Positions 1 to 64,000 of a DNA stretch of 64,000 nt are shown one piece after another. The notes below the pieces were generated by a model. That model saw only the letters and a list, made by a program, of their open reading frames with translations, ran no database searches and was not told the DNA's origin. The stretch's first letter is position 1. Each line of letters begins with the position of its first letter. The DNA lies in NCBI RefSeq assembly GCF_012913485.1, contig NZ_CP051774.1:4898001-4962000 (forward strand), given 5' to 3'. A program made the translations under genes and the position numbers. This DNA is from Luteolibacter luteus (lineage in GTDB: Bacteria > Verrucomicrobiota > Verrucomicrobiia > Verrucomicrobiales > Akkermansiaceae).

Positions 1-290
1 TTGAAGTAAAACCTGGTAATGAACTCTTCGACATCCACTGACTTCACCAGATTTGAGGTATCGAGTGACAGCCGGACAACATTTACACCGGCGACAGGCG
101 CCATGTCAGTGAAGGTCGCGGTAATCCATGGGGCAGAGCCTCCCGGGGTGAGGGAGGGATCCTTCGTCCAATCCAACTGTAGTGTGGTGACCGCCGCCTC
201 AGCGGGGCTTGCGATCATCAGGAATGCGGCAGCAATGCCGACGGGTGTGCAGCTCGCCAACGCGAGCCGTGGGAATACGGGGGATTTCAT
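1..290 (-). CDS. Secreted protein, N-terminal part (likely PEP-CTERM type), cut by left edge
   Basis: An open minus-strand frame begins with ATG at 290-288 and runs off the left edge with no stop, giving 96 visible codons. The first 33 residues look like a signal peptide: short charged start, hydrophobic stretch GIAAAFLMIA, then a cleavable SPAEAA. The mature part begins AVTTLQLDWTKDPSLTPGGS, a beta-rich low-charge sequence typical of Verrucomicrobia autosecreted PEP-CTERM proteins. The C-terminal sorting signal would lie outside the window, so the family is inferred. No convincing Shine-Dalgarno precedes the ATG. The function is unknown. Confidence 0.7.
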   Translation of the reverse strand, partial: MKSPVFPRLALASCTPVGIAAAFLMIASPAEAAVTTLQLDWTKDPSLTPGGSAPWITATFTDMAPVAGVNVVRLSLDTSNLVKSVDVEEFITRFYF

Positions 291-309
291 ACGTGCAGGG
301 GGTGCCGCT

Positions 310-338
310 GTCCTATGATAAGTGTCGGTGTGTGTCAA
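310..338 (-). promoter_or_regulatory. Possible sigma-70 promoter of the left-edge secreted protein gene
   Basis: On the minus strand a perfect TTGACA lies at 338-333. A weak TAGGAC follows after 17 bases (315-310), 20 bases upstream of the ATG at 290. The -10 match is poor (3 of 6), so this is a candidate only. Confidence 0.22.
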
Positions 339-712
339 CCCATAGGTTAGATTGTGGTATTTGGTTCGCGGGGTTCAATCATGGTGGAACCGTTGGAACT
401 ATTTCTGGATGCGAAAGTATCATCCAAATTTCAGTCACTTACGGCGATTGTCGGGTGAAGGATAGGGTGTCCAGAAGGGTCAGCAGATTCCTTCTCAATG
501 CCGGGATGTGTATGAATTTTTTCTTATCCTACTTGGGGAGACGCTCGAAAGACGCCGTTATAGGAAAGAAGGGTAGACTTCCGAATATCCCAATGCCGAG
601 GATCCGGGGCCTCTTGGCGTTTATTGGTTAGAGGATCCGGCCCGTGCGTACGGAGGGGTGCCGGGATGGCATTGACTCAACGGTGTGAATCCCGCAGCAT
701 CTTGCCGTTCTC
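339..712. other. Gene-poor stretch
   Basis: This stretch is more AT-rich than its surroundings. I found no frame with convincing codon usage, no tRNA-like fold and no repeat. One long plus-strand frame over 209-631 opens inside the left-edge gene and has irregular codon usage, so I treat it as chance. It probably holds the upstream control region of the left-edge gene. Confidence 0.5.
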
Positions 713-871
713 ATGATCTTCCAGAACGGCACTGCTCTCCTTTCCCCGGCCTACCTCGCGTACGCCGGACAGGAGCATGTCGTGTGGAACCGCACCGGTC
801 ATGTTTGCCCGGTCTTTGCAAACTACCGCAAAGACAGAGCGGCGCGGCGGGATGAGACCGTGATGGGATAA
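713..871 (+). CDS. Possible small protein, 52 residues, unknown
   Basis: ATG at 713 and stop TAA at 869-871 enclose 52 codons. The protein starts MIFQNGTALLSPAYLAYAG and ends in a basic stretch, YRKDRAARRDETVMG. Third positions are mostly G or C, as in neighbouring real genes. A strong terminator begins 21 bases after the stop (892-928), which would fit a short transcription unit. There is no clear ribosome binding site and I recognise no family. It could also be a gene remnant. Confidence 0.28.
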   Translation: MIFQNGTALLSPAYLAYAGQEHVVWNRTGHVCPVFANYRKDRAARRDETVMG

Positions 872-891
872 GTAGATCCCTCAAAGTTTTC

Positions 892-928
892 GCCCCGTCC
901 GCCGCTACCGGTGGATGGGGCTTTTTTT
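892..928 (+). terminator. Strong Rho-independent terminator directly before the MFS start codon
   Basis: The stem pairs 892-903 with 910-921 (12 pairs, two of them G-U) around a 6-base loop, followed by seven T (922-928). The ATG of the MFS gene is only 8 bases further on. It could end the short unit upstream, or act as an attenuator of the MFS gene. Confidence 0.85.
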
Positions 929-936
929 GCGCTTTC

Positions 937-2136
937 ATGAGCACGAAGCCCGAACACACGACCCTCTTGCAGGACCTCAAGGCCTTGCCGGGACAGTATT
1001 GGATCCTTTTCAGCGGGACCTTGGTAAACCGCTTCGGGCACTTCGTGATCCCGTTCCTGGCGATCTATCTCCGGCAGCAAGGCTTCGATGCGAAGATCAC
1101 GAGCCTCACAATGGGCTCTTACGGAGCAGGAGCCCTGCTCGCCGGGGTCATTGGAGGCTATCTAGCGGATCGCTTGGGTAGGAAGAACACCATGCTGATT
1201 TCCTGTGGTGGAGCTGCGAGCTTCATGATGCTGCTATCGCAGGCCCATACCGTCCCCTCGCTGGTGATCACGACCTTCATGACAGGGCTTTTGACTGCGA
1301 TGTATGGGCCGGCAGCGAGCGCCTTGATTGCGGATCTCATTCCTCCGGCACTGCGGGTGCGGGCATTCTCATGCCAGCGGCTGGCGATCAACTTCGGCTT
1401 CGCGGCGGGCATGGCCACGGCGGGCTTCATGGCGACTCGTTCCTTCTTTGCGCTCTTTGTGGCGGATGCGGCGACGACCTTGATTCTTGGTCTCACCGTG
1501 CTGTTCGGGATCAGGCCGAGAATCGTGGCCGCACGGCAGAATAGCGGCTGGGGACATGCCCTACGGCACATGCGGGGAAACAGGCCTTTCCAGCTAGCGG
1601 TCGTGGCGTCCCTGCTGATCGGCATCGTGTTCTGGCAGATGAGCAGCAGTTACGGACTTCAGGCGACGGAAGGAGCGGGTCTCGATGAAAGGGCTTATGG
1701 CCTCCTCATGGCGCTAAACGGGATATTGATCGTGTTCCTTGAGCTGCCGTTGACGAGCTACACGAAGCGGCTTTCACCGGTCCTGATGATGGCGCTTGGC
1801 TATGCCATCATCGGCCTCGGCATGGGCATGAATGCCCTAGGAGCATCCCTACCCGTGCTGGCATCGAGCATGATCGTGCTGACCGCGGGAGAGATGATCG
1901 CTTTTCCCGTGAACAATGGCTACATGGCCGCGCTTGCTCCGGATGAAATGCGCGGCAGATACCAAGGCGTGATTTCGATCTCCTGGAGCGTCGCGACGAT
2001 GATCGGACCCTCCGCCGGTATCTCACTCTATCAGGCGAATCCCACCCTGTTGTGGATCGCGACCTTGGTGTTGTCGTTGATCGCAGCGGGTCTGATGTTG
2101 GCTACCAAGCCGGGCCTCGAAGAGGGGAAACCGTGA
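937..2136 (+). CDS. Major facilitator superfamily transporter
   Basis: This is a 399-residue integral membrane protein of MFS size. The family signature between helices 2 and 3 is GGYLADRLGRKN (about residues 73-84), and hydrophobic segments follow throughout. The N-terminal half looks like drug-exporter MFS proteins of the MdtG kind, but the substrate cannot be read from sequence. The first helix starts near residue 22, so ATG 937 is the only sensible start. The next stop upstream in frame is at 853-855, with no start codon between. There is no Shine-Dalgarno, and a terminator hairpin ends 8 bases upstream. It converges with the 109-residue gene, with 2 bases between the stops. Confidence 0.9.
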   Translation: MSTKPEHTTLLQDLKALPGQYWILFSGTLVNRFGHFVIPFLAIYLRQQGFDAKITSLTMGSYGAGALLAGVIGGYLADRLGRKNTMLISCGGAASFMMLLSQAHTVPSLVITTFMTGLLTAMYGPAASALIADLIPPALRVRAFSCQRLAINFGFAAGMATAGFMATRSFFALFVADAATTLILGLTVLFGIRPRIVAARQNSGWGHALRHMRGNRPFQLAVVASLLIGIVFWQMSSSYGLQATEGAGLDERAYGLLMALNGILIVFLELPLTSYTKRLSPVLMMALGYAIIGLGMGMNALGASLPVLASSMIVLTAGEMIAFPVNNGYMAALAPDEMRGRYQGVISISWSVATMIGPSAGISLYQANPTLLWIATLVLSLIAAGLMLATKPGLEEGKP

Positions 2137-2138
2137 AC

Positions 2139-2468
2139 TCAGCTCTGCCTCCGCGGCGGGCGGGTCCGTCCGGAAAGGATGGCGAAGGATTCCTGCTCGT
2201 GGCGCTTGCGAAGCCGGGCATTCATGATCGCCTGAAGCGTGATGCCGAAAATGTAGAGGAAGACTGCGAGTGCCAGCAGGGCTCCGCCGACTGTCATCCA
2301 TTCCTTCATGAAGGATGGAATTTTTAATTGGGAGCCGAAGACGAGACAGACCAAAACCACCGACCCGGCGAAGACCCACAAGGCGCGGTTGAAACAGGTG
2401 CGCAGGTCTTTACGGAGAGCGCTGATCTCAGCAGCGAGGTCGTGGGGATTCTCGACGTCGTTGTTCAT
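2139..2468 (-). CDS. Small two-helix membrane protein, unknown
   Basis: The 109-residue protein has an acidic N-terminus (MNNDVENPHDLAAEISALRK). Two hydrophobic helices follow, ALWVFAGSVVLVCLVFGS (about 29-46) and GGALLALAVFLYIFGITLQ (about 61-79), and the cytoplasmic tail is basic and ends PPRRQS. The N-terminal amphipathic stretch could form a short coiled coil. I recognise no named family. The gene stands alone on its strand and ends 2 bases from the converging MFS gene. Confidence 0.7.
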   Translation of the reverse strand: MNNDVENPHDLAAEISALRKDLRTCFNRALWVFAGSVVLVCLVFGSQLKIPSFMKEWMTVGGALLALAVFLYIFGITLQAIMNARLRKRHEQESFAILSGRTRPPRRQS

Positions 2469-2680
2469 CTTGTGGATAGCTTATAAAGAAATCCAGAGGT
2501 TCTCTGCAAGTAGGATGTCGTTATCTGGTTGGAGCTTGCCCAAGCTTCGCTTTCCGCCGTTCTCCCCAGCTTGGATCGGCGGAGGGCGGGTCCGGGCTGG
2601 GGCGTGGAAGCGGAGCTTCTCTTCTCGCGACAGCGACGGACGGCTGGCTGGAGTTGATGGTCCTCTGGCATCGCACCCGG

Positions 2681-3511
2681 CTAGTTTCCTACCTTCAAGG
2701 GGGCTGCTGCGGCGAGTTCTTCCGGCACGTCTGCTGGTGAGGTGTCGAACTCGAGACCGCGTAGCCAATCCTTGGTCCGGTCGAGCTGCACGGCCGCACC
2801 GTCGATCTCATGGGAAAAGGCTCCCGCGTCACGGCTCGCAAGGTGATCCGCGCGGAAGAGCTTCACCAGTTCGGCGATGCGTTCTTGTTCGGAAGCAGTG
2901 AGCGCACGGCTTTCCTCCGCACCTTGACGCTTCTCGAGACGAGACTTGAGAGACTCCAGTCGTGATTGAATCGATTCCGCCAAGCCCGGCTTGCTGCCGG
3001 GAGCGATCGCCGCGAGGTCCTTCTCCATTGCCGCGATCTTCTGCTGCAATTCCGCGGGATCTTCTGTCTCGACGAAGCGGTCGAGCATTTCACCGGTGTG
3101 AAGCAGGCGCAGGTAGGTCCAGGCGAGATTTGAAAGCCGGTCACTGCGCTGGCGGATGATCTCGGCGTTGAGCCGCGGATCGCGCTTGAACTCTTGCTGG
3201 AGCGCGCCGATTTCAGCGGCCATGCGGTCGTAGCGCTCCTTGGTCGAGTTACGGAGCGCATCGTAGATCTGCCGGCGCTGATAAAGGAAATCACGGAGCT
3301 TGGCTCCTTCGTCGCCTTGCTTCCGTTTCGCCAACCAGTTGTTGAAAATCGGGGAATCAGGCAGATAGATCCAGCCGAGGGCGTAGGCCGCAGCGCCGGC
3401 AATCATGCCGATCGCGCTTACCGTGGCCAGTCCCACGCCAAGCGTCAGTAGGCCGAGCCACGCGTGATGCGGGCTTTTTGCAAAGGCCTTCAGTTTTTCG
3501 ACGCCGGTCAT
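2681..3511 (-). CDS. Membrane-anchored coiled-coil protein, unknown
   Basis: Start ATG at 3511 (MTGVEKLKAFAKS) is preferred over an upstream in-frame ATG at 3568, which would add a poorly coding leader. The product has 276 residues. Two adjacent hydrophobic segments near residues 18-55 (LGLLTLGVGLATVSAIGMIA and an AAAYALGWIYL stretch) are followed by a long, highly charged, helical region with many Glu, Arg and Gln that looks like coiled coil. It lies 90 bases downstream of the substrate-binding/OmpA fusion gene on the same strand, so the two are probably cotranscribed. Together they may form an envelope complex. I recognise no family. Confidence 0.7.
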   Translation of the reverse strand: MTGVEKLKAFAKSPHHAWLGLLTLGVGLATVSAIGMIAGAAAYALGWIYLPDSPIFNNWLAKRKQGDEGAKLRDFLYQRRQIYDALRNSTKERYDRMAAEIGALQQEFKRDPRLNAEIIRQRSDRLSNLAWTYLRLLHTGEMLDRFVETEDPAELQQKIAAMEKDLAAIAPGSKPGLAESIQSRLESLKSRLEKRQGAEESRALTASEQERIAELVKLFRADHLASRDAGAFSHEIDGAAVQLDRTKDWLRGLEFDTSPADVPEELAAAAPLKVGN

Positions 3512-3601
3512 GGATGCTGAGAGCGAAGAGCGTGGGACCCAGAGTAGGAGAGTGAGAAGCCCGCACAACGCTTCTTTCTCTCTCCCCGGAATCCGGCTTT
3601 C

Positions 3602-5290
3602 TTACTCCACGGTGAACCACTGAACCTCCACGCGCCGGTTGAGATCAGGATTCTTGCCTGCAGGTTCTTCCCAGCCACGGCCGACGACTTCGAGGCGGTC
3701 CGGGGTGATGTCGGGATACTTCTCGACCAAGCGTTTCTTCACTTCCTCCGCGCGCTGGGTGGAGAGCTCCATGGCTTTCAAAGACATCTTGCGGAGAAAG
3801 GCTTCGCCTTGCTTGCGGAAGCTCTCCTTTTGCATGTCGTCCACGTGGCCCCGCAGCAGGATCATCGAGCCGGGTGAGACTCCGAGGAGGTGATTCACGT
3901 TCGAGAGGAAATCGTGGTTCTCCTTCTTGTTCATATCCAGTTCCGCGCTGTTCGGCAGGAAGTAGAAGCGGATGTCGCGGGTAAGCAGCGGGTCCTGCTC
4001 GATGGGGGCCTGCTCGCTGGTCTTGATCGGCTTGATGGAGGCAACTTGGGAAGAGAGCGTCCCTTCCTTCTCCAAAGCTTCGAGCGCCTTGGTATCGGCG
4101 AAGAAAGAGGCCGCCACCGGTGAGGGCTGGAGCTCGGAACCGTAGGCGAGGTTCGCCGTCTGGAAGACGGACGCGAAGGATCCGGCTGCATCGATCGCGC
4201 CGCGGAAAAATGCCAGGTTCTCAGGTAGATTGGAAAGGTGGACCTTCGCCAATTCCTGACGGGTGCTCTCTACGGTCCACTCGTATTGCTTGAAGGCGGT
4301 GGCGATCGTCTGCAGGTGGGGCTCGGGATTCGCACGCACGCGATCGTTGAAAAGCAGCATGCCTTCCACGATCTTTTGCACGATCTCCGGCTTGGCTTGG
4401 GCGAAGCCCTTGTTGAACACGAGGATATCCGCGATCACCAGCAGGTTTCGATTGTCCACAAGTTGGCGGGCATCACCGCCGGACTGCTCCACGATCTCCG
4501 TGGTTTTAGGGGCCCACGTCACGCAGCCATCGAGTTGATGGCCGCCTGCCTTGAGATCGGCAAGGAAGGCATCTCCGGCATCAAAAGCGTCTTCGAGGAA
4601 GACGAGGTTCACGGCCTCGGGATCCCGAGGGAGTTCGGGACCATCGAGACGCTTTACCGGCAGCCCGGCTTCTTGGGCTAGATAGCGGATAAAGAATTCG
4701 GCCTCGCTAAAGGGGGCCGTGGCGATGGTTTTCCCCTTCAGGTCGTTCACCCGCTTGATGTCCTTCCGCACGATGATGCCGTCGGCACCGCGGGACCATG
4801 AGACTTGGGCGGGCACCACGCACTGCCATTGGCGGCCGTAGTTTGAGAGCACGTCCACGGTGGTGGCGGTAGCGGCGAACTTGCCGTCCTGAAGATCCGC
4901 CCAAGAGTCTTCCTCGCTGAGGGTGATCTTCAGCTTGAAGCCCGCATTCTTGGCGAACCAAGAGTTGTCATTCGGTTCGAGACCGCCATTGGCCACGATG
5001 AGGCCGGCATAGCCCGCGTACTCGGAGAGGTTGACGGTGATGATCTCATTTTGGGGCGTATAAGGGCGGGGAGAGGGGAGTTGCGGAGCTTTCCCCGGCG
5101 CGATGAAATCGAAGGAGGAAACCGGGGATTCCGCCTGATCTGCGGAAGCGTCCGAGGCCCGGGTTGCTTCGCTCGCATGGCTGCCCGACCCGTGGTCGCG
5201 CTGGTCTTTCTTCCCGAGCATCCTCGTCACCGCAAATCCTGCGAGGAGCAGGACGATGACAGTGAATACGATTTTTCCGAGCTTGGTCAT
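3602..5290 (-). CDS. Substrate-binding protein fused to an OmpA peptidoglycan-binding domain
   Basis: The protein has 562 residues from ATG 5290; an in-frame ATG at 5305 is also possible. Residues 1-26 form an uncleaved membrane anchor (KIVFTVIVLLLAGFAV). Residues about 70-390 resemble the periplasmic substrate-binding fold of NMT1/nitrate-sulfonate ABC systems, including EDSWADLQDGKFAATATT and the DLKGKTIATAPFSEAEFFI stretch. Residues about 430-560 are an OmpA C-terminal domain: GHVDD, STQRAEEVKKRL and a final NPDLNRRVEVQ. No ABC permease or ATPase lies nearby, so sensing or tethering is more likely than transport. The ligand is unknown. The coiled-coil gene follows after 90 bases. Confidence 0.82.
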   Translation of the reverse strand: MTKLGKIVFTVIVLLLAGFAVTRMLGKKDQRDHGSGSHASEATRASDASADQAESPVSSFDFIAPGKAPQLPSPRPYTPQNEIITVNLSEYAGYAGLIVANGGLEPNDNSWFAKNAGFKLKITLSEEDSWADLQDGKFAATATTVDVLSNYGRQWQCVVPAQVSWSRGADGIIVRKDIKRVNDLKGKTIATAPFSEAEFFIRYLAQEAGLPVKRLDGPELPRDPEAVNLVFLEDAFDAGDAFLADLKAGGHQLDGCVTWAPKTTEIVEQSGGDARQLVDNRNLLVIADILVFNKGFAQAKPEIVQKIVEGMLLFNDRVRANPEPHLQTIATAFKQYEWTVESTRQELAKVHLSNLPENLAFFRGAIDAAGSFASVFQTANLAYGSELQPSPVAASFFADTKALEALEKEGTLSSQVASIKPIKTSEQAPIEQDPLLTRDIRFYFLPNSAELDMNKKENHDFLSNVNHLLGVSPGSMILLRGHVDDMQKESFRKQGEAFLRKMSLKAMELSTQRAEEVKKRLVEKYPDITPDRLEVVGRGWEEPAGKNPDLNRRVEVQWFTVE

Positions 5291-5462
5291 GATGTCGGGG
5301 AGCATGGACCGGAATGGTGACCGGGTGCCATGGGAAAATGAACCCGAGTGTGGAAGGGGCAGCGGCGGTCACCGGTCATTGGAAAGGAACTCAATTTGTC
5401 ATTTGTGGGAAAACGGAGGCGTGCTTTGTTAGGCGCTGCCTCTGTGGGCAGACAGCTCCCCC

Positions 5463-6389
5463 ATGAACCCCTCTGATTCAAAGGTAAGCCCGAAACGGGT
5501 CGATTGGCCCAAAGTCGATGCCCTGCCTGACATCAGCTACCGGCAACTGGAGGTCTTCAGCATGGTTTGCCGGGAGCGATCTTACGCGAATGCCGCCGTG
5601 GAACTCCATAGTACCCGCGCCAACATCAAAAGGGTCTGCAAGGAATTCGAAGATGCCGTTGGAAGACCTCTGTTCGAAGAGGCTCAGGGCCGGTCCCTCG
5701 TGCTGACGCCTTTCGCCGCGGATCTTTTAGCCTACGTCAGTCCGCTTTCCCGGGTATTGAGAAAGCTGGGAGACGGAGTGCGCGGGCTGCACGAAGCCGG
5801 GCGGATCCTGAAATTTGCGGCAGCCGGGGAGTTCTTTCGTGGAGGGCTTTTCGCGGATTTCCTGGCGACCTTGCAGATTGCCGATCTTTTCCGTTCGTGT
5901 TTTCTCCGGATCGAGGTGAAGCGTTTCCGGCCGGCACTGTTGAATGCGGAGTGCGACGTGTATTTTGGGATTGGGCTTGATGGAGCGGATCGGTTGGATG
6001 CCGTAGATCTGGGACCCGTGCCATGGGTGATCCTCGGGGGGGAAGCAGCTCCCGGGGGACCGTCGGACTTGCAAGGGTGCGAATGGTGGATCGCGGAGGC
6101 AGGGGAATCCGGCGCGGCAAATGGCTTGCTCGAAGACTTTCGCAAAGCGGGCGCACAAGGCGGGTCTGTGCTGCCGGAAGCCCAATCGCTCCAGTGGTTG
6201 GCGAATCCCGCCCTGATTCCCGCGGATGTTTTGTTTTTTGCTCCCGATATCGCGGTCGGACTCAAGGGGCGCCAGGCGGGAAATTGGCCCACCTATCGGT
6301 TGACCGCCTGCCTCCGGCGAAATCATCCCTATGCAGAGTTGAAGCCTCGTCTCATGGCGGCGGCCAACGGAAACGACCATGGACATTGA
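5463..6389 (+). CDS. LysR-type transcriptional regulator with divergent helix-turn-helix
   Basis: The 308-residue protein has a LysR-like N-terminus: YRQLEVFSMVCRERSYANAA, then RANIKRVCKEFEDAVGRPLF and LTPFAADLL. The recognition helix carries STRANIKRV where typical members have SQPAVSRQI, so DNA specificity is probably unusual. The C-terminal half is a degraded-looking effector domain. The gene is divergent from the substrate-binding/OmpA gene across 172 bases. It overlaps the next LysR gene by 11 bases, so the two are translationally linked. Confidence 0.78.
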   Translation: MNPSDSKVSPKRVDWPKVDALPDISYRQLEVFSMVCRERSYANAAVELHSTRANIKRVCKEFEDAVGRPLFEEAQGRSLVLTPFAADLLAYVSPLSRVLRKLGDGVRGLHEAGRILKFAAAGEFFRGGLFADFLATLQIADLFRSCFLRIEVKRFRPALLNAECDVYFGIGLDGADRLDAVDLGPVPWVILGGEAAPGGPSDLQGCEWWIAEAGESGAANGLLEDFRKAGAQGGSVLPEAQSLQWLANPALIPADVLFFAPDIAVGLKGRQAGNWPTYRLTACLRRNHPYAELKPRLMAAANGNDHGH

Positions 6390-7317
6390 TCTCAACAGCC
6401 TCTTGGTCTTCCGTCATCTCGCGGAAACCGGGAGTTTCACCGAGACCGGCAAACACTGGGGAATGTCCCAGCCTTCGGTAAGCCTCACCATCTCGAAGTT
6501 GGAGTCTGCGATCGGGTTGGTGCTTTTCGAGCGATCGCCTACCGGAGCAAAATTGACCTCGGCGGGATCCGCTTTCCTGAGCCATGCAAATGGCGTTTGT
6601 TCGGCCTATCTCGAATTTATCGATGGGATCCGGCGCTTGGACCGGCGCATGGATCATCAGGTTCTGGTTGCCGTGGATGCCTCCTATTTCGGCCGGATCC
6701 TCAGGGAAAAGATTGAAGATGGCTTTTTGCCCGAGTGGCCTGGATCAAAGCTCCGCTTCTGCGAGAGTGACGGGCGATGGGGCGAGTCCTTGGAAGCGGC
6801 GCGTTGCGATGTGGTCTTGGCCGGACGCTTTCTTCGTGCCGGCTTGTCGGCGGGAATCCAAGAAGCGGTCGTCCGAAGGGAGCGGGGAATTACTGTCGCA
6901 TGGAATCCGAGTTTCTATCCCTTTGATTCGGAGAATTTCAGTTTTCCGGAGGTGCTTCGTGGCACGGTGCTTGTCCCGGATAGGCGGGTTGTTACCGGTT
7001 TTAGCCCCTTCTTGTTGCGGTGGTGCGAGGAGGCTTATGGGATCCAGCCCGCGAATTTGATCAGCTTTCCTACTGAAACCGAGGCGGCCGCGGCCTGCCG
7101 CGCAGGCTTGGGAGTGTTGCTTGCTCCCGGTGATGTGATGTCGCGTTTGGGGGACGGTTCGGAGGAGTTGGTCCACGTCAGGACTTTTGAGTTCCTCCTG
7201 CCGGAAGCCTTCACGGTCGCGGTTTATTGCCGGAGTGATGAGGAGTCGAAGGAGGTGCTGGAAGTCGCCGCGACCATGACGAAGCTCGGCCGGAAGCTCT
7301 TCCTGAAAGATTTATAG
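6379..7317 (+). CDS. LysR-type transcriptional regulator
   Basis: This 312-residue protein is a canonical LysR N-terminus: LNSLLVFRHLAETGSFTETG, then MSQPSVSLTISKLESAIG and LVLFERSPTGAKLTSAG (residues about 5-65). The effector-binding domain follows to the end. Its ATG lies inside the last codons of the upstream LysR gene, indicating translational coupling. The pair may heterodimerise or control the neighbouring genes; no target can be named. A weak CCCAT/ATGGG stem lies just after the stop. Confidence 0.88.
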   Translation: MDIDLNSLLVFRHLAETGSFTETGKHWGMSQPSVSLTISKLESAIGLVLFERSPTGAKLTSAGSAFLSHANGVCSAYLEFIDGIRRLDRRMDHQVLVAVDASYFGRILREKIEDGFLPEWPGSKLRFCESDGRWGESLEAARCDVVLAGRFLRAGLSAGIQEAVVRRERGITVAWNPSFYPFDSENFSFPEVLRGTVLVPDRRVVTGFSPFLLRWCEEAYGIQPANLISFPTETEAAAACRAGLGVLLAPGDVMSRLGDGSEELVHVRTFEFLLPEAFTVAVYCRSDEESKEVLEVAATMTKLGRKLFLKDL

Positions 7318-7381
7318 CCCCATAAGAAAATGGGTCCGGTGCACTCTGTGTTCGGTGCGACTCCGATGATATTCGAGTATC

Positions 7382-8065
7382 GTGATCGATCTTCGGAGAA
7401 TGCAGGCGTCAGCGAACGGGTTTTCGGATGAGCGCTTCGATCTTCTCAGCGACCTGAAGTTCCTGATGGTCGCGTATCTTTCGGAAGCTTTGAAGGAACC
7501 GAACGTTGCGGTTCTTTCTCCGACGATGGCCGGGATGCTGGCGGTTTATCTCGACGACGAGAAGGATGGGATCGCGGTTCTTCGGGACTTGGGAGTCGAG
7601 GCTGGGCTGGCGATTGCACTGCCGCCCCGCATCAACTTGCGTCAGGGCTTCTCCGCGCTGGGGAAGGAGGCGGGTATCGACGACTTCAATCCATTCTCTT
7701 CCGAAGCGGCGTTGCTGACTGGTGCCCTGATCATGAATTCACTGAGCCAGGCCGTAATCGCGGCATGGCTGTGCGAAAAGGATTTCGAAACCGGACAGAC
7801 GGCCTTGCTGCGAATGCTTGCGAACGATTCGCGCTTCGAGGGGATGCTGAGTGGCGCGATGTCTTTCCTCGGCTCTTCGGCCGAAGAACGGGCCTTGGAA
7901 TTGCAGGCATTGATCTGTGGACCCTTCGTGAAGATGGGGAGCGGCGAGCGGCTTTGGAGCTTCAGCTTGCTGCAAACGGCGATCGTCCGTCTCGCCTGTG
8001 GCGGTCAAGGGCGTGAGGCCGGCGGCTTCTTCCCGGATGGGATGAGCGGCAGGGCTCGGACATGA
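7382..8065 (+). CDS. Unknown soluble protein
   Basis: The frame begins at GTG 7382 (227 residues). ATG 7400, with a GGAG just before it, is an alternative that removes six residues. The protein is mostly helical and soluble, with no signal peptide. It has Ala/Leu-rich stretches such as AALLTGALIMNSLSQAVIAA and an alternating acidic/hydrophobic pattern early on. I recognise no family. The gene follows the LysR pair by 64 bases and may belong to that unit. It ends at a strong bidirectional stem-loop. Confidence 0.65.
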   Translation: MIDLRRMQASANGFSDERFDLLSDLKFLMVAYLSEALKEPNVAVLSPTMAGMLAVYLDDEKDGIAVLRDLGVEAGLAIALPPRINLRQGFSALGKEAGIDDFNPFSSEAALLTGALIMNSLSQAVIAAWLCEKDFETGQTALLRMLANDSRFEGMLSGAMSFLGSSAEERALELQALICGPFVKMGSGERLWSFSLLQTAIVRLACGGQGREAGGFFPDGMSGRART

Positions 8066-8069
8066 ATGA

Positions 8070-8102
8070 GAAGCCCCGCCGGAAACTCCGCGGCAGGGCT
8101 TC
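8070..8102. terminator. Stem-loop between converging genes
   Basis: GAAGCCC (8070-8076) pairs perfectly with GGGCTTC (8096-8102), and a GC-rich inner part extends the stem. It sits between the plus-strand stop at 8065 and the minus-strand stop at 8132, so it can serve both. There is no T tract on the plus side. Confidence 0.6.
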
Positions 8103-8131
8103 GGGGACGGACGCACTCTGGTCGGGATAGG

Positions 8132-8287
8132 TCAGTCTTGCGTGCCGACCTTCTCCGCGGATGTGGCGGTTCCACGGGCTCCCCATGGGTTTTGATTGGC
8201 AGTCGCCGCGGCGCGCTCCTTGTGTTTGGAAACCAACACAAGCACTCCCAAGGCGATGCAAGCAGTGAGGATACTCCGGAATGACAT
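8132..8287 (-). CDS. Small single-helix membrane protein, 51 residues
   Basis: ATG 8287 starts MSFRSILTACIALGVLVLVS, a signal-anchor-like hydrophobic helix, followed by KHKERAAATANQNPWG and a polar tail. A longer in-frame version from 8398 has an implausible leader. The family is unknown. It is divergent from the DUF3616 gene across 165 bases, and that gap contains the direct-repeat operator at 8396-8411, so it may share regulation. Confidence 0.5.
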   Translation of the reverse strand: MSFRSILTACIALGVLVLVSKHKERAAATANQNPWGARGTATSAEKVGTQD

Positions 8288-8395
8288 GGCTCGGAGAGGT
8301 CGGTATCCATAGATAGCGCAGATCCGCGAAATCTCCACTTTGTTTCGGAACGGGCGGAGGGGAAGGGGTGGCGCTGGATTTTTCCCGCGGGCCGT

Positions 8396-8411
8396 CATGT
8401 TCCCGTCATTT
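8396..8411 (+). promoter_or_regulatory. Candidate response-regulator operator A (11-bp-spaced direct repeat)
   Basis: GTCAT at 8396-8400 is repeated at 8407-8411, one helical turn apart, giving GTCATGTTCCCGTCAT. Downstream, ACG at +5 to +7 and CTA at +10 to +12 after the second half-site are also found after site B (9467-9482), so a TA-containing -10 element may lie 10 bases downstream. The layout is like PhoB/OmpR class II sites overlapping the -35. The ATG of the DUF3616 gene is 41 bases beyond the site. Confidence 0.55.
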
Positions 8412-8452
8412 TCACGAGCTAGTCCTTCCGGTGTTCCTACGGGAAGACGCTC

Positions 8453-9451
8453 ATGAAAATCACCACACGCATTTTCGGAACACTCGCGCTGGCGATGCTG
8501 CCGCTCGCCTCAAAGGCCGAAGGAATCCACCGCATGGAATTCCTCCCGGACGAATGGCATCTGGCCGGGTTTGAAAACTCGCTCGACCTGAGCGGAATCG
8601 CTGCGGCCAATCCCCAGCAATGCCTGGTTGGCAGCGATGAGTCCTTCTACATCCAGCCTGGGGTGATCGATCACGCCAAGAAGCGGATCGAGTCAAAGCG
8701 TCCGATCGCTCTTTCGATCCAGAATACCGGAAAGGGTGGTATGGAAGTGGACATCGAGGGGGTAGCCTTCTCACCGGAGGACCAAGCCTACTATGTCGTC
8801 GGCTCCCACGGTCTCGGGAAGAAGAAGGGAGACTTCCAGCCGGACCGGCATGCGGTTTATCAAGTGCCGGTCGATCAGGGCGGCAAGGTGCTGAGGGATA
8901 AAATCCGCCGCACCAGCTTGCTGCCATGGCTGGAAAAGACGCCGGTGCTGGAGGATCACGTGAAGCAGCCGCTCCAGCAGAATGGCCTGAACATCGAGGG
9001 CCTCACCTACGCAAAGGGAAAGCTTTTCTTCGGCTTGCGGGCTCCAAACAAGAACGGCCGGGGCTTCGTGATCGAGTTGGCTCCGAACGATCTTTTTACG
9101 GGGAAGCCCGGCAAGCTCCAGGTCCATGACATTTCGATTCCGAAGGGCCGGGGCATCCGGGAAATCGCAGCAGTAAAGGATGGGTTCATCATTCTGTCGG
9201 GAAACGCCAGCGCCGAGGCTTCAAAGAAGATCCCGGTGACGATGGCTCCCGGTCCGGATGATCGCTTCGATGTCTATTTCTGGAACGGCACGGATGCCTC
9301 CGACTGCGTGAAGCTCGGCAGTCTGCCGCAGAATGGAGGCAAGGCGGAAGCCCTGTTGATTCTAGAGGACATGCGAGACCACGTGGACATGCTCGTCATT
9401 TTCGACGGCTTGCAGGGAGGCGAACCGATGACCGTCCGCTTCCACCGCTGA
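8453..9451 (+). CDS. Secreted DUF3616 protein
   Basis: The 332-residue protein has a signal peptide, MKITTRIFGTLALAMLPLAS, cleaved near KAEG. The mature region matches the DUF3616 pattern: an opening SLDLSGIAA segment, then DIEGVAFSPEDQAYYVVGSH and NIEGLTYAKGKLFFGLRAP, which read as beta-propeller blades. The molecular role of the family is unknown to me. It heads a plus-strand group with the PepSY protein and a two-component system, and shares with the PepSY gene a candidate operator at nearly the same distance from the start. That makes it a likely output of the downstream regulator. Confidence 0.82.
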   Translation: MKITTRIFGTLALAMLPLASKAEGIHRMEFLPDEWHLAGFENSLDLSGIAAANPQQCLVGSDESFYIQPGVIDHAKKRIESKRPIALSIQNTGKGGMEVDIEGVAFSPEDQAYYVVGSHGLGKKKGDFQPDRHAVYQVPVDQGGKVLRDKIRRTSLLPWLEKTPVLEDHVKQPLQQNGLNIEGLTYAKGKLFFGLRAPNKNGRGFVIELAPNDLFTGKPGKLQVHDISIPKGRGIREIAAVKDGFIILSGNASAEASKKIPVTMAPGPDDRFDVYFWNGTDASDCVKLGSLPQNGGKAEALLILEDMRDHVDMLVIFDGLQGGEPMTVRFHR

Positions 9452-9466
9452 GAAAGGCCGCGCCAG

Positions 9467-9482
9467 ATCATCATCCCGTCAT
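9467..9482 (+). promoter_or_regulatory. Candidate response-regulator operator B (11-bp-spaced direct repeat)
   Basis: ATCATCATCCCGTCAT matches site A (8396-8411) at 13 of 16 positions. The half-sites ATCAT (9467-9471) and GTCAT (9478-9482) are 11 bases apart. The same ACG and CTA positions follow as at site A. The PepSY gene starts 44 bases beyond the site, against 41 at site A. Confidence 0.55.
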
Positions 9483-9526
9483 GGAGACGGACTACCTTTG
9501 AGAACAAATCAAACAATACCAAGATC

Positions 9527-9997
9527 ATGAAGACCATCGCAACCATCAGTGTCCTCGCCCTTGCCACCTCGTTCGCGAGTGCTCAGACCCAGCGTCGTGA
9601 AATCCGCCTCGCCGATTGCCCGCAGGCTGTCCAGTCCACGATTCAGAGCAATGCCCGGGGCGGCCATATCGATGAAGTCGATTTCATCAGCATCGACGGC
9701 AAGGAGATCTACATCGCGGAAGTGGATTTGCCGCGTGACCGCGACTTGAAGGTTTATGTCTCCGGCAATGGCACCTTGTCGAAGACGCTGGAAGACATCG
9801 CCCTGCGTGAGGCACCGGAAGCGGTCCGCAATGCGGTGCAGGGACTGGGTGGCACTGTCGATGATGTGGATAAGGAAATCGCCGGCCAAGTGGTCACCTA
9901 TCATGTGGAGATCGAACGCCACGGAGCCCGCGATCTCGACGTGGTCGTGTCGTCGGATGGCACGATCCTGAGCCAGACCGAGGACGCCGACGACTGA
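9527..9997 (+). CDS. Periplasmic PepSY-like protein (two repeats)
   Basis: The 156-residue protein starts with a signal peptide, MKTIATISVLALATSFASA, cleaved before QTQRR. Two similar halves follow: QAVQSTIQ...EIYIAEVDLPRDRDLKVYVS and EAVRNAVQ...VVTYHVEIERHGARDLDVVVS. Each has the helix-plus-beta-hairpin pattern of PepSY/BLIP-like proteins and ends in a DG-containing turn. Small periplasmic PepSY proteins are often encoded beside OmpR-type two-component systems, as here, and may modulate the sensor. A perfect hairpin separates it from the regulator gene. Confidence 0.8.
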   Translation: MKTIATISVLALATSFASAQTQRREIRLADCPQAVQSTIQSNARGGHIDEVDFISIDGKEIYIAEVDLPRDRDLKVYVSGNGTLSKTLEDIALREAPEAVRNAVQGLGGTVDDVDKEIAGQVVTYHVEIERHGARDLDVVVSSDGTILSQTEDADD

Positions 9998-10014
9998 TCC
10001 GGGAAACATTCGCA

Positions 10015-10047
10015 ACGCCGGAGGTGGACGGGTTCCACCTCCGGCGT
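10015..10047. terminator. Perfect 14-bp stem-loop between PepSY gene and response regulator
   Basis: Positions 10015-10028 pair without mismatch with 10034-10047 around a 5-base loop (CGGGT). No T tract follows, so it may be an attenuator or mRNA-stability element rather than a full terminator. It lies 17 bases upstream of the regulator's ATG at 10064 and could also mask its ribosome binding site. Confidence 0.6.
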
Positions 10048-10063
10048 CATGCTATCCACGGCC

Positions 10064-10732
10064 ATGAGACTTTTGATCGTAGAAGATGCCTCCCGCCTGC
10101 GCGCCACGCTCGGGCAGGCGCTGACGCGGATGGGCCATGCTGTCGACCTCGCGGAGAATGGCGATGAGGGCGATATTATGGGGCGCACCACGAAGTATGA
10201 TGCGGTGGTGCTGGACCGGATGATGCCGGGAAAGGATGGGCTGGAGGTCTTGCGCGGCTGGCGACGCGATGGAATCGATACACCGGTCCTGCTGCTCACC
10301 GCGCTGGATGGGATTGAGGAAAAAGTCAGGGGACTCGGCGATGGCGCGGATGATTATCTGACGAAGCCCTTTGCCCTCGCGGAACTCGTCGCACGTCTGG
10401 AAGCGCTTTCCCGCCGCCGCTATGCGCAGCCGGATCCGAAGGTGAACGTCGGGCCGCTGGAGATCGACACAGCGGCCAAGGCGGTGAGACGGGAGGGGGA
10501 AGATATCTCTCTGACGGCCCGTGAATTCGCTCTCTTGGAATGCTTGGCGCGTCGGCCAGGCCAAGTCCTCAGCCGCGAACAAATCGAAGCCCAGCTCTAC
10601 GCCGAGCTGGACGGACCGCTGAGCAATGCGGTGGACTCCGCCATCTGTTCCCTGCGCCGGAAGGTCAGTCCGCCCGGCACTCCGCCGCTGATCCACACCC
10701 GCCGCGGATTGGGCTACGTGCTCGAAGCATGA
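10064..10732 (+). CDS. OmpR/PhoB-family response regulator
   Basis: From ATG 10064 (MRLLIVEDASRLRATLGQAL) the product has 222 residues. An ATG at 10049 would start within two bases of the hairpin and add five nonconserved residues. The receiver domain has the acidic pair E7/D8, phospho-acceptor D51 (AVVLDRMMPGKDG), and the lysine of DDYLTKPF near residue 100. The C-terminal winged helix (LTAREFALLECLARRPGQVL, then NAVDSAICSLRRK and a GLGYVL end) is of the OmpR type. It overlaps the kinase gene by 4 bases (ATGA). Confidence 0.93.
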   Translation: MRLLIVEDASRLRATLGQALTRMGHAVDLAENGDEGDIMGRTTKYDAVVLDRMMPGKDGLEVLRGWRRDGIDTPVLLLTALDGIEEKVRGLGDGADDYLTKPFALAELVARLEALSRRRYAQPDPKVNVGPLEIDTAAKAVRREGEDISLTAREFALLECLARRPGQVLSREQIEAQLYAELDGPLSNAVDSAICSLRRKVSPPGTPPLIHTRRGLGYVLEA

Positions 10733-12108
10733 TATCGATCCGCTGGCGCCTCACGATCCTCCTTTGCCTCGCGATGGGCACGCTGCTCGTCGCGACGGGT
10801 GTCGGGGTGTTCTTCGGGATGCGGCACATGCTGCGGGAGCAGTTTGATGCCACCCTGACGGCAAAGGCGACGGCGCTGATCACCGCCTCGGAGATCGACG
10901 ATGGGGAATTCGAGATCGATCTCACCGTCCAGGACTTCGCGGGCTTCGGCTCGGAGGATGGCGACTACTTTGAGATCCGCAGGATGAGTGGGGACGTGTT
11001 TCTTCGTTCGCCATCTTTGATTTCCGCGAAGATCGAGATCGGAAAGGAGGGGAAGCCGCCTAAGAACGACGAGGCGCGGATCCGGGAAGCCAAGCTCGGG
11101 GATGGTCGGCCTGCTCGCTTCTACATCCAGCGCTTTTATCCGAAGGACGACAAGAAGCGCCGCTACCAGGACCTTTTCCTGATCGTGGCCAGTCCTGTGC
11201 GTGGCTTGCAGATCCAGCTCGCGCTGCTGGCTACCGTGCTCGCGGTTGCCGGGAGCGCGGCCTTGCTGCTGATGGTTCCGGTGATCCGGCTCGGGATGGG
11301 GAGCGGCTTGCGACCGCTCGACAAGCTTTCCTCGGAGGTTCGGCAGATCCGCCCGGAGAACCTTCATCAGCGTCTCGCTACCGAAAAGCTGCCAGCTGAA
11401 CTGGTGCCGGTGGCGGAGAGCCTGAATGCCTGGCTCGGTCGGCTGGAGGCGTCGTTTGATCGCGAGCGCCGCTTTAGCAGTCACGCGGCGCATGAGTTGC
11501 GAACGCCATTGGCCGAGCTGAAGAGCATGGCGGAACTTGGAGCCATGTGGCCGGAGGAGGCGACACCGGAGCGCTGTGCCGAGATGGTGACGGTAGCGAA
11601 TGAGCTGGAAGCGCTCTTGGAGAAGCTCTCCTTGCTAGCCCGAGCGGACGCAGGGCGTCAGCCGGTGGAGAGGGAAGAGGTGAATCTGGAATCGAGCATC
11701 GGGTCGGTCATCTCCCGTCTGGAGGCGCGGGCTCAAGAGAAGGGGATTCGCTTCGATCGCCGCATCTCCGGAGACACGATCAGCACGGATCCGGTGCTGT
11801 GGACGACCATTCTGCAGAACCTTCTGGGGAATGCTGTGTCGCACGCTCCCGAGGGATCGGTGATCGCGATTGAAGCCTCGCCGCAAGGACTTGCAGTGAG
11901 CAATCCGGCACCGGACTTGGATCGGGAAGATCTGGAGAGGATCTTCGAGCGCTTCTGGCGGAAGGATGACTCGCACAGCGGCTACGGGCACTCGGGGCTG
12001 GGGATGTCCATCGTCAAGGCATGCGCCGGGCTGCTGGGTGCCGAGTGCAAGGCGAGCCTGGGCGAAAATGGTGTGTTCCGGGTTGAGCTCGGGGGGCGGG
12101 CGGCCTGA
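10729..12108 (+). CDS. Sensor histidine kinase
   Basis: The 459-residue partner of the response regulator starts at ATG 10729, overlapping the regulator stop. The helix at about 7-30 (LTILLCLAMGTLLVATGVGV) and a second one near 160-185 flank a periplasmic sensor domain of about 130 residues. A HAMP segment follows (RPLDKLSSEVRQIRPENLHQ). The phospho-accepting H255 lies in HAAHELRTPLAELKS. The ATPase has an N box (NLLGNAVSHAPEG) and a glycine box (GYGHSGLGMSI). The signal is unknown; the adjacent PepSY protein is a candidate periplasmic partner. Confidence 0.93.
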   Translation: MISIRWRLTILLCLAMGTLLVATGVGVFFGMRHMLREQFDATLTAKATALITASEIDDGEFEIDLTVQDFAGFGSEDGDYFEIRRMSGDVFLRSPSLISAKIEIGKEGKPPKNDEARIREAKLGDGRPARFYIQRFYPKDDKKRRYQDLFLIVASPVRGLQIQLALLATVLAVAGSAALLLMVPVIRLGMGSGLRPLDKLSSEVRQIRPENLHQRLATEKLPAELVPVAESLNAWLGRLEASFDRERRFSSHAAHELRTPLAELKSMAELGAMWPEEATPERCAEMVTVANELEALLEKLSLLARADAGRQPVEREEVNLESSIGSVISRLEARAQEKGIRFDRRISGDTISTDPVLWTTILQNLLGNAVSHAPEGSVIAIEASPQGLAVSNPAPDLDREDLERIFERFWRKDDSHSGYGHSGLGMSIVKACAGLLGAECKASLGENGVFRVELGGRAA

Positions 12109-12123
12109 CCTTGGCCAAAGAGA

Positions 12124-12151
12124 AGAGCCGCACCCGTTGGGATGCGGCTCT
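12124..12151 (-). terminator. Terminator between histidine kinase gene and pgi
   Basis: The stem pairs 12124-12135 with 12139-12151, with one bulged A. On the minus strand it is followed by TCTTCTCTTT, which suits termination of pgi; on the plus strand it may also serve the kinase gene. Confidence 0.7.
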
Positions 12152-12177
12152 GCTTAAGAGGATGCTGCCGGTTGGCG

Positions 12178-13731
12178 TTACAGCGAGAAGGTATCTTCCG
12201 CCGGGTTCGAGCCGATGGCGATCTGGGCTTCGCCGTTGGCAGCGAGGTGGGTCAGGCAGTGATAGATGTCTTCTGCATCGGCATCGGTTTCGAAGGCGAT
12301 TTCCTGGGCGGTCTTCGCTTCCGAAATCAGGCGGCTGCGTACTGCGCCGAGGAGATCGAGGAAGACGGCAGCGGCCTTCTTGCCTGCCTCCACGCCGGGC
12401 TGGTGATAGGCGTTGATGTTCACCAAAGAGGCGTAGAAGGACACCGCGCGTTCGAAGAGGGCGATGAGGACGCCGAGCTGGAACGGGGTGACCTCCGGGA
12501 TCGAGATCGTGATCGACTTGCGTCCGGAGTCGTAGAGGGCCTTGCGGGTCCCGCGAAGGAAGCCCTGCAAGTAGTCGGCGGAGCTATTGCCCGGCTCGAC
12601 TTCGATCGACTCGCCGTGGCGGCCCTTGCGGACTTCGATCAGGGTCGCGAAGAAGTTCGGCACACCGTCGCGAAGCTGTTGCACGTAGGCGTGCTGGTCG
12701 GTGGAACCCTTGTTGCCGTAGACGGCAATGCCTTGGTTTACCTTGTTGCCGGCGAGGTCGAGTTCCTTGCCGAGGGACTCCATGACGAGCTGCTGGAGAT
12801 ACTTGGAAAACAGGACGAGCGAGTCCTTGTAGGGAAGGACGACCATGTCTTTCTCACCCTTGCCATTGCCAGCAGCATACCAAGCGAGCGCGAGACGCAT
12901 GGATGCGTTCTTGGCCGCATCGTGCTTGCGGGTTTCCGCATCCATCGCGGCGGCACCGGCGAGGAAAGAGTCGATGTCGATGCCTTGGAGCGCGGCGGGG
13001 ACGAGGCCCACGGTGGACATCACGGAAGTGCGTCCGCCGACCCAGTCTTCCATGGGGAAACGGGCGATGAAGCCTTGTTGCGTCGCGAAGTGGTCGAGCT
13101 TCGATCCTTCGCCGGTCACGGCCACGGCGTGCTTGCCGAAGTCCATGCCCGCGGCGTCATAGGCGGCCTTGGCTTCAACCATGCCATTGCGGGTTTCCGG
13201 AGTGCCGCCGGACTTGGAGATGACCACCACCAGCGTGTGGGCGAGGCCGGCCACGCCGATATCGGAGAGCACGCGGTCGATGCCAGCAGGGTCGGTATTG
13301 TCGAAGAAATGGATCGGCATGCGGGCATTGTGACCGATCGCTTCAGCCACAAGCTGTGGGCCGAGGGCGGAGCCGCCGATGCCAATGAGAAGGATGCGCT
13401 GGAAGATGCCCCCACCCGGTGGTTTCACTTGGCCGGTGTGAACCTTTTCGGCGAAAACCTTCAAGGCGGCGAGCGGCTTGGTTACGGCGTCGCGCAACTC
13501 TTGGGTCGGAGCGAGCTCCGGCTTGCGCAGCCAGTAGTGGCCGACCATGCGGCCTTCGTCGGGGTTGGCGATCGCACCGCTTTCGATGGCTGCGATGTCA
13601 GCGAATGCTTTCTCCACCTTCGGCGCCATTTTCGACAGGAAGGCGTCGTCAAGATCCATCAGGGAGGTGTCCAGCGAGAAGCCGAACTGAGGATAGCGGA
13701 TGAGTGTGGAAGCGTAGTTGGACCAGGACAT
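12178..13731 (-). CDS. pgi: Glucose-6-phosphate isomerase
   Basis: The 517-residue enzyme interconverts glucose-6-phosphate and fructose-6-phosphate in glycolysis and gluconeogenesis. Diagnostic stretches are [31 protein letters not shown] (phosphate binding), [20 protein letters not shown] with [13 protein letters not shown], and a [15 protein letters not shown] segment holding a catalytic His. The length is near that of the long Verrucomicrobia/Chlamydia forms. The gene stands alone on its strand between a terminator and the upstream apt gene. The opposite strand has a long open frame here, which is a GC-skew shadow. Confidence 0.95.
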
Positions 13732-13821
13732 GTTCGGAAAATTGCTAATGGCTAAGCCCTAATTTTCGGACGGGGAAAAGAGGGTAGGAGATGGCGGGCT
13801 ACTGGCAAGCGGCGGGAATGT

Positions 13822-13836
13822 CACGGGCATCCCGTG
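13822..13836 (-). terminator. Short stem-loop downstream of apt
   Basis: CACGGG (13822-13827) pairs with CCCGTG (13831-13836) around a 3-base loop. It lies 62 bases beyond the apt stop and upstream of pgi on the same strand. There is no T tract, so the evidence is weak. Confidence 0.3.
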
Positions 13837-13897
13837 GCGATGAGAAGAATTCAATTACTCGATGACCCGGCCCGATGCTGGTATGATTCCGCCGAAC

Positions 13898-14425
13898 TCA
13901 ATCAAATACGAGAATCGACTCGATCTTGTGACCGCCGAGTTTTTCCCGGCCGTTCAGGAAACCGAGTTCCAAGAGGAATGCCACGCCGACGACATTCGCG
14001 CCCAATTGGTCGAGCAGGGCCAGCGCCGCTGCAGCGGTGCCGCCGGTGGCGAGCAGGTCATCGATCAGGAGGACGGTTTCCCCCGGTGCCACAGCATCGC
14101 GGTGGATCTCCACCACGGATTCACCGTATTCCAAGGAGTAGGACATCTGCCGCGTTTCCCATGGAAGCTTTCCTTTTTTCCGCACCGGGACGAAACCGGC
14201 GCCGAGGCGATCCGCCACGGCTGCCGCGAAAATGAAGCCGCGGGCATCGATGCCGACCACCTTGTCGATTTTCTGGCCGCCCGCGGTATCGCAGAGGAGG
14301 GTGATCGAGTCACGGAAGAGACCTGCGTCACTCAGGATCGGCGTGATGTCCTTGAAGATGATTCCCGGCTTCGGGAAATCGACGACATCACGGATGGCGG
14401 AGCGCAGGGAGTCCGGGGAAGGCAT
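13898..14425 (-). CDS. apt: Adenine phosphoribosyltransferase
   Basis: The 175-residue enzyme salvages adenine to AMP using PRPP. Its length and the motifs FPKPGIIFKDITPILSD, VVGIDARGFIFAAAVA, VRKKGKLPWET and the PRPP-binding ETVLLIDDLLATGGTAAA match Apt throughout. The start MPSPDSLRSAIRDV fits the family. It lies 89 bases downstream of the lipoprotein gene and 166 bases upstream of pgi on the same strand, with no tight operon linkage. Confidence 0.95.
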   Translation of the reverse strand: MPSPDSLRSAIRDVVDFPKPGIIFKDITPILSDAGLFRDSITLLCDTAGGQKIDKVVGIDARGFIFAAAVADRLGAGFVPVRKKGKLPWETRQMSYSLEYGESVVEIHRDAVAPGETVLLIDDLLATGGTAAAALALLDQLGANVVGVAFLLELGFLNGREKLGGHKIESILVFD

Positions 14426-14514
14426 GGACCGTTAGCTAAGCCAAGCCAAGGACCGGGCCAAGCTGGAATATGGAGAGGCTGGAGGTTCATCGCCCCCAGC
14501 CCCGGAATGTTTTT

Positions 14515-15021
14515 TCAGCGGCCTTTGCTGATCTTCTGGCCAACGATCTTGCCGGATTTTTCTTCGACCAGCCAAACGGACTCGGAGCCTCGATCAAGGA
14601 GCCCTTTCACCCGGTAATCTACCCCGGCTTTGGGCGTGAAGGAAATATCCCCGGAGACGTGCCGCGAACCACCGAACAGTCCATCGACCATCGCAGGACC
14701 GTCTGCCGCGTAAACCGTGCCTCCAGTGAGTGTCAGCGTCACGGGTTGCGGCAACACTTGGATCTGGGGTTCTTGGACGGCGAGCACCGGCCCACCGCCG
14801 ACGGGGGTGGCCACTGCGCCACGACCTGCGATCAGCTTTCCATTCACCTTGGTTACCGTGAAGGATTCACCCTTGAAGACATTCTTTTGGGCGGCGGTGC
14901 CCCGGATCGTTGCGACCGGACCGCTGTAGTCAGTGGGAAGGTTGTAATATTGGACGCAACTGGGGAAAGCTACGGTGGCAAGGGCTGCGGCAAGCAGTTT
15001 CAGGCGAGGGGCTATTCTCAT
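14515..15021 (-). CDS. Putative lipoprotein, unknown
   Basis: ATG 15021 gives a 168-residue protein beginning MRIAPRLKLLAAALATVAF and then PSC, a signal peptide with a lipobox-like cysteine at residue 22. An upstream in-frame ATG (15060) would bury the signal peptide and is rejected. The mature part contains two short beta-rich halves with GESFTVTKVNGKLIAGRG and VTLTLTGGTVYAADGP. A further segment, ISFTPKAGVDYRVKGLLD, precedes the C-terminal VWLVEEKSGKIVG. I recognise no family. It is divergent from the tetrapyrrole operon. Confidence 0.68.
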   Translation of the reverse strand: MRIAPRLKLLAAALATVAFPSCVQYYNLPTDYSGPVATIRGTAAQKNVFKGESFTVTKVNGKLIAGRGAVATPVGGGPVLAVQEPQIQVLPQPVTLTLTGGTVYAADGPAMVDGLFGGSRHVSGDISFTPKAGVDYRVKGLLDRGSESVWLVEEKSGKIVGQKISKGR

Positions 15022-15117
15022 GCGCGCGATCTCGTGCCGGGGAACGGAAGGATTTGTCAATCAAGGTCCAAGGGGATGCGCAAAATTCCAGTTCGGTGGG
15101 GGCTCCCGGCAGGCGGC

Positions 15118-15130
15118 GGCACCCGGTGCC
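15118..15130. promoter_or_regulatory. Palindrome in divergent control region of the tetrapyrrole operon
   Basis: GGCACCCGGTGCC has perfect 6-base arms around one central base. It lies 60 bases upstream of the ccsA-like GTG and 96 bases upstream of the divergent lipoprotein ATG. It may be an operator, but such short GC palindromes arise by chance. Confidence 0.25.
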
Positions 15131-15190
15131 GGTGCATTGTCGCCTGATTGTGGGCTTGCGCGGTCGGGAAATGAGCGGCAAGGGAGGGGG

Positions 15191-15958
15191 GTGGACCGCT
15201 GGTTTCTGATCGCCGCTACCGCCCTCGCAGCCGTGGGCGGGATCAATGGCATGTGGACGGTTCACCGGGGCACGCGGAGCCGCTGGACCCTAACCTGGAT
15301 GGTGGCGGCTTTTTTGGCCCAGCTCGGTTTCCTCTATTATCGGGGGCAGGCCCGGGGTGCGTGTCCGCTTGTGGGGATCGGGGAGATCCTCGCATTCCTC
15401 GCTTGGTCGCTGACACTCTTCTACTTGGCGGTCGGGCCGACCTACCGGCTTTCCCTTCTTGGCGTCTTCACCGCTCCCTTGGTCACGATCATCCAGACCG
15501 TCGCGCTTTTGCCGGGTGTCTGGATCTCGAATCCGGAGAAAATGCCGCCCACCGATCCTTGGCGGGAGACCCATGCGGCGACCTCCGTGCTCTCGTACGG
15601 TGCACTCGCCTTGGCCGCCGTGGCCGGGGTGATGTTTCTGGTGCTAGACCGGCAGTTGAAAGATCATCACCTCCAGTCCGGTCTTTTTCGCAACCTGCCG
15701 CCGGTGAGAGAGCTTCTGAAATCCATGGTCCGCCTGCTTTGGATCGGCGTGATCCTGCTTACGATCGGAGTCGTCGCCGGCTTCATGATGCCCCGGCAGG
15801 CATCGGGGACGCCGCACCTGATTGCGGCGACCGGGGTGTGGCTGAGCTATGCAGCGCTGATTTCGATCCGGTTGGTGAGAGGACTGACGGGCCGCAGGAC
15901 GGCCACCATGACGGTGCTCCTCTTCATTGCTTCTCTTTCGGTTTTTGCCTTGGTGTGA
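15191..15958 (+). CDS. CcsA/HemX-like cytochrome c assembly membrane protein
   Basis: The 255-residue product starts at GTG 15191 (VDRWFLIAATALAAVGGING), which has a very strong AGGGAGGGGG ribosome binding site. Frames extending upstream lack coding character. There are about eight hydrophobic helices. The conserved loop PTDPWRETHAATSVLSYGAL carries the His of the CcsA/HemX type. As in Bacillus hemAXCDBL, a HemX-like protein is encoded next to hemA; it may influence HemA level or handle heme. Its stop overlaps the hemA ATG by one base (TGATG), so translation is coupled. Confidence 0.85.
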   Translation: MDRWFLIAATALAAVGGINGMWTVHRGTRSRWTLTWMVAAFLAQLGFLYYRGQARGACPLVGIGEILAFLAWSLTLFYLAVGPTYRLSLLGVFTAPLVTIIQTVALLPGVWISNPEKMPPTDPWRETHAATSVLSYGALALAAVAGVMFLVLDRQLKDHHLQSGLFRNLPPVRELLKSMVRLLWIGVILLTIGVVAGFMMPRQASGTPHLIAATGVWLSYAALISIRLVRGLTGRRTATMTVLLFIASLSVFALV

Positions 15959-16962
15959 TGGAACTCGTCTGCGTCGGTCTGAATCACCGCACCGCGCCCG
16001 TCGAGGTTCGCGAGCGCTTCGCCGTGCCCCAAGGGAGGCTGGGCGCCTCCGCCAAGGAACTCCTCGGGATCGACGGGCTGGCGGAGAGCGTGGTGCTTTC
16101 CACCTGCAACCGCACCGAATTCTACCTCGCGGGCGACCATGCCGAAATGGCTGCAGCCGAACTCCGGCGCCGCCTCGCGCAGGCGCACGGCGCTGACTCG
16201 GATCCGCATTGGTATGAGCATCATCGGATCCAAGCGGCGAAGCATCTGTGCCGCGTGGTCAGCGGGCTGGACTCGATGGTGCTGGGAGAAACGGAAATCT
16301 TTGGCCAAACCAAGGATGCTTACCAGCAGGCACTCAGCGCGGGAGCGACATCCGGTGTCCTGAACCGTGTCTTCCAGCGCGCTTTCGGGATCGGGAAGAA
16401 AGTCCGCACGGATACCCGGATCCAAGAAGGGGCAACTTCGGTAGCTGGAGCCGCCGTCGAGCTTGCGGAGAAAATTTTCGGCAAGCTGGCCGGTTGCCGG
16501 GTGATCGTGATCGGGGCGGGTGAGATGAGCCGCCAGACCGCGCAGGCTCTCGTTTCACGTGGAGCCTCCACGGTCTTCGTGACCAACCGCTCCTACGACA
16601 AGGCCGTGGGCTTGGCGGAGGAGATGGGCGGGCGCGCTGTTCATTTCGACGAATGGCAGTCCGTGCTTGCGGGCGTGGACGTGGTGATTTCCTCGACCAG
16701 CGCGCCGCATCCGGTGGTGCTGCCGCATCATATCGAATCCGTGCGCCGTATCCGGAAATTCCGGCCGCTGTTCCTGATCGACATCGCCGTGCCGCGCGAC
16801 ATTGATCCGGCCTGCGGCGAGATCGAAGAGGCCTACCTTTACGACATCGACACCCTCGAGCAGCTCGCTGGTGAAGCCCGCGCGCGGCGGGAAAAGCAGA
16901 TCGCCGAGTGCGACCGCATCATCGAGGAGGAACTGATCAAGCTGAATTTACCCGGTACGTGA
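15958..16962 (+). CDS. hemA: Glutamyl-tRNA reductase, short form without C-terminal dimerisation domain
   Basis: The enzyme makes glutamate-1-semialdehyde from Glu-tRNA, the first step of C5 tetrapyrrole synthesis. The catalytic Cys50 is in LSTCNRTEFYL. GLDSMVLGETEIFGQTKDAY and the NADPH-binding VIVIGAGEMSRQTAQAL are present, as is DIAVPRDIDPACG. The protein has 334 residues, whereas typical HemA has about 415-455. It stops just after the start of the long spinal helix (IAECDRIIEEELIKLNLPGT), so the dimerisation domain is missing. The stop overlaps the hemC GTG in GTGA, and no remnant of the domain is seen downstream. Confidence 0.93.
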   Translation: MELVCVGLNHRTAPVEVRERFAVPQGRLGASAKELLGIDGLAESVVLSTCNRTEFYLAGDHAEMAAAELRRRLAQAHGADSDPHWYEHHRIQAAKHLCRVVSGLDSMVLGETEIFGQTKDAYQQALSAGATSGVLNRVFQRAFGIGKKVRTDTRIQEGATSVAGAAVELAEKIFGKLAGCRVIVIGAGEMSRQTAQALVSRGASTVFVTNRSYDKAVGLAEEMGGRAVHFDEWQSVLAGVDVVISSTSAPHPVVLPHHIESVRRIRKFRPLFLIDIAVPRDIDPACGEIEEAYLYDIDTLEQLAGEARARREKQIAECDRIIEEELIKLNLPGT

Positions 16963-17891
16963 GCGAAGAGATCCAACAAACCGTCATTGGCACCCGCGGG
17001 AGCGATCTCGCGCTGGTGCAAGCCGCCGCCGTCGAGCGCACGCTGTCGCTCGCCTTTCCCGACCTGCGCCTGCATCGCAGGGTGATCCGTACGACGGGCG
17101 ACCGTCGGACCGATGTGGCGCTGAAGGATGTGGCGAAGGCTGAAGGCACGGACAAAGGAATCTTCACCAAGGAACTGGAAGAAGCCTTGCGAGCGGATGA
17201 GATCGACATCGCGGTGCATTCGCTGAAGGACGTGCCGACGATCATTGACGAAGACTTCGAGATCGCAGGGGTGCTGGCGCGCGCGCCCATCCGTGACGTG
17301 CTGGTTTCCCGCAACAGCGGTGGACTCGATGGTCTGGCTTCCGGCTCGGTGGTCGGCACCAGTGCGGTACGCCGCGCGAAGCAGCTCCAGTGGCTGCGCC
17401 CGGATCTCAAAGTAGTGGATCTGCGCGGCAACGTGCCGACCCGCCTGCGCAAGCTGACCGAAGGTGCGTATGATGCAATCCTGCTGGCCGAAGCTGGATT
17501 GACGCGTCTGGGCTACCGCATGTCCCTGCCCGTCACCATTGGAGGGGCCACGCTCCACTTTGCACCGCTGGCAGAGGACTTTTTCTACCCAGCCGCAGGG
17601 CAGGGGGCCATTGGCTTGGAAATCCGGAAGGGCGATGAGGCGGCCGCCGCTCTTGTTGGCGGTATCCGCGATGCATCGACTTTCGTCCGCGTGCGTGCGG
17701 AGCGGGAATTCCTGAGGCTGCTTGAAGGCGGCTGCAGCACCCCGGTGGGTGTTTATTCAGTTTACCATGGCGACATGCTCCAGATGGATGCCCGTGTCTT
17801 CCCGGAACAGGGCGGCGAGCCCGCCACGGCGAAGGCCCACGGCAGTGATCCGCTGAAGGTGGCCCGTCAACTTTTCGAATCCCTCGCATGA
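16959..17891 (+). CDS. hemC: Porphobilinogen deaminase (hydroxymethylbilane synthase)
   Basis: The start is GTG 16959, overlapping the hemA stop by 4 bases. The 310 residues begin VSEEIQQTVIGTRGSDLALV. The enzyme joins four porphobilinogens into hydroxymethylbilane. HSLKD holds Asp91, SAVRRAKQLQWLRPDLKV binds substrate, and Cys259 in LEGGCSTPVGVY attaches the dipyrromethane cofactor. An upstream ATG at 16908 lies inside hemA and is rejected. The stop overlaps the ATG of the cobA-hemD fusion by 4 bases. Confidence 0.95.
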   Translation: MSEEIQQTVIGTRGSDLALVQAAAVERTLSLAFPDLRLHRRVIRTTGDRRTDVALKDVAKAEGTDKGIFTKELEEALRADEIDIAVHSLKDVPTIIDEDFEIAGVLARAPIRDVLVSRNSGGLDGLASGSVVGTSAVRRAKQLQWLRPDLKVVDLRGNVPTRLRKLTEGAYDAILLAEAGLTRLGYRMSLPVTIGGATLHFAPLAEDFFYPAAGQGAIGLEIRKGDEAAAALVGGIRDASTFVRVRAEREFLRLLEGGCSTPVGVYSVYHGDMLQMDARVFPEQGGEPATAKAHGSDPLKVARQLFESLA

Positions 17892-19396
17892 GCACTCCCG
17901 GCATTTGCTATCTCGTCGGCGCCGGTCCCGGCGACCCAGGTCTGATCACGGTACGCGGCAGGGAATGTGTCGAAATGGCGGACGTGCTGGTGTACGACGC
18001 CCTTAGTAGTTCCCAGTTCCTCCGCTGGACGAAGAAGGGCTGCGAGAAGATCAACGTGGGCAAGCGCGCCAAGGATCACACGCTTTCCCAGGAAGGGATC
18101 AATGCGCTGATCGTCGAGAAGACCCGCGAGGGCAAGACGGTGGTCCGGCTGAAGGGTGGCGATCCGATGATCTTCGGCCGTGGTGGAGAGGAGGCCGCGG
18201 AACTGGCGGCCGCGGGCGTGAAATTCGAGATCGTGCCGGGCATCAGCTCGACCATTGGCGGGCCGGCCTATGCCGGCATCCCGGTGACGCACCGCGACCA
18301 TTGCTCGCAGCTGACCATTTTCACCGGTCATGAAGATCCGACCAAGCCGGAGAGTTCCATCGATTATGCGCATCTGGCGAAAACTCCGGGCACGAAGGTG
18401 TTCGTGATGGGCATGGCCCGCCTGCGCGAGATCACCGCGTCCCTGATCGAAGGTGGGGCGGAGGCTTCCACGCCGATCGCCCTGACGCGCTGGGCGACGA
18501 CCGGTTCGCAGAAGACCATCACCGGCACGCTGGCGGACATCGCGGACATCGCCGAGCGGGCGGAGTTCGGCTCGCCCGCCGTGGCGGTCATCGGCGGTGT
18601 GGTGACGGAGCGCGAGAAGATCAATTGGTTCGAGACGAAGCCGCTTTTTGGAAAGCGGATCGTGGTCACCCGCACCCGCGAGCAAGCCGGCGGCCTTAGT
18701 CGCGAGCTTTCCATGCTGGGTGCCGACGTGATGGAACTGCCGACAATCCGGATCGAGTATCCGGATGACAAGGTGGGCTTCGCAGAAGGGGTCACTCACT
18801 CGCACGAATACGACTGGCTCGTCTTCAGCAGTCCGAATGGCGTGGAGCGGTTCTTCGATGCCTTCTTCGCGACTTATGAGGACGCCCGCAGCCTTGGCAA
18901 TCCGCGGATCGCGGTGATCGGCAATGGCACCGCGCAGAAGGTGAAGGAATACCGCTTTGGCGTGGATCTGATCCCGGAGAAGTTCGTTGCGGAAGGCCTT
19001 GTCGAAGCTTTCGCCAACGAATCGATCGAAAACCTCACCGTGCTGTGGGTGCGTGCCGAAGAAGCCCGGGATGTGATCTATGACGGGCTGGTGGCGCTCG
19101 GTGCGATCGTGGACGAATGCATCGCCTACAAGACTGTCCCGGAAACGGAAGATCCCACCGGTGCGGCTGCGCGCCTGACGGAGGAGGGAGCGGATCTCGT
19201 GACCTTTACCTCCGCCTCTACGGTGGAGAACTTCTTCAAGCTGGGTCTGCCATGGCCGGAAGGTTGCGCGGCGGGCAGCATCGGACCCGTGACTAGCGAG
19301 GCTTTGCGGAAGCAAGGCGTGGAGCCGACCTTCGAAGCGCCGCAGCATGATATCCCGGGCTTGGTCGCCGCGATCCGGAAATGGGCAGGGAAGTAG
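17888..19396 (+). CDS. cobA-hemD: Fused uroporphyrinogen-III methyltransferase and uroporphyrinogen-III synthase
   Basis: The protein has 502 residues in two parts. Residues 1-245 are a SUMT/CobA methylase: YLVGAGPGDPGLITVRG, VVRLKGGDPMIFGRGGEE, and the VPGISSTIGGPAYAGIPVTH stretch. It methylates uroporphyrinogen III towards siroheme and cobalamin. Residues about 255-500 are a HemD-type synthase (GKRIVVTRTREQAGGLSREL, WLVFSSPNGVERFFDAF, VTFTSASTVENFF) that cyclises hydroxymethylbilane. The fusion places the HemC product and the branch to siroheme on one chain. ATG 17888 overlaps the hemC stop in ATGA. Confidence 0.93.
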   Translation: MSTPGICYLVGAGPGDPGLITVRGRECVEMADVLVYDALSSSQFLRWTKKGCEKINVGKRAKDHTLSQEGINALIVEKTREGKTVVRLKGGDPMIFGRGGEEAAELAAAGVKFEIVPGISSTIGGPAYAGIPVTHRDHCSQLTIFTGHEDPTKPESSIDYAHLAKTPGTKVFVMGMARLREITASLIEGGAEASTPIALTRWATTGSQKTITGTLADIADIAERAEFGSPAVAVIGGVVTEREKINWFETKPLFGKRIVVTRTREQAGGLSRELSMLGADVMELPTIRIEYPDDKVGFAEGVTHSHEYDWLVFSSPNGVERFFDAFFATYEDARSLGNPRIAVIGNGTAQKVKEYRFGVDLIPEKFVAEGLVEAFANESIENLTVLWVRAEEARDVIYDGLVALGAIVDECIAYKTVPETEDPTGAAARLTEEGADLVTFTSASTVENFFKLGLPWPEGCAAGSIGPVTSEALRKQGVEPTFEAPQHDIPGLVAAIRKWAGK

Positions 19397-19468
19397 CCGC
19401 TCCTTTGTCCTTGCGCCTGAGGGCGTCATCGGGAGAATCCCCGCCCCGCGAGGCCGGGACCAGACCCC

Positions 19469-20452
19469 ATGAGCGCAAACGCAAGCTATCAGGAGATCGG
19501 TGAAATTTTCGACCGTCACGATTCCTTCGTGATCCTGAGCCACGTGCGGCCGGATGGCGATGCGATCGGCTCCCAGCTCGCGCTCGCTTTCTCGCTGGAA
19601 GCAGCGGGGAAGAAGGTCCGCGTGATCAACGAAGACGGCCTGCCGGACAACCTGCGCTTTTTGCCGGGCTCCGACCTCGTCGAGTTGCCGCCGGCCGAGC
19701 CGCTGGACGTCGAAGTGGCGATCGCGCTTGATACCGCAACCAAGCCACGTCTCGGCAGCAACGCTCTGAATGCCGCTTCCAAGGCAAAGCTCTGGCTCAA
19801 CATCGACCACCACAAGTCGAACCCGGCGTATGGCGATGTGAACCACATCGATTCCTCTAGCCCGGCGACCGGAGAAATCCTCTACAAGCTGATCACGGCG
19901 CTGAACCTGCCACTGCCGGATCAAACGCGTGACGCGATCTACGTGGCCGTGTCCACCGATACCGGTTCCTTCCAGTATCCCTCCACCACGGAGAACACCT
20001 ACCTGATGGCTGCGGATCTCATCCGCCGCGGGTTGGATGTGGGCCGGATCAATTCACAGACCTACGACAGCCATCCTTACCGCCGCGTGGAGCTGATGCG
20101 CGCGCTGCTCAACACGCTGGAGTTGACCGGTGAGGACCGTGTGGCCCATTGGGAGCTGACCATGGCTACCGCTGAAAAGCTGGGCCTGAAGCCTGAGGAC
20201 AGCGAAGGTTTGATCGACATCATTCGCGCGATCGATGGTGTGACCGTGGCGCTTTTCTTTGAAGAACTTCCCGACGGGAAGATCCGCGTGTCCATGCGCT
20301 CGAAGGATCCGCGGGTGGATGCCAGCGAGGTCTGCGGCCAGTTCGGCGGCGGTGGCCACGCCCTCGCGGCGGGTATCCGCATGGCGGGCCCGATTGCCGA
20401 AGCGAAGCAGCGCGTGCTGGAAGCCGTTTGTGCGGCGATGCCGGTGGCTTGA
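19469..20452 (+). CDS. nrnA: DHH/DHHA1 phosphoesterase, NrnA-like
   Basis: The 327-residue protein carries DHH motifs: SHVRPDGDAIGSQLA, AIALDTA, NIDHHKSNPAYGDVN and a DTGSFQYPST segment. The C-terminal DHHA1 glycine-rich end is QFGGGGHALAAGIRM. The NrnA family degrades nanoRNA and converts pAp to AMP. It lies 72 bases after the tetrapyrrole operon and 26 bases before truB. An nrnA-truB pairing is common in bacteria, so these two probably form one unit. Confidence 0.9.
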   Translation: MSANASYQEIGEIFDRHDSFVILSHVRPDGDAIGSQLALAFSLEAAGKKVRVINEDGLPDNLRFLPGSDLVELPPAEPLDVEVAIALDTATKPRLGSNALNAASKAKLWLNIDHHKSNPAYGDVNHIDSSSPATGEILYKLITALNLPLPDQTRDAIYVAVSTDTGSFQYPSTTENTYLMAADLIRRGLDVGRINSQTYDSHPYRRVELMRALLNTLELTGEDRVAHWELTMATAEKLGLKPEDSEGLIDIIRAIDGVTVALFFEELPDGKIRVSMRSKDPRVDASEVCGQFGGGGHALAAGIRMAGPIAEAKQRVLEAVCAAMPVA

Positions 20453-20478
20453 GATTTCCTTTTCGTTTTTCCGACTAC

Positions 20479-21213
20479 ATGAACCGACCGATTCCCGGAC
20501 CCGTGGTTCCCAGCGGCGTGCTGCTGGTGGACAAGGCCCCTGACATGACCTCGCACGACGTGGTCGCGATCGCCCGCCGCGCGTTGGGCACGAAGAAGAT
20601 CGGCCACTGCGGGACGCTGGATCCGATGGCTACCGGCCTGCTGATGCTGGTGGTGGAGCGGGCGACCAAGATCCAGGACCTCCTGATGAGCGAGGACAAG
20701 GAATACGAAGGCACGCTGACTCTGGGCAAGACGACCTCGACCCAGGACCGCCAGGGTGACGTGCTCGAGGAGAAGGAAGTGCCTGCTTTCACTGCGGCGC
20801 AGATTGATGAGGCCTTCGCCGGCTTCACCGGCGCCTTCGAGCAGATCCCGCCGATGGTTTCCGCGATCAAGAAGGACGGTGTGCCGCTCTACAAGCTGGC
20901 GCGCAAGGGCCAGGAGGTCGAGCGGGCTCCGCGCCCGGTGACTGTCTCGAAGTACGACATCCGTCGTATCGAACTGCCGGAGGTCGATTTCGTCGTGAAT
21001 TGCTCAAAGGGCTTCTACGTCCGGACCTATGCCCATGACATCGGCGCGAAGCTCGGTTGCGGAGCTCATCTCAGCGCGCTGCGTCGGACCCGCTCCGGCC
21101 GCTTCACGCTTGAGCGTGCCCTGACCGTGGACAAGATCAAGGAGATGCCTCGCGAGGAACTCTGGCGTTCGCTCGTCAGCCTTGCCGAGATCTCACTGAT
21201 GCGCGGAGCTTGA
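20479..21213 (+). CDS. truB: tRNA pseudouridine-55 synthase
   Basis: The enzyme makes pseudouridine 55 in the T loop of tRNAs. ATG 20479 (MNRPIPGPVVPSGVLLVDKA) gives 244 residues; an earlier in-frame ATG falls inside nrnA. The catalytic Asp is in HCGTLDPMATGLL. GKTTSTQDRQGDV, QIPPMVSAIKKDGVPLYKLA and SKGFYVRTYAHDIGAKLGCG complete the TruB pattern. The protein lacks a PUA domain, as short TruB forms do. The last 21 bases overlap the converging glycerophosphodiesterase gene. Confidence 0.94.
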   Translation: MNRPIPGPVVPSGVLLVDKAPDMTSHDVVAIARRALGTKKIGHCGTLDPMATGLLMLVVERATKIQDLLMSEDKEYEGTLTLGKTTSTQDRQGDVLEEKEVPAFTAAQIDEAFAGFTGAFEQIPPMVSAIKKDGVPLYKLARKGQEVERAPRPVTVSKYDIRRIELPEVDFVVNCSKGFYVRTYAHDIGAKLGCGAHLSALRRTRSGRFTLERALTVDKIKEMPREELWRSLVSLAEISLMRGA

Positions 21214-22185
21214 TCGTCCGAAGCTCGGGGCGATGCGATCGATCCGGTTCGTCCAGATCCCGCCCCGGTATCCTTCGGGCAGCCGCTTGAGATCTTCCAC
21301 CCGGTCGAAGCCGGCGGAGAACTCTCCTTCGCCCCCGACGAGGATGACTCGGGTTCCAACCTTTTCCATCCGGGAAAGGAAGCGGTCCGGCCAGCCCCAG
21401 AGAATCGGTGCGTATTTTTCCGGGATATGGATTTGGGTGTGGCGGCAGGAGTCGGGCACGTAGCCGGTCCAGCCGGTGGCGATGTAGCTCAGGACGCCTT
21501 TTTTCAAGGTAGCCTTCGACATCGTGCGGAGGTCCGGGAGTTCCCCTCGCAGCGATTGAATGGGGCTATCTCCCCCATAGACGGCGAGCAGGGCGCGGCG
21601 CGGCTGGGGGAGCGCTTTCAGCACGGCGGCGAGTTTGCGGCCCTCTTCGGGATCGTTGCTTTTAATGTGGATGAGGAGGGACTTGTCCGGGAACTTCGCC
21701 AGGACTTGATCAAGCGAAGGCATGAGCCCGATGCCCTTGCCGCGGAAAGGGAAAGTCCTTCCGTCATCCGCGGTGTAGCCGTAGCCGACATCCAGTTTCT
21801 GGAGATCGGAGAGGCTGTGCTCCCGCGTCACGCCTTCACCGTTGGTGCGGTAGTCGAGGATCCAGTCGTGGAAGACGGCGAAGTGTCCATCAGTGGTCGG
21901 ATGAATGTCGAACTCCACGACATCGGCACCATGGGCGAAGGCTGACTCCATGGAGGCGATGGTGTTTTCCAGATAGGGGTGCTCGGGCGGGTGAATCCGT
22001 TTCGAGGTATCGGTGTCATTGCCGACGCCAGCCATGTCGAAAGTCTGCGACATGCCGCGGTGGGCGAGAAGCAGCGGTCCCCTGGAAGTTGGTGCTGCCA
22101 GCCAGGAGGCGTTATTGAAGTACACGAAGACGAGCAGTAGCCCGAGAGAGATCAGGCTGCGCTTCAAGGCGTTCTTCCGCTTCAT
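21193..22185 (-). CDS. Glycerophosphodiester phosphodiesterase, membrane-anchored
   Basis: The 330-residue protein has an N-terminal signal anchor (SLISLGLLLVFVYFNNASWL). The GDPD core shows LLAHRGMS with the catalytic His, then ENTIASMESAFAHGADVVEF, DIHPTTDGHFAVFHDW and SLLIHIKSND. It should hydrolyse glycerophosphodiesters to glycerol-3-phosphate and an alcohol at the outer face of the membrane. A segment unusual for small GDPDs is the C-terminal VGTRVILVGGEGEFSAGFD. It overlaps the truB 3' end by 21 bases. Confidence 0.9.
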   Translation of the reverse strand: MKRKNALKRSLISLGLLLVFVYFNNASWLAAPTSRGPLLLAHRGMSQTFDMAGVGNDTDTSKRIHPPEHPYLENTIASMESAFAHGADVVEFDIHPTTDGHFAVFHDWILDYRTNGEGVTREHSLSDLQKLDVGYGYTADDGRTFPFRGKGIGLMPSLDQVLAKFPDKSLLIHIKSNDPEEGRKLAAVLKALPQPRRALLAVYGGDSPIQSLRGELPDLRTMSKATLKKGVLSYIATGWTGYVPDSCRHTQIHIPEKYAPILWGWPDRFLSRMEKVGTRVILVGGEGEFSAGFDRVEDLKRLPEGYRGGIWTNRIDRIAPSFGRSSSAHQ

Positions 22186-22241
22186 CCGGGGGATGATCGA
22201 TAGGGAAGGGAATCATGCCATCCAAATGACGCGACCCGGTC

Positions 22242-22625
22242 CTAAGCTTGGTTCCACTTGCGGTGGGAGATGAAGGGCCTTGCCCGGTTGGCGATCTCCG
22301 GTGGCGTCAACTTACCGTCTTGGACACCGTCCGCGAGATCCACGGCGATCGCCCGCTTCATCACCTCGTCTCGTTTGATGGTCCCGGATTCCTCAAGGAG
22401 TTGGAGCAGGGATTCGATGATCAAGCCTGCCTGACCGAGATCGTTCTCCAGTTGCTCGACCCGTTTTTCCAACACCTGGCTGCGTGAACTCTCCCAGCGG
22501 CGATCGCGCTCTTCACGGAACTGGCGCTGGCCATCTTGATGGGATTGCAGCCGCTGGCTTTCCGCGATGCTGCGCAAGTGGCTGGCTTGGGCCTGTTCGG
22601 GGAAGAAGAAGTCGAAGAAGCTCAT
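22242..22625 (-). CDS. Small coiled-coil protein, unknown
   Basis: ATG 22625 gives 127 residues starting MSFFDFFFPEQAQASHLRSI. A charged helical middle (QFREERDRRWESSRSQVLEK, then RVEQLENDLGQAGLIIESL) looks like a coiled coil, and the end is a short polar tail. The upstream extension from 22757 has poor coding character. I recognise no family. It lies 56 bases downstream of the GDPD start on the same strand and is divergent from a PEP-CTERM gene across 124 bases. Confidence 0.65.
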   Translation of the reverse strand: MSFFDFFFPEQAQASHLRSIAESQRLQSHQDGQRQFREERDRRWESSRSQVLEKRVEQLENDLGQAGLIIESLLQLLEESGTIKRDEVMKRAIAVDLADGVQDGKLTPPEIANRARPFISHRKWNQA

Positions 22626-22749
22626 GGTGGTGGGATTGTGCAGAAAGGCGCGAGGGAGGCGATTACAAGAACGATCCCGTCTTGCATCGAGGGGTCTATA
22701 CGCCGACCGGCATATGGACGAAATGCCCGGAGGTCCGGATGATGGGCCG

Positions 22750-23505
22750 ATGCTCACTCACCACCCCTTGTCCATTCTTTCACGATGCTGCATAGCCTCG
22801 GCACTTCTTCTCCCTGGTGGAGTGGGGGCCGCGATGGTGATCTATAGCTTTGATGCCAATCCCGAGCTGGATCCCTACCGGGTATCCTTTGGCTATGGGG
22901 CGGGCTTGCCGTCTTCCTTTCTGTCCCCGGAGTTCGATCCGGATGGCACGGGGTTCAAGGCCAGCTTCGGAGGGGATGCCCCCGCGGGCACCTTCGCACT
23001 GGCTTCTCCGCTGCCATCCGGATTCCTAGTGAACATTCCGAATGCCAGGATGAGTTCCTTCGCGCTCGAAGAAGCGAACGGGCATGATTCCAACAATCAT
23101 CCGCTGACGATCACCACCAGTCTAGCGATCACGGCGGTCAGCTTCGAGTGGCGGTCCTATGCGATGCCTTTCAAGGGTTCTTTCATCGTGGTGAGCGATG
23201 GTATGGGAAAGACGCAGGTTTTTGGTGACGATCATTCGATGGGATGGCAAGTCACCGACGAATGGGGGGCGACTCACGCCGGAGGTCTTGCCGCGGGCTC
23301 CGCAATCTTCGAGACGAGTGCTCCGGTGACTTCGATCACGATCACTGCCTACGAGCGCAGGGACGACGGACAGGGTAGCTTTACCGACTTTGTATCCGGT
23401 GTCGGGATCGATGATTTGACCTTCACCGTGGTTCCCGAGCCGGGAGCACCGCTACTCGCGATCTTTGGGATTGTCCCCTTGCTCCGGCGTCGGAGGACAA
23501 GCTGA
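22750..23505 (+). CDS. PEP-CTERM secreted protein
   Basis: From ATG 22750 (MLTHHPLSILSRCCIASALL) the product has 251 residues. ATGs at 22714 and 22723 are in frame and possible. A signal peptide ends near GAAM. The mature part is a beta-rich sandwich-like region with two W/Y-containing segments (VSFEWRSYAMPFKGSFIVVS, VTSITITAYERRDDG). The C-terminus has the sorting signal VVPEPGAPLLAIFGIVPLL followed by RRRRTS: PEP, hydrophobic helix, Arg cluster. Such proteins are handled by exosortase and are typically cell-surface or matrix components. Confidence 0.85.
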   Translation: MLTHHPLSILSRCCIASALLLPGGVGAAMVIYSFDANPELDPYRVSFGYGAGLPSSFLSPEFDPDGTGFKASFGGDAPAGTFALASPLPSGFLVNIPNARMSSFALEEANGHDSNNHPLTITTSLAITAVSFEWRSYAMPFKGSFIVVSDGMGKTQVFGDDHSMGWQVTDEWGATHAGGLAAGSAIFETSAPVTSITITAYERRDDGQGSFTDFVSGVGIDDLTFTVVPEPGAPLLAIFGIVPLLRRRRTS

Positions 23506-23523
23506 TCGGCGCAAGCCAAGTAG

Positions 23524-24483
23524 TCAGGAGAGATTGATGAGGTTTCTTCGCATCTCTTCGGCGACTGCCGCGGGGGTGTCTCCGAAGAAGCGCTTGAACT
23601 CGCGATTGAACTGCGAGGCGCTTTCATAGCCGACGAGACGGCAGGCGCTGTTGGCGGTTTCGCCTTGGTTCACCATGAGCAGGCGCGCCTTGTGAAGACG
23701 GATGGTCTTCAGGTATTGCAGGGGCGGTGAGCTGGTCACGGCCTTGAAATGGGCGTGGAAGGTGGAGAGGCTCATGCCTGCCTCGCCGGCCAGCGTTGCC
23801 ATGTCGATGGGCGTGGCGAAGTCATTGTGAATGCGGTGGAGCGCGCGGCTGATCTGGCCGAAGTGGGTGTGCGGTGCGGCGAGCGCGCGAAGGGTGCCGC
23901 CTTCTTCACCGCAGAGTACGCGGTAGAGGATTTCCCGTGCGCATTGCGGGCCGAGAATGCGTGCTTCGTCGGGATTGGCGAGGGCCTCGACCAAGCGGAC
24001 CACGGCATCGTAGAGGCGATCATCGAGCGGTGTGGAGCGGATGGCTTCCGGCTTGCCCATCGGGATCGGCTGCGTCCTTTCCATTTCCATTATCAGCTCT
24101 GCGACGGAGGTGGGTGAGACGCCGATGGAGATGCCGAGCAAGGGGCCGTCCGGAGACGAGAGGGTTTCGCATTCGAAGGGGAGGGGCACCGAGAGGACGA
24201 GGTATTGGTTCGCGTCGTAGGTGTAGACGTGATCGCCGATGTAGCCGCGCTTACGACCTTGGGCGACGATCACGATGCTGGGATCATAGGAGACTTTGGT
24301 ACGGAGGATCGGAAAACTGGAGCGCATGAACTTCACGCCGGGAAGAAGGGAGGGAGTGTAGCCCTCTTGGATGGCGAGAGGATCAAGCAAGCGGGCCAAA
24401 CGGGTGTCGCGAGGCAAAGGGATGACGTCGGTTTGTCCGGCGGTGGTTCTCCTTGGTTTGCTGCTCATGAGAGGAATAGGCAA
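23524..24483 (-). CDS. AraC-family transcriptional regulator
   Basis: The 319-residue protein has an AraC_N-type effector domain (YTPSLLPGVKFMRSSFPILR, VAQGRKRGYIGDHVYTYDAN) and a C-terminal pair of helix-turn-helix motifs: IDMATLAGEAGMSLSTFHAH and ANSACRLVGYESASQFNREF, ending FKRFFGDTPAAV. ATG 24468 is an alternative start five residues in. It is divergent from the first SDR gene. A palindrome in the 149-base gap (24514-24550) is a candidate binding site, so the SDR genes are its likely targets. Confidence 0.92.
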   Translation of the reverse strand: MPIPLMSSKPRRTTAGQTDVIPLPRDTRLARLLDPLAIQEGYTPSLLPGVKFMRSSFPILRTKVSYDPSIVIVAQGRKRGYIGDHVYTYDANQYLVLSVPLPFECETLSSPDGPLLGISIGVSPTSVAELIMEMERTQPIPMGKPEAIRSTPLDDRLYDAVVRLVEALANPDEARILGPQCAREILYRVLCGEEGGTLRALAAPHTHFGQISRALHRIHNDFATPIDMATLAGEAGMSLSTFHAHFKAVTSSPPLQYLKTIRLHKARLLMVNQGETANSACRLVGYESASQFNREFKRFFGDTPAAVAEEMRRNLINLS

Positions 24484-24513
24484 TCAGGATGGGTGATTTG
24501 GCAACAGGAATCC

Positions 24514-24550
24514 GATGGGTCATAGGATTGTGCAATCCTTTCGGCCCATC
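24514..24550. promoter_or_regulatory. Concentric inverted repeat between AraC regulator and SDR
   Basis: The inner palindrome AGGATTGTGCAATCCT (24524-24539) has perfect 7-base arms. It lies inside outer arms GATGGG (24514-24519) and CCCATC (24545-24550), centred within half a base of each other. The position in the divergent gap suggests an operator, though AraC proteins more often bind direct repeats. Confidence 0.45.
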
Positions 24551-24632
24551 AGGTATTTCGGGGAAGTCCGCTGCGGGCTAAGGTCGAATCATGGAAAGGC
24601 GATAAACGCTTTCCCTCCTCAGAAAGAAAAAG

Positions 24633-25370
24633 ATGAGCATCAACACTGAATCGAAAGTTGTCCTGATCACCGGAGCCAGCAGCGGTATCGGTGAAGCCAC
24701 TGCCCGGGTATTGGCCCGAAAGGGTCACCGTCTCCTGATCGGTGCGCGCCGTGCGGATCGTCTGGAGGCGCTTGCCAAGCAACTCCGCGAAGAAGGTGGC
24801 ACGGTCGAGTTTACCTCGCTGGACGTGACGGATCTCGAAGATGTGCGAGCCTTCGCGGGCCTCGCGCTGGAGAAGTTCGGCCGCATCGACGTCATCGTGA
24901 ACAATGCGGGCGTGATGCCGCTTTCCCCGCTCGAAGCGCTGAAGATCGATGAGTGGAACCAGATGATCGATGTGAACATCCGCGGGGTCCTGCATGGCAT
25001 CGCCGCGGCATTGCCGGTGATGAAGAAGCAAGGATCCGGTCAGGTGATCAATGTGTCGTCGATCGGCGGTCACCAGGTGTGGCCGACCTGTGCGGTGTAT
25101 AGTGCCACCAAGTATGCGGTGATCGCGATCTCCGACGGGCTGCGCCAAGAGAATCGGGACATCCGCGTGACGGTTATCTCGCCTGGCGTGACGACCTCCG
25201 AACTGGCTCATACCATTACCGATCCGGACACGGTGAAGATGATCGATGCCTTTCGCGAGGTGGCGATTCCCGCTGAAGCGATTGGCAAGGCGATCTCCTT
25301 TGCGATCGAGCAACCCGATGACGTGGATGTGAACGAGATCATCGTTCGCCCCACAGCCAGCGCCTACTGA
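24633..25370 (+). CDS. Short-chain dehydrogenase/reductase
   Basis: The 245-residue NAD(P)-dependent oxidoreductase has the Rossmann signature VLITGASSGIGEATARVLAR, an NNAG motif (IVNNAGVMPLSP) and catalytic Ser/Tyr/Lys in INVSSIGG and CAVYSATKYAVIA. An arginine after the second strand (GARRADRL) suggests NADP preference. The substrate is unknown. The gene is divergent from the AraC regulator and followed by a 111-residue protein gene and a second SDR, all on the plus strand. Confidence 0.93.
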   Translation: MSINTESKVVLITGASSGIGEATARVLARKGHRLLIGARRADRLEALAKQLREEGGTVEFTSLDVTDLEDVRAFAGLALEKFGRIDVIVNNAGVMPLSPLEALKIDEWNQMIDVNIRGVLHGIAAALPVMKKQGSGQVINVSSIGGHQVWPTCAVYSATKYAVIAISDGLRQENRDIRVTVISPGVTTSELAHTITDPDTVKMIDAFREVAIPAEAIGKAISFAIEQPDDVDVNEIIVRPTASAY

Positions 25371-25399
25371 GCCAGGATAAACACGAAACCAACACGACC

Positions 25400-25735
25400 A
25401 TGAGTGCAGGATTGATTCCGGTTTCCCGTCGTCTGCCGATGTCGAGGAGATTGCAGGCGCTTTCCCCAGGATGGAGGCAAGCACTTGTCTTGCTCGCGCT
25501 CGTCCTCTTTGTGCTTGCGGCGATTTTCCCTGCCAGTGGTGGAGGCACTGTTACGAAAGGCGTAAGAGCGTCGCTTCCATCGCCGTGCGAGCTCCTCTTT
25601 TGTGATGGCTCTGCCCGGCAGGGGAAGGCCGCGAATGAAAATCCCGCGGATCAGGTGCGCTACGTGGATGGCGTAGGTTTTGTCATTCCCGGCCTGGCGG
25701 ATCGTTCTTCTTCAAAACTCTCAAAACACTTCTAA
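25400..25735 (+). CDS. Small single-helix membrane protein between two SDR genes
   Basis: The 111-residue protein has a basic N-terminus, a helix at about 30-45 (QALVLLALVLFVLAAIFP), and a soluble tail with CELLFCDGSARQGKAANEN. I recognise no family. It starts 29 bases after the first SDR and ends 12 bases before the second, so it appears to be cotranscribed. Codon usage is less typical than in the SDR genes, so it could be a chance frame, but its position and the helix favour a real gene. Confidence 0.5.
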   Translation: MSAGLIPVSRRLPMSRRLQALSPGWRQALVLLALVLFVLAAIFPASGGGTVTKGVRASLPSPCELLFCDGSARQGKAANENPADQVRYVDGVGFVIPGLADRSSSKLSKHF

Positions 25736-25747
25736 CCGATTCTACCC

Positions 25748-26509
25748 ATGAACTTTCAAAACAAGATCGCCCTCGTTACCGGCGGAAGCCGCGGCCTCGG
25801 CCGGAATATCGCCCTCGAACTGGCCCGCAAGGGCGCGGACATCGTGCTGACCTATCGCGAACGCAAAAGCGATGGCGAATCCGTGGCCGCAGAGATTAAG
25901 GCGTTGGGCCGAAAGGCAGAACTGCTCCAACTCGATGTGGCCGATACCAAGGGCTTTCCCGCCTTTGCGGAGGCCTTGAAGGCTGTCCTCGCTTCGCGCT
26001 GGCAACGGGACAACTTCGACTTCCTGCTCAACAATGCGGGGATCGACTCCTCGGCTCCTTTCACGGAGATGACGGAGGAGAACTTCGACCGGCTCTACAA
26101 CGTGCACTTCAAGGGAGTGTATTTCCTCACGCAGAAGCTGCTGCCGCTCATCGCGGATGGCGGACGGATCGTGAATACCTCCAGCGGTCTCGCCCGTTTC
26201 GCGATTCCCGGCTACTCCGCCTATGGTTCGCTGAAGGGCGCGGTGGAGGTGCTCACGCGCTACCTTGCGAAGGAACTCGGGCCGCGCCGGATCAATGTGA
26301 ACCTTGTGGCTCCGGGGCCGATCGAGACGGACTTCACGGCCGCTCATCTCGGGCATGAGGGCGTCCGTGAGTTCCTTGCGGCGCAGACCGCATTGGGACG
26401 TGTCGGTGTGCCGGATGACATTGGGGGTGTTGTCGCCTTCCTGTGCTCGGAAGAGGGGCGCTGGGTGAATGCGCAGCGAGTGGAGGCCTCCGGGGGAATT
26501 TTCCTGTAA
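25748..26509 (+). CDS. Short-chain dehydrogenase/reductase
   Basis: The 253-residue oxidoreductase shows IALVTGGSRGLGRNIALELA, LLNNAGIDSSAPF, a NTSSGLARFA serine segment and YSAYGSLKGAVEVLTRYLAK with the catalytic Tyr and Lys. The lineage FabG-like tail is NVNLVAPGPIETDFTAAHLG. It is only distantly like the SDR at 24633-25370, so the two are not a recent duplication. The substrate is unknown. It ends the plus-strand group facing the DUF1801 gene. Confidence 0.92.
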   Translation: MNFQNKIALVTGGSRGLGRNIALELARKGADIVLTYRERKSDGESVAAEIKALGRKAELLQLDVADTKGFPAFAEALKAVLASRWQRDNFDFLLNNAGIDSSAPFTEMTEENFDRLYNVHFKGVYFLTQKLLPLIADGGRIVNTSSGLARFAIPGYSAYGSLKGAVEVLTRYLAKELGPRRINVNLVAPGPIETDFTAAHLGHEGVREFLAAQTALGRVGVPDDIGGVVAFLCSEEGRWVNAQRVEASGGIFL

Positions 26510-26552
26510 GGGGATCGATTTCCTGGGTCGCGTGGGGAGGGTGCATCATCGT

Positions 26553-26573
26553 CCGGAACTGAGCAGTTTCCGG
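26553..26573. terminator. Stem-loop between converging genes
   Basis: CCGGAACT pairs with AGTTTCCGG (one extra T) around a 4-base loop, between the SDR stop at 26509 and the DUF1801 stop at 26609. There is no T tract. Confidence 0.35.
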
Positions 26574-26608
26574 CAGGGTGTCTTCTCCGCGCGGCTTGGA
26601 AGGTCGCG

Positions 26609-26962
26609 CTACTTCGAGGCATTCTCCTTGACCCGCAGCTTTACGATCTTGCGGATCAGGGGGAGGGGGAGTTTCTCGCCGATGGGGAATCGGAGAGTTC
26701 CTTTTTCGCAGTCCAATGGTTCGAGTTCCTTTTCCAACGCTTCGTGGATGCCTGAAGTGACCGGATAGAAGCCGATGTGTTTCTTGAAGGCCCCGAAGTG
26801 GACGAGGTTGCCGTTCAGGGTGAAGGTAGGCAGGCCATATTTGATCGTCTCTTCCGCTTTTGGCGCAGCGTTCCGGATCTCGGATCGGATTTGCTCAAGG
26901 AGCGGCCGGACGTTTTCCGGCTGCTTCGAGATGTAGTCGTCGATGCCGCCGCTTGCCTTCAT
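26609..26962 (-). CDS. DUF1801 (YdhG-like) protein
   Basis: ATG 26962 (MKASGGIDDYISKQPENVRP) gives 117 residues. The DUF1801 core is visible: LEQIRSEIRNAAPKAEETIK, YGLPTFTLNGNLVHFGAFKK, HIGFYPVTSGIHEALEKELE, and an end rich in Lys and Ile. The family folds like YdhG; some members were linked to iron handling in the Fra group, so the role remains uncertain. The ATG lies 26 bases from the divergent HAD gene, so the two promoters must overlap. Confidence 0.85.
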   Translation of the reverse strand: MKASGGIDDYISKQPENVRPLLEQIRSEIRNAAPKAEETIKYGLPTFTLNGNLVHFGAFKKHIGFYPVTSGIHEALEKELEPLDCEKGTLRFPIGEKLPLPLIRKIVKLRVKENASK

Positions 26963-26988
26963 GGACAAAGCAAGTATCACAAGATGCG

Positions 26989-27756
26989 ATGTCCAGCGAA
27001 CCGGAAAGCATCTTCATCTGGGACTTCGATGGCACCTTGGGCTATCGCGAGGGAATGTGGTCCGGTGCCTTGGCGGATTTGTCGCGGGGCCTGAGGCCCG
27101 ATCTCGCACTTGGCCCGGAAGCTTTCCGCCCGCACCTTCAGAGCGGCTTTCCGTGGCATGATTGGGAGCATGTCCGAAAGCCGCAATCACCGGACGAATG
27201 GTGGCAGGCCATGTCGGAGGTGATCCACCGGGCTGTGGCGAAAGTGGAGAGGCTGGCCGCGGCGGACTATGACGCGATCGTGGCAGGGATTCGCGATGAA
27301 TATCTCCGAGCGGACAGCTGGGCGCTTTTTCCCGATGTCCTTCCTTTCTTCTCCTCGCTCTTTGCCTCCACCAAGCGACACGTGATTCTCTCCAATCACG
27401 TGCCCGAGTTGGAGGAGATCCTCCGATCGCTCGGAATTCGCGATTACTTCGAGGCGGTCTTCAACTCTTCCCTCACTGGGATTGAGAAGCCGCATGCCGA
27501 GGCCTTTGCACAGGTGCTCCGTGCTTATCCGGATGCCAGCGGATTGATCATGATCGGAGATAGCTATGAAGCAGACATTGCTCCGGCGGAGTCGGCTGGA
27601 ATTCCCGCGGTGCTACTGCGTAATTCTGATCCTCGTGCCCGTTGGAGTTGTCGCGGGATGGACGAGTTGCCTCCGCTTCTCGGAGAGATTGCAGCCTCCC
27701 GGTCACTTGTGCTTCGCAGTGGCTACGGAGGTCAGGCGGTCAATATAGGCAAGTAG
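26989..27756 (+). CDS. HAD-superfamily hydrolase
   Basis: ATG 26989 (MSSEPESIFIWDFDGTLG) gives 255 residues; upstream in-frame ATG lies in the antisense of the DUF1801 gene. HAD motif I is DFDGTLG, motif II is VILSNHVPELEEIL, motif III has GIEKPHAEAF, and motif IV is IMIGDSYEADIAPAESAGIP. It probably acts as a small-molecule phosphatase in the PGP/YjjG group; the substrate is unknown. The final 54 bases overlap the converging UPF0114 gene. Confidence 0.9.
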   Translation: MSSEPESIFIWDFDGTLGYREGMWSGALADLSRGLRPDLALGPEAFRPHLQSGFPWHDWEHVRKPQSPDEWWQAMSEVIHRAVAKVERLAAADYDAIVAGIRDEYLRADSWALFPDVLPFFSSLFASTKRHVILSNHVPELEEILRSLGIRDYFEAVFNSSLTGIEKPHAEAFAQVLRAYPDASGLIMIGDSYEADIAPAESAGIPAVLLRNSDPRARWSCRGMDELPPLLGEIAASRSLVLRSGYGGQAVNIGK

Positions 27757-28263
27757 CAAGGCGGAGAGCACGAAGGCGAGGTGAATGATGACCTGCCACA
27801 TCATGACGGCGGGCTCCATGCGCTGCGCTTCAATGAAGGTCTTGAGGAGGTGGATGGACGAAATGCCAATCAGGGCGGTCGCGAGCTTCACCTTGAGGAT
27901 GCCGGCATTCACGTGGGACAGCCACTCCGGTTGGTCGGGATGTTTGTCCAGATGGAGGCGGGACACGAAGGTCTCATAGCCGCCCACGATCACCATGATC
28001 AGGAGATTGGCGATCATGACGACATCGATCAAGCCCAGCACGGTGAGCATGATCTCGGTTTCCGTGATCTTGTTCGCTTTTCCAACCAGGTGCCAGAGCT
28101 CGATGAGGAAGTGGTAGACGTAGACGCACTGGGCAATGATCAGGCCCACGTAGAGCGGGGCCTGAAGCCAGCGGCTCAGGAAGATGAAATTTCCCAGCAT
28201 CCGGTGGCCCGGGAAGAGGTCTTGGCGGGAGTGGTCGGATGGCGGGCTAGGAGAGACGTCCAT
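27703..28263 (-). CDS. UPF0114 (YqhA-like) membrane protein
   Basis: The 186-residue protein has about four hydrophobic helices (WLQAPLYVGLIIAQCVYVYH, IMLTVLGLIDVVMIANLLIM, a LATALIGISSIHLL segment and MWQVIIHLAFVLSALLLAYI). The family signature GGYETFVSRLHLDKHPDQPE and W(L)SHVNAGILKVKLA is present. UPF0114 proteins are conserved inner-membrane proteins with no settled function. The 3' end overlaps the HAD gene by 54 bases, so the pair is antisense there. Confidence 0.92.
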   Translation of the reverse strand: MDVSPSPPSDHSRQDLFPGHRMLGNFIFLSRWLQAPLYVGLIIAQCVYVYHFLIELWHLVGKANKITETEIMLTVLGLIDVVMIANLLIMVIVGGYETFVSRLHLDKHPDQPEWLSHVNAGILKVKLATALIGISSIHLLKTFIEAQRMEPAVMMWQVIIHLAFVLSALLLAYIDRLTSVATAKHK

Positions 28264-28330
28264 GGTCAGGGAGATGCGGCGTTATCGGGAAAATAGCGCA
28301 GCAAACTCGAATAGATGGCTTTCTTGCTCC

Positions 28331-28359
28331 AATTGGAAACGCCGGGCGACTTTCCAATT
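28331..28359 (-). terminator. Stem-loop downstream of polA
   Basis: AATTGGAAA (28331-28339) pairs with TTTCCAATT (28351-28359), a perfect 9-base stem around an 11-base loop, 16 bases beyond the polA stop. No T run follows on the minus strand, so the call rests on the stem and position. Confidence 0.5.
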
Positions 28360-28375
28360 TGCTGATCTTCCGCCC

Positions 28376-31180
28376 TTAGTGCGCGGCCAGCCAATTGCTG
28401 CCCGTGCCGTGCTCCACGAGGATCGGCACGCCGCCGGGAAGCGGCAGGGCCGTTTCCATCGCGTGGAGGATCTTCGGAAGCAGCTCCTCGCTTTCCGCGG
28501 GGTCGAGGTCAAAGACGAGTTCGTCGTGCACCTGCAACAGCATCTTGCTGCGGTAGGGCTTCGCCCTGAGAAGCTCGTCGATCCGGATCATGGCCAGCTT
28601 GATCATGTCCGCGGAGGTGCCTTGGATCGGGGTGTTGATCGCCGCGCGTTCCGCATTGCCGCGGATCGTCTGGTTTCCGGAGGTGAGATCGGGGAAATAC
28701 CTTCTGCGACCCGTGAGGGTCTCCACGTACCCGCTCATCCGGGCTTCCTGGATGGTGCGATCCATGAACTCCTTAATCGCCGGATACTGGGTGAAGTAGT
28801 TGTTGATGATTTCTCCGGCCTCACCGCGGGGAATGCCGAGGCGCTGGCTGAGCCCGAAGGCGGAGATGCCGTAGATGATCCCGAAGTTCACCATCTTCGC
28901 ACCGCTGCGCTGCTCGCGGGTGACTTCGCTTTCGGAGATGCCCCAGACCTTGGCGGCGGTCGCGGTGTGAATGTCGCGATTCTCGCGGAAGGCCTCGGTC
29001 ATCGAGGCGTCGCTTGCTAGGGCAGCCATCACGCGTAGTTCGATCTGCGAGTAATCGCAGGAGAGCAATGTGAAGCCTTCCCGAGGGACAAAAGCTTTCC
29101 GGATTTGCCGACCCATCGCGGTGCGAATGGGGATGTTCTGGAGATTCGGATCTGTGGATGCCAAGCGACCGGTCGCGGCGACAAGCTGGTGAAACTGGGT
29201 GTGGATGCGACCGGTCTCCTTCACGATATGTGCGGGCAGCGCATCGAGGTAGGTGCCCTTCAGCTTGGTCGCTTCGCGATACTCGAGGATCTCATCGATG
29301 ATCGGATGCTTGCCTGCCAAGGTGGCGAGAGTGGCTTCGTCGGTCTTGAATTGGCCGGTCTTGGTCTTCTTCGCCTTGTCGGCCAGGCCAAGCTCCCCGA
29401 AGAGGATTTCGCCGAGTTGCTTCGGCGAGTTCAGGTTGAAGGGGCGTCCCGCGTGTTTCGCGATGGATACCGAGAGTTCATCGATGCGCTTCTGGAGTTC
29501 GCCGCCAATTTCAACCAGCGCTGCAGGATCAACCGCGATGCCTTCCATTTCCATGCGGACGAGCACCGGTAGGAGCGGGCACTCGATCTCGTTGAGCACC
29601 TTTTCGCGTCCGTCGATCAGGGGACGCAAGCGCTCGGCCAGCTGCCAGGTGACATCGGCATCCTCCGCAGCGTATTCGGCAAGTGTCTCAAGCGGGATGG
29701 CGGAAACGTCGAGTTCCTTGCTGTTCTTCTTCGTCTCCGCGAAGCTGAAGAGATCATCTGTCGGAGGTCCCGGCAGAGGAGGCTGAAGATGGGTGTTCGC
29801 GATGTCCGCGAGTTTGATCGGCGAGTAGCCGAGCATCGTCTCGCTAAGGTAATCCATCGTGTGCCGCTGGTCCGGATAGATCAGCGAGTGGGCGAGCATG
29901 GTGTCGAAGACCGGCTCCGCCACCATGACGCTGTGGTGATACAGGACGGAGACATCGTATTTCAGATTGTGGCCGATCTTTTCCGCCGGTCCGGTCAGGA
30001 CCCCGCGCAGTGCGGGAAGCAGGTCTTCGGTATAGGGGAGATACCAGCCCTCGTGCGCAGCCCATGAAAAAGCGACGCCCAGTAGCTTCGCCTCGAAGCG
30101 GTCGAGCGAGGTCGTCTCAATATCGAAGCAGAAGCTCTTCTGTTGCTTCAGTGCGGCAAAGAGCTCCGCCTGTTTCTCCGCGGTATCCGCGAGGTGGTAG
30201 GTGTGAGGCACCTCACCGATCTTCTTGAAGGTCTCGAAGATCGTCTGGCTCGAAGGGCCTGCGATTTCGGCAGCAGCACTTTCCTCACTGGCGGCGGGTG
30301 CCGCAGCGGAAAATTCCCCGAAGAGCCGTTTGGTCAGAGAACGGAATTCGAACTCAGTGAAGAGGTCTTTCACCGCCTCCTCGTCGCGAGGAGAGAGGAT
30401 CAGATCTTCCCATGTGACCTCGATCGGGGCATCGATGATGATGGTGGCAAGGTCCTTCGAGAGACGTGCGTTGTCAGCATGAGCCTCGAGATTTTCCTTC
30501 TGCTTGCCCTTCAGTTTCGAAGTATTTGCGAGCAGTTCCTCCACGGAACCAAAGTCCGCGATGAGCTTCTGGGCGGTCTTCGGGCCGATGCCGGGCACGC
30601 CGGGGATATTGTCCACCGTGTCGCCCATGAGGCCGAGCAGATCGATGATCTGGTGGGCTTCCTTTACACCCCAGATTTCCGGAAGCTGGGGCAGGCCGAT
30701 GATTTCGTGCTCGGAGCCCTTCTTGCCCGGCTTCCACATGAAGGTGGTGGCGCTGAGAAGCTGCGCAAAATCCTTGTCCGGCGTCACCATATAGGTCTCG
30801 AAGCCCTCAGGCTCGGCCCTTTTCGCCAGCGTGCCGATCAGGTCGTCAGCCTCGAAGCCGTCGATCTCCAGGATGGGAATGTGGAAGGCCTTGCAAAGCC
30901 GCTTCACGTTCGGGATGGCTGCGGCGAGCTCCTCCGGCATCTCGTCGCGCTGCGCCTTGTAGGCGGGGAACTTCACATGGCGGGGGGTCGGCGCGGAGGT
31001 ATCGAAAGCGACCCCGAGGTGGGTCGGCTTTTCTTTTTCCAAGATCGTCAGCAGCGTATTGGTGAATCCGTAGAGGGCGGAGGTGTTGATTCCCTTGGAG
31101 TTACGGATCGGGTTCTGGATGAAGGCAAAGTGGGCCCGGTAAACGAGGGCCATCCCATCCAGGAGGAAAAGTCGCGGCAT
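28376..31180 (-). CDS. polA: DNA polymerase I with 5' nuclease and active 3'-5' proofreading domain
   Basis: The 934-residue enzyme fills gaps and removes RNA primers. Residues 1-290 are the 5' nuclease (FEADDLIGTLAKRAEPEGF, LGLMGDTVDNIPGVPGIGP). Residues about 330-530 keep all exonuclease acidic motifs: FDIETTSLDRF, KIGHNLKYDVSVL and YAAEDADVTWQLAERL. The polymerase has motif A (DYSQIELRVMA), motif B (RSGAKMVNFGIIYGIS) and motif C (LLQVHDELVFD). An inter-domain linker near residue 300 is Ala/Glu-rich. Start MPRLFLLDGMALVYRAHFA is the family N-terminus. Confidence 0.97.
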   Translation of the reverse strand: MPRLFLLDGMALVYRAHFAFIQNPIRNSKGINTSALYGFTNTLLTILEKEKPTHLGVAFDTSAPTPRHVKFPAYKAQRDEMPEELAAAIPNVKRLCKAFHIPILEIDGFEADDLIGTLAKRAEPEGFETYMVTPDKDFAQLLSATTFMWKPGKKGSEHEIIGLPQLPEIWGVKEAHQIIDLLGLMGDTVDNIPGVPGIGPKTAQKLIADFGSVEELLANTSKLKGKQKENLEAHADNARLSKDLATIIIDAPIEVTWEDLILSPRDEEAVKDLFTEFEFRSLTKRLFGEFSAAAPAASEESAAAEIAGPSSQTIFETFKKIGEVPHTYHLADTAEKQAELFAALKQQKSFCFDIETTSLDRFEAKLLGVAFSWAAHEGWYLPYTEDLLPALRGVLTGPAEKIGHNLKYDVSVLYHHSVMVAEPVFDTMLAHSLIYPDQRHTMDYLSETMLGYSPIKLADIANTHLQPPLPGPPTDDLFSFAETKKNSKELDVSAIPLETLAEYAAEDADVTWQLAERLRPLIDGREKVLNEIECPLLPVLVRMEMEGIAVDPAALVEIGGELQKRIDELSVSIAKHAGRPFNLNSPKQLGEILFGELGLADKAKKTKTGQFKTDEATLATLAGKHPIIDEILEYREATKLKGTYLDALPAHIVKETGRIHTQFHQLVAATGRLASTDPNLQNIPIRTAMGRQIRKAFVPREGFTLLSCDYSQIELRVMAALASDASMTEAFRENRDIHTATAAKVWGISESEVTREQRSGAKMVNFGIIYGISAFGLSQRLGIPRGEAGEIINNYFTQYPAIKEFMDRTIQEARMSGYVETLTGRRRYFPDLTSGNQTIRGNAERAAINTPIQGTSADMIKLAMIRIDELLRAKPYRSKMLLQVHDELVFDLDPAESEELLPKILHAMETALPLPGGVPILVEHGTGSNWLAAH

Positions 31181-31248
31181 GCGGGGACCCTAGGCATCAC
31201 ATCGATTTTTGGAACCGCCAATGAGCCGGTTTTGAAGAAGTTTTCCTG

Positions 31249-31838
31249 TCAGCGAACCCCCGTCATTGGTTGCAGGGCCAGATCAAGCGCTTCACGGAGG
31301 GACACGTCTGCCCGCTGGTATTGGGCCCGGCTGCCGTTGGAAACCCATTCGGCGGTCATCGTTTCTACGTTGACGATCCGGATGGAAACCGCTGCCTCCG
31401 AGTAAAGTTGGTTCTGAGCTTGCCTGGGCGGGCGTATCTCCCCGTATTCATTTGGAATGTGAAAACCGGAGGACGCATTTCTTCCGACAGATTGTCGATG
31501 CTTGCGATAATGATGCTATCCGCACTGGCTGCCCTGCCGATCCTTGATGCGCGTTCGTCAGAAAGGGGCTGACGACTAAATTCGATCTCACTCAATGCCA
31601 GTTCGACATCTCCGCGAGATGCAACCCGATAACCATAGCCGAGCGCTTTTGCTGAGACCCGCGAATTGGTTTGGGCAATTGAAGCCCGGCTTTTTTGCGA
31701 GTTCCCGTGGAATTGAGTGACTACCAAGACAGTAGTTCCAGGGCGGGGAAGCCGACCTTCGGCTGTCACATTGCTGCTGCCGCAACTTGAGAGTAGTGTG
31801 ACAGACAAAATCGCGAATAAAATACGGATAATGGGCAT
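31249..31838 (-). pseudogene. CsgG/LpoB-like lipoprotein gene with a single frameshift
   Basis: ATG 31838 starts a lipoprotein (MPIIRILFAILSVTLLSSC). The first frame reads well to about ADSIIIASIDNLSEEM, then runs to a stop at 31365. Another frame, open from just after a stop near 31517, carries the missing C-terminus: QLYSEAAVSIRIVNVETMTA, EWVSNGSRAQYQRAD and a stop at 31249-31251. Joining them needs one missing base (or a -1 slip) between about 31490 and 31437; runs GGTTTTC and ACGGGGA lie there. The restored product, about 196 residues, has the domain of CsgG/FlgO/LpoB proteins, like its upstream neighbour. It may be a true mutation, a sequencing error or programmed frameshifting. Confidence 0.75.
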
Positions 31839-31849
31839 GACAGCGAGGC

Positions 31850-32608
31850 TTATTTGTTGTTTGCGATGAAGTCCTTTACGACGTCGATGATCGCCAAATT
31901 GACGAGAGTGTTCATGGCGGGTTCCGGCGTGGGAGTGATTTCCTTTTCTCCTTCGACCTCGCATTCAGCTGTCCAAAGTTCGATCCCGGTCTCGAGATCA
32001 ATCTTGGTGATCTGAATCCTTACGGTAGGAGACGATATTTTTCTGACCCTTTCTAGAGCGACCTTTGCATCAGCGGGGTTTTCTTCGATTGAATATTGAA
32101 TCTCCAATCCCCACTTGGCCCCTAGGCGCTTGCCGAGCGATATTTTTGTCTTGAGGTCGCTGAGAGGCTCGCGTGATTCCTCAATGGCAAGCTGAATCTG
32201 CTCAGCGTTCGCAGAATTCTTAAGGGGAATTTTTGCTTTGTTCAAAAGGGTGCTTCGGACCCCCTGAGGGAGACGTTTCTCATATCGTTGAGAAACCGCC
32301 TTGTTCGTGGACGTATCCTTGCAGGTCAATACCGTGTAAGCCCCTGATCGGGTCACTGACGTATCGATGAATTCTAATCCGCCATATCCCTCGCCTGACT
32401 CTTCCGGCCGCGGAGGCGAAGCTGCTAGGCTAGAATGATCGACTTCTCGAGTTCTTTTTTGGAAAGTGCTTGAGGGTGATAGTATGTCCTTTATTTGCAA
32501 CGTGTCGGCCAGGCATCCAATTGCAATGGCACACGCTCCTAAAGAGGCCCAGGTTTTAGGACTTCTGATGAAAGCCCAAAGGTGTTTGAAGATCATTCTA
32601 GTGTTCAA
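31850..32608 (-). CDS. CsgG/LpoB-like protein with N-terminal membrane anchor
   Basis: The 252-residue protein starts MNTRMIFKHLWAFIRSPKTW, with a hydrophobic segment (ASLGACAIAIGCLADTL). After a polar linker comes the alpha/beta domain: LAIEESREPLSDLKTKISLG, KRLGAKWGLEIQYSIE, VRIQITKIDLETGIELWTAE. This resembles CsgG/LpoB-type regulators, in which a GKRLGAK-like helix and an ETG..W strand recur. The C-terminus is NTLVNLAIIDVVKDFIANNK. It precedes the frameshifted paralogue by 11 bases on the same strand, so they formed a tandem operon. Confidence 0.75.
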   Translation of the reverse strand: MNTRMIFKHLWAFIRSPKTWASLGACAIAIGCLADTLQIKDILSPSSTFQKRTREVDHSSLAASPPRPEESGEGYGGLEFIDTSVTRSGAYTVLTCKDTSTNKAVSQRYEKRLPQGVRSTLLNKAKIPLKNSANAEQIQLAIEESREPLSDLKTKISLGKRLGAKWGLEIQYSIEENPADAKVALERVRKISSPTVRIQITKIDLETGIELWTAECEVEGEKEITPTPEPAMNTLVNLAIIDVVKDFIANNK

Positions 32609-32855
32609 GGAGGGGAGAGAACGATTTTTCGAAGATGTGCCATTGTGTCTAAAAGAGGATATGGCGCAATGACGAAGGCCGTCAAATTGGGTGGAGGCTC
32701 TTGGTAGATGTCAAATTGTGTGGCAAGAAAATGACTGCGTCCGGGTGGCGAACCCGGTAGGATTATTTTCGATCTGCTTCCAAACCCCGGGATTTCTTCC
32801 ACTTGGAAAAATCTGGCCAAAGGGCGGGTGGAATTCCTACGTATGGGCCAGCAAG

Positions 32856-33497
32856 ATGAAGTATCTCTTCCCCATGTTGTGCGTCGTCGGAGCCGGAGCC
32901 GCGGGCTACGTCTTCGAGCCACAGATCACGCCAAACCTGATTTCCTACAATCAGACGAAGGTGCGCGTCATCGATGGAGGCGTGGCCGGGGAAAAGAAGG
33001 ACCAATCCGCGCTAGGCAAGGCCAAGGAAACCGAACCAGTGGCCCCGAAGCCCGAGCCGGTTCCGGAGCCGGTGGTGAAGAACGACACCGAGCCAGCTCC
33101 GGCACCTACTCCGGATCCTGCGCCCGAGCCGACACCTGAGCCCGCTCCTGCGATCGCCGACAACGGCGGCGAGAAGATGGATGAAACGCCCAAGCCTGAG
33201 CCGACCCCAATCCCCGAAGCAGCCCCGACCGGTGCCGTCCTTGGTGAAGAGGAAATCGTGAAGGCGATGCAGGAGAGCATCAAGGCCGCCGAGGTGAAGG
33301 AGTTCACCTTTGACCAAGTGCTTGCCTGGAAGGCCGGCGAGGAGGAGGAAGTGGACGGCGTGAAATACCAGATCGGCAATGCCGCCTACAAAGCGGAGAC
33401 GATCTTCGGCGTGAAGACAATCCAAGCCAAGGCGCTCATCAAGGATGGCAAGGTCACCAAGTGGATCTGGCCGAATAGCGGCATGGAGATCAAGTAA
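32856..33497 (+). CDS. Envelope protein with Pro/Glu-rich linker, unknown
   Basis: ATG 32856 (MKYLFPMLCVVGAGAAGYVF) gives 213 residues: an N-terminal signal anchor, then a linker of about 80 residues dense in Pro, Glu and Ala with repeated PEP-type units (about 60-145). A compact C-terminal domain follows: EEIVKAMQESIKAAEVKEFT, FDQVLAWKAGEEEEVDGVKY, QIGNAAYKAETIFGVKTIQA. The linker suggests spanning peptidoglycan. The function is unknown. The upstream extension to 32691 looks noncoding. A strong terminator follows. Confidence 0.75.
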   Translation: MKYLFPMLCVVGAGAAGYVFEPQITPNLISYNQTKVRVIDGGVAGEKKDQSALGKAKETEPVAPKPEPVPEPVVKNDTEPAPAPTPDPAPEPTPEPAPAIADNGGEKMDETPKPEPTPIPEAAPTGAVLGEEEIVKAMQESIKAAEVKEFTFDQVLAWKAGEEEEVDGVKYQIGNAAYKAETIFGVKTIQAKALIKDGKVTKWIWPNSGMEIK

Positions 33498-33525
33498 GGC
33501 TCCCTTCGCAGAACATACCTTTTCG

Positions 33526-33557
33526 AACGGCGGCCCTCATCGGCCGCCGTTTTGTTT
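33526..33557 (+). terminator. Rho-independent terminator of the Pro/Glu-rich protein gene
   Basis: Positions 33526-33535 (AACGGCGGCC) pair perfectly with 33542-33551 around a 6-base loop and are followed by TTGTTT. It lies 28 bases after the stop. Confidence 0.9.
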
Positions 33558-33577
33558 GGGGATATTTGCAACCTCTC

Positions 33578-33703
33578 TCATCTCGTCAGTCCGAATGGGT
33601 CGTCATCTTCCGCTTGAGCGGGCACTTCGTCGGGTTTGGGGGATCCCGGTTCCGCGAATGGGTCGTCTTCGTCTCTTTCTTGGCCTGATCTCTTCGCCGT
33701 CGG
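33578..33703 (-). pseudogene. Possible acidic DDPF-repeat remnant downstream of the M32 gene
   Basis: Between an in-frame stop at 33704-33706 and the stop at 33578-33580 a minus-strand frame encodes 41 residues containing EDDPFAEPGSPKPDEVPAQA and EDDDPFGLTR. Codon positions look coding, the ED-DPF unit occurs twice, and the DNA word GAATGGGTCGTC repeats on the plus strand. There is no start codon, so this is a leftover C-terminus or a chance frame. It begins just beyond the M32 stop. Confidence 0.3.
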
Positions 33704-33717
33704 TCAGCGCGAAGAGA
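33689..33717 (-). terminator. Stem-loop downstream of the M32 carboxypeptidase gene
   Basis: TCTCTTCG (33689-33696) pairs perfectly with CGAAGAGA (33710-33717) around a 13-base loop, starting 6 bases past the stop. No T run follows. Confidence 0.4.
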
Positions 33718-33723
33718 CGAGGA

Positions 33724-35190
33724 CTAAGCCAGATATCGCCGCGTCAGATGCGCCAGGTGTGCATCTGGCGAAGGATCCTTCCCGGTCGCCGCCTTCACGA
33801 TTTCCGAAGGGGTCATCACGGCACCCTTCGAGTGCACGTTGTCCCGCAACCAAGTCAGGAGCGGGCCGTATTCGCCGGTGGCCACGCCTTCCGCGATGTA
33901 GGAGTCCGCGGTGGCGGCGGCGAAAAGCTGGGCGGCATTCAGATTTCCCAGGGTGTAAGTGGGGAAGTAGCCGAGGCCCCCCATCGACCAATGAATGTCC
34001 TGCAAGCAGCCGCGTGCATTGTCCGGCGGTGTCATGCCGAAGAGCTCACGGAAGCTTTCGTTCCATGCCTCGGGAACATCCTTTACGGCGAGGTCTCCTG
34101 AGACTAGCTGCCGCTCCAAGCCGAAGCGCAGGAGAATGTGCAGGTCATAGGTCGCTTCGTCCGCTTCCACACGGATGAAGGAGAACTCAGCGCGGTGGAC
34201 GGCTGCCATGAAGTCATCCAGCGAAATGTTTGCGAGCTGAGGGAAATGCTCGGCCGCTACCGGCAGCCACTTTTGCCAGAAAGGATAGGAGCGGCCAATG
34301 TGGTTTTCCCAGAGCCGCGATTGTGATTCATGGATGCCGAGCGAAGCAGCCTCCCCGGAGGGCAGTCCGAACTCGCTGCCGGGCAGACCCTGCTCGTAGA
34401 GCCCATGGCCGGCCTCATGCATCACGCCGAAGAGCGAGGAGGTGAAATCATTCTCATCGTAGCGGGTTGTCAGGCGGATGTCGCGCGGACCGAGCGTGGT
34501 GCAGAAGGGGTGGGCGGTGGTATCGATGCGGCCCGCCTTGAAATCGAAGCCGAGCGACTCGGCCACCTTGGCATTGAATGCCTGCTGTTGGACGATCGGG
34601 TAGGGACCACCGGGTAACTTCGCATCCCGCGCTGCCGAACGTTCCACGGCGGAGGCGGCGAGATCCCGGAGGCGAGGCTTCAGGGTATCGAAAAGCGACG
34701 CGATTCCCTCCGCCGTCGCACCGCGCTCATAGGTGTCTAGCAGGGCGTCGTAGGCCTCCGCTTGGTAGCCCCAGCGCTCGGCCTTCTCCCGCGCGATGGC
34801 GAGGAGGGTTTCCAGGTGGGGAGCGAAGGAGGGGAAGTCGGAATTCTTCCGGGCTTCAGCCCAAGCTACCTTGGCCAGGGAGGACGCCTGCGCCTCCCGG
34901 GCGACGAGCTCTCCCGGCAGCTTGGTGGCGCGGTCGAAATCCCGGCGCATCGCGGCTAGCAGGGCGGGGGAGAGTCCGCTGGCCTCCGCCTGTAGCAGGG
35001 CATCCCCCCAAGCGGAGGAGGTGCCCAGGTCGTGGGCTTTCTCCGAAAGCCAGGCGAGCTGGTCCGCCCGCCACTCGTGCCCGGCTTCGGGCAGGTAGGT
35101 TTCCTGATCCCAGCCGATCACGGAGGCGGCGCTGGAAACCATGGCGCGTTCGCGGGCCAGGGTGCGGAGGCGGTCGAGTGCGGTGCTCAC
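33724..35190 (-). CDS. Metallocarboxypeptidase Taq family (M32)
   Basis: The preferred start is GTG 35190 (VSTALDRLRTLARERAMVSS), giving 488 residues close to the M32 norm; an ATG at 35304 would add a nonconserved leader. The zinc site is HEAGHGLYEQGLP with further ligand Glu in the downstream GIHESQSRLWENHIGR. SVIGWDQETYLPEAG and DIRLTTRYDENDFTSSLFGV are family marks. M32 enzymes remove C-terminal residues from peptides. The protein is probably cytosolic. The gene is divergent from the large serine hydrolase across 104 bases. Confidence 0.93.
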   Translation of the reverse strand: MSTALDRLRTLARERAMVSSAASVIGWDQETYLPEAGHEWRADQLAWLSEKAHDLGTSSAWGDALLQAEASGLSPALLAAMRRDFDRATKLPGELVAREAQASSLAKVAWAEARKNSDFPSFAPHLETLLAIAREKAERWGYQAEAYDALLDTYERGATAEGIASLFDTLKPRLRDLAASAVERSAARDAKLPGGPYPIVQQQAFNAKVAESLGFDFKAGRIDTTAHPFCTTLGPRDIRLTTRYDENDFTSSLFGVMHEAGHGLYEQGLPGSEFGLPSGEAASLGIHESQSRLWENHIGRSYPFWQKWLPVAAEHFPQLANISLDDFMAAVHRAEFSFIRVEADEATYDLHILLRFGLERQLVSGDLAVKDVPEAWNESFRELFGMTPPDNARGCLQDIHWSMGGLGYFPTYTLGNLNAAQLFAAATADSYIAEGVATGEYGPLLTWLRDNVHSKGAVMTPSEIVKAATGKDPSPDAHLAHLTRRYLA

Positions 35191-35294
35191 GGCGTTAGAG
35201 TGGATGCGACTGTGCAAACGCGCAACCGGATCGTGTCTCCGAACTATCTCAATTTCTTTGGCAGTTTTTCCCCGGTGATTTCGCACCCTAAGAC

Positions 35295-37658
35295 ATGAAA
35301 GCAATTCTGCTTGTCGCCCTCCTCCTCTCCTCCCTCGGAAAACTGTCGGCGCGCGAACCCTGGGTCACCCTTACTGGTTTGACGGAATCCCAGGTCAACT
35401 CGCGCGTCGGCACCTTTTCAAATGGTCAGCTTGGCCTCGTCCCGGAGCAGATCAGCGGTTACGTGGAAAACGATGTGATCCGCTTTGCTGCGCAATGGGG
35501 CCCGCGGAAGGACTCCTACACCCGGCGCGTGGTGTTGGATCAAACCGAGGTCCAATTCGCGAATACCAACGAGTCTCTTCAATCGATCGGCTGGCGGATC
35601 GTCTGGGTCAATGGCTTTGCGGTAGACGGCGTCCCGCACTTCAACGCGATCTACCGGAAAACCGATGGTGCCGCCCAGGTCCTCCGGCTCGGGGATTCGC
35701 TGAGCCAGCACCAGAGCGCGGACAATTCGATGGGGAACACGCACTTTCTGGAGAACCTTTGTGTCTATCGGGAAGGTACGCTGGTGAAGTATGCAGCGGT
35801 CTGGAATCAGGCGGCATTCGGGCTTGCGACGAAAGTTTCTTACGGACTGACGGGCGAGGAGTTGAATGCGGACGTTGCGGCGAACCAAGGGGCGTGGCGG
35901 CTCCACAATGTCTGTGGGTATACCAATGCATTCGCGATCGGAGGCGAGAGCCCGCTGCGCTATACCACAGTGTGGAAGAAACCGGATCTGAGTACCTCGT
36001 GGGGGATCATTCCGGCGATGACGAAGGAGAATTTCTTCGCGACTGATTCGAATCAGACCGGTGTGGGATGGCGAACCTCTTTCCTCCAGGCATGGAATCA
36101 GGGGGATCAGGTTCTCTTCAATGCGATGTGGCTCCCCAATGGCGGCCTGAAGCAGGCGTATATCAACCGCATCGACAATCTGGTGAGAGATGCGATGGAG
36201 GATGAAGAAATCCCAGGCTTCACCCTTGCTTTCTCGCGCCGCGGAAAGCTGATCTTCAAGCGGGCGTATGGCTATGCGGATACCGCCAGCAATGAATGGG
36301 CGGGCACGGATCATCGCTTCCGCATCGCTAGTGTTTCGAAGCCCATCACCGGTGTCTCGGTGGTGCACGCCTTGGCGAGCCAATCGACGTGGAACTTGAA
36401 CAGCAAGGTTTTCGGCAGCGGTGCCCTCTTCGGTTCGGACTACGGCACTTCGCCCTACAGCACCTTCGAGCAGGACATCTCGGTGAGGAATCTCCTGCAG
36501 CATACTGCCGGATGGACCACCGATGGAAAGCTGTGGTACTTCAACGAACCTTCATGGGGATCGGAGCATAAGCCTTTCATCGACTATCAACTTCAGAACC
36601 TGAGCGTCTCAAATGACCCGGGAACGGTCGGCCGCTACTCGAATCTCGGGTATACCATCGCGGCCCGGGTGGTGGAGAAGATCAGCGGTCAGAGCTACGA
36701 GGCTTACACGCGGAACCAGGTCTTTGCTCCGTGCGGTATTTCGAATGTGCTTGGCCCCGTGGTGGGGGAGCGCACCCGGGCGCAGAAGAAATTCATGGAG
36801 GTGTCCTACTATCCGAACACCAATGAACCGGCGGATCCCGAAGTGGTGGATCCCCGCCGCATGGATGGCAGCACGGCGTGGATCGCGCGGCCTGCGGATC
36901 TCCTGTTGCTAGCCAGACGTGTCGATGGCGATGACGACTATGAGGACATCCTGGCCTCTGATCGCATCACCGCGCTTCACACCCGTGGTGCACCGAATTC
37001 CTCCTCTGGATACAACTGGCAAACCTATGGGCTCGGTTGGCTTTGCGATGATTATGCGAATCCGACAGTCTGGGGGCACAACGGGAGCATGGCGGGCACC
37101 CGGGCGGAGTGGTGGTACCGGACCAACGGCCTCGCCTACGCGTGGGCTGCAAATGCCCAAGGCGAGATCTCGAATGCAGCATTGGAAACGATCCTCAATG
37201 ACATCACCGCCAACAGCGACTGGCCGGACATCGACCTCTTCGGGACCTATCATCCGGCCTACAATGCTTGGCTTGCCGAGCACTTTAGCGCGGTGGAGCG
37301 AACGGAAGGACTCGATGCAGTCTTGCTGAGCCCGGATGCCGATCCGGATGGGGACAGCCTGCCGAATGCGGCGGAGTATTATCTCGGGCGTGATCCACGC
37401 GATCCAGACCGCTCTCCCTTTTCCGTTACGGTCGTGGGCGACAACCTGCGCGTCCGGTGGAGTCATAAGATCGGCGTGGAAGGGGTGGATGCCCGCATCC
37501 AGTGGAGCCAGACCATGAATAGCTGGAGCACGCCGCTTACTTTCCAGATCGTGAATCGCCCGGATTTGATCAGCCAAGTGGGCTACCGGGTCCAAGAGAT
37601 GCTGGTGCCTATGACTGCTGCGCGGCGTTTTGCACGGTTGGATTTCACGGTCCGCTAG
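35295..37658 (+). CDS. Secreted beta-lactamase-like serine hydrolase with repeat N-domain and DPDGD C-module
   Basis: The 787-residue protein starts with a signal peptide (MKAILLVALLLSSLGKLSA). Residues about 20-300 contain four related repeats around W...N...F/Y...W (for example RFAAQWGPRKDSYTRR and VKYAAVWNQAAF) like the N-domain of polyglycine hydrolases. Residues about 310-640 are a class C beta-lactamase fold: SVSK nucleophile in FRIASVSKPITG, YSNLGYT, and HNGSMAG. Residues about 675-787 hold DPDGDSLPNAAEYYLGRDP and an Ig-like end, a module shared with the matrixin-like protein of this window. Probably a surface peptidase or esterase. Confidence 0.88.
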   Translation: MKAILLVALLLSSLGKLSAREPWVTLTGLTESQVNSRVGTFSNGQLGLVPEQISGYVENDVIRFAAQWGPRKDSYTRRVVLDQTEVQFANTNESLQSIGWRIVWVNGFAVDGVPHFNAIYRKTDGAAQVLRLGDSLSQHQSADNSMGNTHFLENLCVYREGTLVKYAAVWNQAAFGLATKVSYGLTGEELNADVAANQGAWRLHNVCGYTNAFAIGGESPLRYTTVWKKPDLSTSWGIIPAMTKENFFATDSNQTGVGWRTSFLQAWNQGDQVLFNAMWLPNGGLKQAYINRIDNLVRDAMEDEEIPGFTLAFSRRGKLIFKRAYGYADTASNEWAGTDHRFRIASVSKPITGVSVVHALASQSTWNLNSKVFGSGALFGSDYGTSPYSTFEQDISVRNLLQHTAGWTTDGKLWYFNEPSWGSEHKPFIDYQLQNLSVSNDPGTVGRYSNLGYTIAARVVEKISGQSYEAYTRNQVFAPCGISNVLGPVVGERTRAQKKFMEVSYYPNTNEPADPEVVDPRRMDGSTAWIARPADLLLLARRVDGDDDYEDILASDRITALHTRGAPNSSSGYNWQTYGLGWLCDDYANPTVWGHNGSMAGTRAEWWYRTNGLAYAWAANAQGEISNAALETILNDITANSDWPDIDLFGTYHPAYNAWLAEHFSAVERTEGLDAVLLSPDADPDGDSLPNAAEYYLGRDPRDPDRSPFSVTVVGDNLRVRWSHKIGVEGVDARIQWSQTMNSWSTPLTFQIVNRPDLISQVGYRVQEMLVPMTAARRFARLDFTVR

Positions 37659-37709
37659 ATGCCGTCTCCTGATCTTGATGCAGCCGCCAGAGCAAGATAG
37701 GGGAGGGGA

Positions 37710-38285
37710 ATGGATGCTTCGGCGGCGGAGTTGACCCGCCTCTTTCAGGAGATGGACTCCGGTTCGCAGGATGCTCGCGAAGCGATGCTGGCCGCGGTCT
37801 ACGGCCAGTTGCGGCTTATCGCTGCGGCGCGCCTTTCCCACGAGTCACCGGGGCGGACGCTTCAGGCCACGGAGCTGGTCCACGAAGCATGGCTCCGCCT
37901 CGGCGGCCCGGAGGGCGGGGGCATCGGTTGGAGGAATCGCCGCCATTTCTTTGCTGCCGCCGCGACTGCCATGCGCAGGATTCTCATCGAGCACGCCCGC
38001 CAGCGCGCGACGCTGAAGCGCGGGTCAGGTCATGAAGCGCTGAGCATCGAGAGCATCCTCGATCTCTCCGAAGCGCCCGCTAGCGAGCGGATCCTCGCGC
38101 TTGATGCCGCCTTGAAGTCGCTGGAGCGGGAGGCTCCTGAAGCGCATCAGGTAGTGATGCTCCGATTCTTCACCGGCTTGTCGGTTGCCGAATGTGCCGA
38201 GGCTTTGGATTCCTCCGAACGAACAGTGATGCGTCACTGGACTTTCGCCAAGGCATGGCTCGCGAACGATCTGGAGAACGAATGA
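37710..38285 (+). CDS. ECF-type RNA polymerase sigma factor
   Basis: The 191-residue protein begins MDASAAELTRLFQEMDSGSQ after a strong GGGAGGGG ribosome binding site. Region 2 is LIAAARLSHESPGRTLQATE and LVHEAWLRLG with RRHFFAAAATAMRRILIEHA; region 4 is MLRFFTGLSVAECAEALDSS and ERTVMRHWTFAKAWL. This is the Planctomycetes/Verrucomicrobia ECF-like group often paired with Ser/Thr kinases. Its stop overlaps the kinase ATG by 4 bases. Confidence 0.92.
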   Translation: MDASAAELTRLFQEMDSGSQDAREAMLAAVYGQLRLIAAARLSHESPGRTLQATELVHEAWLRLGGPEGGGIGWRNRRHFFAAAATAMRRILIEHARQRATLKRGSGHEALSIESILDLSEAPASERILALDAALKSLEREAPEAHQVVMLRFFTGLSVAECAEALDSSERTVMRHWTFAKAWLANDLENE

Positions 38286-40516
38286 ATCCCTCGCCCCTCC
38301 AGCGATTGTTCGATGAAGCCAGCGAACTTCCGCCGGAGGAGCAAGATGCCTATCTCGAAGGTGCCACGGGAGATGTAGGTCTGCGGCAGCGGGTGAGTGC
38401 GCTTCTTCAAAGCGCCCGCCGCTCGCCTTCCTTTCTCGGTAGCCCGACCTTGGATGCTTCGGGAAATGCGGTGGCAGATCCGGTGCAGGCTGGTGTTGGA
38501 CCCGGATCGAAGATTGGACCTTATGAGCTGATCCGGAAGCTTGGGTCGGGTGGAGGCGGAGTCGTTTTTCTCGCTCGTCAGGAGCAGCCGCTCCAACGGG
38601 TGGTCTCGCTCAAGATCGCGCGCGCCTCACTTGATGAGGAGGAACCACGCTGGCGTTTCGAAGTGGAGCGTCAGGCCATTTCTCGAATGGAGCACTCGGG
38701 AATCGCACGTGTATTGGATGCGGGATTGACTTCGGAGGATCGTCCTTGGATCGCCATGGAGTATATCCCGGGTGAAGCGATCACCACGTGGTGCGATTCG
38801 CATCAACTGAATCTCACGGAGAGGGCGGCGTTGATGGCGGATGTCTGTGACGCTGTACATCACGCTCATCAGAAAGGCGTGCTTCATCGCGACTTGAAGC
38901 CTTCGAATGTTCTCGTGACCAAGGATCACGATGGCACCCCGCGAGCTTGCCTCATCGATTTTGGTATCGCCCGGCTCAATGACGTCAACGCGGATGCCCG
39001 CCAGACCCTCCCTGGTCGCTTGCCCGGAACGCCTGCCTACATGAGCCCGGAGCAGATCCAGGGAGAGCACGATGCCGTCGATGCAAGAACGGACATTTTC
39101 TCGCTGGGTGTGATCCTTTATGAGCTGCTCGCCGGCGAGTCTCCTTTTCGTGATCCCTCCGGAGCTTCCCGTGAAGTGACAGCTCCGGATCGCAAGACAC
39201 GGCTCGCTTCGGAAGAGGCTGTGGTCGTGCGATCGCGCGATCGCGCCCAAACGCCTCATGGGTGGAAGCGGGCGATGCGTGGGGATCTTTCGTTGATCGC
39301 CTTGAAGTGCCTGCGGATCGATCCCGATGAGAGATACGCGAGTGCTGATGCCTTGGCGGTCGATCTCCGTGCCTTTGTCGCGCATCAGCCGGTCTCGGCC
39401 CGTCGTCCTACTCTGGCATATCTCGCCTCGCGCATGGTCCGTCGTCATCCGCTTGCGACGATGTCAGCGATACTGGGGGTTTTGGTTTTGGTCGGTTCCG
39501 CGCTCGCGATCCTGGATGCCCGGCGCCACGCAATCGCACAGCGCGAGCTGGCCTTGGCGGAACGCGAGAGGGCGGAGGATCTCTTCTCCGGTTTTGCTCG
39601 CCTGATCGTCGCAGGAAATCCGGAGTATGGGAGGTCTCAGGATTACCTGCTAAAGCAGGCCGTTCTGGATTTCGCCGAGAGGCTTCCCAAGGAGCTCACC
39701 CGGGATCCCCGCACCGAGGCAAAGGCCCGCCATACTTTGGCGCATGCTCTTCAGGGGATGGGGGAGACGGTGAAAGCCCAGGAGCAATTCAAGGTGACGC
39801 TCGCCTTGCTCGATGAGCTGCCGGAAGAAAAGTCGTCCGATCTCTTGCCCGATGTGCTTTTCGGAAATGCGATATCGGTGGCTGAGACGCAGCCGGATAC
39901 CGCGTGGGGACAGTTGTTGCGAGCGGAGGGGTTGCTCAAATCATCGTCCCAAGCATACGCACCGAAAATGAGAGCTCGGGTGCTTTGCCAGTTGTCGGTG
40001 ATGGCACACGACCGGGGCGATCTCCCGAAGGCGGAAGCCTTCGCCAAGCAGGCGCTGGAAGTCGCGGAAGAACCGCGATCCGGTGACCCGGAGTTGGTCG
40101 CGAAGTGCCTGTGGACGCTCTCCCGAGTGGAGCGTTCGCTCGAGCGCAAGGATGAAGTGCGCAGGCTTCAAGTCCGGCGGCTGGAGGTGCTTGTTTCGGT
40201 GATTGGCGAGCAGTCGCCGCAGGTTTGGGACACCAAGGCAGAGCTGGCCTTGCTGGATCTTTCAGGGCCGGATTCCACGGAAGCTACCGCCACGCTCCAT
40301 GAAATGGCGAGGCTTACCGAGGCTCACTTCGGTGCCGTCCATTCGCAGACCTTGGCCCGCTGGATCGACTATGCGCGGGCACTGGCGAGAACCGGCCGCA
40401 AATACGAGGCAAAGCCGGTGTATGCGGACATTCTGAAGCGTGCCTCTGATCCCTCCTTTTCCGAGCCGAACACGCTTGAGCGTTGGAAGGCCGAGTGCCG
40501 GGAGTTGGAAGAGTGA
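38282..40516 (+). CDS. Transmembrane Ser/Thr protein kinase with C-terminal helical repeats
   Basis: ATG 38282 (MNPSPLQRLFDEASELPPEE) overlaps the sigma factor stop and gives 744 residues. The catalytic domain is at about 78-370: glycine loop GSGGGG (88-93), K111, HRDLKPSN (202-209), DFG (226-228) and SPE (255-257). A helix near 392-414 (MSAILGVLVLVGSALAIL) precedes a C-terminal region of TPR-like repeats (LAHALQGMGETVKAQEQF, AKCLWTLSRVERSLERK). The kinase may phosphorylate the cognate sigma factor, as in the EcfP/PpkA pair of Vibrio; this is inferred from gene order. Confidence 0.92.
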   Translation: MNPSPLQRLFDEASELPPEEQDAYLEGATGDVGLRQRVSALLQSARRSPSFLGSPTLDASGNAVADPVQAGVGPGSKIGPYELIRKLGSGGGGVVFLARQEQPLQRVVSLKIARASLDEEEPRWRFEVERQAISRMEHSGIARVLDAGLTSEDRPWIAMEYIPGEAITTWCDSHQLNLTERAALMADVCDAVHHAHQKGVLHRDLKPSNVLVTKDHDGTPRACLIDFGIARLNDVNADARQTLPGRLPGTPAYMSPEQIQGEHDAVDARTDIFSLGVILYELLAGESPFRDPSGASREVTAPDRKTRLASEEAVVVRSRDRAQTPHGWKRAMRGDLSLIALKCLRIDPDERYASADALAVDLRAFVAHQPVSARRPTLAYLASRMVRRHPLATMSAILGVLVLVGSALAILDARRHAIAQRELALAERERAEDLFSGFARLIVAGNPEYGRSQDYLLKQAVLDFAERLPKELTRDPRTEAKARHTLAHALQGMGETVKAQEQFKVTLALLDELPEEKSSDLLPDVLFGNAISVAETQPDTAWGQLLRAEGLLKSSSQAYAPKMRARVLCQLSVMAHDRGDLPKAEAFAKQALEVAEEPRSGDPELVAKCLWTLSRVERSLERKDEVRRLQVRRLEVLVSVIGEQSPQVWDTKAELALLDLSGPDSTEATATLHEMARLTEAHFGAVHSQTLARWIDYARALARTGRKYEAKPVYADILKRASDPSFSEPNTLERWKAECRELEE

Positions 40517-40527
40517 TCGTTTGGCGC

Positions 40528-41574
40528 TTACGCCGGCTGCTGCTGGGAGATGCAGTGCAGCGTGCCGCCTTCTTCCACGAGATCGAGGCAATCGATACCA
40601 ACCACCTCGCGATCGCCGAAGAGTTCGCGGAGCATGCCGAGGGCCCGGTCGTCGTTCTTGTGCTGGCGGAACGTCGGCACCAACACGCCGCCATTCACGA
40701 TGAGGAAATTCACATAAGAGGCGGGGAGGACGGGCAATCGCCATCCGGGGACTTCGCAAGCTTCCGGCATATGGATCGGAATGATCTCGAAGGGCTTGCC
40801 TTCGTGACCAAGGAAGGACTTCAGGGTGCCATAGTTGTTATCCAGCACACCATAATTCGGCGAGCTGTGGTCTTTCTCCACGCAGGCTACGATCGTGCCG
40901 CAATCGATGAAGCGTGCGAGGTCATCGATGTGGCCGTCGGTATCGTCACCTTCGATGCCCTGCTTCAGCCAGAGGATATCGCGGACATCGAGGGTATCGC
41001 GAAGCTTCTGCTCGATCTGCTCGCGGGAGAGATGAGGGTTACGGTTCTTATTAAGAAGCACGGCCTCGGTGGTGAGCAATTGTTGGGCGCCATTCACTTC
41101 AATCGCGCCGCCTTCGAGAATCATCCCGCCTTCGAAGCGTTTCATCCCGAGGCTCTGCGCCACTTGGCGAGGGATCGAGTCATCCAGATCGTAAGGAGGA
41201 AACTTGCCGCCCCAGGCATTGAATCCCCAGTCCGTGACAGCGACTTCACCGGTCTCCCGGTTCTTCACGAAGATGGGGCCATGGTCGCGGCACCACACAT
41301 CGTTGTGAGGATGATCGAAGAGCTCCACTCGTTCCGGCACGGCCTTGGCTTTGTTGCAGAGCTCGCGGATCGCGGCGTGATCAGATCCCGGTGCGTTGAT
41401 GCGAACCTTTTCGAAGCGGGTGACGGCCGCTGCAATCTCGGCGAATTTTCCGCGCATGAAATCATGCTTGGTGCCGCCCCAGTGGCGCTCGTCATTGACC
41501 GGCCAGGAAAGCCAAACGGCTTCCTGGTGCGACCATTCGGCAGGCATCGCGTAGCGGAGTTCGGCGGGAGTCAT
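40528..41574 (-). CDS. aguA: Agmatine deiminase
   Basis: The 348-residue enzyme hydrolyses agmatine to N-carbamoylputrescine and ammonia. Matching stretches are MPAEWSHQEAVWLSWPVNDE, DVWCRDHGPIFV, GMILEGGAIEVNG, and GIEGDDTDGHIDDLARFI. The catalytic Cys is in EEGGTLHCISQQQPA at the C-terminus. Together with the amidase gene at 49863-50720 it completes agmatine to putrescine. The enzyme making agmatine (arginine decarboxylase) is not in the window. It lies 11 bases from the converging kinase gene. Confidence 0.95.
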   Translation of the reverse strand: MTPAELRYAMPAEWSHQEAVWLSWPVNDERHWGGTKHDFMRGKFAEIAAAVTRFEKVRINAPGSDHAAIRELCNKAKAVPERVELFDHPHNDVWCRDHGPIFVKNRETGEVAVTDWGFNAWGGKFPPYDLDDSIPRQVAQSLGMKRFEGGMILEGGAIEVNGAQQLLTTEAVLLNKNRNPHLSREQIEQKLRDTLDVRDILWLKQGIEGDDTDGHIDDLARFIDCGTIVACVEKDHSSPNYGVLDNNYGTLKSFLGHEGKPFEIIPIHMPEACEVPGWRLPVLPASYVNFLIVNGGVLVPTFRQHKNDDRALGMLRELFGDREVVGIDCLDLVEEGGTLHCISQQQPA

Positions 41575-41635
41575 GCGGGCGGGAGCAAAGCAGTATCACG
41601 CTTGGCGCGAAAGCGGGAATGTGGATCTTCGCCTG

Positions 41636-42535
41636 ATGACCAGGGCGGAACGGCAGGAATTGGCTTGGGTAGTCCTTGAGGGATTGTCCGTCGGCGATGC
41701 CTTCGGTGAGATGGCCTCCTACCGGAGTGAGAATGTCCGCAAGAGCGTGGAACTGGGAGTCCCTGCCGGGCCGTGGTGGTGGACGGATGACACCGCGATG
41801 GCCTTGGGGATCATGGAGTGCCTTGTCGCATTAGGGAAGATCGATGAGGATTCGTTGGCGCAAATCTTTGCCAGAAATTTTAATCGGGATCCGGATCGCG
41901 GCTATGGCCGGATGGCCCGCATGGTCCTCCGCTCGATCGTGGCGGGAGAGGATTGGCGGAAGGTCTCGAGCACTGCTTTTGGCAGCGGCTCCATGGGAAA
42001 TGGGGCGGCCATGCGAGTCGGCCCTGTTGGCGCTTGGTTCGCGGATGATCTGGATCGGGTTGTCGAGGAGGCGACGCTCTCCGCGCGGGTTACTCATTGG
42101 CATCCGGAGGGAATCGCGGGCGCGGTAGCGGTAGGTGTGGGAGTCGCGAATGCTTGGCGGAGCCGCGCGCTTCCAGTTGCCGAAGCCCGGAGAATGATTG
42201 CCGACGAGGTTTTGAAGCGTTGCCCCTCTGGCGCGACCCGCACGATGATCGAGTCCGCCTGCAAGTTTGATTCCGGCGCTAGCCCGATGGAAGCAGGGAG
42301 AGCCTTGGGCAACGGAGCTTTAGTCACTTCTCCTGATACCGTCCCGTTTGTCTTTTGGTCCGCCCTGAGATCCTTGGATGATTATCAGGAAGCGATCCTC
42401 GGCACCATCGAGGCAGGAGGCGATTGTGACACCAATGCCGCTATGGTCGGCTCGATTGTGGCCGCCCGATTGGGAATTTCCTGCATTCCCACTGAGTGGC
42501 GCAGTGCCCGGGAATCCCTTCCGAGAGAAGGGTGA
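41636..42535 (+). CDS. ADP-ribosylglycohydrolase family protein
   Basis: ATG 41636 (MTRAERQELAWVVLEGLSVG) gives 299 residues; GTG 41621 and ATG 41573 are in-frame alternatives, the last overlapping aguA's start. Binuclear metal motifs are LSVGDAFGEMAS, WWWTDDTAMALGIMECL and TIEAGGDCDTNAAMVGSIVA; GSGSMGNGAAMRVGPVGAWF is a strongly conserved core. The family removes ADP-ribose from proteins or small molecules, or hydrolyses related glycosides. It is divergent from aguA and followed by a metallophosphatase gene 51 bases on. Confidence 0.92.
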   Translation: MTRAERQELAWVVLEGLSVGDAFGEMASYRSENVRKSVELGVPAGPWWWTDDTAMALGIMECLVALGKIDEDSLAQIFARNFNRDPDRGYGRMARMVLRSIVAGEDWRKVSSTAFGSGSMGNGAAMRVGPVGAWFADDLDRVVEEATLSARVTHWHPEGIAGAVAVGVGVANAWRSRALPVAEARRMIADEVLKRCPSGATRTMIESACKFDSGASPMEAGRALGNGALVTSPDTVPFVFWSALRSLDDYQEAILGTIEAGGDCDTNAAMVGSIVAARLGISCIPTEWRSARESLPREG

Positions 42536-42586
42536 TTGTGGAAAAATTGTCGTGAAATTGACGAATTCATGACGTATTCGGCATTT

Positions 42587-43780
42587 ATGAAGCGACGTGG
42601 ATTCATGGGAACCCTCACGGGTGGGACAATGGCAGGAGCAGCGGGCCTATCTACCGCGCAGGATCAAACCGCCGAGGGTAGCCCGCTGGTGAAGACCCCG
42701 GCGGTGATCATGGCACCCCGCGCCGATGGCGTGGAGGTGGTGTGGGCCGTGTCCAAGCTGGCCCGTGGTCACGTGGAGTGGAAGGCTGCGGACGGTAGCC
42801 GCGGGATCGTCGGCGCGGATCGTTTCGGCTTCGTGCCGCAGGGTGACGAGATTCTGCGGGTGAAGGTATCCGGGCTGAAACCCGGCGGCAGCTATGAGCT
42901 GCGGACGATCACCGATGCCGCCGATGGCAAGGACCGCCACGAAAGCCCTTGGAAGAAATTCCGAACTCTCGATCCTTCCGCCAAGGAGACGAAATTCGTG
43001 GTCTGGAACGATACCCACCAGAACGAGGCCACGATCAAGCAACTCCATGCCTCCACGCCGAAGGGGGGAGACTTCCTGCTCTGGAATGGCGATACCTGCA
43101 ATGACTGGCACCAGGAAGACTGGCTCGTTCCGACGCTTCTGAATCCTGCCGGACAAGACATCACCGACGAGCGGCCGATGCTGCTTGTCTGGGGCAATCA
43201 CGACGTGCGTGGCAAGTGGGCCTACAAGGTTCCCGAAATGATCGCCACGCCGGAGGGCCGTCCTTTCTATGCCTTTCGCAGCGGGCCGATGGCGGTGATC
43301 TGTCTGCACACCGGTGAGGACAAGCCGGACGATCACCCGAGCTTCGGCGGGCGCGTGGCTTTTGAGAAGCTCCGCAAGGAGCAAGGCGAGTGGCTGAAAG
43401 AAGTCACCGCGCGACCTGAATTCCGCGATGCGCCCTATCGTGTCGTTTTCTGCCACATCCCACTGCGCTGGACCGAGGAGGTCCCGAATGCCGGCTACGA
43501 AAACGGAGGTTATGATGCCTTCAGCCGCTTCAGCCGCGAGGCGTGGCATGAAGTCTTGGTGGCGTGGAAGACACAGGTGGTGATCTCCGGACACACCCAC
43601 CAGAATGCTTGGATCCCCGGCACCGCGGAGTTTCCCTATGCCCAGCTGGTCGGCGGCGGTCCGCAGCCGGAACGCGCGACATGGATCGAAGGCAAGGCCG
43701 ACGCCAATGCCCTGGTCTTCGCGATGAAGAATCTTAAGGGCGAAGTCGTCCGCAGTGCCGAGTTCAAGCCTTTGGCATGA
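42587..43780 (+). CDS. Tat-exported calcineurin-like metallophosphoesterase
   Basis: ATG 42587 (MKRRGFMGTLTGGTMAGAAG) supplies a twin-Arg-like signal; ATG 42569 is an alternative. Of the 397 residues, about 40-140 form a fibronectin-like N-domain (VEVVWAVSKLARGHVEWKAA). The catalytic part has WNDTHQNEA, LLWNGDTCNDWHQEDW, LVWGNHDVRGKW, CHIPLRWTEE and ISGHTHQNAWIP, the five metal motifs of the family. It is likely a periplasmic phosphatase or phosphodiesterase of purple-acid-phosphatase type. It lies 51 bases after the ADP-ribosylglycohydrolase gene. Confidence 0.92.
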   Translation: MKRRGFMGTLTGGTMAGAAGLSTAQDQTAEGSPLVKTPAVIMAPRADGVEVVWAVSKLARGHVEWKAADGSRGIVGADRFGFVPQGDEILRVKVSGLKPGGSYELRTITDAADGKDRHESPWKKFRTLDPSAKETKFVVWNDTHQNEATIKQLHASTPKGGDFLLWNGDTCNDWHQEDWLVPTLLNPAGQDITDERPMLLVWGNHDVRGKWAYKVPEMIATPEGRPFYAFRSGPMAVICLHTGEDKPDDHPSFGGRVAFEKLRKEQGEWLKEVTARPEFRDAPYRVVFCHIPLRWTEEVPNAGYENGGYDAFSRFSREAWHEVLVAWKTQVVISGHTHQNAWIPGTAEFPYAQLVGGGPQPERATWIEGKADANALVFAMKNLKGEVVRSAEFKPLA

Positions 43781-43789
43781 TCCGGAGCA

Positions 43790-44182
43790 TCAAGGTCTCT
43801 CGCTGACCGCGGCAGCCACCGGGGCGGGTTTTGGGGAAAGCCCGTCCCTGACGATGAAAAACACCGCGCCCAGCATGCAGAGAGCGGCGAAGAAGTAATT
43901 CCAACTCAGCTTTTCCTTCAGGTAGAAAATCGCGAAGGGGGCGAAGACCGCGAGCGTGATGACTTCCTGGGTGATCTTCAATTGCGCCGCACTCAGCCCC
44001 CCCGTGTAGCCGATCCGGTTCGCGGGAACTTGCAGCAGGTATTCGAAAAGGGCGATTCCCCAGGATACCAGTGCCGCGATAATCCACGGCTTTTCCCTCA
44101 GGTCCTTCAGGTGGGCGTACCACGCGAAGGTCATGAAGATATTCGAAAGCGTCAGGAGCGCGATGGTCTTCAGCAAGGTCAC
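43790..44182 (-). CDS. DUF486 (DMT-like) membrane protein
   Basis: The 130-residue protein has four hydrophobic helices and the family core: LSNIFMTFAWYAHLKDLREK, ISWGIALFEYLLQVPANRIG, LSAAQLKITQEVITLAVFAP and YLKEKLSWNYFFAALCMLGA. DUF486 proteins resemble half-size drug/metabolite transporters and may work as dimers; their substrates are unsettled. The gene converges with the metallophosphatase with 9 bases between stops. Confidence 0.92.
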   Translation of the reverse strand: MTLLKTIALLTLSNIFMTFAWYAHLKDLREKPWIIAALVSWGIALFEYLLQVPANRIGYTGGLSAAQLKITQEVITLAVFAPFAIFYLKEKLSWNYFFAALCMLGAVFFIVRDGLSPKPAPVAAAVSERP

Positions 44183-44213
44183 CCGCTCCCGATACGTCGA
44201 CAGGCCCTCCGCT

Positions 44214-46061
44214 TCAAGGGGACATCAGCGCCCGGTAGTACATTTTCGAGGAAGGAACGTCAGCGCTCGTATCCAAGGTCTGAACCACCGGGGTATACAG
44301 GGAAGTGGTCAGCATCTTCGTATTCCAGTTCGTGAGATTGGATGAAGATTGAACTGCAAAAGGCGCGAAACGCAGGGGCGTGAGCGTGATCCTGCGGTTG
44401 GCATGATCATAGGAGAACCATGACGGTGGGCTGGCCGCGGACTTCGGGTTGGTGTTGAAAAAGAATTCAAGGCGGTTGCTCAGTCCGTCTCCGTCGGGAT
44501 CTGAGTCGGGATCGCGGTCGGATCCTACTGCGCCGGGCTCGATCGTGCCGAAGTTGTCAGACATCCAGATGTTTGGGAGTCCATCGGACGGACGGCTATC
44601 GGAAGCGATCTGAATGACGGTGCAGCGCGCGGCCCGGCTGAGGTTCACACCATCGCTGAACTGGACATAGGCAGTGCCGTAGGAGGTCCCATCCGCGATC
44701 TGCTGATCGGTGAGCCGATTGCCGCTCGAGAAACCCTGCGCGGCGTAGATGAGGATGTTCCCGTCGAGAGTGAAAGGCGACGGATCCGCGAAGGATGTCA
44801 CCGAAGCTGTCAGGGCACTGCCTTGAAGATCGATCGCACGCACTTCTATCCGGTTTACGCCGAGAACCGGGGGAAGGTCTCCACTCCCGGAATCGGACAC
44901 AGCCACGAAAGGCCGGTCGACGGTGTAGGGAGGCGTATTGGCCATCGGGTAGCCGAATGCGATGCGGTCCTGATCGTAAATATTGAGACTGGCCCCCGCG
45001 CCATCACCCGTTACGGAGTGGTACATGGTGGCAGCCTTTAGAATGGGATTGGGCTCGCTGGAGTTGTTGCTGGAATGAGCGAGGCCAAGCGCATGACCAA
45101 GCTCGTGGGTCATTACGGACTTGAACTTCGTCTCGTTATCCATGGCGCTGTCCTCCAGAACCAGAAACATTCGGGTGATCTCTTGGAAGCCTTGGCTTCC
45201 CACCCTGCCTCCTTGGAAGATGGCGTCGGGACTTGTAGATGAAAATCCACCGCGACCGATGGCGGGTGCGCTGACGTAGCCGAAGGCATCGTGAAGCTGG
45301 ATACGCAGGCGCCCATCGTTGCTATTCACCGCTGCTGCAGACGTGCCGAAGCTTTGCAGTCCTTCGAACCGGAACTTTAGCGAAGATGCCGCTGACCAAA
45401 CATCGAGGCATTCCTTGACCGCCGCGAGCGCTGCTGTGGTGTCCATCCCGGGAGGCAGCTTCGCAGGGTCGACATCCACAAGATAGGGAATCGGCTGACC
45501 TCCGTCGCATAGTGGCATCCGCGAAGGTTGGCCGGATTGTTCGAGGTAACCGGTGGGAGTCACCACCGATCCGGGGACATCCATTGTTTGGAGCAGGGCT
45601 GTCGGGACAGCCGGGAGATCTCCTTTCGCGCCCGCCCTGAAGTAGGCGCGGATCTCACTTTTCAGAGCCGGGGTCCCGGCGACTTCGGTGACATGGAAAG
45701 GCGAGGGTCTCCATCGGGTCGCCGACTCGCGGTTCAGATGAAGGATGTAGTCGCCACCCACCTTCAGATCCATCTGTTCGGAGGAGATCTCTACGGTCAC
45801 GCCATTGTCTCCCCCGGGTGAGTCGAAGCCGAGGTCTGACGGTGGACTCCCCTTTGACGCCCGGGTCAGGGATGCGGTGTAGCGAGTGAAGATGTTTCCA
45901 TTTTCATCCGTGACCACTCGACGGCTGAGGATGTGATACTCGGCCACCGCGTCCGCCTCTTGGAAGATCTCGGACGGTTCTTGGTGGAGGCAGCATCCAG
46001 CGTGAAGGGTCGGCGCGGATACAAGGAGGAGACTACCGATCGCAATTGCGGGGAGTTTCAT
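44214..46061 (-). CDS. Secreted matrixin-like metalloprotease with DPDGD C-module
   Basis: ATG 46061 (MKLPAIAIGSLLLVSAPTLH) gives a signal peptide and 615 residues; a longer frame to 46103 adds an implausible leader. The N-domain is Cys-rich at the start. The zinc site HELGHALGLAH (about 312-322) is followed by a Met turn in KAATMYHSVTGDGAG. A later Ig-like part precedes DPDGDGLSNRLEFFFN and a W/R-containing end that resembles the tail of the large serine hydrolase. It is likely a secreted protease. The 31-base gap from the DUF486 start suggests separate transcription. Confidence 0.85.
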   Translation of the reverse strand: MKLPAIAIGSLLLVSAPTLHAGCCLHQEPSEIFQEADAVAEYHILSRRVVTDENGNIFTRYTASLTRASKGSPPSDLGFDSPGGDNGVTVEISSEQMDLKVGGDYILHLNRESATRWRPSPFHVTEVAGTPALKSEIRAYFRAGAKGDLPAVPTALLQTMDVPGSVVTPTGYLEQSGQPSRMPLCDGGQPIPYLVDVDPAKLPPGMDTTAALAAVKECLDVWSAASSLKFRFEGLQSFGTSAAAVNSNDGRLRIQLHDAFGYVSAPAIGRGGFSSTSPDAIFQGGRVGSQGFQEITRMFLVLEDSAMDNETKFKSVMTHELGHALGLAHSSNNSSEPNPILKAATMYHSVTGDGAGASLNIYDQDRIAFGYPMANTPPYTVDRPFVAVSDSGSGDLPPVLGVNRIEVRAIDLQGSALTASVTSFADPSPFTLDGNILIYAAQGFSSGNRLTDQQIADGTSYGTAYVQFSDGVNLSRAARCTVIQIASDSRPSDGLPNIWMSDNFGTIEPGAVGSDRDPDSDPDGDGLSNRLEFFFNTNPKSAASPPSWFSYDHANRRITLTPLRFAPFAVQSSSNLTNWNTKMLTTSLYTPVVQTLDTSADVPSSKMYYRALMSP

Positions 46062-46094
46062 GGGGAGGCGCAGGGTATAGGGACAGCACCTCAG

Positions 46095-46119
46095 TCCAGA
46101 CACATTTTGACAGTCTGGA
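46095..46119 (-). terminator. Stem-loop downstream of the DUF4105 gene
   Basis: TCCAGAC (46095-46101) pairs perfectly with GTCTGGA (46113-46119) around an 11-base AT-rich loop. It lies 43 bases after the DUF4105 stop and upstream of the matrixin gene. There is no T tract. Confidence 0.4.
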
Positions 46120-46161
46120 GAATGAAAAACTCACTCTTTGCAAATATTGCAGGGTTCCCAA

Positions 46162-47217
46162 CTAATATCCGGGCACTCCAATCCGGATTTTTCGTGAAAA
46201 CTGCGGATCATCTTGAGCCTGAAGGGCTCGTTCATCGACGTGGCCTTTCTCCTTGAGTTCGCTCAAGGGGAGATCTTTCACCGCGAAGAGACCGTGTTCG
46301 GCAAACATCTCGTCGAGCTTGCCATTCAGCAGCAGCCGCCAGTCCGGGATCGATTTCTTCTGCACGTGAAGCTGAGATCGGATGGCTGTGGTGCAGTTCG
46401 CGGTAAGCACGTTGTAAAAGCGCGGCTTCTTGGCCAAGTTCTGGATCTGCGTCACATACTCCAGAAAACGGGCACGTGCCTGTTCCGGCGGGGCTGACAA
46501 GCGGAAGAGATAGGCGTCCTCATCCTTCCTGATATTAGTACGGACCCTCACGAAGTCCCGCTCGTCGCCTACGAGGTAGCAGAGTTCATAGAGCTTGTAC
46601 AAGCCACCGAGGGTGGTGTAGACTTCGCCCTTCTCCCGGCGGGTTTCAATGGAGAAAGCGATGTGGCCTTCGTCGCCGAAATCAAAGCTGAAGATCGGGT
46701 GAGCGATCAGCGGGGAGCCCCAGTAGTTGAGAAAGAAATCGATCCCACGGAGCTTCGAAAGATGCACGGTGCGCGTTTCCCAGCGTTCGGTAACGGAGCC
46801 GTCCAGAGCGTAGTCGAAGTTCCGGTAGTTCGTGAAGGTCACCGCATCGCCATCGATCGTGGCACCCGCGGTGCGGGCATATTCGGGCGACCAGTTGCGA
46901 TCGTTGGAAGGCTGCTTGAAGGACCATGGGACGATCACCAATGCCAAGCCTGCGGCGAGCGTCAGCCAGCGGCCTCGACCCGACCTCGCCCGGAAAAGAA
47001 GGCACCCCAGCAGGGCCAGCCACAGGACGCCAATCACTAGGTTTCCCGTGCCAGGGAAGGGTCCGTCGAAATAGACCGCGCCGAAGCACCATGCGATGGG
47101 GAACAAGAGGAGAAGCCGCAGCAGATTCCTGCCGATGAAGCGAACCACTTTGGCTCCTTGCGGACGTGGCGTTATGGTGCTGGCGCGATCGCCGGAGGAT
47201 GGGGAGGGCGTTTCCAT
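46162..47217 (-). CDS. DUF4105 membrane protein
   Basis: The 351-residue protein has three hydrophobic helices near residues 30-100 (LLRLLLLFPIAWCFGAVYF, NLVIGVLWLALLGCLLF) and then a large extracytoplasmic domain. Its core is NYRNFDYALDGSVTERWETR, DFFLNYWGSPLIAHPIFSFD, ARFLEYVTQIQNLAKKPRFY and NVLTANCTTAI, with the conserved NC..T of DUF4105. The role is unknown. ATG 47217 overlaps the upstream EamA stop by 46 bases; a GTG near residue 24 (KVVRFIGRN) would avoid this. Confidence 0.85.
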   Translation of the reverse strand: METPSPSSGDRASTITPRPQGAKVVRFIGRNLLRLLLLFPIAWCFGAVYFDGPFPGTGNLVIGVLWLALLGCLLFRARSGRGRWLTLAAGLALVIVPWSFKQPSNDRNWSPEYARTAGATIDGDAVTFTNYRNFDYALDGSVTERWETRTVHLSKLRGIDFFLNYWGSPLIAHPIFSFDFGDEGHIAFSIETRREKGEVYTTLGGLYKLYELCYLVGDERDFVRVRTNIRKDEDAYLFRLSAPPEQARARFLEYVTQIQNLAKKPRFYNVLTANCTTAIRSQLHVQKKSIPDWRLLLNGKLDEMFAEHGLFAVKDLPLSELKEKGHVDERALQAQDDPQFSRKIRIGVPGY

Positions 47218-48125
47218 TGCATCAGGACATTGGCTGCCAAGATAAGCGAGCCTCCCGTTATCAGTGAAATCGTCAAGGATTCGTTAGGGTAAGCTTGCCC
47301 GACCAAGCGCCCCAACATCACCGGCAGGAACATCACGAAGCAGGCGGTGAAGACGGGCTCGATGGTGTAGATGAGTCCGGCCTCGGTGGCGGAGACACGC
47401 GGCTGCCATGAATTCATCAGTCCGTAGGCTCCCACCGAGCAGAGCAGGGAAAGTGAAAGGATCAGCAGGAATGCCGGCCATGAGGCGCCTGCCCGGACTA
47501 GCGCGCTTGGCTCCGGAGCCATGGCCCAGCTCAGAGGGAGGAATATGAGCGCAATAAAGGCACACATCGCAAAGGTGACGACGAGTCCCCGGTTGTTCTC
47601 ATACTTCGAGTTCTCCAAGGTCAGGATCTGAAAGGTGAAGATGAATGCCGCGATCAAGGTGGCCAGTTCTCCCGGGCCGATCTTCAGTGAGGTCGGAGTC
47701 ACCCCGGAGAGAATCGCACCACCCACAATGACCAATAGCGTGGCCATCAGAGTGCGGGCTCCAGGAGCCCGCCGACGCCTCATGCATTCGACCAGCGGGA
47801 GGATCACGCAGTAGGCTTGGGTGAGGAAGGCCGAAGTCGACGCCTCGGTTTTCCCCAATCCCCACGCCTGCAGGGCCATGCCCAGGCCTCCCCATAAGGC
47901 GAGCCATGCGGCCTGGGCCAGCTCCCCGCGCGTCGGACGCATGCGCACCATGAACGGAGCCATGATTGCGGCTGCGAGCCCGAAACGGGCCATCTGCAGC
48001 CACGCTGCGAGGAAAGGCTTGGAGAAATCGCCCACGCGGGCGGACTGCTCCAGGTCCAGTGCCTTGATGACCGGGAAGCTTACTCCCCAGAGAGCGCAGG
48101 CAAGGATGAGAAGCAGGACCGGCAT
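47172..48125 (-). CDS. EamA/DMT-family transporter
   Basis: The 317-residue protein has ten hydrophobic helices in two EamA repeats: LILACALWGVSFPVIKAL with LWGGLGMALQAWGLGKTEAS, and the second half with SLLCSVGAYGLMNSWQPRVS and ATEAGLIYTIEPVFTACFVM. The latter TIEPVF motif is typical. Substrates of such DMT exporters range from metabolites to drugs and cannot be read here. The 3' end overlaps the DUF4105 start. It is divergent from a small membrane protein across 131 bases. Confidence 0.92.
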   Translation of the reverse strand: MPVLLLILACALWGVSFPVIKALDLEQSARVGDFSKPFLAAWLQMARFGLAAAIMAPFMVRMRPTRGELAQAAWLALWGGLGMALQAWGLGKTEASTSAFLTQAYCVILPLVECMRRRRAPGARTLMATLLVIVGGAILSGVTPTSLKIGPGELATLIAAFIFTFQILTLENSKYENNRGLVVTFAMCAFIALIFLPLSWAMAPEPSALVRAGASWPAFLLILSLSLLCSVGAYGLMNSWQPRVSATEAGLIYTIEPVFTACFVMFLPVMLGRLVGQAYPNESLTISLITGGSLILAANVLMQWKRPPHPPAIAPAP

Positions 48126-48256
48126 GGCGAAGCGAACCCAGCCTTTACCAGTTCTCGCTGCGGGAAAAGCCCGGAGCTTCGGGATATCTCCGCAAGTGAA
48201 ATTTCTTTCAAGACAGCCTCCCTTTGACGCCCTGAAAAAGGCGTCTAGGATGCAAC

Positions 48257-48526
48257 ATGGCCGAAACTACACCTTCCACGCGTTCGTCCTTCAGCATCCC
48301 CTCGATCATCTCCGTGATTGCGGCGATCTGGAGTTTCTTCCAAGGCACCTTTGGCGGCTTGTTCCTCGCCATCATCGCCATCGTCTTCGGGCTGATCGGA
48401 GTGATGCTTTCCCTTTCTCCCGCCAAGCGGGGAGGAGTGGTCAGTACTTTTAGCATCGGTGTCGGCGTGATCGGGATCATCGCCGCCGTGATCAAAGCAA
48501 TCATGTATTTGCTTGGCGGGGGCTGA
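48257..48526 (+). CDS. Small membrane protein, unknown
   Basis: The 89-residue protein has two or three hydrophobic helices (SIISVIAAIWSFFQGTFGGL, LFLAIIAIVFGLIGVMLSLS, VVSTFSIGVGVIGIIAAVIK). A Ser/Thr-rich N-terminus (MAETTPSTRSSFSIP) precedes them. The pattern resembles DUF4190-like small membrane proteins but is too short to assign. The final 26 bases overlap the converging GNAT gene. Confidence 0.7.
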   Translation: MAETTPSTRSSFSIPSIISVIAAIWSFFQGTFGGLFLAIIAIVFGLIGVMLSLSPAKRGGVVSTFSIGVGVIGIIAAVIKAIMYLLGGG

Positions 48527-49406
48527 GCGGGCTGCCTGCCGGGTGCTCCATGAGCACATGGGTTGCCGTCTCACCGGTGACCACGAAGCCACATCTCTCG
48601 TAGAGACCACGGGCGGGGTTCACCTTGAGCACCTGCAAGCGGGCGGGTTGCTTTTTCTGACAGGCCCTGATGATGACATCGGCGACGAGTTGCGAACCGA
48701 GCCCGCGGTTTTGCCATTCGGGAAGCAGTTCGATCAGGCGAAGGAAGACGTGATCAACCTCTTCGGCTACGGAGAGCGTACCCACGGCATGACCTCCAAT
48801 TTCCAGGATTTCGAAGCTTCGCGGATCGAAATTTTCGCGGAAGCGCTCTTCTTGCCACACGTGGTCCCATCCCCATGTCTTGGCAGCGTAGTCCTGCATG
48901 GTGAGCACGTGAAGCTGCCAGAGAAAGGCCAGATCGTCCGCGTGTCCGGGGCGGCGTTTGATGGGTGATTCCCAAGCGGGGTGCCACGCGAAAAGGAAAT
49001 AAAGATAGTGCCCTTCCGGGCTTGTCCCGCTGCCGACCGCGCGCCACCCCAAGGCGGAATAGAAGGCTAGTGCCGGTCCATTCTCCGCGACACATTTCAA
49101 GGTGAAGGGTCCGCTGCTTCTCGATGCGAGGTCTTCAAGAAGGGCCTTTCCGACGCCTTTTCTCTGATGGTCGGACGAGACAAAGAGATGGTGGATGAAG
49201 TTCTCGGCTTCCCACACGGAGATGAAGCCGAGGATTTCTCCGCTGTCATTTTCCGCGACGTGGATTGCTTCGCCTTCCGTCTGTTCGGCGAAGTCTTCCA
49301 AGGCATGGGAACCTGGATCTGTCCAAGTGAAGTACTCCCTCCTGGCATGAAGGAAGATTGCAGCAAGGGCGGGATGGTCTTCTTTCTTGGCAGCGCGGAT
49401 CCTCAT
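48501..49406 (-). CDS. Protein with two GNAT acetyltransferase domains
   Basis: ATG 49406 (MRIRAAKKEDHPALAAIFLH) gives 301 residues; six codons upstream is another in-frame ATG. The first GNAT half contains VSSDHQRKGVGKALLEDLAS with the acetyl-CoA loop Q-x-x-G-x-G, and FYSALGWRAV. The second has LLPEWQNRGLGSQLVADVII and ARGLYERCGFVVTGETATHV. Both loops look intact, so both could bind acetyl-CoA. The substrate is unknown. It precedes the stop of the VOC gene by 14 bases on the same strand, so both belong to one unit. Confidence 0.9.
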   Translation of the reverse strand: MRIRAAKKEDHPALAAIFLHARREYFTWTDPGSHALEDFAEQTEGEAIHVAENDSGEILGFISVWEAENFIHHLFVSSDHQRKGVGKALLEDLASRSSGPFTLKCVAENGPALAFYSALGWRAVGSGTSPEGHYLYFLFAWHPAWESPIKRRPGHADDLAFLWQLHVLTMQDYAAKTWGWDHVWQEERFRENFDPRSFEILEIGGHAVGTLSVAEEVDHVFLRLIELLPEWQNRGLGSQLVADVIIRACQKKQPARLQVLKVNPARGLYERCGFVVTGETATHVLMEHPAGSPLSPRQANT

Positions 49407-49420
49407 ATCCAGCAGTCGTT

Positions 49421-49807
49421 TCAACGTAGCACCTGACCGAAGCCGACATCGTGGCCATCCAGATCCTGAATGCCGAATTCGCGGCAGCCGTAGGGCTGGG
49501 TACAGGGCCCGTAGTCGATCTTGGCACCCCTCTCCACAAACTCCGCATGCAGGGCTTCGGCGTCATCCACCCAGAAATAGGCGTTCCAGAGATTATGGGA
49601 AACGCTCCACAGTGGGACGATGTGCTTGGGCTCGTCCGCCTGCTTCAGCATGAGATACATCCCATCGCGATGCAGGATCACGAAATGAGGCGGCTCCCCG
49701 TAGAACTTGTCATATTGAAAGCCCATCGCGTCCCGATAGTGGTTCGCGGCAGCGACCACATCACGCACAAGGAAAACCGGGGAACTTGCCGTAAGCTTGG
49801 CGGGCAT
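49421..49807 (-). CDS. Glyoxalase/bleomycin-resistance (VOC) family protein
   Basis: The 128-residue protein has the paired beta-alpha-beta-beta-beta units: SSPVFLVRDVVAAANHYRDA, GFQYDKFYGEPPHFVILHRD and NAYFWVDDAEALHAEFVERG, GIQDLDGHDVGFGQ. VOC members include lyases, dioxygenases and antibiotic-binding proteins; the three- to four-residue metal set (His, Glu) is only partly visible, so activity is uncertain. It lies immediately upstream of the double GNAT gene, and such VOC/GNAT pairs are common in resistance or detoxification loci. Confidence 0.85.
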   Translation of the reverse strand: MPAKLTASSPVFLVRDVVAAANHYRDAMGFQYDKFYGEPPHFVILHRDGMYLMLKQADEPKHIVPLWSVSHNLWNAYFWVDDAEALHAEFVERGAKIDYGPCTQPYGCREFGIQDLDGHDVGFGQVLR

Positions 49808-49862
49808 TGGCCAATGGCTAACGTGTCCTAGCCTGCTTTGGAATCACCAATCCCGCGGTCGC

Positions 49863-50720
49863 TCAGGAGCGCCACCGCTTGGTCAGTTCATCATAGGCAT
49901 CGATCCGGCGATCACGGAAGAAGGGCCAGATCCGGCGGAAATTCTCCACAGCTCCGAGATCGAGATCATGATAGAGGATCTCCTCTTTCTCGGTGGAAGC
50001 TTTGGCAACCAGTTCACCGTAGGGATTTGCCACGAAGGAGCGGCCCCAGAACTCCGTATTCCCTTCGGTCCCCACGCGGTTAACCGCTGCGAGATAGCAG
50101 CCGTTCGCCACTGCGTGGCCTCGCTGCACCGTTTCCCAGGCGCAATGCTGGGCATCACCGAGCGTGGGCTTCTCTTCCGGCAGCCAGCCGATCGCTGTGG
50201 GGTAGACGAGCACTTGTGCACCGCCAAGGGCCATGAGCCGGGCGGCTTCTGGATACCACTGGTCCCAGCAGATCAGCACGCCGATCTTGCCGAATTTCGT
50301 ATCCCACACCGGCCAACCGGTATCACCGGGAGTGAAGTAGAACTTCTCCTCGAATGCGGGGTCCTGCGGGATGTGACTTTTCCGATACAACCCGAGAAGT
50401 AGGCCATCCGCATCATGGATCGAGGCCGTGTTGTGATACAGGCCGGCACCGCGATGCTCGAAGAGCGATGAAATCAGTACGATACCGAGTTCCTTAGCCA
50501 GCTGCCCCAGTCGGTCCGTCACAGGGCCGGGAAGGGGATCGGCGAGATCGAAGAATGCCGGATCTTCGACCGTGCAGAAGTAGGGCGTGAGGAAGAGTTC
50601 CTGCGTCACGACAATGTTCGCGCCGCCTTTGGCCGCATCCCGGATGAGCGTCTCATGATGCTTGAAGGCTTCTTCCTTGGTGGCGAAACCACGGGATTGG
50701 AGCAGGGCGATGCGAGGCAT
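49863..50720 (-). CDS. aguB: N-carbamoylputrescine amidase (nitrilase family)
   Basis: The 285-residue enzyme (start MPRIALLQSRGFATKEEAFK, ATG 50720) converts N-carbamoylputrescine to putrescine. The Glu-Lys-Cys triad is visible: Glu in NIVVTQELFLTPYFC, Lys in GLYRKSHIPQDPAFEEKFYF, Cys in KIGVLICWDQWYPEAARLMA. The FYFTPGDTGWPVWDTKFGK stretch is typical of AguB. It is the second step after agmatine deiminase (aguA at 40528-41574), 8 kb away on the same strand. The gene is divergent from pcm across 82 bases. Confidence 0.93.
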   Translation of the reverse strand: MPRIALLQSRGFATKEEAFKHHETLIRDAAKGGANIVVTQELFLTPYFCTVEDPAFFDLADPLPGPVTDRLGQLAKELGIVLISSLFEHRGAGLYHNTASIHDADGLLLGLYRKSHIPQDPAFEEKFYFTPGDTGWPVWDTKFGKIGVLICWDQWYPEAARLMALGGAQVLVYPTAIGWLPEEKPTLGDAQHCAWETVQRGHAVANGCYLAAVNRVGTEGNTEFWGRSFVANPYGELVAKASTEKEEILYHDLDLGAVENFRRIWPFFRDRRIDAYDELTKRWRS

Positions 50721-50802
50721 GCGGAGAAGGAAATGCACGGTGCCTCGTCCGGCAAGCGAGGAAGCAGGTGGCGCGCTCCTCCATTGGGGCTATCGTCCCC
50801 GG

Positions 50803-51552
50803 ATGAAGGCGATCATGTCAGGACTGGCGGCCCTCATCGCAGGGATCACGGGAGGGGCGGACGCTCAGGAAGTTATCGAACCTGCTCCGGCTTCCGATCC
50901 GGCCCCGGCGGTCCCACCCTTGGTGACCCGGGAACGGATGGTAGCGGAGCAGATCTTACGCCGCGGGGTTGGAGATTCGCAGGTCCTTGCCGCGATGCGG
51001 AAGGTGCCTCGCGACCGCTTCCTGCCGCCGGATGTGAAAAACCTGTCCTATGACGACCGGGCGATTCCCATCGGCTACGGGCAGACGATCTCCCAGCCCT
51101 ACGTGGTCGCTTTCATGACCGATGCGCTCGATTTGAAGCCGACCGACAAGGTTCTGGAAATTGGCACTGGCTCGGGCTATCAGGCGGCCATTCTCGCCGA
51201 ACTGGTAAAGGAGGTCTACACGATCGAGATCATCGAGCCGCTCGGGACGAGGGCTGCCGGAATCTTGTCGGAGCTCGGTTATAAGAACGTGAACACCCGC
51301 ATCGGCGATGGTTATCGCGGTTGGAATGAAGCGGCTCCTTTTGACGCGATCATCGTCACGTGCTCACCCGATGCCATTCCGCAGCCCTTGATCGATCAAC
51401 TCGCTGAAGGGGGAAGGATGATCATTCCGGTGGGTCCGCAAGGCGAACCGCAACAGCTTGTCTTGCTGCGGAAGAGCGGAGGACGCATCGAGCAGAAGAA
51501 AGTGCTTCCAGTCGTCTTCGTGCCGATGACGGGCGAGGTAGAGAAGAGGTGA
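50803..51552 (+). CDS. pcm: Protein-L-isoaspartate O-methyltransferase, exported form
   Basis: ATG 50803 (MKAIMSGLAALIAGITGGAD) adds a signal peptide, giving 249 residues against about 208 for cytosolic PCMT. The SAM methyltransferase core shows MVAEQILRRGVGDSQVLAAM, GYGQTISQPYVVAFMTDALD, VLEIGTGSGYQAAILAEL and DAIIVTCSPDAIPQPLIDQL. The enzyme repairs isoaspartate in damaged proteins. The N-terminal region (EVIEPAPASDPAPAVPPL) is a periplasmic linker, so repair probably occurs in the envelope. Its stop TGA abuts the next gene's stop (TGATCA). Confidence 0.92.
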   Translation: MKAIMSGLAALIAGITGGADAQEVIEPAPASDPAPAVPPLVTRERMVAEQILRRGVGDSQVLAAMRKVPRDRFLPPDVKNLSYDDRAIPIGYGQTISQPYVVAFMTDALDLKPTDKVLEIGTGSGYQAAILAELVKEVYTIEIIEPLGTRAAGILSELGYKNVNTRIGDGYRGWNEAAPFDAIIVTCSPDAIPQPLIDQLAEGGRMIIPVGPQGEPQQLVLLRKSGGRIEQKKVLPVVFVPMTGEVEKR

Positions 51553-52494
51553 TCAGGCCGCGCTTTTCCGTCCGAAGAGCCGCTTCACCAAGGCGACTAG
51601 GGCGATGACTCCGATCACGACGAATTTCTTCGCGGCGATCAGGATGGTGCCGAGCTTTGCGAGCAGGCCCGCCTTTGTCGCGATCTTGGCGGCTACCGCT
51701 CCACCGAGCACCAGGCCTGCCAGCGAGTAGTCCGACTTTTTGTCGGTCGCTTCGTTGAAGTCGGCATAGCGATGGCCGCTATTGAATTGAACCATCGAGA
51801 CGATACCCGGTGTGGCGGCTTCGACATCCGCCACGCGGTTCATCCCGGCGACGCCGTTGAGAACCAGCACTCCGCGACGTCCCAGAACACGGACGTTGTA
51901 GTTGAGCGTGTCTTCTTCGCTCTGAGGGCTTTTGAGCTGCTTCGCCCAGTGCAGGGCCTTGTTCTGCTTGTCATAGCGGGGCGGCACAGCCCAACCGACA
52001 AGTTCCAAGGTGGGAAAACCTTGGGTCTTAAGCGCTTCGTTGGCCTGGCGGTTGCCTTCTTTCAATTGGGAAAGGAGATCGTTGTAGTCGATCTCGTCGG
52101 CGTCGCTATCGCTGACGTGGCCGTCTTCAGAAAAGGAAATCACAATCGCCCAAGAATCTGGATTTTCCAGAGACTCGCCGGCAGGCACCACCATCCCCAT
52201 CAGGTCCGACGCTTGTTGCGGAGGATTTCCCCAGAGATCCACCACGACCTTGCGAGCGTCGGCGGAGTCGATGAAGCGGAAACCTGCCGGAAGCTCCAAA
52301 CGCGCGATCCCGCCCGGAAGTTGGGCGGTCCCTTCCGCATAGGTGATTCCCGCCAAGGCTTTCGCGACGAAGGCTTCGTTCGCGGCTTGGATTTCTTCCG
52401 GACTGAGCTGTCCGTCCTTGGCTGGGACGGGCGCTTCTTGTGCGAAGGCGAGACCGACGGCGAAGAGGAGCGGGAGGGCGGAAAGGAAGCGCAT
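51553..52494 (-). CDS. DUF2167 membrane protein
   Basis: ATG 52494 (MRFLSALPLLFAVGLAFAQE) yields a signal peptide and 313 residues. The soluble part carries DUF2167 features: GTAQLPGGIARLELPAGFRF, DLWGNPPQQASDLMGMVVPA and VLGRRGVLVLNGVAGMNRVA. The C-terminal helix pair is ILIAAKKFVVIGVIALVALV before a basic KRLFGRKSAA end. The function of the family is unknown. It is 71 bases downstream of nusB on the same strand, probably at the end of the ribH-nusB unit. Confidence 0.9.
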   Translation of the reverse strand: MRFLSALPLLFAVGLAFAQEAPVPAKDGQLSPEEIQAANEAFVAKALAGITYAEGTAQLPGGIARLELPAGFRFIDSADARKVVVDLWGNPPQQASDLMGMVVPAGESLENPDSWAIVISFSEDGHVSDSDADEIDYNDLLSQLKEGNRQANEALKTQGFPTLELVGWAVPPRYDKQNKALHWAKQLKSPQSEEDTLNYNVRVLGRRGVLVLNGVAGMNRVADVEAATPGIVSMVQFNSGHRYADFNEATDKKSDYSLAGLVLGGAVAAKIATKAGLLAKLGTILIAAKKFVVIGVIALVALVKRLFGRKSAA

Positions 52495-52565
52495 GATGAG
52501 GCTCTGCCTTTGCGCGCCCGGGCTCACAAGTTTATTCCCCGCGCAGGGGGAATCTCTTCCCGCCA

Positions 52566-53468
52566 TCAGGATCCCGCGTCTGCTTTCTCCTTCGCGATCT
52601 TGTCCAAGATGCCGTTGACAAAGCGTCCGGAATCCGTGGTGCCAAAGCGCTTGGCGAGTTCGATCGCTTCATTGATCGCCACTGGTGCGGGGACCTCCGG
52701 ATCGTGGAGAATTTCCCAAGTAGCGAGACGAAGGATCGCTCGGTCGACGGGATCGATACGCTCAGGAGCGAAATTCTCAACCACCGCTGCAAGACGCTGG
52801 TCGATGGACTCGCGTTCGCGGCGCACGGCATTGGCCATGGAGTCGGTTTCGCGGCGCAGGGAGGCGAGCGCTTCCTTGCTTTCGCGAAGCTTTGCCAAGT
52901 CTACCTGATCGGGAAAACGTTCCGGCTCCTCAACCATGCGGACGCGCTCGGAAATCCGGTCAAGACGGCGGATCGCTCCGGCGACTGGGTCCATCTGCGC
53001 CCTAAGGCCGGGGATGTCTTCCAAGGCTTGGAGGAAGCGCTTCCGGGCCAGGATCAGATCCTTGTCATTCCGGAAGAAGGCCGAGAGTGCAGGTTCGAAA
53101 CGTTCGCTGAAGGCGTCGTCATCACTGTCGCGCGGAATGCGCGAGAGTTCGATCATGCCGGCGCTCCACTTGTTTTCGAGATCCGAAACTTGCTGCAGGT
53201 CCTTCGCCGTGCGCTCCAGATCCGGACGCGCGCGCAGGGTGGCCATGGCGACAGGGAGGCGATCCTGAAATTCCTTCAGCCGGGCTTCACGGCCGAGACT
53301 CAGGTGATGCAGGGTCTTCCATGTCGCCTGGAGAAGGGCGCGGCGATCCGACTCCGTGACAAATTGCCAGAAGGGTTCGCGGATGGAGGAGGGATCGGCC
53401 CCTCCTTCGAGATCGGCACAGTAAAGGAACTGCACCACCGCCTCGCGGATTTGTCGGCGACTAGGCAT
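52566..53468 (-). CDS. nusB: NusB transcription antitermination factor with large insertion
   Basis: The 300-residue protein is about twice the usual 140. The N-terminus [20 protein letters not shown] and C-terminus ([54 protein letters not shown]) are typical NusB. Between about residues 60 and 215 lies a charged helical insert ([17 protein letters not shown]-like stretches, [19 protein letters not shown]). NusB binds boxA RNA and NusE. The start overlaps ribH by 8 bases, the usual ribH-nusB order. Confidence 0.9.
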
Positions 53469-53970
53469 TGCGGGAAATCACGCGGGGCATGGAACGCTCG
53501 ATCTCGCTGAAGATATCGACCATCGAGGCGGCGACGCGGGCCGCTTCACGGCCGCGGTTGAGATTGGATCCGATGCAGCGGGCGTAGGCCTGCTTTTCAT
53601 CTTCCACCAGCAGAACCTCATGGATCACGGGCACCTTGTGTTTGATGGCCAGTTCTTGGAGGGAAAGGGTCACGGAATTCGCGATCAGATCTGCGTGTGA
53701 GGTCGCACCCTTGAGAATCACCCCCAAGGCGATCACGCAGGCTGGCGGGCTTTCGCCGCGGTCGAGGACGTTTGCGACGGTCACCGGAATTTCGAAGGCA
53801 CCGGGCACACGGATGATGTCCACCCGGGTCTGGGGCATCAGCTCGCTCAGCTCGGCGACGGTGTTCTCCACCAGCGCATCGGCGAATTGCTCGTTGTATT
53901 TGCCCGCCACGATGCAAACGCGCATCCGCGGGCCGATGATTCTTGGTTTGGGCGGCAACGCCGAAGACAT
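53461..53970 (-). CDS. ribH: 6,7-Dimethyl-8-ribityllumazine synthase
   Basis: The 169-residue enzyme (ATG 53970, [20 protein letters not shown]) joins a ribityl-pyrimidine with a butanone phosphate in riboflavin synthesis. Family stretches are [17 protein letters not shown]-like [34 protein letters not shown] and [21 protein letters not shown] longer upstream reading to 54054 is rejected because it has no conserved residues. The end overlaps the nusB start by 8 bases. Confidence 0.95.
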
Positions 53971-54029
53971 GGCCGGGGTATGGCGGCAGCTTGCGGAAAA
54001 GTCAACGGGGGGAATCTCCGGGAAAGTGG

Positions 54030-54098
54030 CAAGTAGCGGGTAGCGAGGAGCCAAGGTGAAAGAGACCCGCTTCCTGCTCCTTGCTGCTCGCTACTCAA
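54030..54098. repeat. Heptad-repeat inverted repeat (possible mobile or REP-like element)
   Basis: The plus strand reads CAAGTAG CGGGTAG CGAGGAG and then CCAAGG (54030-54056). The minus strand from 54098 reads TTGAGTAG CGAGCAG CAAGGAG CAGGAAG. Both have a 7-base period and face each other across a short spacer (54057-54064). The arms pair at 15 of 16 positions with one bulge. On the minus strand the yicC stop TAG is inside the first heptads, so the element supplies that stop. Confidence 0.6.
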
Positions 54099-54966
54099 CG
54101 TTTTGCACCTGCTCGCGGATTTTCTCGAGTTCGGTCTTTGCCTCCACCACGTGCTGGGCGATTCCGGCGTCGGATGCTTTCGAGCCGATCGTGTTGAATT
54201 CCCGGTGGATCTCTTGGCAGAGGAAATCGAGGGGGCGGCCCGCGGGTTCACTTCCGGCCATGTATTCGCGGAATTTCCGGAAATGGGAGTCCAGTCGGGT
54301 GATCTCCTCGGAAACATCGGAACGGTCGGCGAAAATCACCAGCTCCCGGAGGACCCGCTCATCCTGCAGTTCCAGCTCCAAGCCGGCATCGCGGAGGCGT
54401 TTCGTCAGCAGTTCCCGGTAGCGTTCCGGGCGGGCGGGGGCCAGTTCGGCGATCGAAATGGCGGTTTTCTCCAGAAGGTCGAGGCGGGTGGAAAGGTCCT
54501 TGGCGAGGTCTTCGCCCTCGGCTGCACGCATCGCCAGGACCTGCTCGATCGCGACCTCCAGGGCCGGCTCGATGGCCGTCCAAGCCGCGTCGGCGGAAAC
54601 CCCGCCTTCTTCGATCCGGATGATCCCTGAGGTGCGGAGGAAATCCGCGGCCTCTGGAAGGACATTCCGGCCGGTATGTTCGGAAATGGCGTCAAATGCG
54701 GATTCCAAGGCATCCACTAGGCGGAGATCGACACTGACCGGGGCGGTGGAACCGCTCGCACGCTCAAATTGAATGGTTACCTGGATCCGGCCACGGGAAA
54801 TCGTGTTCAGCACCGCGCGGCGAATCTTCGGTTCCAGCTCGGTAAACTCCCGGGCGGATTGAACCACCACTTCCGCTTGCTTGCGGTTCACACAGGCGAT
54901 CTCGACTGTCGCCGTCCCTTCATCCGCCGTGGCCGAGCCCCGGCCGAATCCCGTCATGGAATGCAT
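54091..54966 (-). CDS. YicC-family endoribonuclease
   Basis: The 291-residue protein has MTGFGRGSATADEGTATVEI at the start and the family C-terminus GRPLDFLCQEIHREFNTIGS with KASDAGIAQHVVEAKTELEK. The latter acidic/His-Arg part holds the catalytic residues of YicC/RnC1. The ATG may be the third codon (MTGFG) rather than MHSM. The stop TAG lies inside a heptad repeat. It is 79 bases downstream of tatC and 121 bases upstream of ribH. Confidence 0.93.
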   Translation of the reverse strand: MHSMTGFGRGSATADEGTATVEIACVNRKQAEVVVQSAREFTELEPKIRRAVLNTISRGRIQVTIQFERASGSTAPVSVDLRLVDALESAFDAISEHTGRNVLPEAADFLRTSGIIRIEEGGVSADAAWTAIEPALEVAIEQVLAMRAAEGEDLAKDLSTRLDLLEKTAISIAELAPARPERYRELLTKRLRDAGLELELQDERVLRELVIFADRSDVSEEITRLDSHFRKFREYMAGSEPAGRPLDFLCQEIHREFNTIGSKASDAGIAQHVVEAKTELEKIREQVQNVE

Positions 54967-55045
54967 GCGGCGGAGGCTGGCGGGCGGGGCGGGAACTGAG
55001 AAGAAAAATGGCGAGCAGTGCCTCCGCCTTTGGGAGGATCTCCTA

Positions 55046-56350
55046 TCAAATGTCCGACATCCGGCGCTTTTCCTCGTCCGGGATGCTCTGGGGAGGCTCC
55101 TCGTCCTCCGACTTGGCCTCGGCCTTGGCTTCCTCCCCGGCCTTCCAGCCTTCTTCTGAAGAGGAAGGATCCCACGGGTCGCTACGGTCCTCTTCCTCGT
55201 GTTTGGTGTCCTTCTCGTCGCTGTCGGTGAGCAGGCGCTCCATCCGTTGCCGCTCCTCTTCTGCCTCGGCCTTCTCCTGCTTTTTCGCGTCGAAGTAGGC
55301 CAGCCAGATGCACAGCTCGTAGAGCACGATCATCGGCCCGGCCATCAGGCAAAGGGTAAAGGCGTCCGGCGTGGGAGTGATGATAGCGGCCACGACCGTG
55401 ATCGCCAGGATCGCGTAGGCGCGGGTGCGGCGCATCGCCTCGTGGGTCAGCAAGCCGATCTTCACGAAGACCATCACAACCACCGGCAGCTCGAAGGAGA
55501 GGCCGAACAGTAGGGTGAATTGGGTCGCAAAGGTAATGTATTCCCCGATCCGCCAGTCATTGGAGACACCCAGCTTCGAGCTCCACTCGAAGAAGAAGGT
55601 CAGCGCCCGGGGAAGGACGAAATAATAGGCGAAAAAGACCCCGAAAAGGAAAAGCCCGAAGCCGATGACCAAGGCTGGCCACATGACCTTTTGCTCGTGC
55701 TGGTGCAGCCCCGGCAGGACGAACTGCAGGATGAAGAGCAGCAGAAGGGGAAACGAAACCACGATGCCGGCGAAGAACGCGAGCTTCATGGAAAGCATGA
55801 AGGTCTCTGTCGGCTTCAGCGCCGACATGAGCTGCAGGTTGCCGCGCACGTCGATCTCGGGGCTGGCGCCCTTTTCAAGTAGTCCGAGCGTGGTGCTCCG
55901 GACCGCAGGATCGGTTTGAACGCGCTCGAGGAAGCCTGCGTGCTTTTCCTTCGGCAGGACGGCGATGGCACGCAGCAAACGCACCAGTTCGACGCGGCCC
56001 AAGGTATCGGCATCGAACTCCTTCAGGAGGGTCTCACCGCGCTCCGGCCCCAAGGTGGAGGCGGCACGTTCGATTTTCTTGGCTTCCTCCCAGTTGTCGG
56101 GAGTGAGCTTCGGGCCGGATTCCACGGAAAGCTGGTTGCTCACGTGGATCAGCCGGACTTCTTCGACCGGCTTCCGGAGGATTGCCATCAGGTCATCCTG
56201 GAAGGCGAAACAGACGACCATGGAGATCATCAGTGTCACCAGGCAGCGGGTGATCATCACCCTCAGGTCGTCCAGATGGTCTAGGAAAGGCTTCTCGTGT
56301 TCCGGGTTCGCCTTGTCCCGCAGTTGGAAAACCTTCGTCAGCAAAAACAT
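55046..56350 (-). CDS. tatC: TatC twin-arginine translocase with insertion and acidic C-terminal tail
   Basis: ATG 56350 (MFLLTKVFQLRDKANPEHEK) gives 434 residues, against about 250 normally. Six helices are visible: LVTLMISMVVCFAF, LSMKLAFFAGIVVSFPLLLL, ALVIGFGLFLFGVFFAYYFV and others. HLDDLRVMITR is the conserved N-terminal helix. The Glu matching the twin-Arg-contacting position is in PGLHQHEQKVMWPALV. Between helix 1 and helix 2 lies an insert at residues about 75-178 with charged helices. Residues 356-434 are an acidic tail (EDEEPPQSIPDEEKRRMSDI). Confidence 0.92.
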   Translation of the reverse strand: MFLLTKVFQLRDKANPEHEKPFLDHLDDLRVMITRCLVTLMISMVVCFAFQDDLMAILRKPVEEVRLIHVSNQLSVESGPKLTPDNWEEAKKIERAASTLGPERGETLLKEFDADTLGRVELVRLLRAIAVLPKEKHAGFLERVQTDPAVRSTTLGLLEKGASPEIDVRGNLQLMSALKPTETFMLSMKLAFFAGIVVSFPLLLLFILQFVLPGLHQHEQKVMWPALVIGFGLFLFGVFFAYYFVLPRALTFFFEWSSKLGVSNDWRIGEYITFATQFTLLFGLSFELPVVVMVFVKIGLLTHEAMRRTRAYAILAITVVAAIITPTPDAFTLCLMAGPMIVLYELCIWLAYFDAKKQEKAEAEEERQRMERLLTDSDEKDTKHEEEDRSDPWDPSSSEEGWKAGEEAKAEAKSEDEEPPQSIPDEEKRRMSDI

Positions 56351-56526
56351 CTCAGGTCGCGGCGGATTCAAGGGGGAGACTGCCGCTCCTGCAAGGAGGA
56401 TGACATGGGAAATGGGATGATTTCCCAGTTAATCGTTTCCCCGTGGAATTATGGAAAAAACTTCCAAGAAAGTTCCGGTTGCCGTGTCTTTTTCCATGAA
56501 AGCCATGAGTCCGCGTCCTCACCCGC

Positions 56527-57093
56527 ATGGAAATCGCCGCAGCACCAGCCGTGATTGAAGTCCCGCAGGTGCTGCCTTCCGCCCCGACAACCGAGGAGAA
56601 ACCCACTCTCCGACAGGTCTTCGAGGCGGAAGAGAGCCCCCTGCTGCGCTTCGCCCACGGCCTGACCGGCCGTCGGGAAACTGCGGAAGACCTCGTCCAA
56701 GAGGCCTTCCTCCGGCTCCACGCGCATTGGGAGGAGGTCGCCCACCCGAAAGCATGGCTCTACCGCTCTGTCCGAAATCTCGCCCTCAATCATCTCCGCG
56801 ATCACAAACGGGAGTCCGGGGACGAGGTGCCGGACGCGGCGGACGACTCCCGTGGCCCCGACGGGCATCTGGCCCGGCTCGAAGCTGCAGGAGCCGTCCG
56901 CCTCCTCCTGGCCGAACTCCGCGAGGACGACCGGACGCTCATCGAGCTGAAATACAACGAGAACCTCAAATACGACCAGATCAGCCAGCGCACCGGCCTC
57001 AGCGTCGGGAACGTGGGCTACAAGCTCCACCACCTCCTCAAATCCTTGGGCGAAAGCCTGAGGCGGATGGGGATCGATAGCCCGGAAGGGTAG
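56527..57093 (+). CDS. ECF-type RNA polymerase sigma factor
   Basis: The 188-residue sigma factor has region 2 (EESPLLRFAHGLTGRRETAE, DLVQEAFLRLHAHWEEVAH) and region 4 (DDRTLIELKYNENLKYDQIS, QRTGLSVGNVGYKLHHLLKS). The long acidic N-terminus may be a regulatory extension. It is 57 bases upstream of a gene whose N-terminus looks like an anti-sigma factor, so the two form a cognate pair. It is divergent from tatC across 176 bases. Confidence 0.92.
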   Translation: MEIAAAPAVIEVPQVLPSAPTTEEKPTLRQVFEAEESPLLRFAHGLTGRRETAEDLVQEAFLRLHAHWEEVAHPKAWLYRSVRNLALNHLRDHKRESGDEVPDAADDSRGPDGHLARLEAAGAVRLLLAELREDDRTLIELKYNENLKYDQISQRTGLSVGNVGYKLHHLLKSLGESLRRMGIDSPEG

Positions 57094-57150
57094 TCTTCCT
57101 CACCCTGCTCATCGATTCTTCTCCTTTTATCTCCTATCTCGACCTTCTCC

Positions 57151-60100
57151 ATGAACGACGAATCCGACAAACCTCTGAGCCCCCCGGGCGATGACGCGCT
57201 GGAAGCGCGGATCGTGGCCTGGGTGCTCGGGGAGGCCTCCTCCTTCGAGGCGGCAGAGTTGGAAAAACTTTGCGCGGCCGATCCGGCCCTCCGCCGCTTC
57301 GAGCAGCGGATCCGTGACCTGCACGGCTTGATCGGGGAGGATGTGAAAGCGGGCACGGACCGGGATTGGCGCCTGCCTGAGGCGAAGCGTGCGAAGGTCA
57401 CGGATTTGTTAGGGACGGATATCGTCCGGCTGGTGCCGGCGAAGTCGGCCGACCGCTATTTCAGGCGCCGCATCCTTTTGGCTGCTGCGGCCTGTTTGAT
57501 GATCTCGGTCGTCGCCTATTCGACCTTCGGGACGAAGAACCAAAAACCGGAAGCTTCGCTCGCCCTTCAAGTTTCATCGAATGCCCCATCGGATCGTGTG
57601 GAACCGTTACGGAAGTCCGACGTGGCCAAGGAAGAGGCTGGTGCAGTCGCTGACGAAGGGGCACTTGCACTCAATGATGCCGCCTCTGCGGTTCGCGGCA
57701 TCCAGCCAATGACCCGCGCAGCCGGTCCAGCGAAACCGGCGAGCCTTCCTTCCCAGGAGCAGTCGCAGATTTTGGCCAAGGCGAAGAAGTCTTTGAGTGG
57801 CGGAGTAGGTGGGGCTGGCGGAGTGGCGGGAGCCGACTCTTTCGCGGGCGCTGCACCCGCGGAAGCGGATAGTCTTGCGAGCAATACCGAACTCTCCCGA
57901 GGACAAGAGACCTTCGGGCGCAATCTGCGAGGAATGGCGGATGACTCCGGGAACGCGCCGATGAATACGGATCTCGCCGCAGTGGCCGAAGGGCCGGCGG
58001 CGATGCCCGAAGCAGAATCGGCTCCGGCGGATGTCCGGCTTAAAGAACTGGCGGATCTCGACCAGGAACGGACCGCTTCCGCTCCGGTTTCCCCGGCGGT
58101 TCCAGCGGTGACGCCGATGGCGCCGGGCATGGCAGCAGGGAAGGATGTCGAATCAGACCGCACTGCCGGGCAGACGGACCCTCAATTGGGGCTCAATTTT
58201 CTCTCTTCGAGTGATACCACCGGAGCGCCTGCCGATTTTTTCGATCTTCGGCGGATGGGAGAGGTTGAAGAAGGTCTGAAAGTTGCGCCGCAGCCGGGAA
58301 TGCGGCTTGGCGGATATTTGTCTTACGATTCTGCGGAGCCTCCAACTTCACCGTTTTCGATGGATTCCGAGGCCTTGGATCGCTTGGCCAGGAACGCTCC
58401 GGGAATGGATGCTCCTTCTGATGCGCCGATCCCTCCAACTGGAGGGACAGCATTCGAATCAAGAGAGACCCCATCAGTAACGCCGATACCCGCTGAGCAA
58501 CCGGTGGGCGAAGTAACGCGTTCCTTGGAAGGTACTGAAGAACTCCGGAAGAGGGGCAAATACGGAGAGATCAGGCAGATTGCCGACGCAGCCCTCGCGG
58601 CTGATCCAAATAACGCCGAAGCGAAACGCCTCAAGGAATCGCTCGGTGATCCCATCGCGACGAATCCGGAACTGAGCTATCAAACCGAAGAGCAGAAGGA
58701 TAAGACCCGTCGCTCACTCTATACCGCTGAGGGATTCTACAATCTCGGCAAATACGATGAGGCGACCCGAGCCTACGAAGACGTCCTTCGGGTTGATCCT
58801 TTCAATAAGGCGGCGCGCCGTGGAATGGAGCGAGCCACCGTTGCTAAGTCCGACTACTATCGCGCCGCCTATGACCACACGCGGGCTGAATTGCTTGCCC
58901 AAGTGGATGAGGCTTGGGAAACCAGTGTGCCTCCGATGAAGGAGGGATCGAAGGAACTCAAGGAAAAGGCGCTGAAGGCAGAATCCGGCGCTTACAGCGG
59001 TCTTGCTCAGGAAGAAATGATCCGGCGTCAGAATGCGGTGGTCTTCTCTGACAAGATCAGGGACGAAGGGCGTCAGGCGTATGCCGATGGCAATTACCAG
59101 CTGGCGGTTGATAAATACAAAGAGGCGCTCCAGGAGCTTCCGGATGCTCCGGTGGTTAAAGACCGCAGGGACTATCTCGGTCTACTTCTCGCGGACGGGG
59201 CTAGCGCTCTAGGGGAGCAGTATGCCAAAACTGGCGACAAGGCGAAAACCCGCGAACTCGCGCTTGGAATCCTCGCCGTCGACCCGGGCAATGCCGTTGC
59301 GAAAGCACTACTTCTGGAAGAAAAGCCGAAGCCCGAGGAAAAGTCCGACGAAACCAGCGCCACCGCCCAACCCTTCTCCACTTTCTCACTGCACGTCAGC
59401 GATGCCTCCTTCAAGCTCGCGAAGGCTGCCTTGGAGCGTGGCGAACTGCCGGACCCTGCAAGCATTCGCCCTGAGGAGTTCTACAATGCCTTCGACTACG
59501 GCGACCCGGCGCCGGGCCGCGGTGAGCCCGTGGCATGCCTGCTGGAACAATGTGCGAATCCGATCACTCCCCAACGGAATCTGGTGCGCATCGCGGTCCG
59601 GGCTGGTTCCGCAGGGCGTGGTCAGTCCACCCCGCTGAATCTTACCTTGCTGCTGGATAGCTCCGGCTCGATGGAGCGCGAGGATCGTCATCAAGGCATG
59701 ACCATGGCCGTGCGGCAGTTGGCAGGCCTTCTTAAGGAAGGGGACAGTGTTAGTGTCATCGGCTTCTCGCGGCAGCCACGCTTGCTCGTAGACCGCTTGC
59801 CTGGGGCCCGGGCCAAAGAGCTGAATGTCCTGCTTGCCCAGACGCCATCGGAAGGTGGCACGAATCTGGAGGAAGGACTGAAGCTTGCGGAAGAGCTGGC
59901 CAAGCGGCAGTTCAATGCCGCCGCGCAAAACCGTATCGTGCTCTTTACGGACGGCGCGGCGAATCTCGGCGATGCCGAGCCGGAAACCTTGCAGGCCAAG
60001 ATCGAAGCCATGCGTCAGGATGGCATCGCCTTCGACGCAGCGGGCTTCGGTACCGACGGCCTCAATGACAAGCTGCTGGAGCGCCTGACGCGAAATGGTA

Positions 60101-60660
60101 ATGGCCGCTATTACATCGTCGATCGTCCAGAGGATGCGGATGCGAACTTTGCCAAGCAACTTGCCGGGGCCTTCCGTCCCGCAGCGGAGAATGTGAAAGT
60201 GCAGGTGCGCTTCAATCCGGCGCGCGTGGGCAAATACAAGCTGATCGGCTTCGAGGAACACCGTCTTAACAAGGAGGACTTCCGCAATGATGCCGTGGAT
60301 GCCGCGGAGATGGCCGCGGAAGAAGCGGGGAATGCACTCTATCAGATCGAGCCCTTGCCCGGCGGGGAAGGCGAGATCGGAGAAGTCAGCGTGCGTTTCC
60401 GCGATGCGGCCAGCGGCCAGATGGTCGAGCGCACCTGGGCCATTCCCTACGAAGCCCAAGCGCCGGCCTTCGATCTTGCGTCTCCTTCCATCCAGCTTGC
60501 GGGTCTTTCCGCCTTTGCAGCGGAAAAGCTGCGGCAGACCCCAACTGCAGCCTCCATCGATTTCCAACAACTCGGGCCGATCTTTGCCAAGGTGAAGGCC
60601 CGCTATCCTAACAGTCAGGCCGTGTCCGATCTGGGCGCGATGATCGGGAAGCTGAAGTAA
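57151..60660 (+). CDS. Anti-sigma/TPR/von Willebrand factor A giant membrane protein
   Basis: The 1169-residue protein has an anti-sigma-like N-terminus (residues about 10-60, LEARIVAWVLGEASSFEAAE), a helix at about 107-124 (LLAAAACLMISVVAYST) and a low-complexity Ala/Gly/Pro-rich region to about 480. Residues about 480-740 contain TPR-like repeats (YTAEGFYNLGKYDEATRAYE). A VWA-associated N-part precedes the VWA domain (about 810-1000) with MIDAS LLLDSSGSMER and TDGAANLG. A DUF3520-like end follows. It would sequester the upstream sigma factor and expose the rest outside. Confidence 0.9.
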   Translation: MNDESDKPLSPPGDDALEARIVAWVLGEASSFEAAELEKLCAADPALRRFEQRIRDLHGLIGEDVKAGTDRDWRLPEAKRAKVTDLLGTDIVRLVPAKSADRYFRRRILLAAAACLMISVVAYSTFGTKNQKPEASLALQVSSNAPSDRVEPLRKSDVAKEEAGAVADEGALALNDAASAVRGIQPMTRAAGPAKPASLPSQEQSQILAKAKKSLSGGVGGAGGVAGADSFAGAAPAEADSLASNTELSRGQETFGRNLRGMADDSGNAPMNTDLAAVAEGPAAMPEAESAPADVRLKELADLDQERTASAPVSPAVPAVTPMAPGMAAGKDVESDRTAGQTDPQLGLNFLSSSDTTGAPADFFDLRRMGEVEEGLKVAPQPGMRLGGYLSYDSAEPPTSPFSMDSEALDRLARNAPGMDAPSDAPIPPTGGTAFESRETPSVTPIPAEQPVGEVTRSLEGTEELRKRGKYGEIRQIADAALAADPNNAEAKRLKESLGDPIATNPELSYQTEEQKDKTRRSLYTAEGFYNLGKYDEATRAYEDVLRVDPFNKAARRGMERATVAKSDYYRAAYDHTRAELLAQVDEAWETSVPPMKEGSKELKEKALKAESGAYSGLAQEEMIRRQNAVVFSDKIRDEGRQAYADGNYQLAVDKYKEALQELPDAPVVKDRRDYLGLLLADGASALGEQYAKTGDKAKTRELALGILAVDPGNAVAKALLLEEKPKPEEKSDETSATAQPFSTFSLHVSDASFKLAKAALERGELPDPASIRPEEFYNAFDYGDPAPGRGEPVACLLEQCANPITPQRNLVRIAVRAGSAGRGQSTPLNLTLLLDSSGSMEREDRHQGMTMAVRQLAGLLKEGDSVSVIGFSRQPRLLVDRLPGARAKELNVLLAQTPSEGGTNLEEGLKLAEELAKRQFNAAAQNRIVLFTDGAANLGDAEPETLQAKIEAMRQDGIAFDAAGFGTDGLNDKLLERLTRNGNGRYYIVDRPEDADANFAKQLAGAFRPAAENVKVQVRFNPARVGKYKLIGFEEHRLNKEDFRNDAVDAAEMAAEEAGNALYQIEPLPGGEGEIGEVSVRFRDAASGQMVERTWAIPYEAQAPAFDLASPSIQLAGLSAFAAEKLRQTPTAASIDFQQLGPIFAKVKARYPNSQAVSDLGAMIGKLK

Positions 60661-60741
60661 GCTCTCCGAATTTACCGACCCTTTACCCAACCCCGCCATG
60701 CGAACGGCGATGGTAGCTCTGTGCCCTCATCCTCCAAAGTC

Positions 60742-63700
60742 ATGAAACCGTTAGAGAAGATACTCCGGCATTTCACATTTCTCTTCGTCCTGATTCCGGC
60801 CCTTGCGGCCGGGCAGGCGAAGGAGGATGCCGTCGTCCTCGTTCCGCTCGATAAGATCGCGGAGAAGCCCGCCCCTCTCTTCTTTTCGGCAGATGCCACA
60901 AGCGTCGTAAACGTCTTTCCCTCGAGCACCCAACATCAGATCACAGTGAAGTTCCGCGTCCATCAGGGGCGTCCGGAGACCTTGAGCCTCGGTTTGGCGG
61001 GGGTGGGAGAAATTGATTCCGTCACCGGAGACGGCTTGGCCACCTGGACCCTGAGAAAAGAGGCGGATGGCAGCCGCTTCCTTGACTTCAAGCCGGTCAT
61101 CCCGGCCGTGAATGCTCCTGATCCGCTGCCGAAGGAATTCACCTTTGTCGTCAATGCCCGGCACGAGGTGCCTGCGGAACAAAGCGGGCAAGCCTTTGAT
61201 CTCTTGCATCCGGCTCCCGGCGCGGCAGTGGGCTTTTCTTCTACCGTCGAACTCAAGAACGAAGGCGATGCCATCGCCCGCGTGGTTGAAGTCACCGGTC
61301 TGCAGCCCCTGCAGGGCATGACTGACCGCTTCTTTACGGGAAACGGAAAGCTGCGCGTCGCGCTCGGCCTGAAGAGCAATGCCGCTCGCCCCGTCGAATT
61401 GGTGAACATTGCCCTCAACGGCAAACCCGCGGACGACCTCAGCGGGATCTCCTTCCTGCTCCGTGGTGAGCTGAACGTCACCCGCCCTGGCGAGGCGATG
61501 GAGTTACTCGAAGGTGCAGCCCTCAGCGGTGCCGCTTCGGGCGAAGGTTGGTTCACGCGCTTGAAGAAACAGGGTGACGGCTTTGTTCACGAGATTGTCG
61601 GAGAACGCGCAGGCACTTTTCCTTTCGAGCTCTCATTCGAGGCTCCCTTGGTGCGCTCCGGAGATTGGCGCGGGGTCGATTTCAAGCTTCAGGGCGGCGC
61701 GGTGGTTCCCGTAAGCATCGAGGGCTTGGAAGAAGGTGTCTCCTTCAAGCAGGACGATCCGGTGGTGCCGGAGCATCGCGATGGAAAGTGGACCGGCTTC
61801 CTCCCCGCAGCCGGGAATGCCAGCTTCGCGTGGAAGAGCGGACGGGTGGAGGGCGAGGGTGCCCTGTTCTTTTCGAGCAGCGAGATTGCGGAAACCCGTG
61901 TGGGGGCCGGGATCGCACGACGCTATTCACGCATTGGCTACCGGGTGCTTCAAGGAAAGCTGGAGTCGCTTGAAATCCGTGTCGATGGGATTGGCGAGAT
62001 CCTTGCGATGAAAGGGCCTCAGGTCTTGAATTGGTCGCTCGTTGAAGAGGCGGGCAGCCGCATGCTGGAGGTCCGCCTTAGCCGTCCGATCGAAGGGCAG
62101 GGCGACATTGAGATTGAAGCCCAGTCCGCCATCGGTTCCTTCCCGGCGAAGCTTGATCCCCTCCGCTTTGCCCCGATTGGAACCCTGCGCCATAGCGGCT
62201 ATCTGCGCGTGGCGAATGAAGGTGCCGTGCGTCTGGAGATCGTCGCAGCCAGCGGGCTGATGCAGCTTTCTCCTGCTCAATTTCCTTGGGCAAAGGAAAA
62301 CGACGGCTTCCGCCAGGCTTTCGTCTATCGCTTCCCTTCGGCGGAATATTCCTACGGCATCGCAGCCGATCAGGTAATGCCGGAGGTCTCTCTGACTGAG
62401 ACCACCATCCATGAACTCGTCGAGACCGATCGGCGGATTGTTTCCGATCTCGAGCTTGATATCCGCGAAGCGCCGTTGCGCGAATGGACCGTGGAGGTGC
62501 CGGAGGATTTCGCGGTGGCAGCCGTGCAGGGGGAACCGGTCGCCGACTACAGCCTTGCCACGGAAGCGAAGGAGGGCCGGCGCTCGCTGAAGATTCTTTT
62601 CAACGGTCCACTGATCGGCCGACATCTCGTCACGCTGCGTTTGGAAAAGAACCTCAGTCCGCAGCCCGGCGAATGGGTATTGCCCGTTCTTGTCTATCCC
62701 GGCGTGAAGAGCTCGCGCGGTTTCATTGGCGTGGTCTCTGCCGCGGGCTATCGCGTCGTGCCCGGGAATACGACAGGCCTTGCAGAGATCCCCCCGGACT
62801 ACTTCCCGAAGAAGCAGCCCGGTTTGCAGCAGGCCTTCCGCATTCGGGAAATGAAGTGGAGCGCCACCATGAAAATCGAAGCCTTGGGTCAAAGCATCCA
62901 GGCCGATGTCTTTCATCTCTATTCGCTAAAGGAAGGAGAGGTTTCTGTCAGCGTGCTGGTGAATTACTTTGTGGTCGGAGCTCCGGCGTCCCAATGGCGC
63001 ATCCGCGTGCCTGCGGGCTTGGGAGATGTGCAAGTGACCGGACAGAATATCGGTGTCGATTGGCGGCAGGAAGGCGATTTGCTGGTCATTCCCCTTGCTC
63101 GTCCCGTGATCGGCACCGGGACGGTGCTGGTCACTTTCAATCAACCGATGAGCGCGCGTGGTGGAGAACTTTCGCCGGGTGAAGTACGGCCGCTCGATGT
63201 CCAGTCGGAGCGAGGCTATGTGCAGGTGGTTAGCCCGCTACAGGTGAAATTCGAGGATACCCGGAGCGAGGGTTCTTTGCTCAAGATCGAGGCCTCTGAG
63301 CTGCCGGCGGAGTACCGCCTGCTGAGCAGCGCCCCGACTTTGGGTGCATGGCAGTACACTGCCGCGGACATCTCTCTCGGAACGAAAGTCGAATGGTATG
63401 TTCCAGGTGAGACGATCGAGCAGCTCGTCGATCGTGCCGATCTTTCCAGCCGGGTTTCACGGGACGGCCAAGTGGTTACGGATGCACGGCTCTTTGTGAA
63501 AGCGCGTGGCCGCAGTGTGCTCGGCATTACCCTGCCCGAGCATGCCTCGCTGTGGGAAGCAAAGGTCGGGGGCGCGATCGTCAATGCCCGGGAGGACGGA
63601 AAGAAGATCCTCGTGCCGCTCGATGGCCAGGCAGATCCGAATGACCCGATCGAAGTGCTGCTTCGCTACGGGGTTCCAGCCGCAAGTGCCACCTCGCCGG

Positions 63701-64000
63701 TGCTCGCCACTCCACAATTGGATGCCCCCACGGTCTTCACCGGATGGAAAGTCAGCGCGGATGAGAACCGCAGGCTCGTTCCGAAGATGGGTCAATTGAA
63801 GCCGGTGGCACCGGTGTTGACGGAGACCGGAGCAGAGTGGATCGATGCGAAGGCGCGGGTTATCACGGCGTGGATCCTGATGGTGGCCGCTGTGGGGCTG
63901 GTACTGTCCCGCATTGCAAAAGTTCGTGCCCTTGGTGCGCTTTTCACCGCGGGAGCCGGAGTGTGGGCGCTCCTGCTGGCGGGCCGCGCTTTTACAGAGC
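60742..64000 (+). CDS. Very large secreted/membrane-anchored protein, cut by right edge
   Basis: ATG 60742 starts a frame open to 64000 (1086 codons visible). A signal peptide (FTFLFVLIPALAAG) is followed by many beta-rich repeats. Near the right edge two hydrophobic helices appear, ARVITAWILMVAAVGLVL and RALGALFTAGAGVWALLLA. Recurrent stretches such as SIEGLEEGVSFKQDDPVVPE suggest Ig-like domains, but I recognise no family. It lies 81 bases after the anti-sigma/VWA gene on the same strand, so it may be the third part of that module. Minus-strand shadows over this region are not genes. Confidence 0.75.
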   Translation, partial: MKPLEKILRHFTFLFVLIPALAAGQAKEDAVVLVPLDKIAEKPAPLFFSADATSVVNVFPSSTQHQITVKFRVHQGRPETLSLGLAGVGEIDSVTGDGLATWTLRKEADGSRFLDFKPVIPAVNAPDPLPKEFTFVVNARHEVPAEQSGQAFDLLHPAPGAAVGFSSTVELKNEGDAIARVVEVTGLQPLQGMTDRFFTGNGKLRVALGLKSNAARPVELVNIALNGKPADDLSGISFLLRGELNVTRPGEAMELLEGAALSGAASGEGWFTRLKKQGDGFVHEIVGERAGTFPFELSFEAPLVRSGDWRGVDFKLQGGAVVPVSIEGLEEGVSFKQDDPVVPEHRDGKWTGFLPAAGNASFAWKSGRVEGEGALFFSSSEIAETRVGAGIARRYSRIGYRVLQGKLESLEIRVDGIGEILAMKGPQVLNWSLVEEAGSRMLEVRLSRPIEGQGDIEIEAQSAIGSFPAKLDPLRFAPIGTLRHSGYLRVANEGAVRLEIVAASGLMQLSPAQFPWAKENDGFRQAFVYRFPSAEYSYGIAADQVMPEVSLTETTIHELVETDRRIVSDLELDIREAPLREWTVEVPEDFAVAAVQGEPVADYSLATEAKEGRRSLKILFNGPLIGRHLVTLRLEKNLSPQPGEWVLPVLVYPGVKSSRGFIGVVSAAGYRVVPGNTTGLAEIPPDYFPKKQPGLQQAFRIREMKWSATMKIEALGQSIQADVFHLYSLKEGEVSVSVLVNYFVVGAPASQWRIRVPAGLGDVQVTGQNIGVDWRQEGDLLVIPLARPVIGTGTVLVTFNQPMSARGGELSPGEVRPLDVQSERGYVQVVSPLQVKFEDTRSEGSLLKIEASELPAEYRLLSSAPTLGAWQYTAADISLGTKVEWYVPGETIEQLVDRADLSSRVSRDGQVVTDARLFVKARGRSVLGITLPEHASLWEAKVGGAIVNAREDGKKILVPLDGQADPNDPIEVLLRYGVPAASATSPVLATPQLDAPTVFTGWKVSADENRRLVPKMGQLKPVAPVLTETGAEWIDAKARVITAWILMVAAVGLVLSRIAKVRALGALFTAGAGVWALLLAGRAFTE

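Follow-up and report, generated by a model that had tools for sequence, protein, structure and literature searches.

DbfQ, the PepSY protein of the DbfQRS module of Vibrio cholerae, acts upon the DbfS kinase; the excerpted text of the relevant study suggests that the operon is positively autoregulated (PMC12714742). Modules of this kind have been reported in several phyla, of which the excerpts name the Proteobacteria, Terrabacteria, and Fusobacteria, and BqsS and the PepSY genes (PA2658/PA2659) of the BqsRS/CarRS system of Pseudomonas aeruginosa are named there as well; neither "binding motif" nor "direct repeat" is used anywhere in that text (PMC12714742). As regards the DUF3616 family, excerpts of another study describe XAC2848/bdp7, a Xanthomonas protein from a biofilm/LPS-related mutant screen, which has the DUF3616 domain in common with the locus considered here, but differs in that the word PepSY is absent from that source (PMC3130047). 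Within the portions of the open-licence literature that were accessible to searching, neither the motif described below nor a link of DUF3616 to a two-component system was found. In the 15 papers listed among the 22 that matched our consensus strings, only the 11-base CCGTCATCTTC was represented, in a context that looks unrelated by title, and the 15-base forms were absent.

The locus under study is part of the window, by which we mean the whole stretch of 64,000 nucleotides of Luteolibacter luteus DNA that was analysed, and all coordinates refer to it unless otherwise indicated. A small secreted PepSY-like gene stands here beside the genes for a response regulator (RR) of the OmpR family and a sensor histidine kinase (HK), and the placement of such a gene directly before the RR and HK genes is shared with DbfQRS, as portrayed in the excerpted text (PMC12714742). 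In comparison with what those excerpts describe, this locus is distinguished by DUF3616, which is a near-constant co-target within the genus and in two genomes is present without PepSY. The locus resembles DbfQRS, which is the nearest studied module. A similar likeness exists to BqsRS/CarRS, where PepSY genes also adjoin a two-component system whose regulator, BqsR/CarR, is an OmpR-family RR; the CarR receiver structure is PDB 8gc6, and we take this CarR to be BqsR. The operator found here is unlike the BqsR box, GTTAAG-N6-GTTAAG, and we know of no DUF3616 protein associated with BqsRS/CarRS.

The DUF3616 gene (8453..9451, + strand) encodes a protein of 332 aa with a signal-peptide-like start by eye, which matched PF12275 with an E value of 1.3e-17 and 64.6 bits, the curated Pfam cut-off being 20.6. 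Its AlphaFold2 model (pLDDT 87.8) has a beta-propeller-like predicted fold, and many of the 50 listed matches of this model in Foldseek were WD40 or NHL propellers with TM values of 0.30–0.44; as judged from the model, the resemblance to beta-propellers is only generic. A comparison of the DUF3616 sequence with the PDB gave a single match, at chance level (E 0.12). The gene that follows (9527..9997, + strand) encodes a PepSY-like secreted protein of 156 aa, whose model (pLDDT 88.8) predicts two PepSY-like units, each consisting of a helix plus four strands. Although this protein itself had no match to a PepSY family in Pfam, in the alignment of its family PF11396 (PepSY_like) was matched by 6 of the 14 members and PF03413 (PepSY) by 5 of the 14 at E <= 0.1, with best values of 4.4e-9 and 9.9e-8, respectively. 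The RR gene (10064..10732, + strand; likely start 10064, frame open from 10049) was described in the original prediction as an OmpR-type regulator, and both the receiver domain (PF00072, E 9.3e-23) and the winged-helix Trans_reg_C domain (PF00486, E 3e-21) were indeed found. Matches to it at E <= 1e-72 were present in 33 of the 386 genomes of the order. The start of the HK gene (10729..12108, + strand), which carries 2CSK_N, HAMP, HisKA, and HATPase_c domains (Pfam), overlaps the RR stop codon.

Two short stretches, one before each of the DUF3616 and PepSY genes, had been proposed to be matching direct-repeat operators. The second of these was placed exactly, at 9467–9482, whereas the first, reported at 8396–8411, is actually located two bases earlier, at 8394–8409. 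Similarly, the distance of 44 bases from the second site to its gene (ATG at 9527) was confirmed, whereas that from the first site to the ATG at 8453 is 43 bases and not 41. Upon recounting, the two sites agree at 13/16 positions with half-sites spaced by 11 bases, both as claimed, and ACG and CTA are present at equal downstream offsets after both of them; within the 20 bases 3' of each site, 7/20 are identical. A resemblance of the two upstream regions by chance could be entertained on the basis of these regions alone, where a 13/16 match was obtained in 12/1500 base shuffles of both 100-nt regions. However, a match of this kind with offsets no more than 1 nt apart was obtained in 0/1500 shuffles and the site is also conserved in held-out genomes (see below), and the probability that we attach to chance is negligible.

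An alignment of 31 sites, which had been picked as sites beforehand and were aligned gap-free on their TCATs, gave an operator consensus of 22 bp, TCATCTTCSCG-TCATSTTCGSR, made up of two 11-bp repeats. Thus, the half-site spacing of 11 in the original 16-base pattern is retained, but the operator is longer than this pattern. The recurrence of TCAT every 11 bp corresponds to a direct repeat of the spacing seen in the OmpR/PhoB family (10–11 bp), and it is present at the target promoters. The first operator (TCATGTTCCCG TCATTTTCACG; 8395..8416, + strand), consisting of two 11-bp direct repeats, scores 30.1 on the 22-bp matrix and 28.3 when its own genome is left out, and it is conserved upstream of DUF3616 orthologues. 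The second (TCATCATCCCG TCATGGAGACG; 9468..9489, + strand), in which repeat 2 is weaker, scores 23.1 and 20.6 by the same measures and is conserved upstream of PepSY orthologues. In agreement with an earlier claim, a -10-like element is found about 10 bp after the second half-site, frequently as an extended -10 (Gn-TA). Among the 31 aligned sites, G at +23 and A at +26 are phase-locked with the repeats and each is present in 87%, while T at +25, the first base of the -10-like element, and T at +30 are weaker (45 and 55%, respectively). The putative element of the DUF3616 promoter, TAGTCC (8420..8425, + strand), has both G +23 and A +26; in that of the PepSY-RR-HK promoter, TACCTT (9493..9498, + strand), A +26 is present and G +23 is absent.

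At class II promoters of the OmpR/PhoB family (PhoB, PmrA/BasR, KdpE), two tandem repeats spaced by 11 bp replace the -35 box and are followed by a -10 element. The promoters described here are similar to these in having tandem 11-bp repeats in place of the -35 and then a -10-like element, but they differ in their half-site, which is TCATCTTCSCG. For mycobacterial PhoP, the excerpted literature describes 7-bp repeats with a 4-bp spacer (PMC4832192). By eye, our consensus shows no -35-like hexamer with appropriate spacing; the corresponding place falls within the first repeat and is unlike TTGACA. Because the repeats cover the -35 place and adjoin the -10-like element, a class II activator that recruits RNA polymerase is most likely, and in view of the lack of a -35-like hexamer in the consensus, such an activator seems to be needed.

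Based upon these characteristics, it is likely that both sites are operators of the downstream OmpR-family RR, which would act by class II activation upon a small autoregulated PepSY/DUF3616 regulon. According to this model, an RR dimer would bind the two tandem 11-bp repeats and the bound RR would recruit RNA polymerase, with the first operator driving DUF3616 and the second driving PepSY-RR-HK; as an operator stands before the latter genes, the system would be autoregulated, and PepSY may act on the kinase in the manner of DbfQ on DbfS. The regulon would be small, in keeping with the one or two strong sites that a genome usually has, which stand at genes encoding secreted DUF3616 proteins, secreted PepSY-like proteins or RRs. 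Binding of the RR at these sites is very probable in view of the motif, its conservation, position, and rarity, and its co-occurrence with the RR. These sequence comparisons also lend support to the original assignment of the operators to the neighbouring two-component system, within which RR binding and activation are the presumed steps. It is conceivable that the RR acts through the same operators as a repressor, which would occupy the promoter until a signal releases it, and the overlap of the repeats with the promoter region would suit steric repression of this kind. This is nevertheless unlikely, as at a consensus without a suitably spaced -35-like hexamer an activator seems to be needed, and dbfQRS, the nearest studied module, appears from the excerpted text to be positively autoregulated (PMC12714742).

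The conservation of these sites was examined in a first set of 97 genomes, including that of L. luteus, in which RRs showing 58–100% identity were treated as orthologues (17 genomes) and those showing 52–55% identity as a sister clade. A TCAT-N7-TCAT site was present before DUF3616, PepSY or RR at 15 of the 17 loci with an RR orthologue, these being related sequences whose sites are non-independent. A lack of conservation before DUF3616 and PepSY orthologues would have counted against the predicted operators; the motif was found to be conserved there in the families f1, f2, and f4, while in family f3 no site was detected at either of two loci (G060, and G114, which is cut by a contig end). The loci of G059 (RR identity 58%) and G060 (63%) contained no good site, with best scores of 10.9 and 8.2, respectively. 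In three genomes (G009, G011, and G016), DUF3616 has a site before it and the PepSY gene a short distance behind has none, and in G041, RR is the first gene and has its own site before it.

Sixteen genomes outside the first 97 provided a held-out set of 17 RR loci, and the matrix applied to it was trained on 22 first-set sites. A site scoring 16.0–32.9 was observed at 14 of these 17 loci; in an earlier pass over 14 of the 17, the consensus string had been found at 8/14. All 16 matches with scores of at least 13 at the held-out loci stand upstream of a gene, and the low-scoring sites (16–18) are supported by position as much as by score. In 6.6 Mb of shuffled sequence, 0 matches scoring at least 15 were obtained. 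Of the held-out loci that were missed, contig ends truncate those in G114 and G211 within or just before PepSY, and that in G196 is a genuine miss (best score 11.3). A scan of further contigs yielded two loci, one in Haloferula luteola and another on a MAG contig that is cut short and has no site in the part present.

A pattern that is common throughout the genome without positional bias would argue against an operator of a neighbouring system. In the 6.41-Mb genome of L. luteus, exact TCATNNTCCCGTCAT occurs twice, both times at this locus, and TCATNNTNNCRTCAT occurs three times, of which two are at this locus. Close matches are thus rare, but at two mismatches the pattern is common, with 83 + 83 matches versus 24 + 17 for a reversed control. 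When 30 of these 166 matches were scored on the 22-bp matrix, the next best central match after the two real sites (30.1 and 23.1) reached 13.1, and one further two-mismatch match, within long open frames, scored 18.0; the interpretation of the two-mismatch matches as a large regulon is unsupported by the 30/166 that were scored. Another search of this genome gave 13 matches, all of which were scored, and these included site 1, one strong intergenic match and the match of 18.0. The intergenic operator-like site (G000:C1:157670-157688, minus strand; L186, 1498-1519) scores 25.0 and faces the 3' end of an opposite-strand gene. This site and the match of 18.0 were rejected as targets, the former having no same-strand downstream gene and the latter lying under long open frames.

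When a 19-base pattern with one mismatch was searched for in the 17 genomes containing the RR, it was found at 44 places versus 2 for the reversed control. Sixteen of the 44 score at least 25 on the matrix and 15 of these 16 are at DUF3616, PepSY or RR genes. The separation at this score is incomplete (15/16) due to an off-locus match of 28.0 in G007 (L230; contig C6, ~123875), which falls within an opposite-strand open frame of 476 aa and is perhaps due to chance. One of the other 28 places is the site of an unlinked PepSY gene in G011 (leave-one-out score 24.1), and the remaining 27, mostly under long open frames, score up to 23.7 away from DUF3616, PepSY or RR genes. As such off-locus look-alikes are present in real genomes, shuffled or random sequence understates the true background. 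Strong sites are thus nearly confined to this locus, but weaker look-alikes are commoner than in random sequence. These counts also bear on whether the repeats could be a promoter for an alternative sigma factor instead of an operator, as the fixed spacing to the -10-like element might indicate. For such a promoter more strong sites per genome would be expected, the occurrence of the motif follows the RR gene, and the tandem 11-bp arrangement is that known for dimers of the OmpR family; we therefore consider a sigma factor promoter highly improbable.

The association of the site with the RR was also examined for DUF3616. A site (leave-one-genome-out score of at least 10) was present at 9/12 DUF3616 promoters from genomes with the RR and at 0/10 from genomes without it (Fisher p 4.6e-4); among the latter, the DUF3616 gene of G083 has a 12/15 consensus match, which the matrix rejects (-2.4). 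Weak leave-one-out scores were obtained for the DUF3616 sites of G012 (11.4) and G041 (6.7). In G003 and G041, a TCAT-N7-TCAT site is found at DUF3616 even though this gene and the RR are on separate contigs, and unlinked PepSY paralogues in G009 and G011 also carry one; the operator stays with its target gene even where this gene is away from the RR. Of 18 genomes of the genus, 9 contain both DUF3616 and the RR orthologue and the other 9 contain neither (p 4.1e-5, uncorrected for shared ancestry, and with two assemblies that are only 61 and 72% complete among the 18).

PepSY was present in 7 of the 9 genus genomes containing the RR, and in G006 its match covers residues 1–61 only. In G007 (L056) and G015 (L058), the gene order is DUF3616-RR-HK with the operator before DUF3616, and no PepSY was found in the genome; a genome search of G041 also gave no PepSY match. 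In the f2 and f4 genomes of the first set that contain the RR, PepSY is present and no match to DUF3616 was obtained. The proposal of a regulon coupling a secreted DUF3616 protein to PepSY sensing is supported in so far as conserved sites stand at both genes, but PepSY is not a constant member of it (G007, G015). Since DUF3616 accompanies the RR more closely than PepSY does in the genus (9/9 versus 7/9), the roles of both for the kinase become a direct question. One rather doubtful possibility is that the beta-propeller-like DUF3616 protein is secreted to serve the kinase as a partner in sensing or feedback, acting with PepSY or, in G007 and G015, in its place.

The close association with this RR is also relevant to the suggestion that another OmpR-family regulator, e.g., PhoB, binds the sites and that the neighbouring RR is incidental. 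The Pho box consists of 11-bp repeats with TGTCAT, which the unit CCGTCATCTTC resembles, and the DUF3616 protein is weakly similar to a phytase-like esterase (E 4.9e-4, below the cut-off). However, no site scoring at least 9 was found at either pstB locus of the genome (14 and 15 kb), a G directly before the first TCAT is not conserved, and the motif tracks this RR across genomes, all of which makes binding by PhoB or a similar regulator improbable. A Pho-box-like match of 11/13 is seen at one of the pstB loci, close to the point where porin and pstS diverge. Membership of the sites in the Pho regulon was rejected, as the pst loci are without them. Regulation by the neighbouring RR, which we favour, would mean that a PepSY two-component module of the Verrucomicrobiales has a small regulon and an operator open to testing, and the uncharacterised DUF3616 family would gain a regulatory context.

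Sister RRs showing 52–55% identity were identified by the RR search in G002, G014, G017, and G079 and as a second RR in G061, and all five of their loci have a site scoring at least 16; a sixth, showing 52% identity, is from G064, whose locus was chosen for its site. These loci are L168, L169, L170, L174, L175, and L176 for G002, G014, G017, G064, G079, and G061, respectively. The genes following the sister-clade sites encode a di-haem cytochrome c peroxidase in G002 and a PSCyt/PSD1 protein in G061 (Pfam), and weak matches below the cut-off were obtained to a cytochrome in G064 and to an EF-hand in G079. In G001, a DUF2202 protein, to which that of G014 is similar by eye, follows the site, and no RR is present in the stretch examined. 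In the recognition helix, as compared by eye among 40 aligned RRs, SNAVD is found in 33 and SNVVD in seven, viz. the six sister RRs and that of G196. As the same motif stands at the loci of the sister RR clade, where the targets are different, this type of operator is probably older than the partnership with DUF3616. If the DUF3616 protein were indeed a partner of the kinase, as considered above, the regulon would consist almost wholly of the system's own secreted signalling partners, and the sister clade would employ the same operator at genes for exported proteins, secreted cytochromes among them.

Some other genes were noted in the region of the window preceding DUF3616. A 567-aa protein encoded on the minus strand (3602–5305) looks, by eye from its translation, like the fusion of a substrate-binding domain with an OmpA-like C-terminus, and it is followed by two LysR-type genes (5463–7317), which are in tandem and overlap. 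The LysR pair is succeeded by a gene (7382–8065) for a 227-aa protein that has no match in Pfam. In G009 and G012, a relative of this protein is likewise located before DUF3616, and in G009 both LysR genes have relatives there as well.
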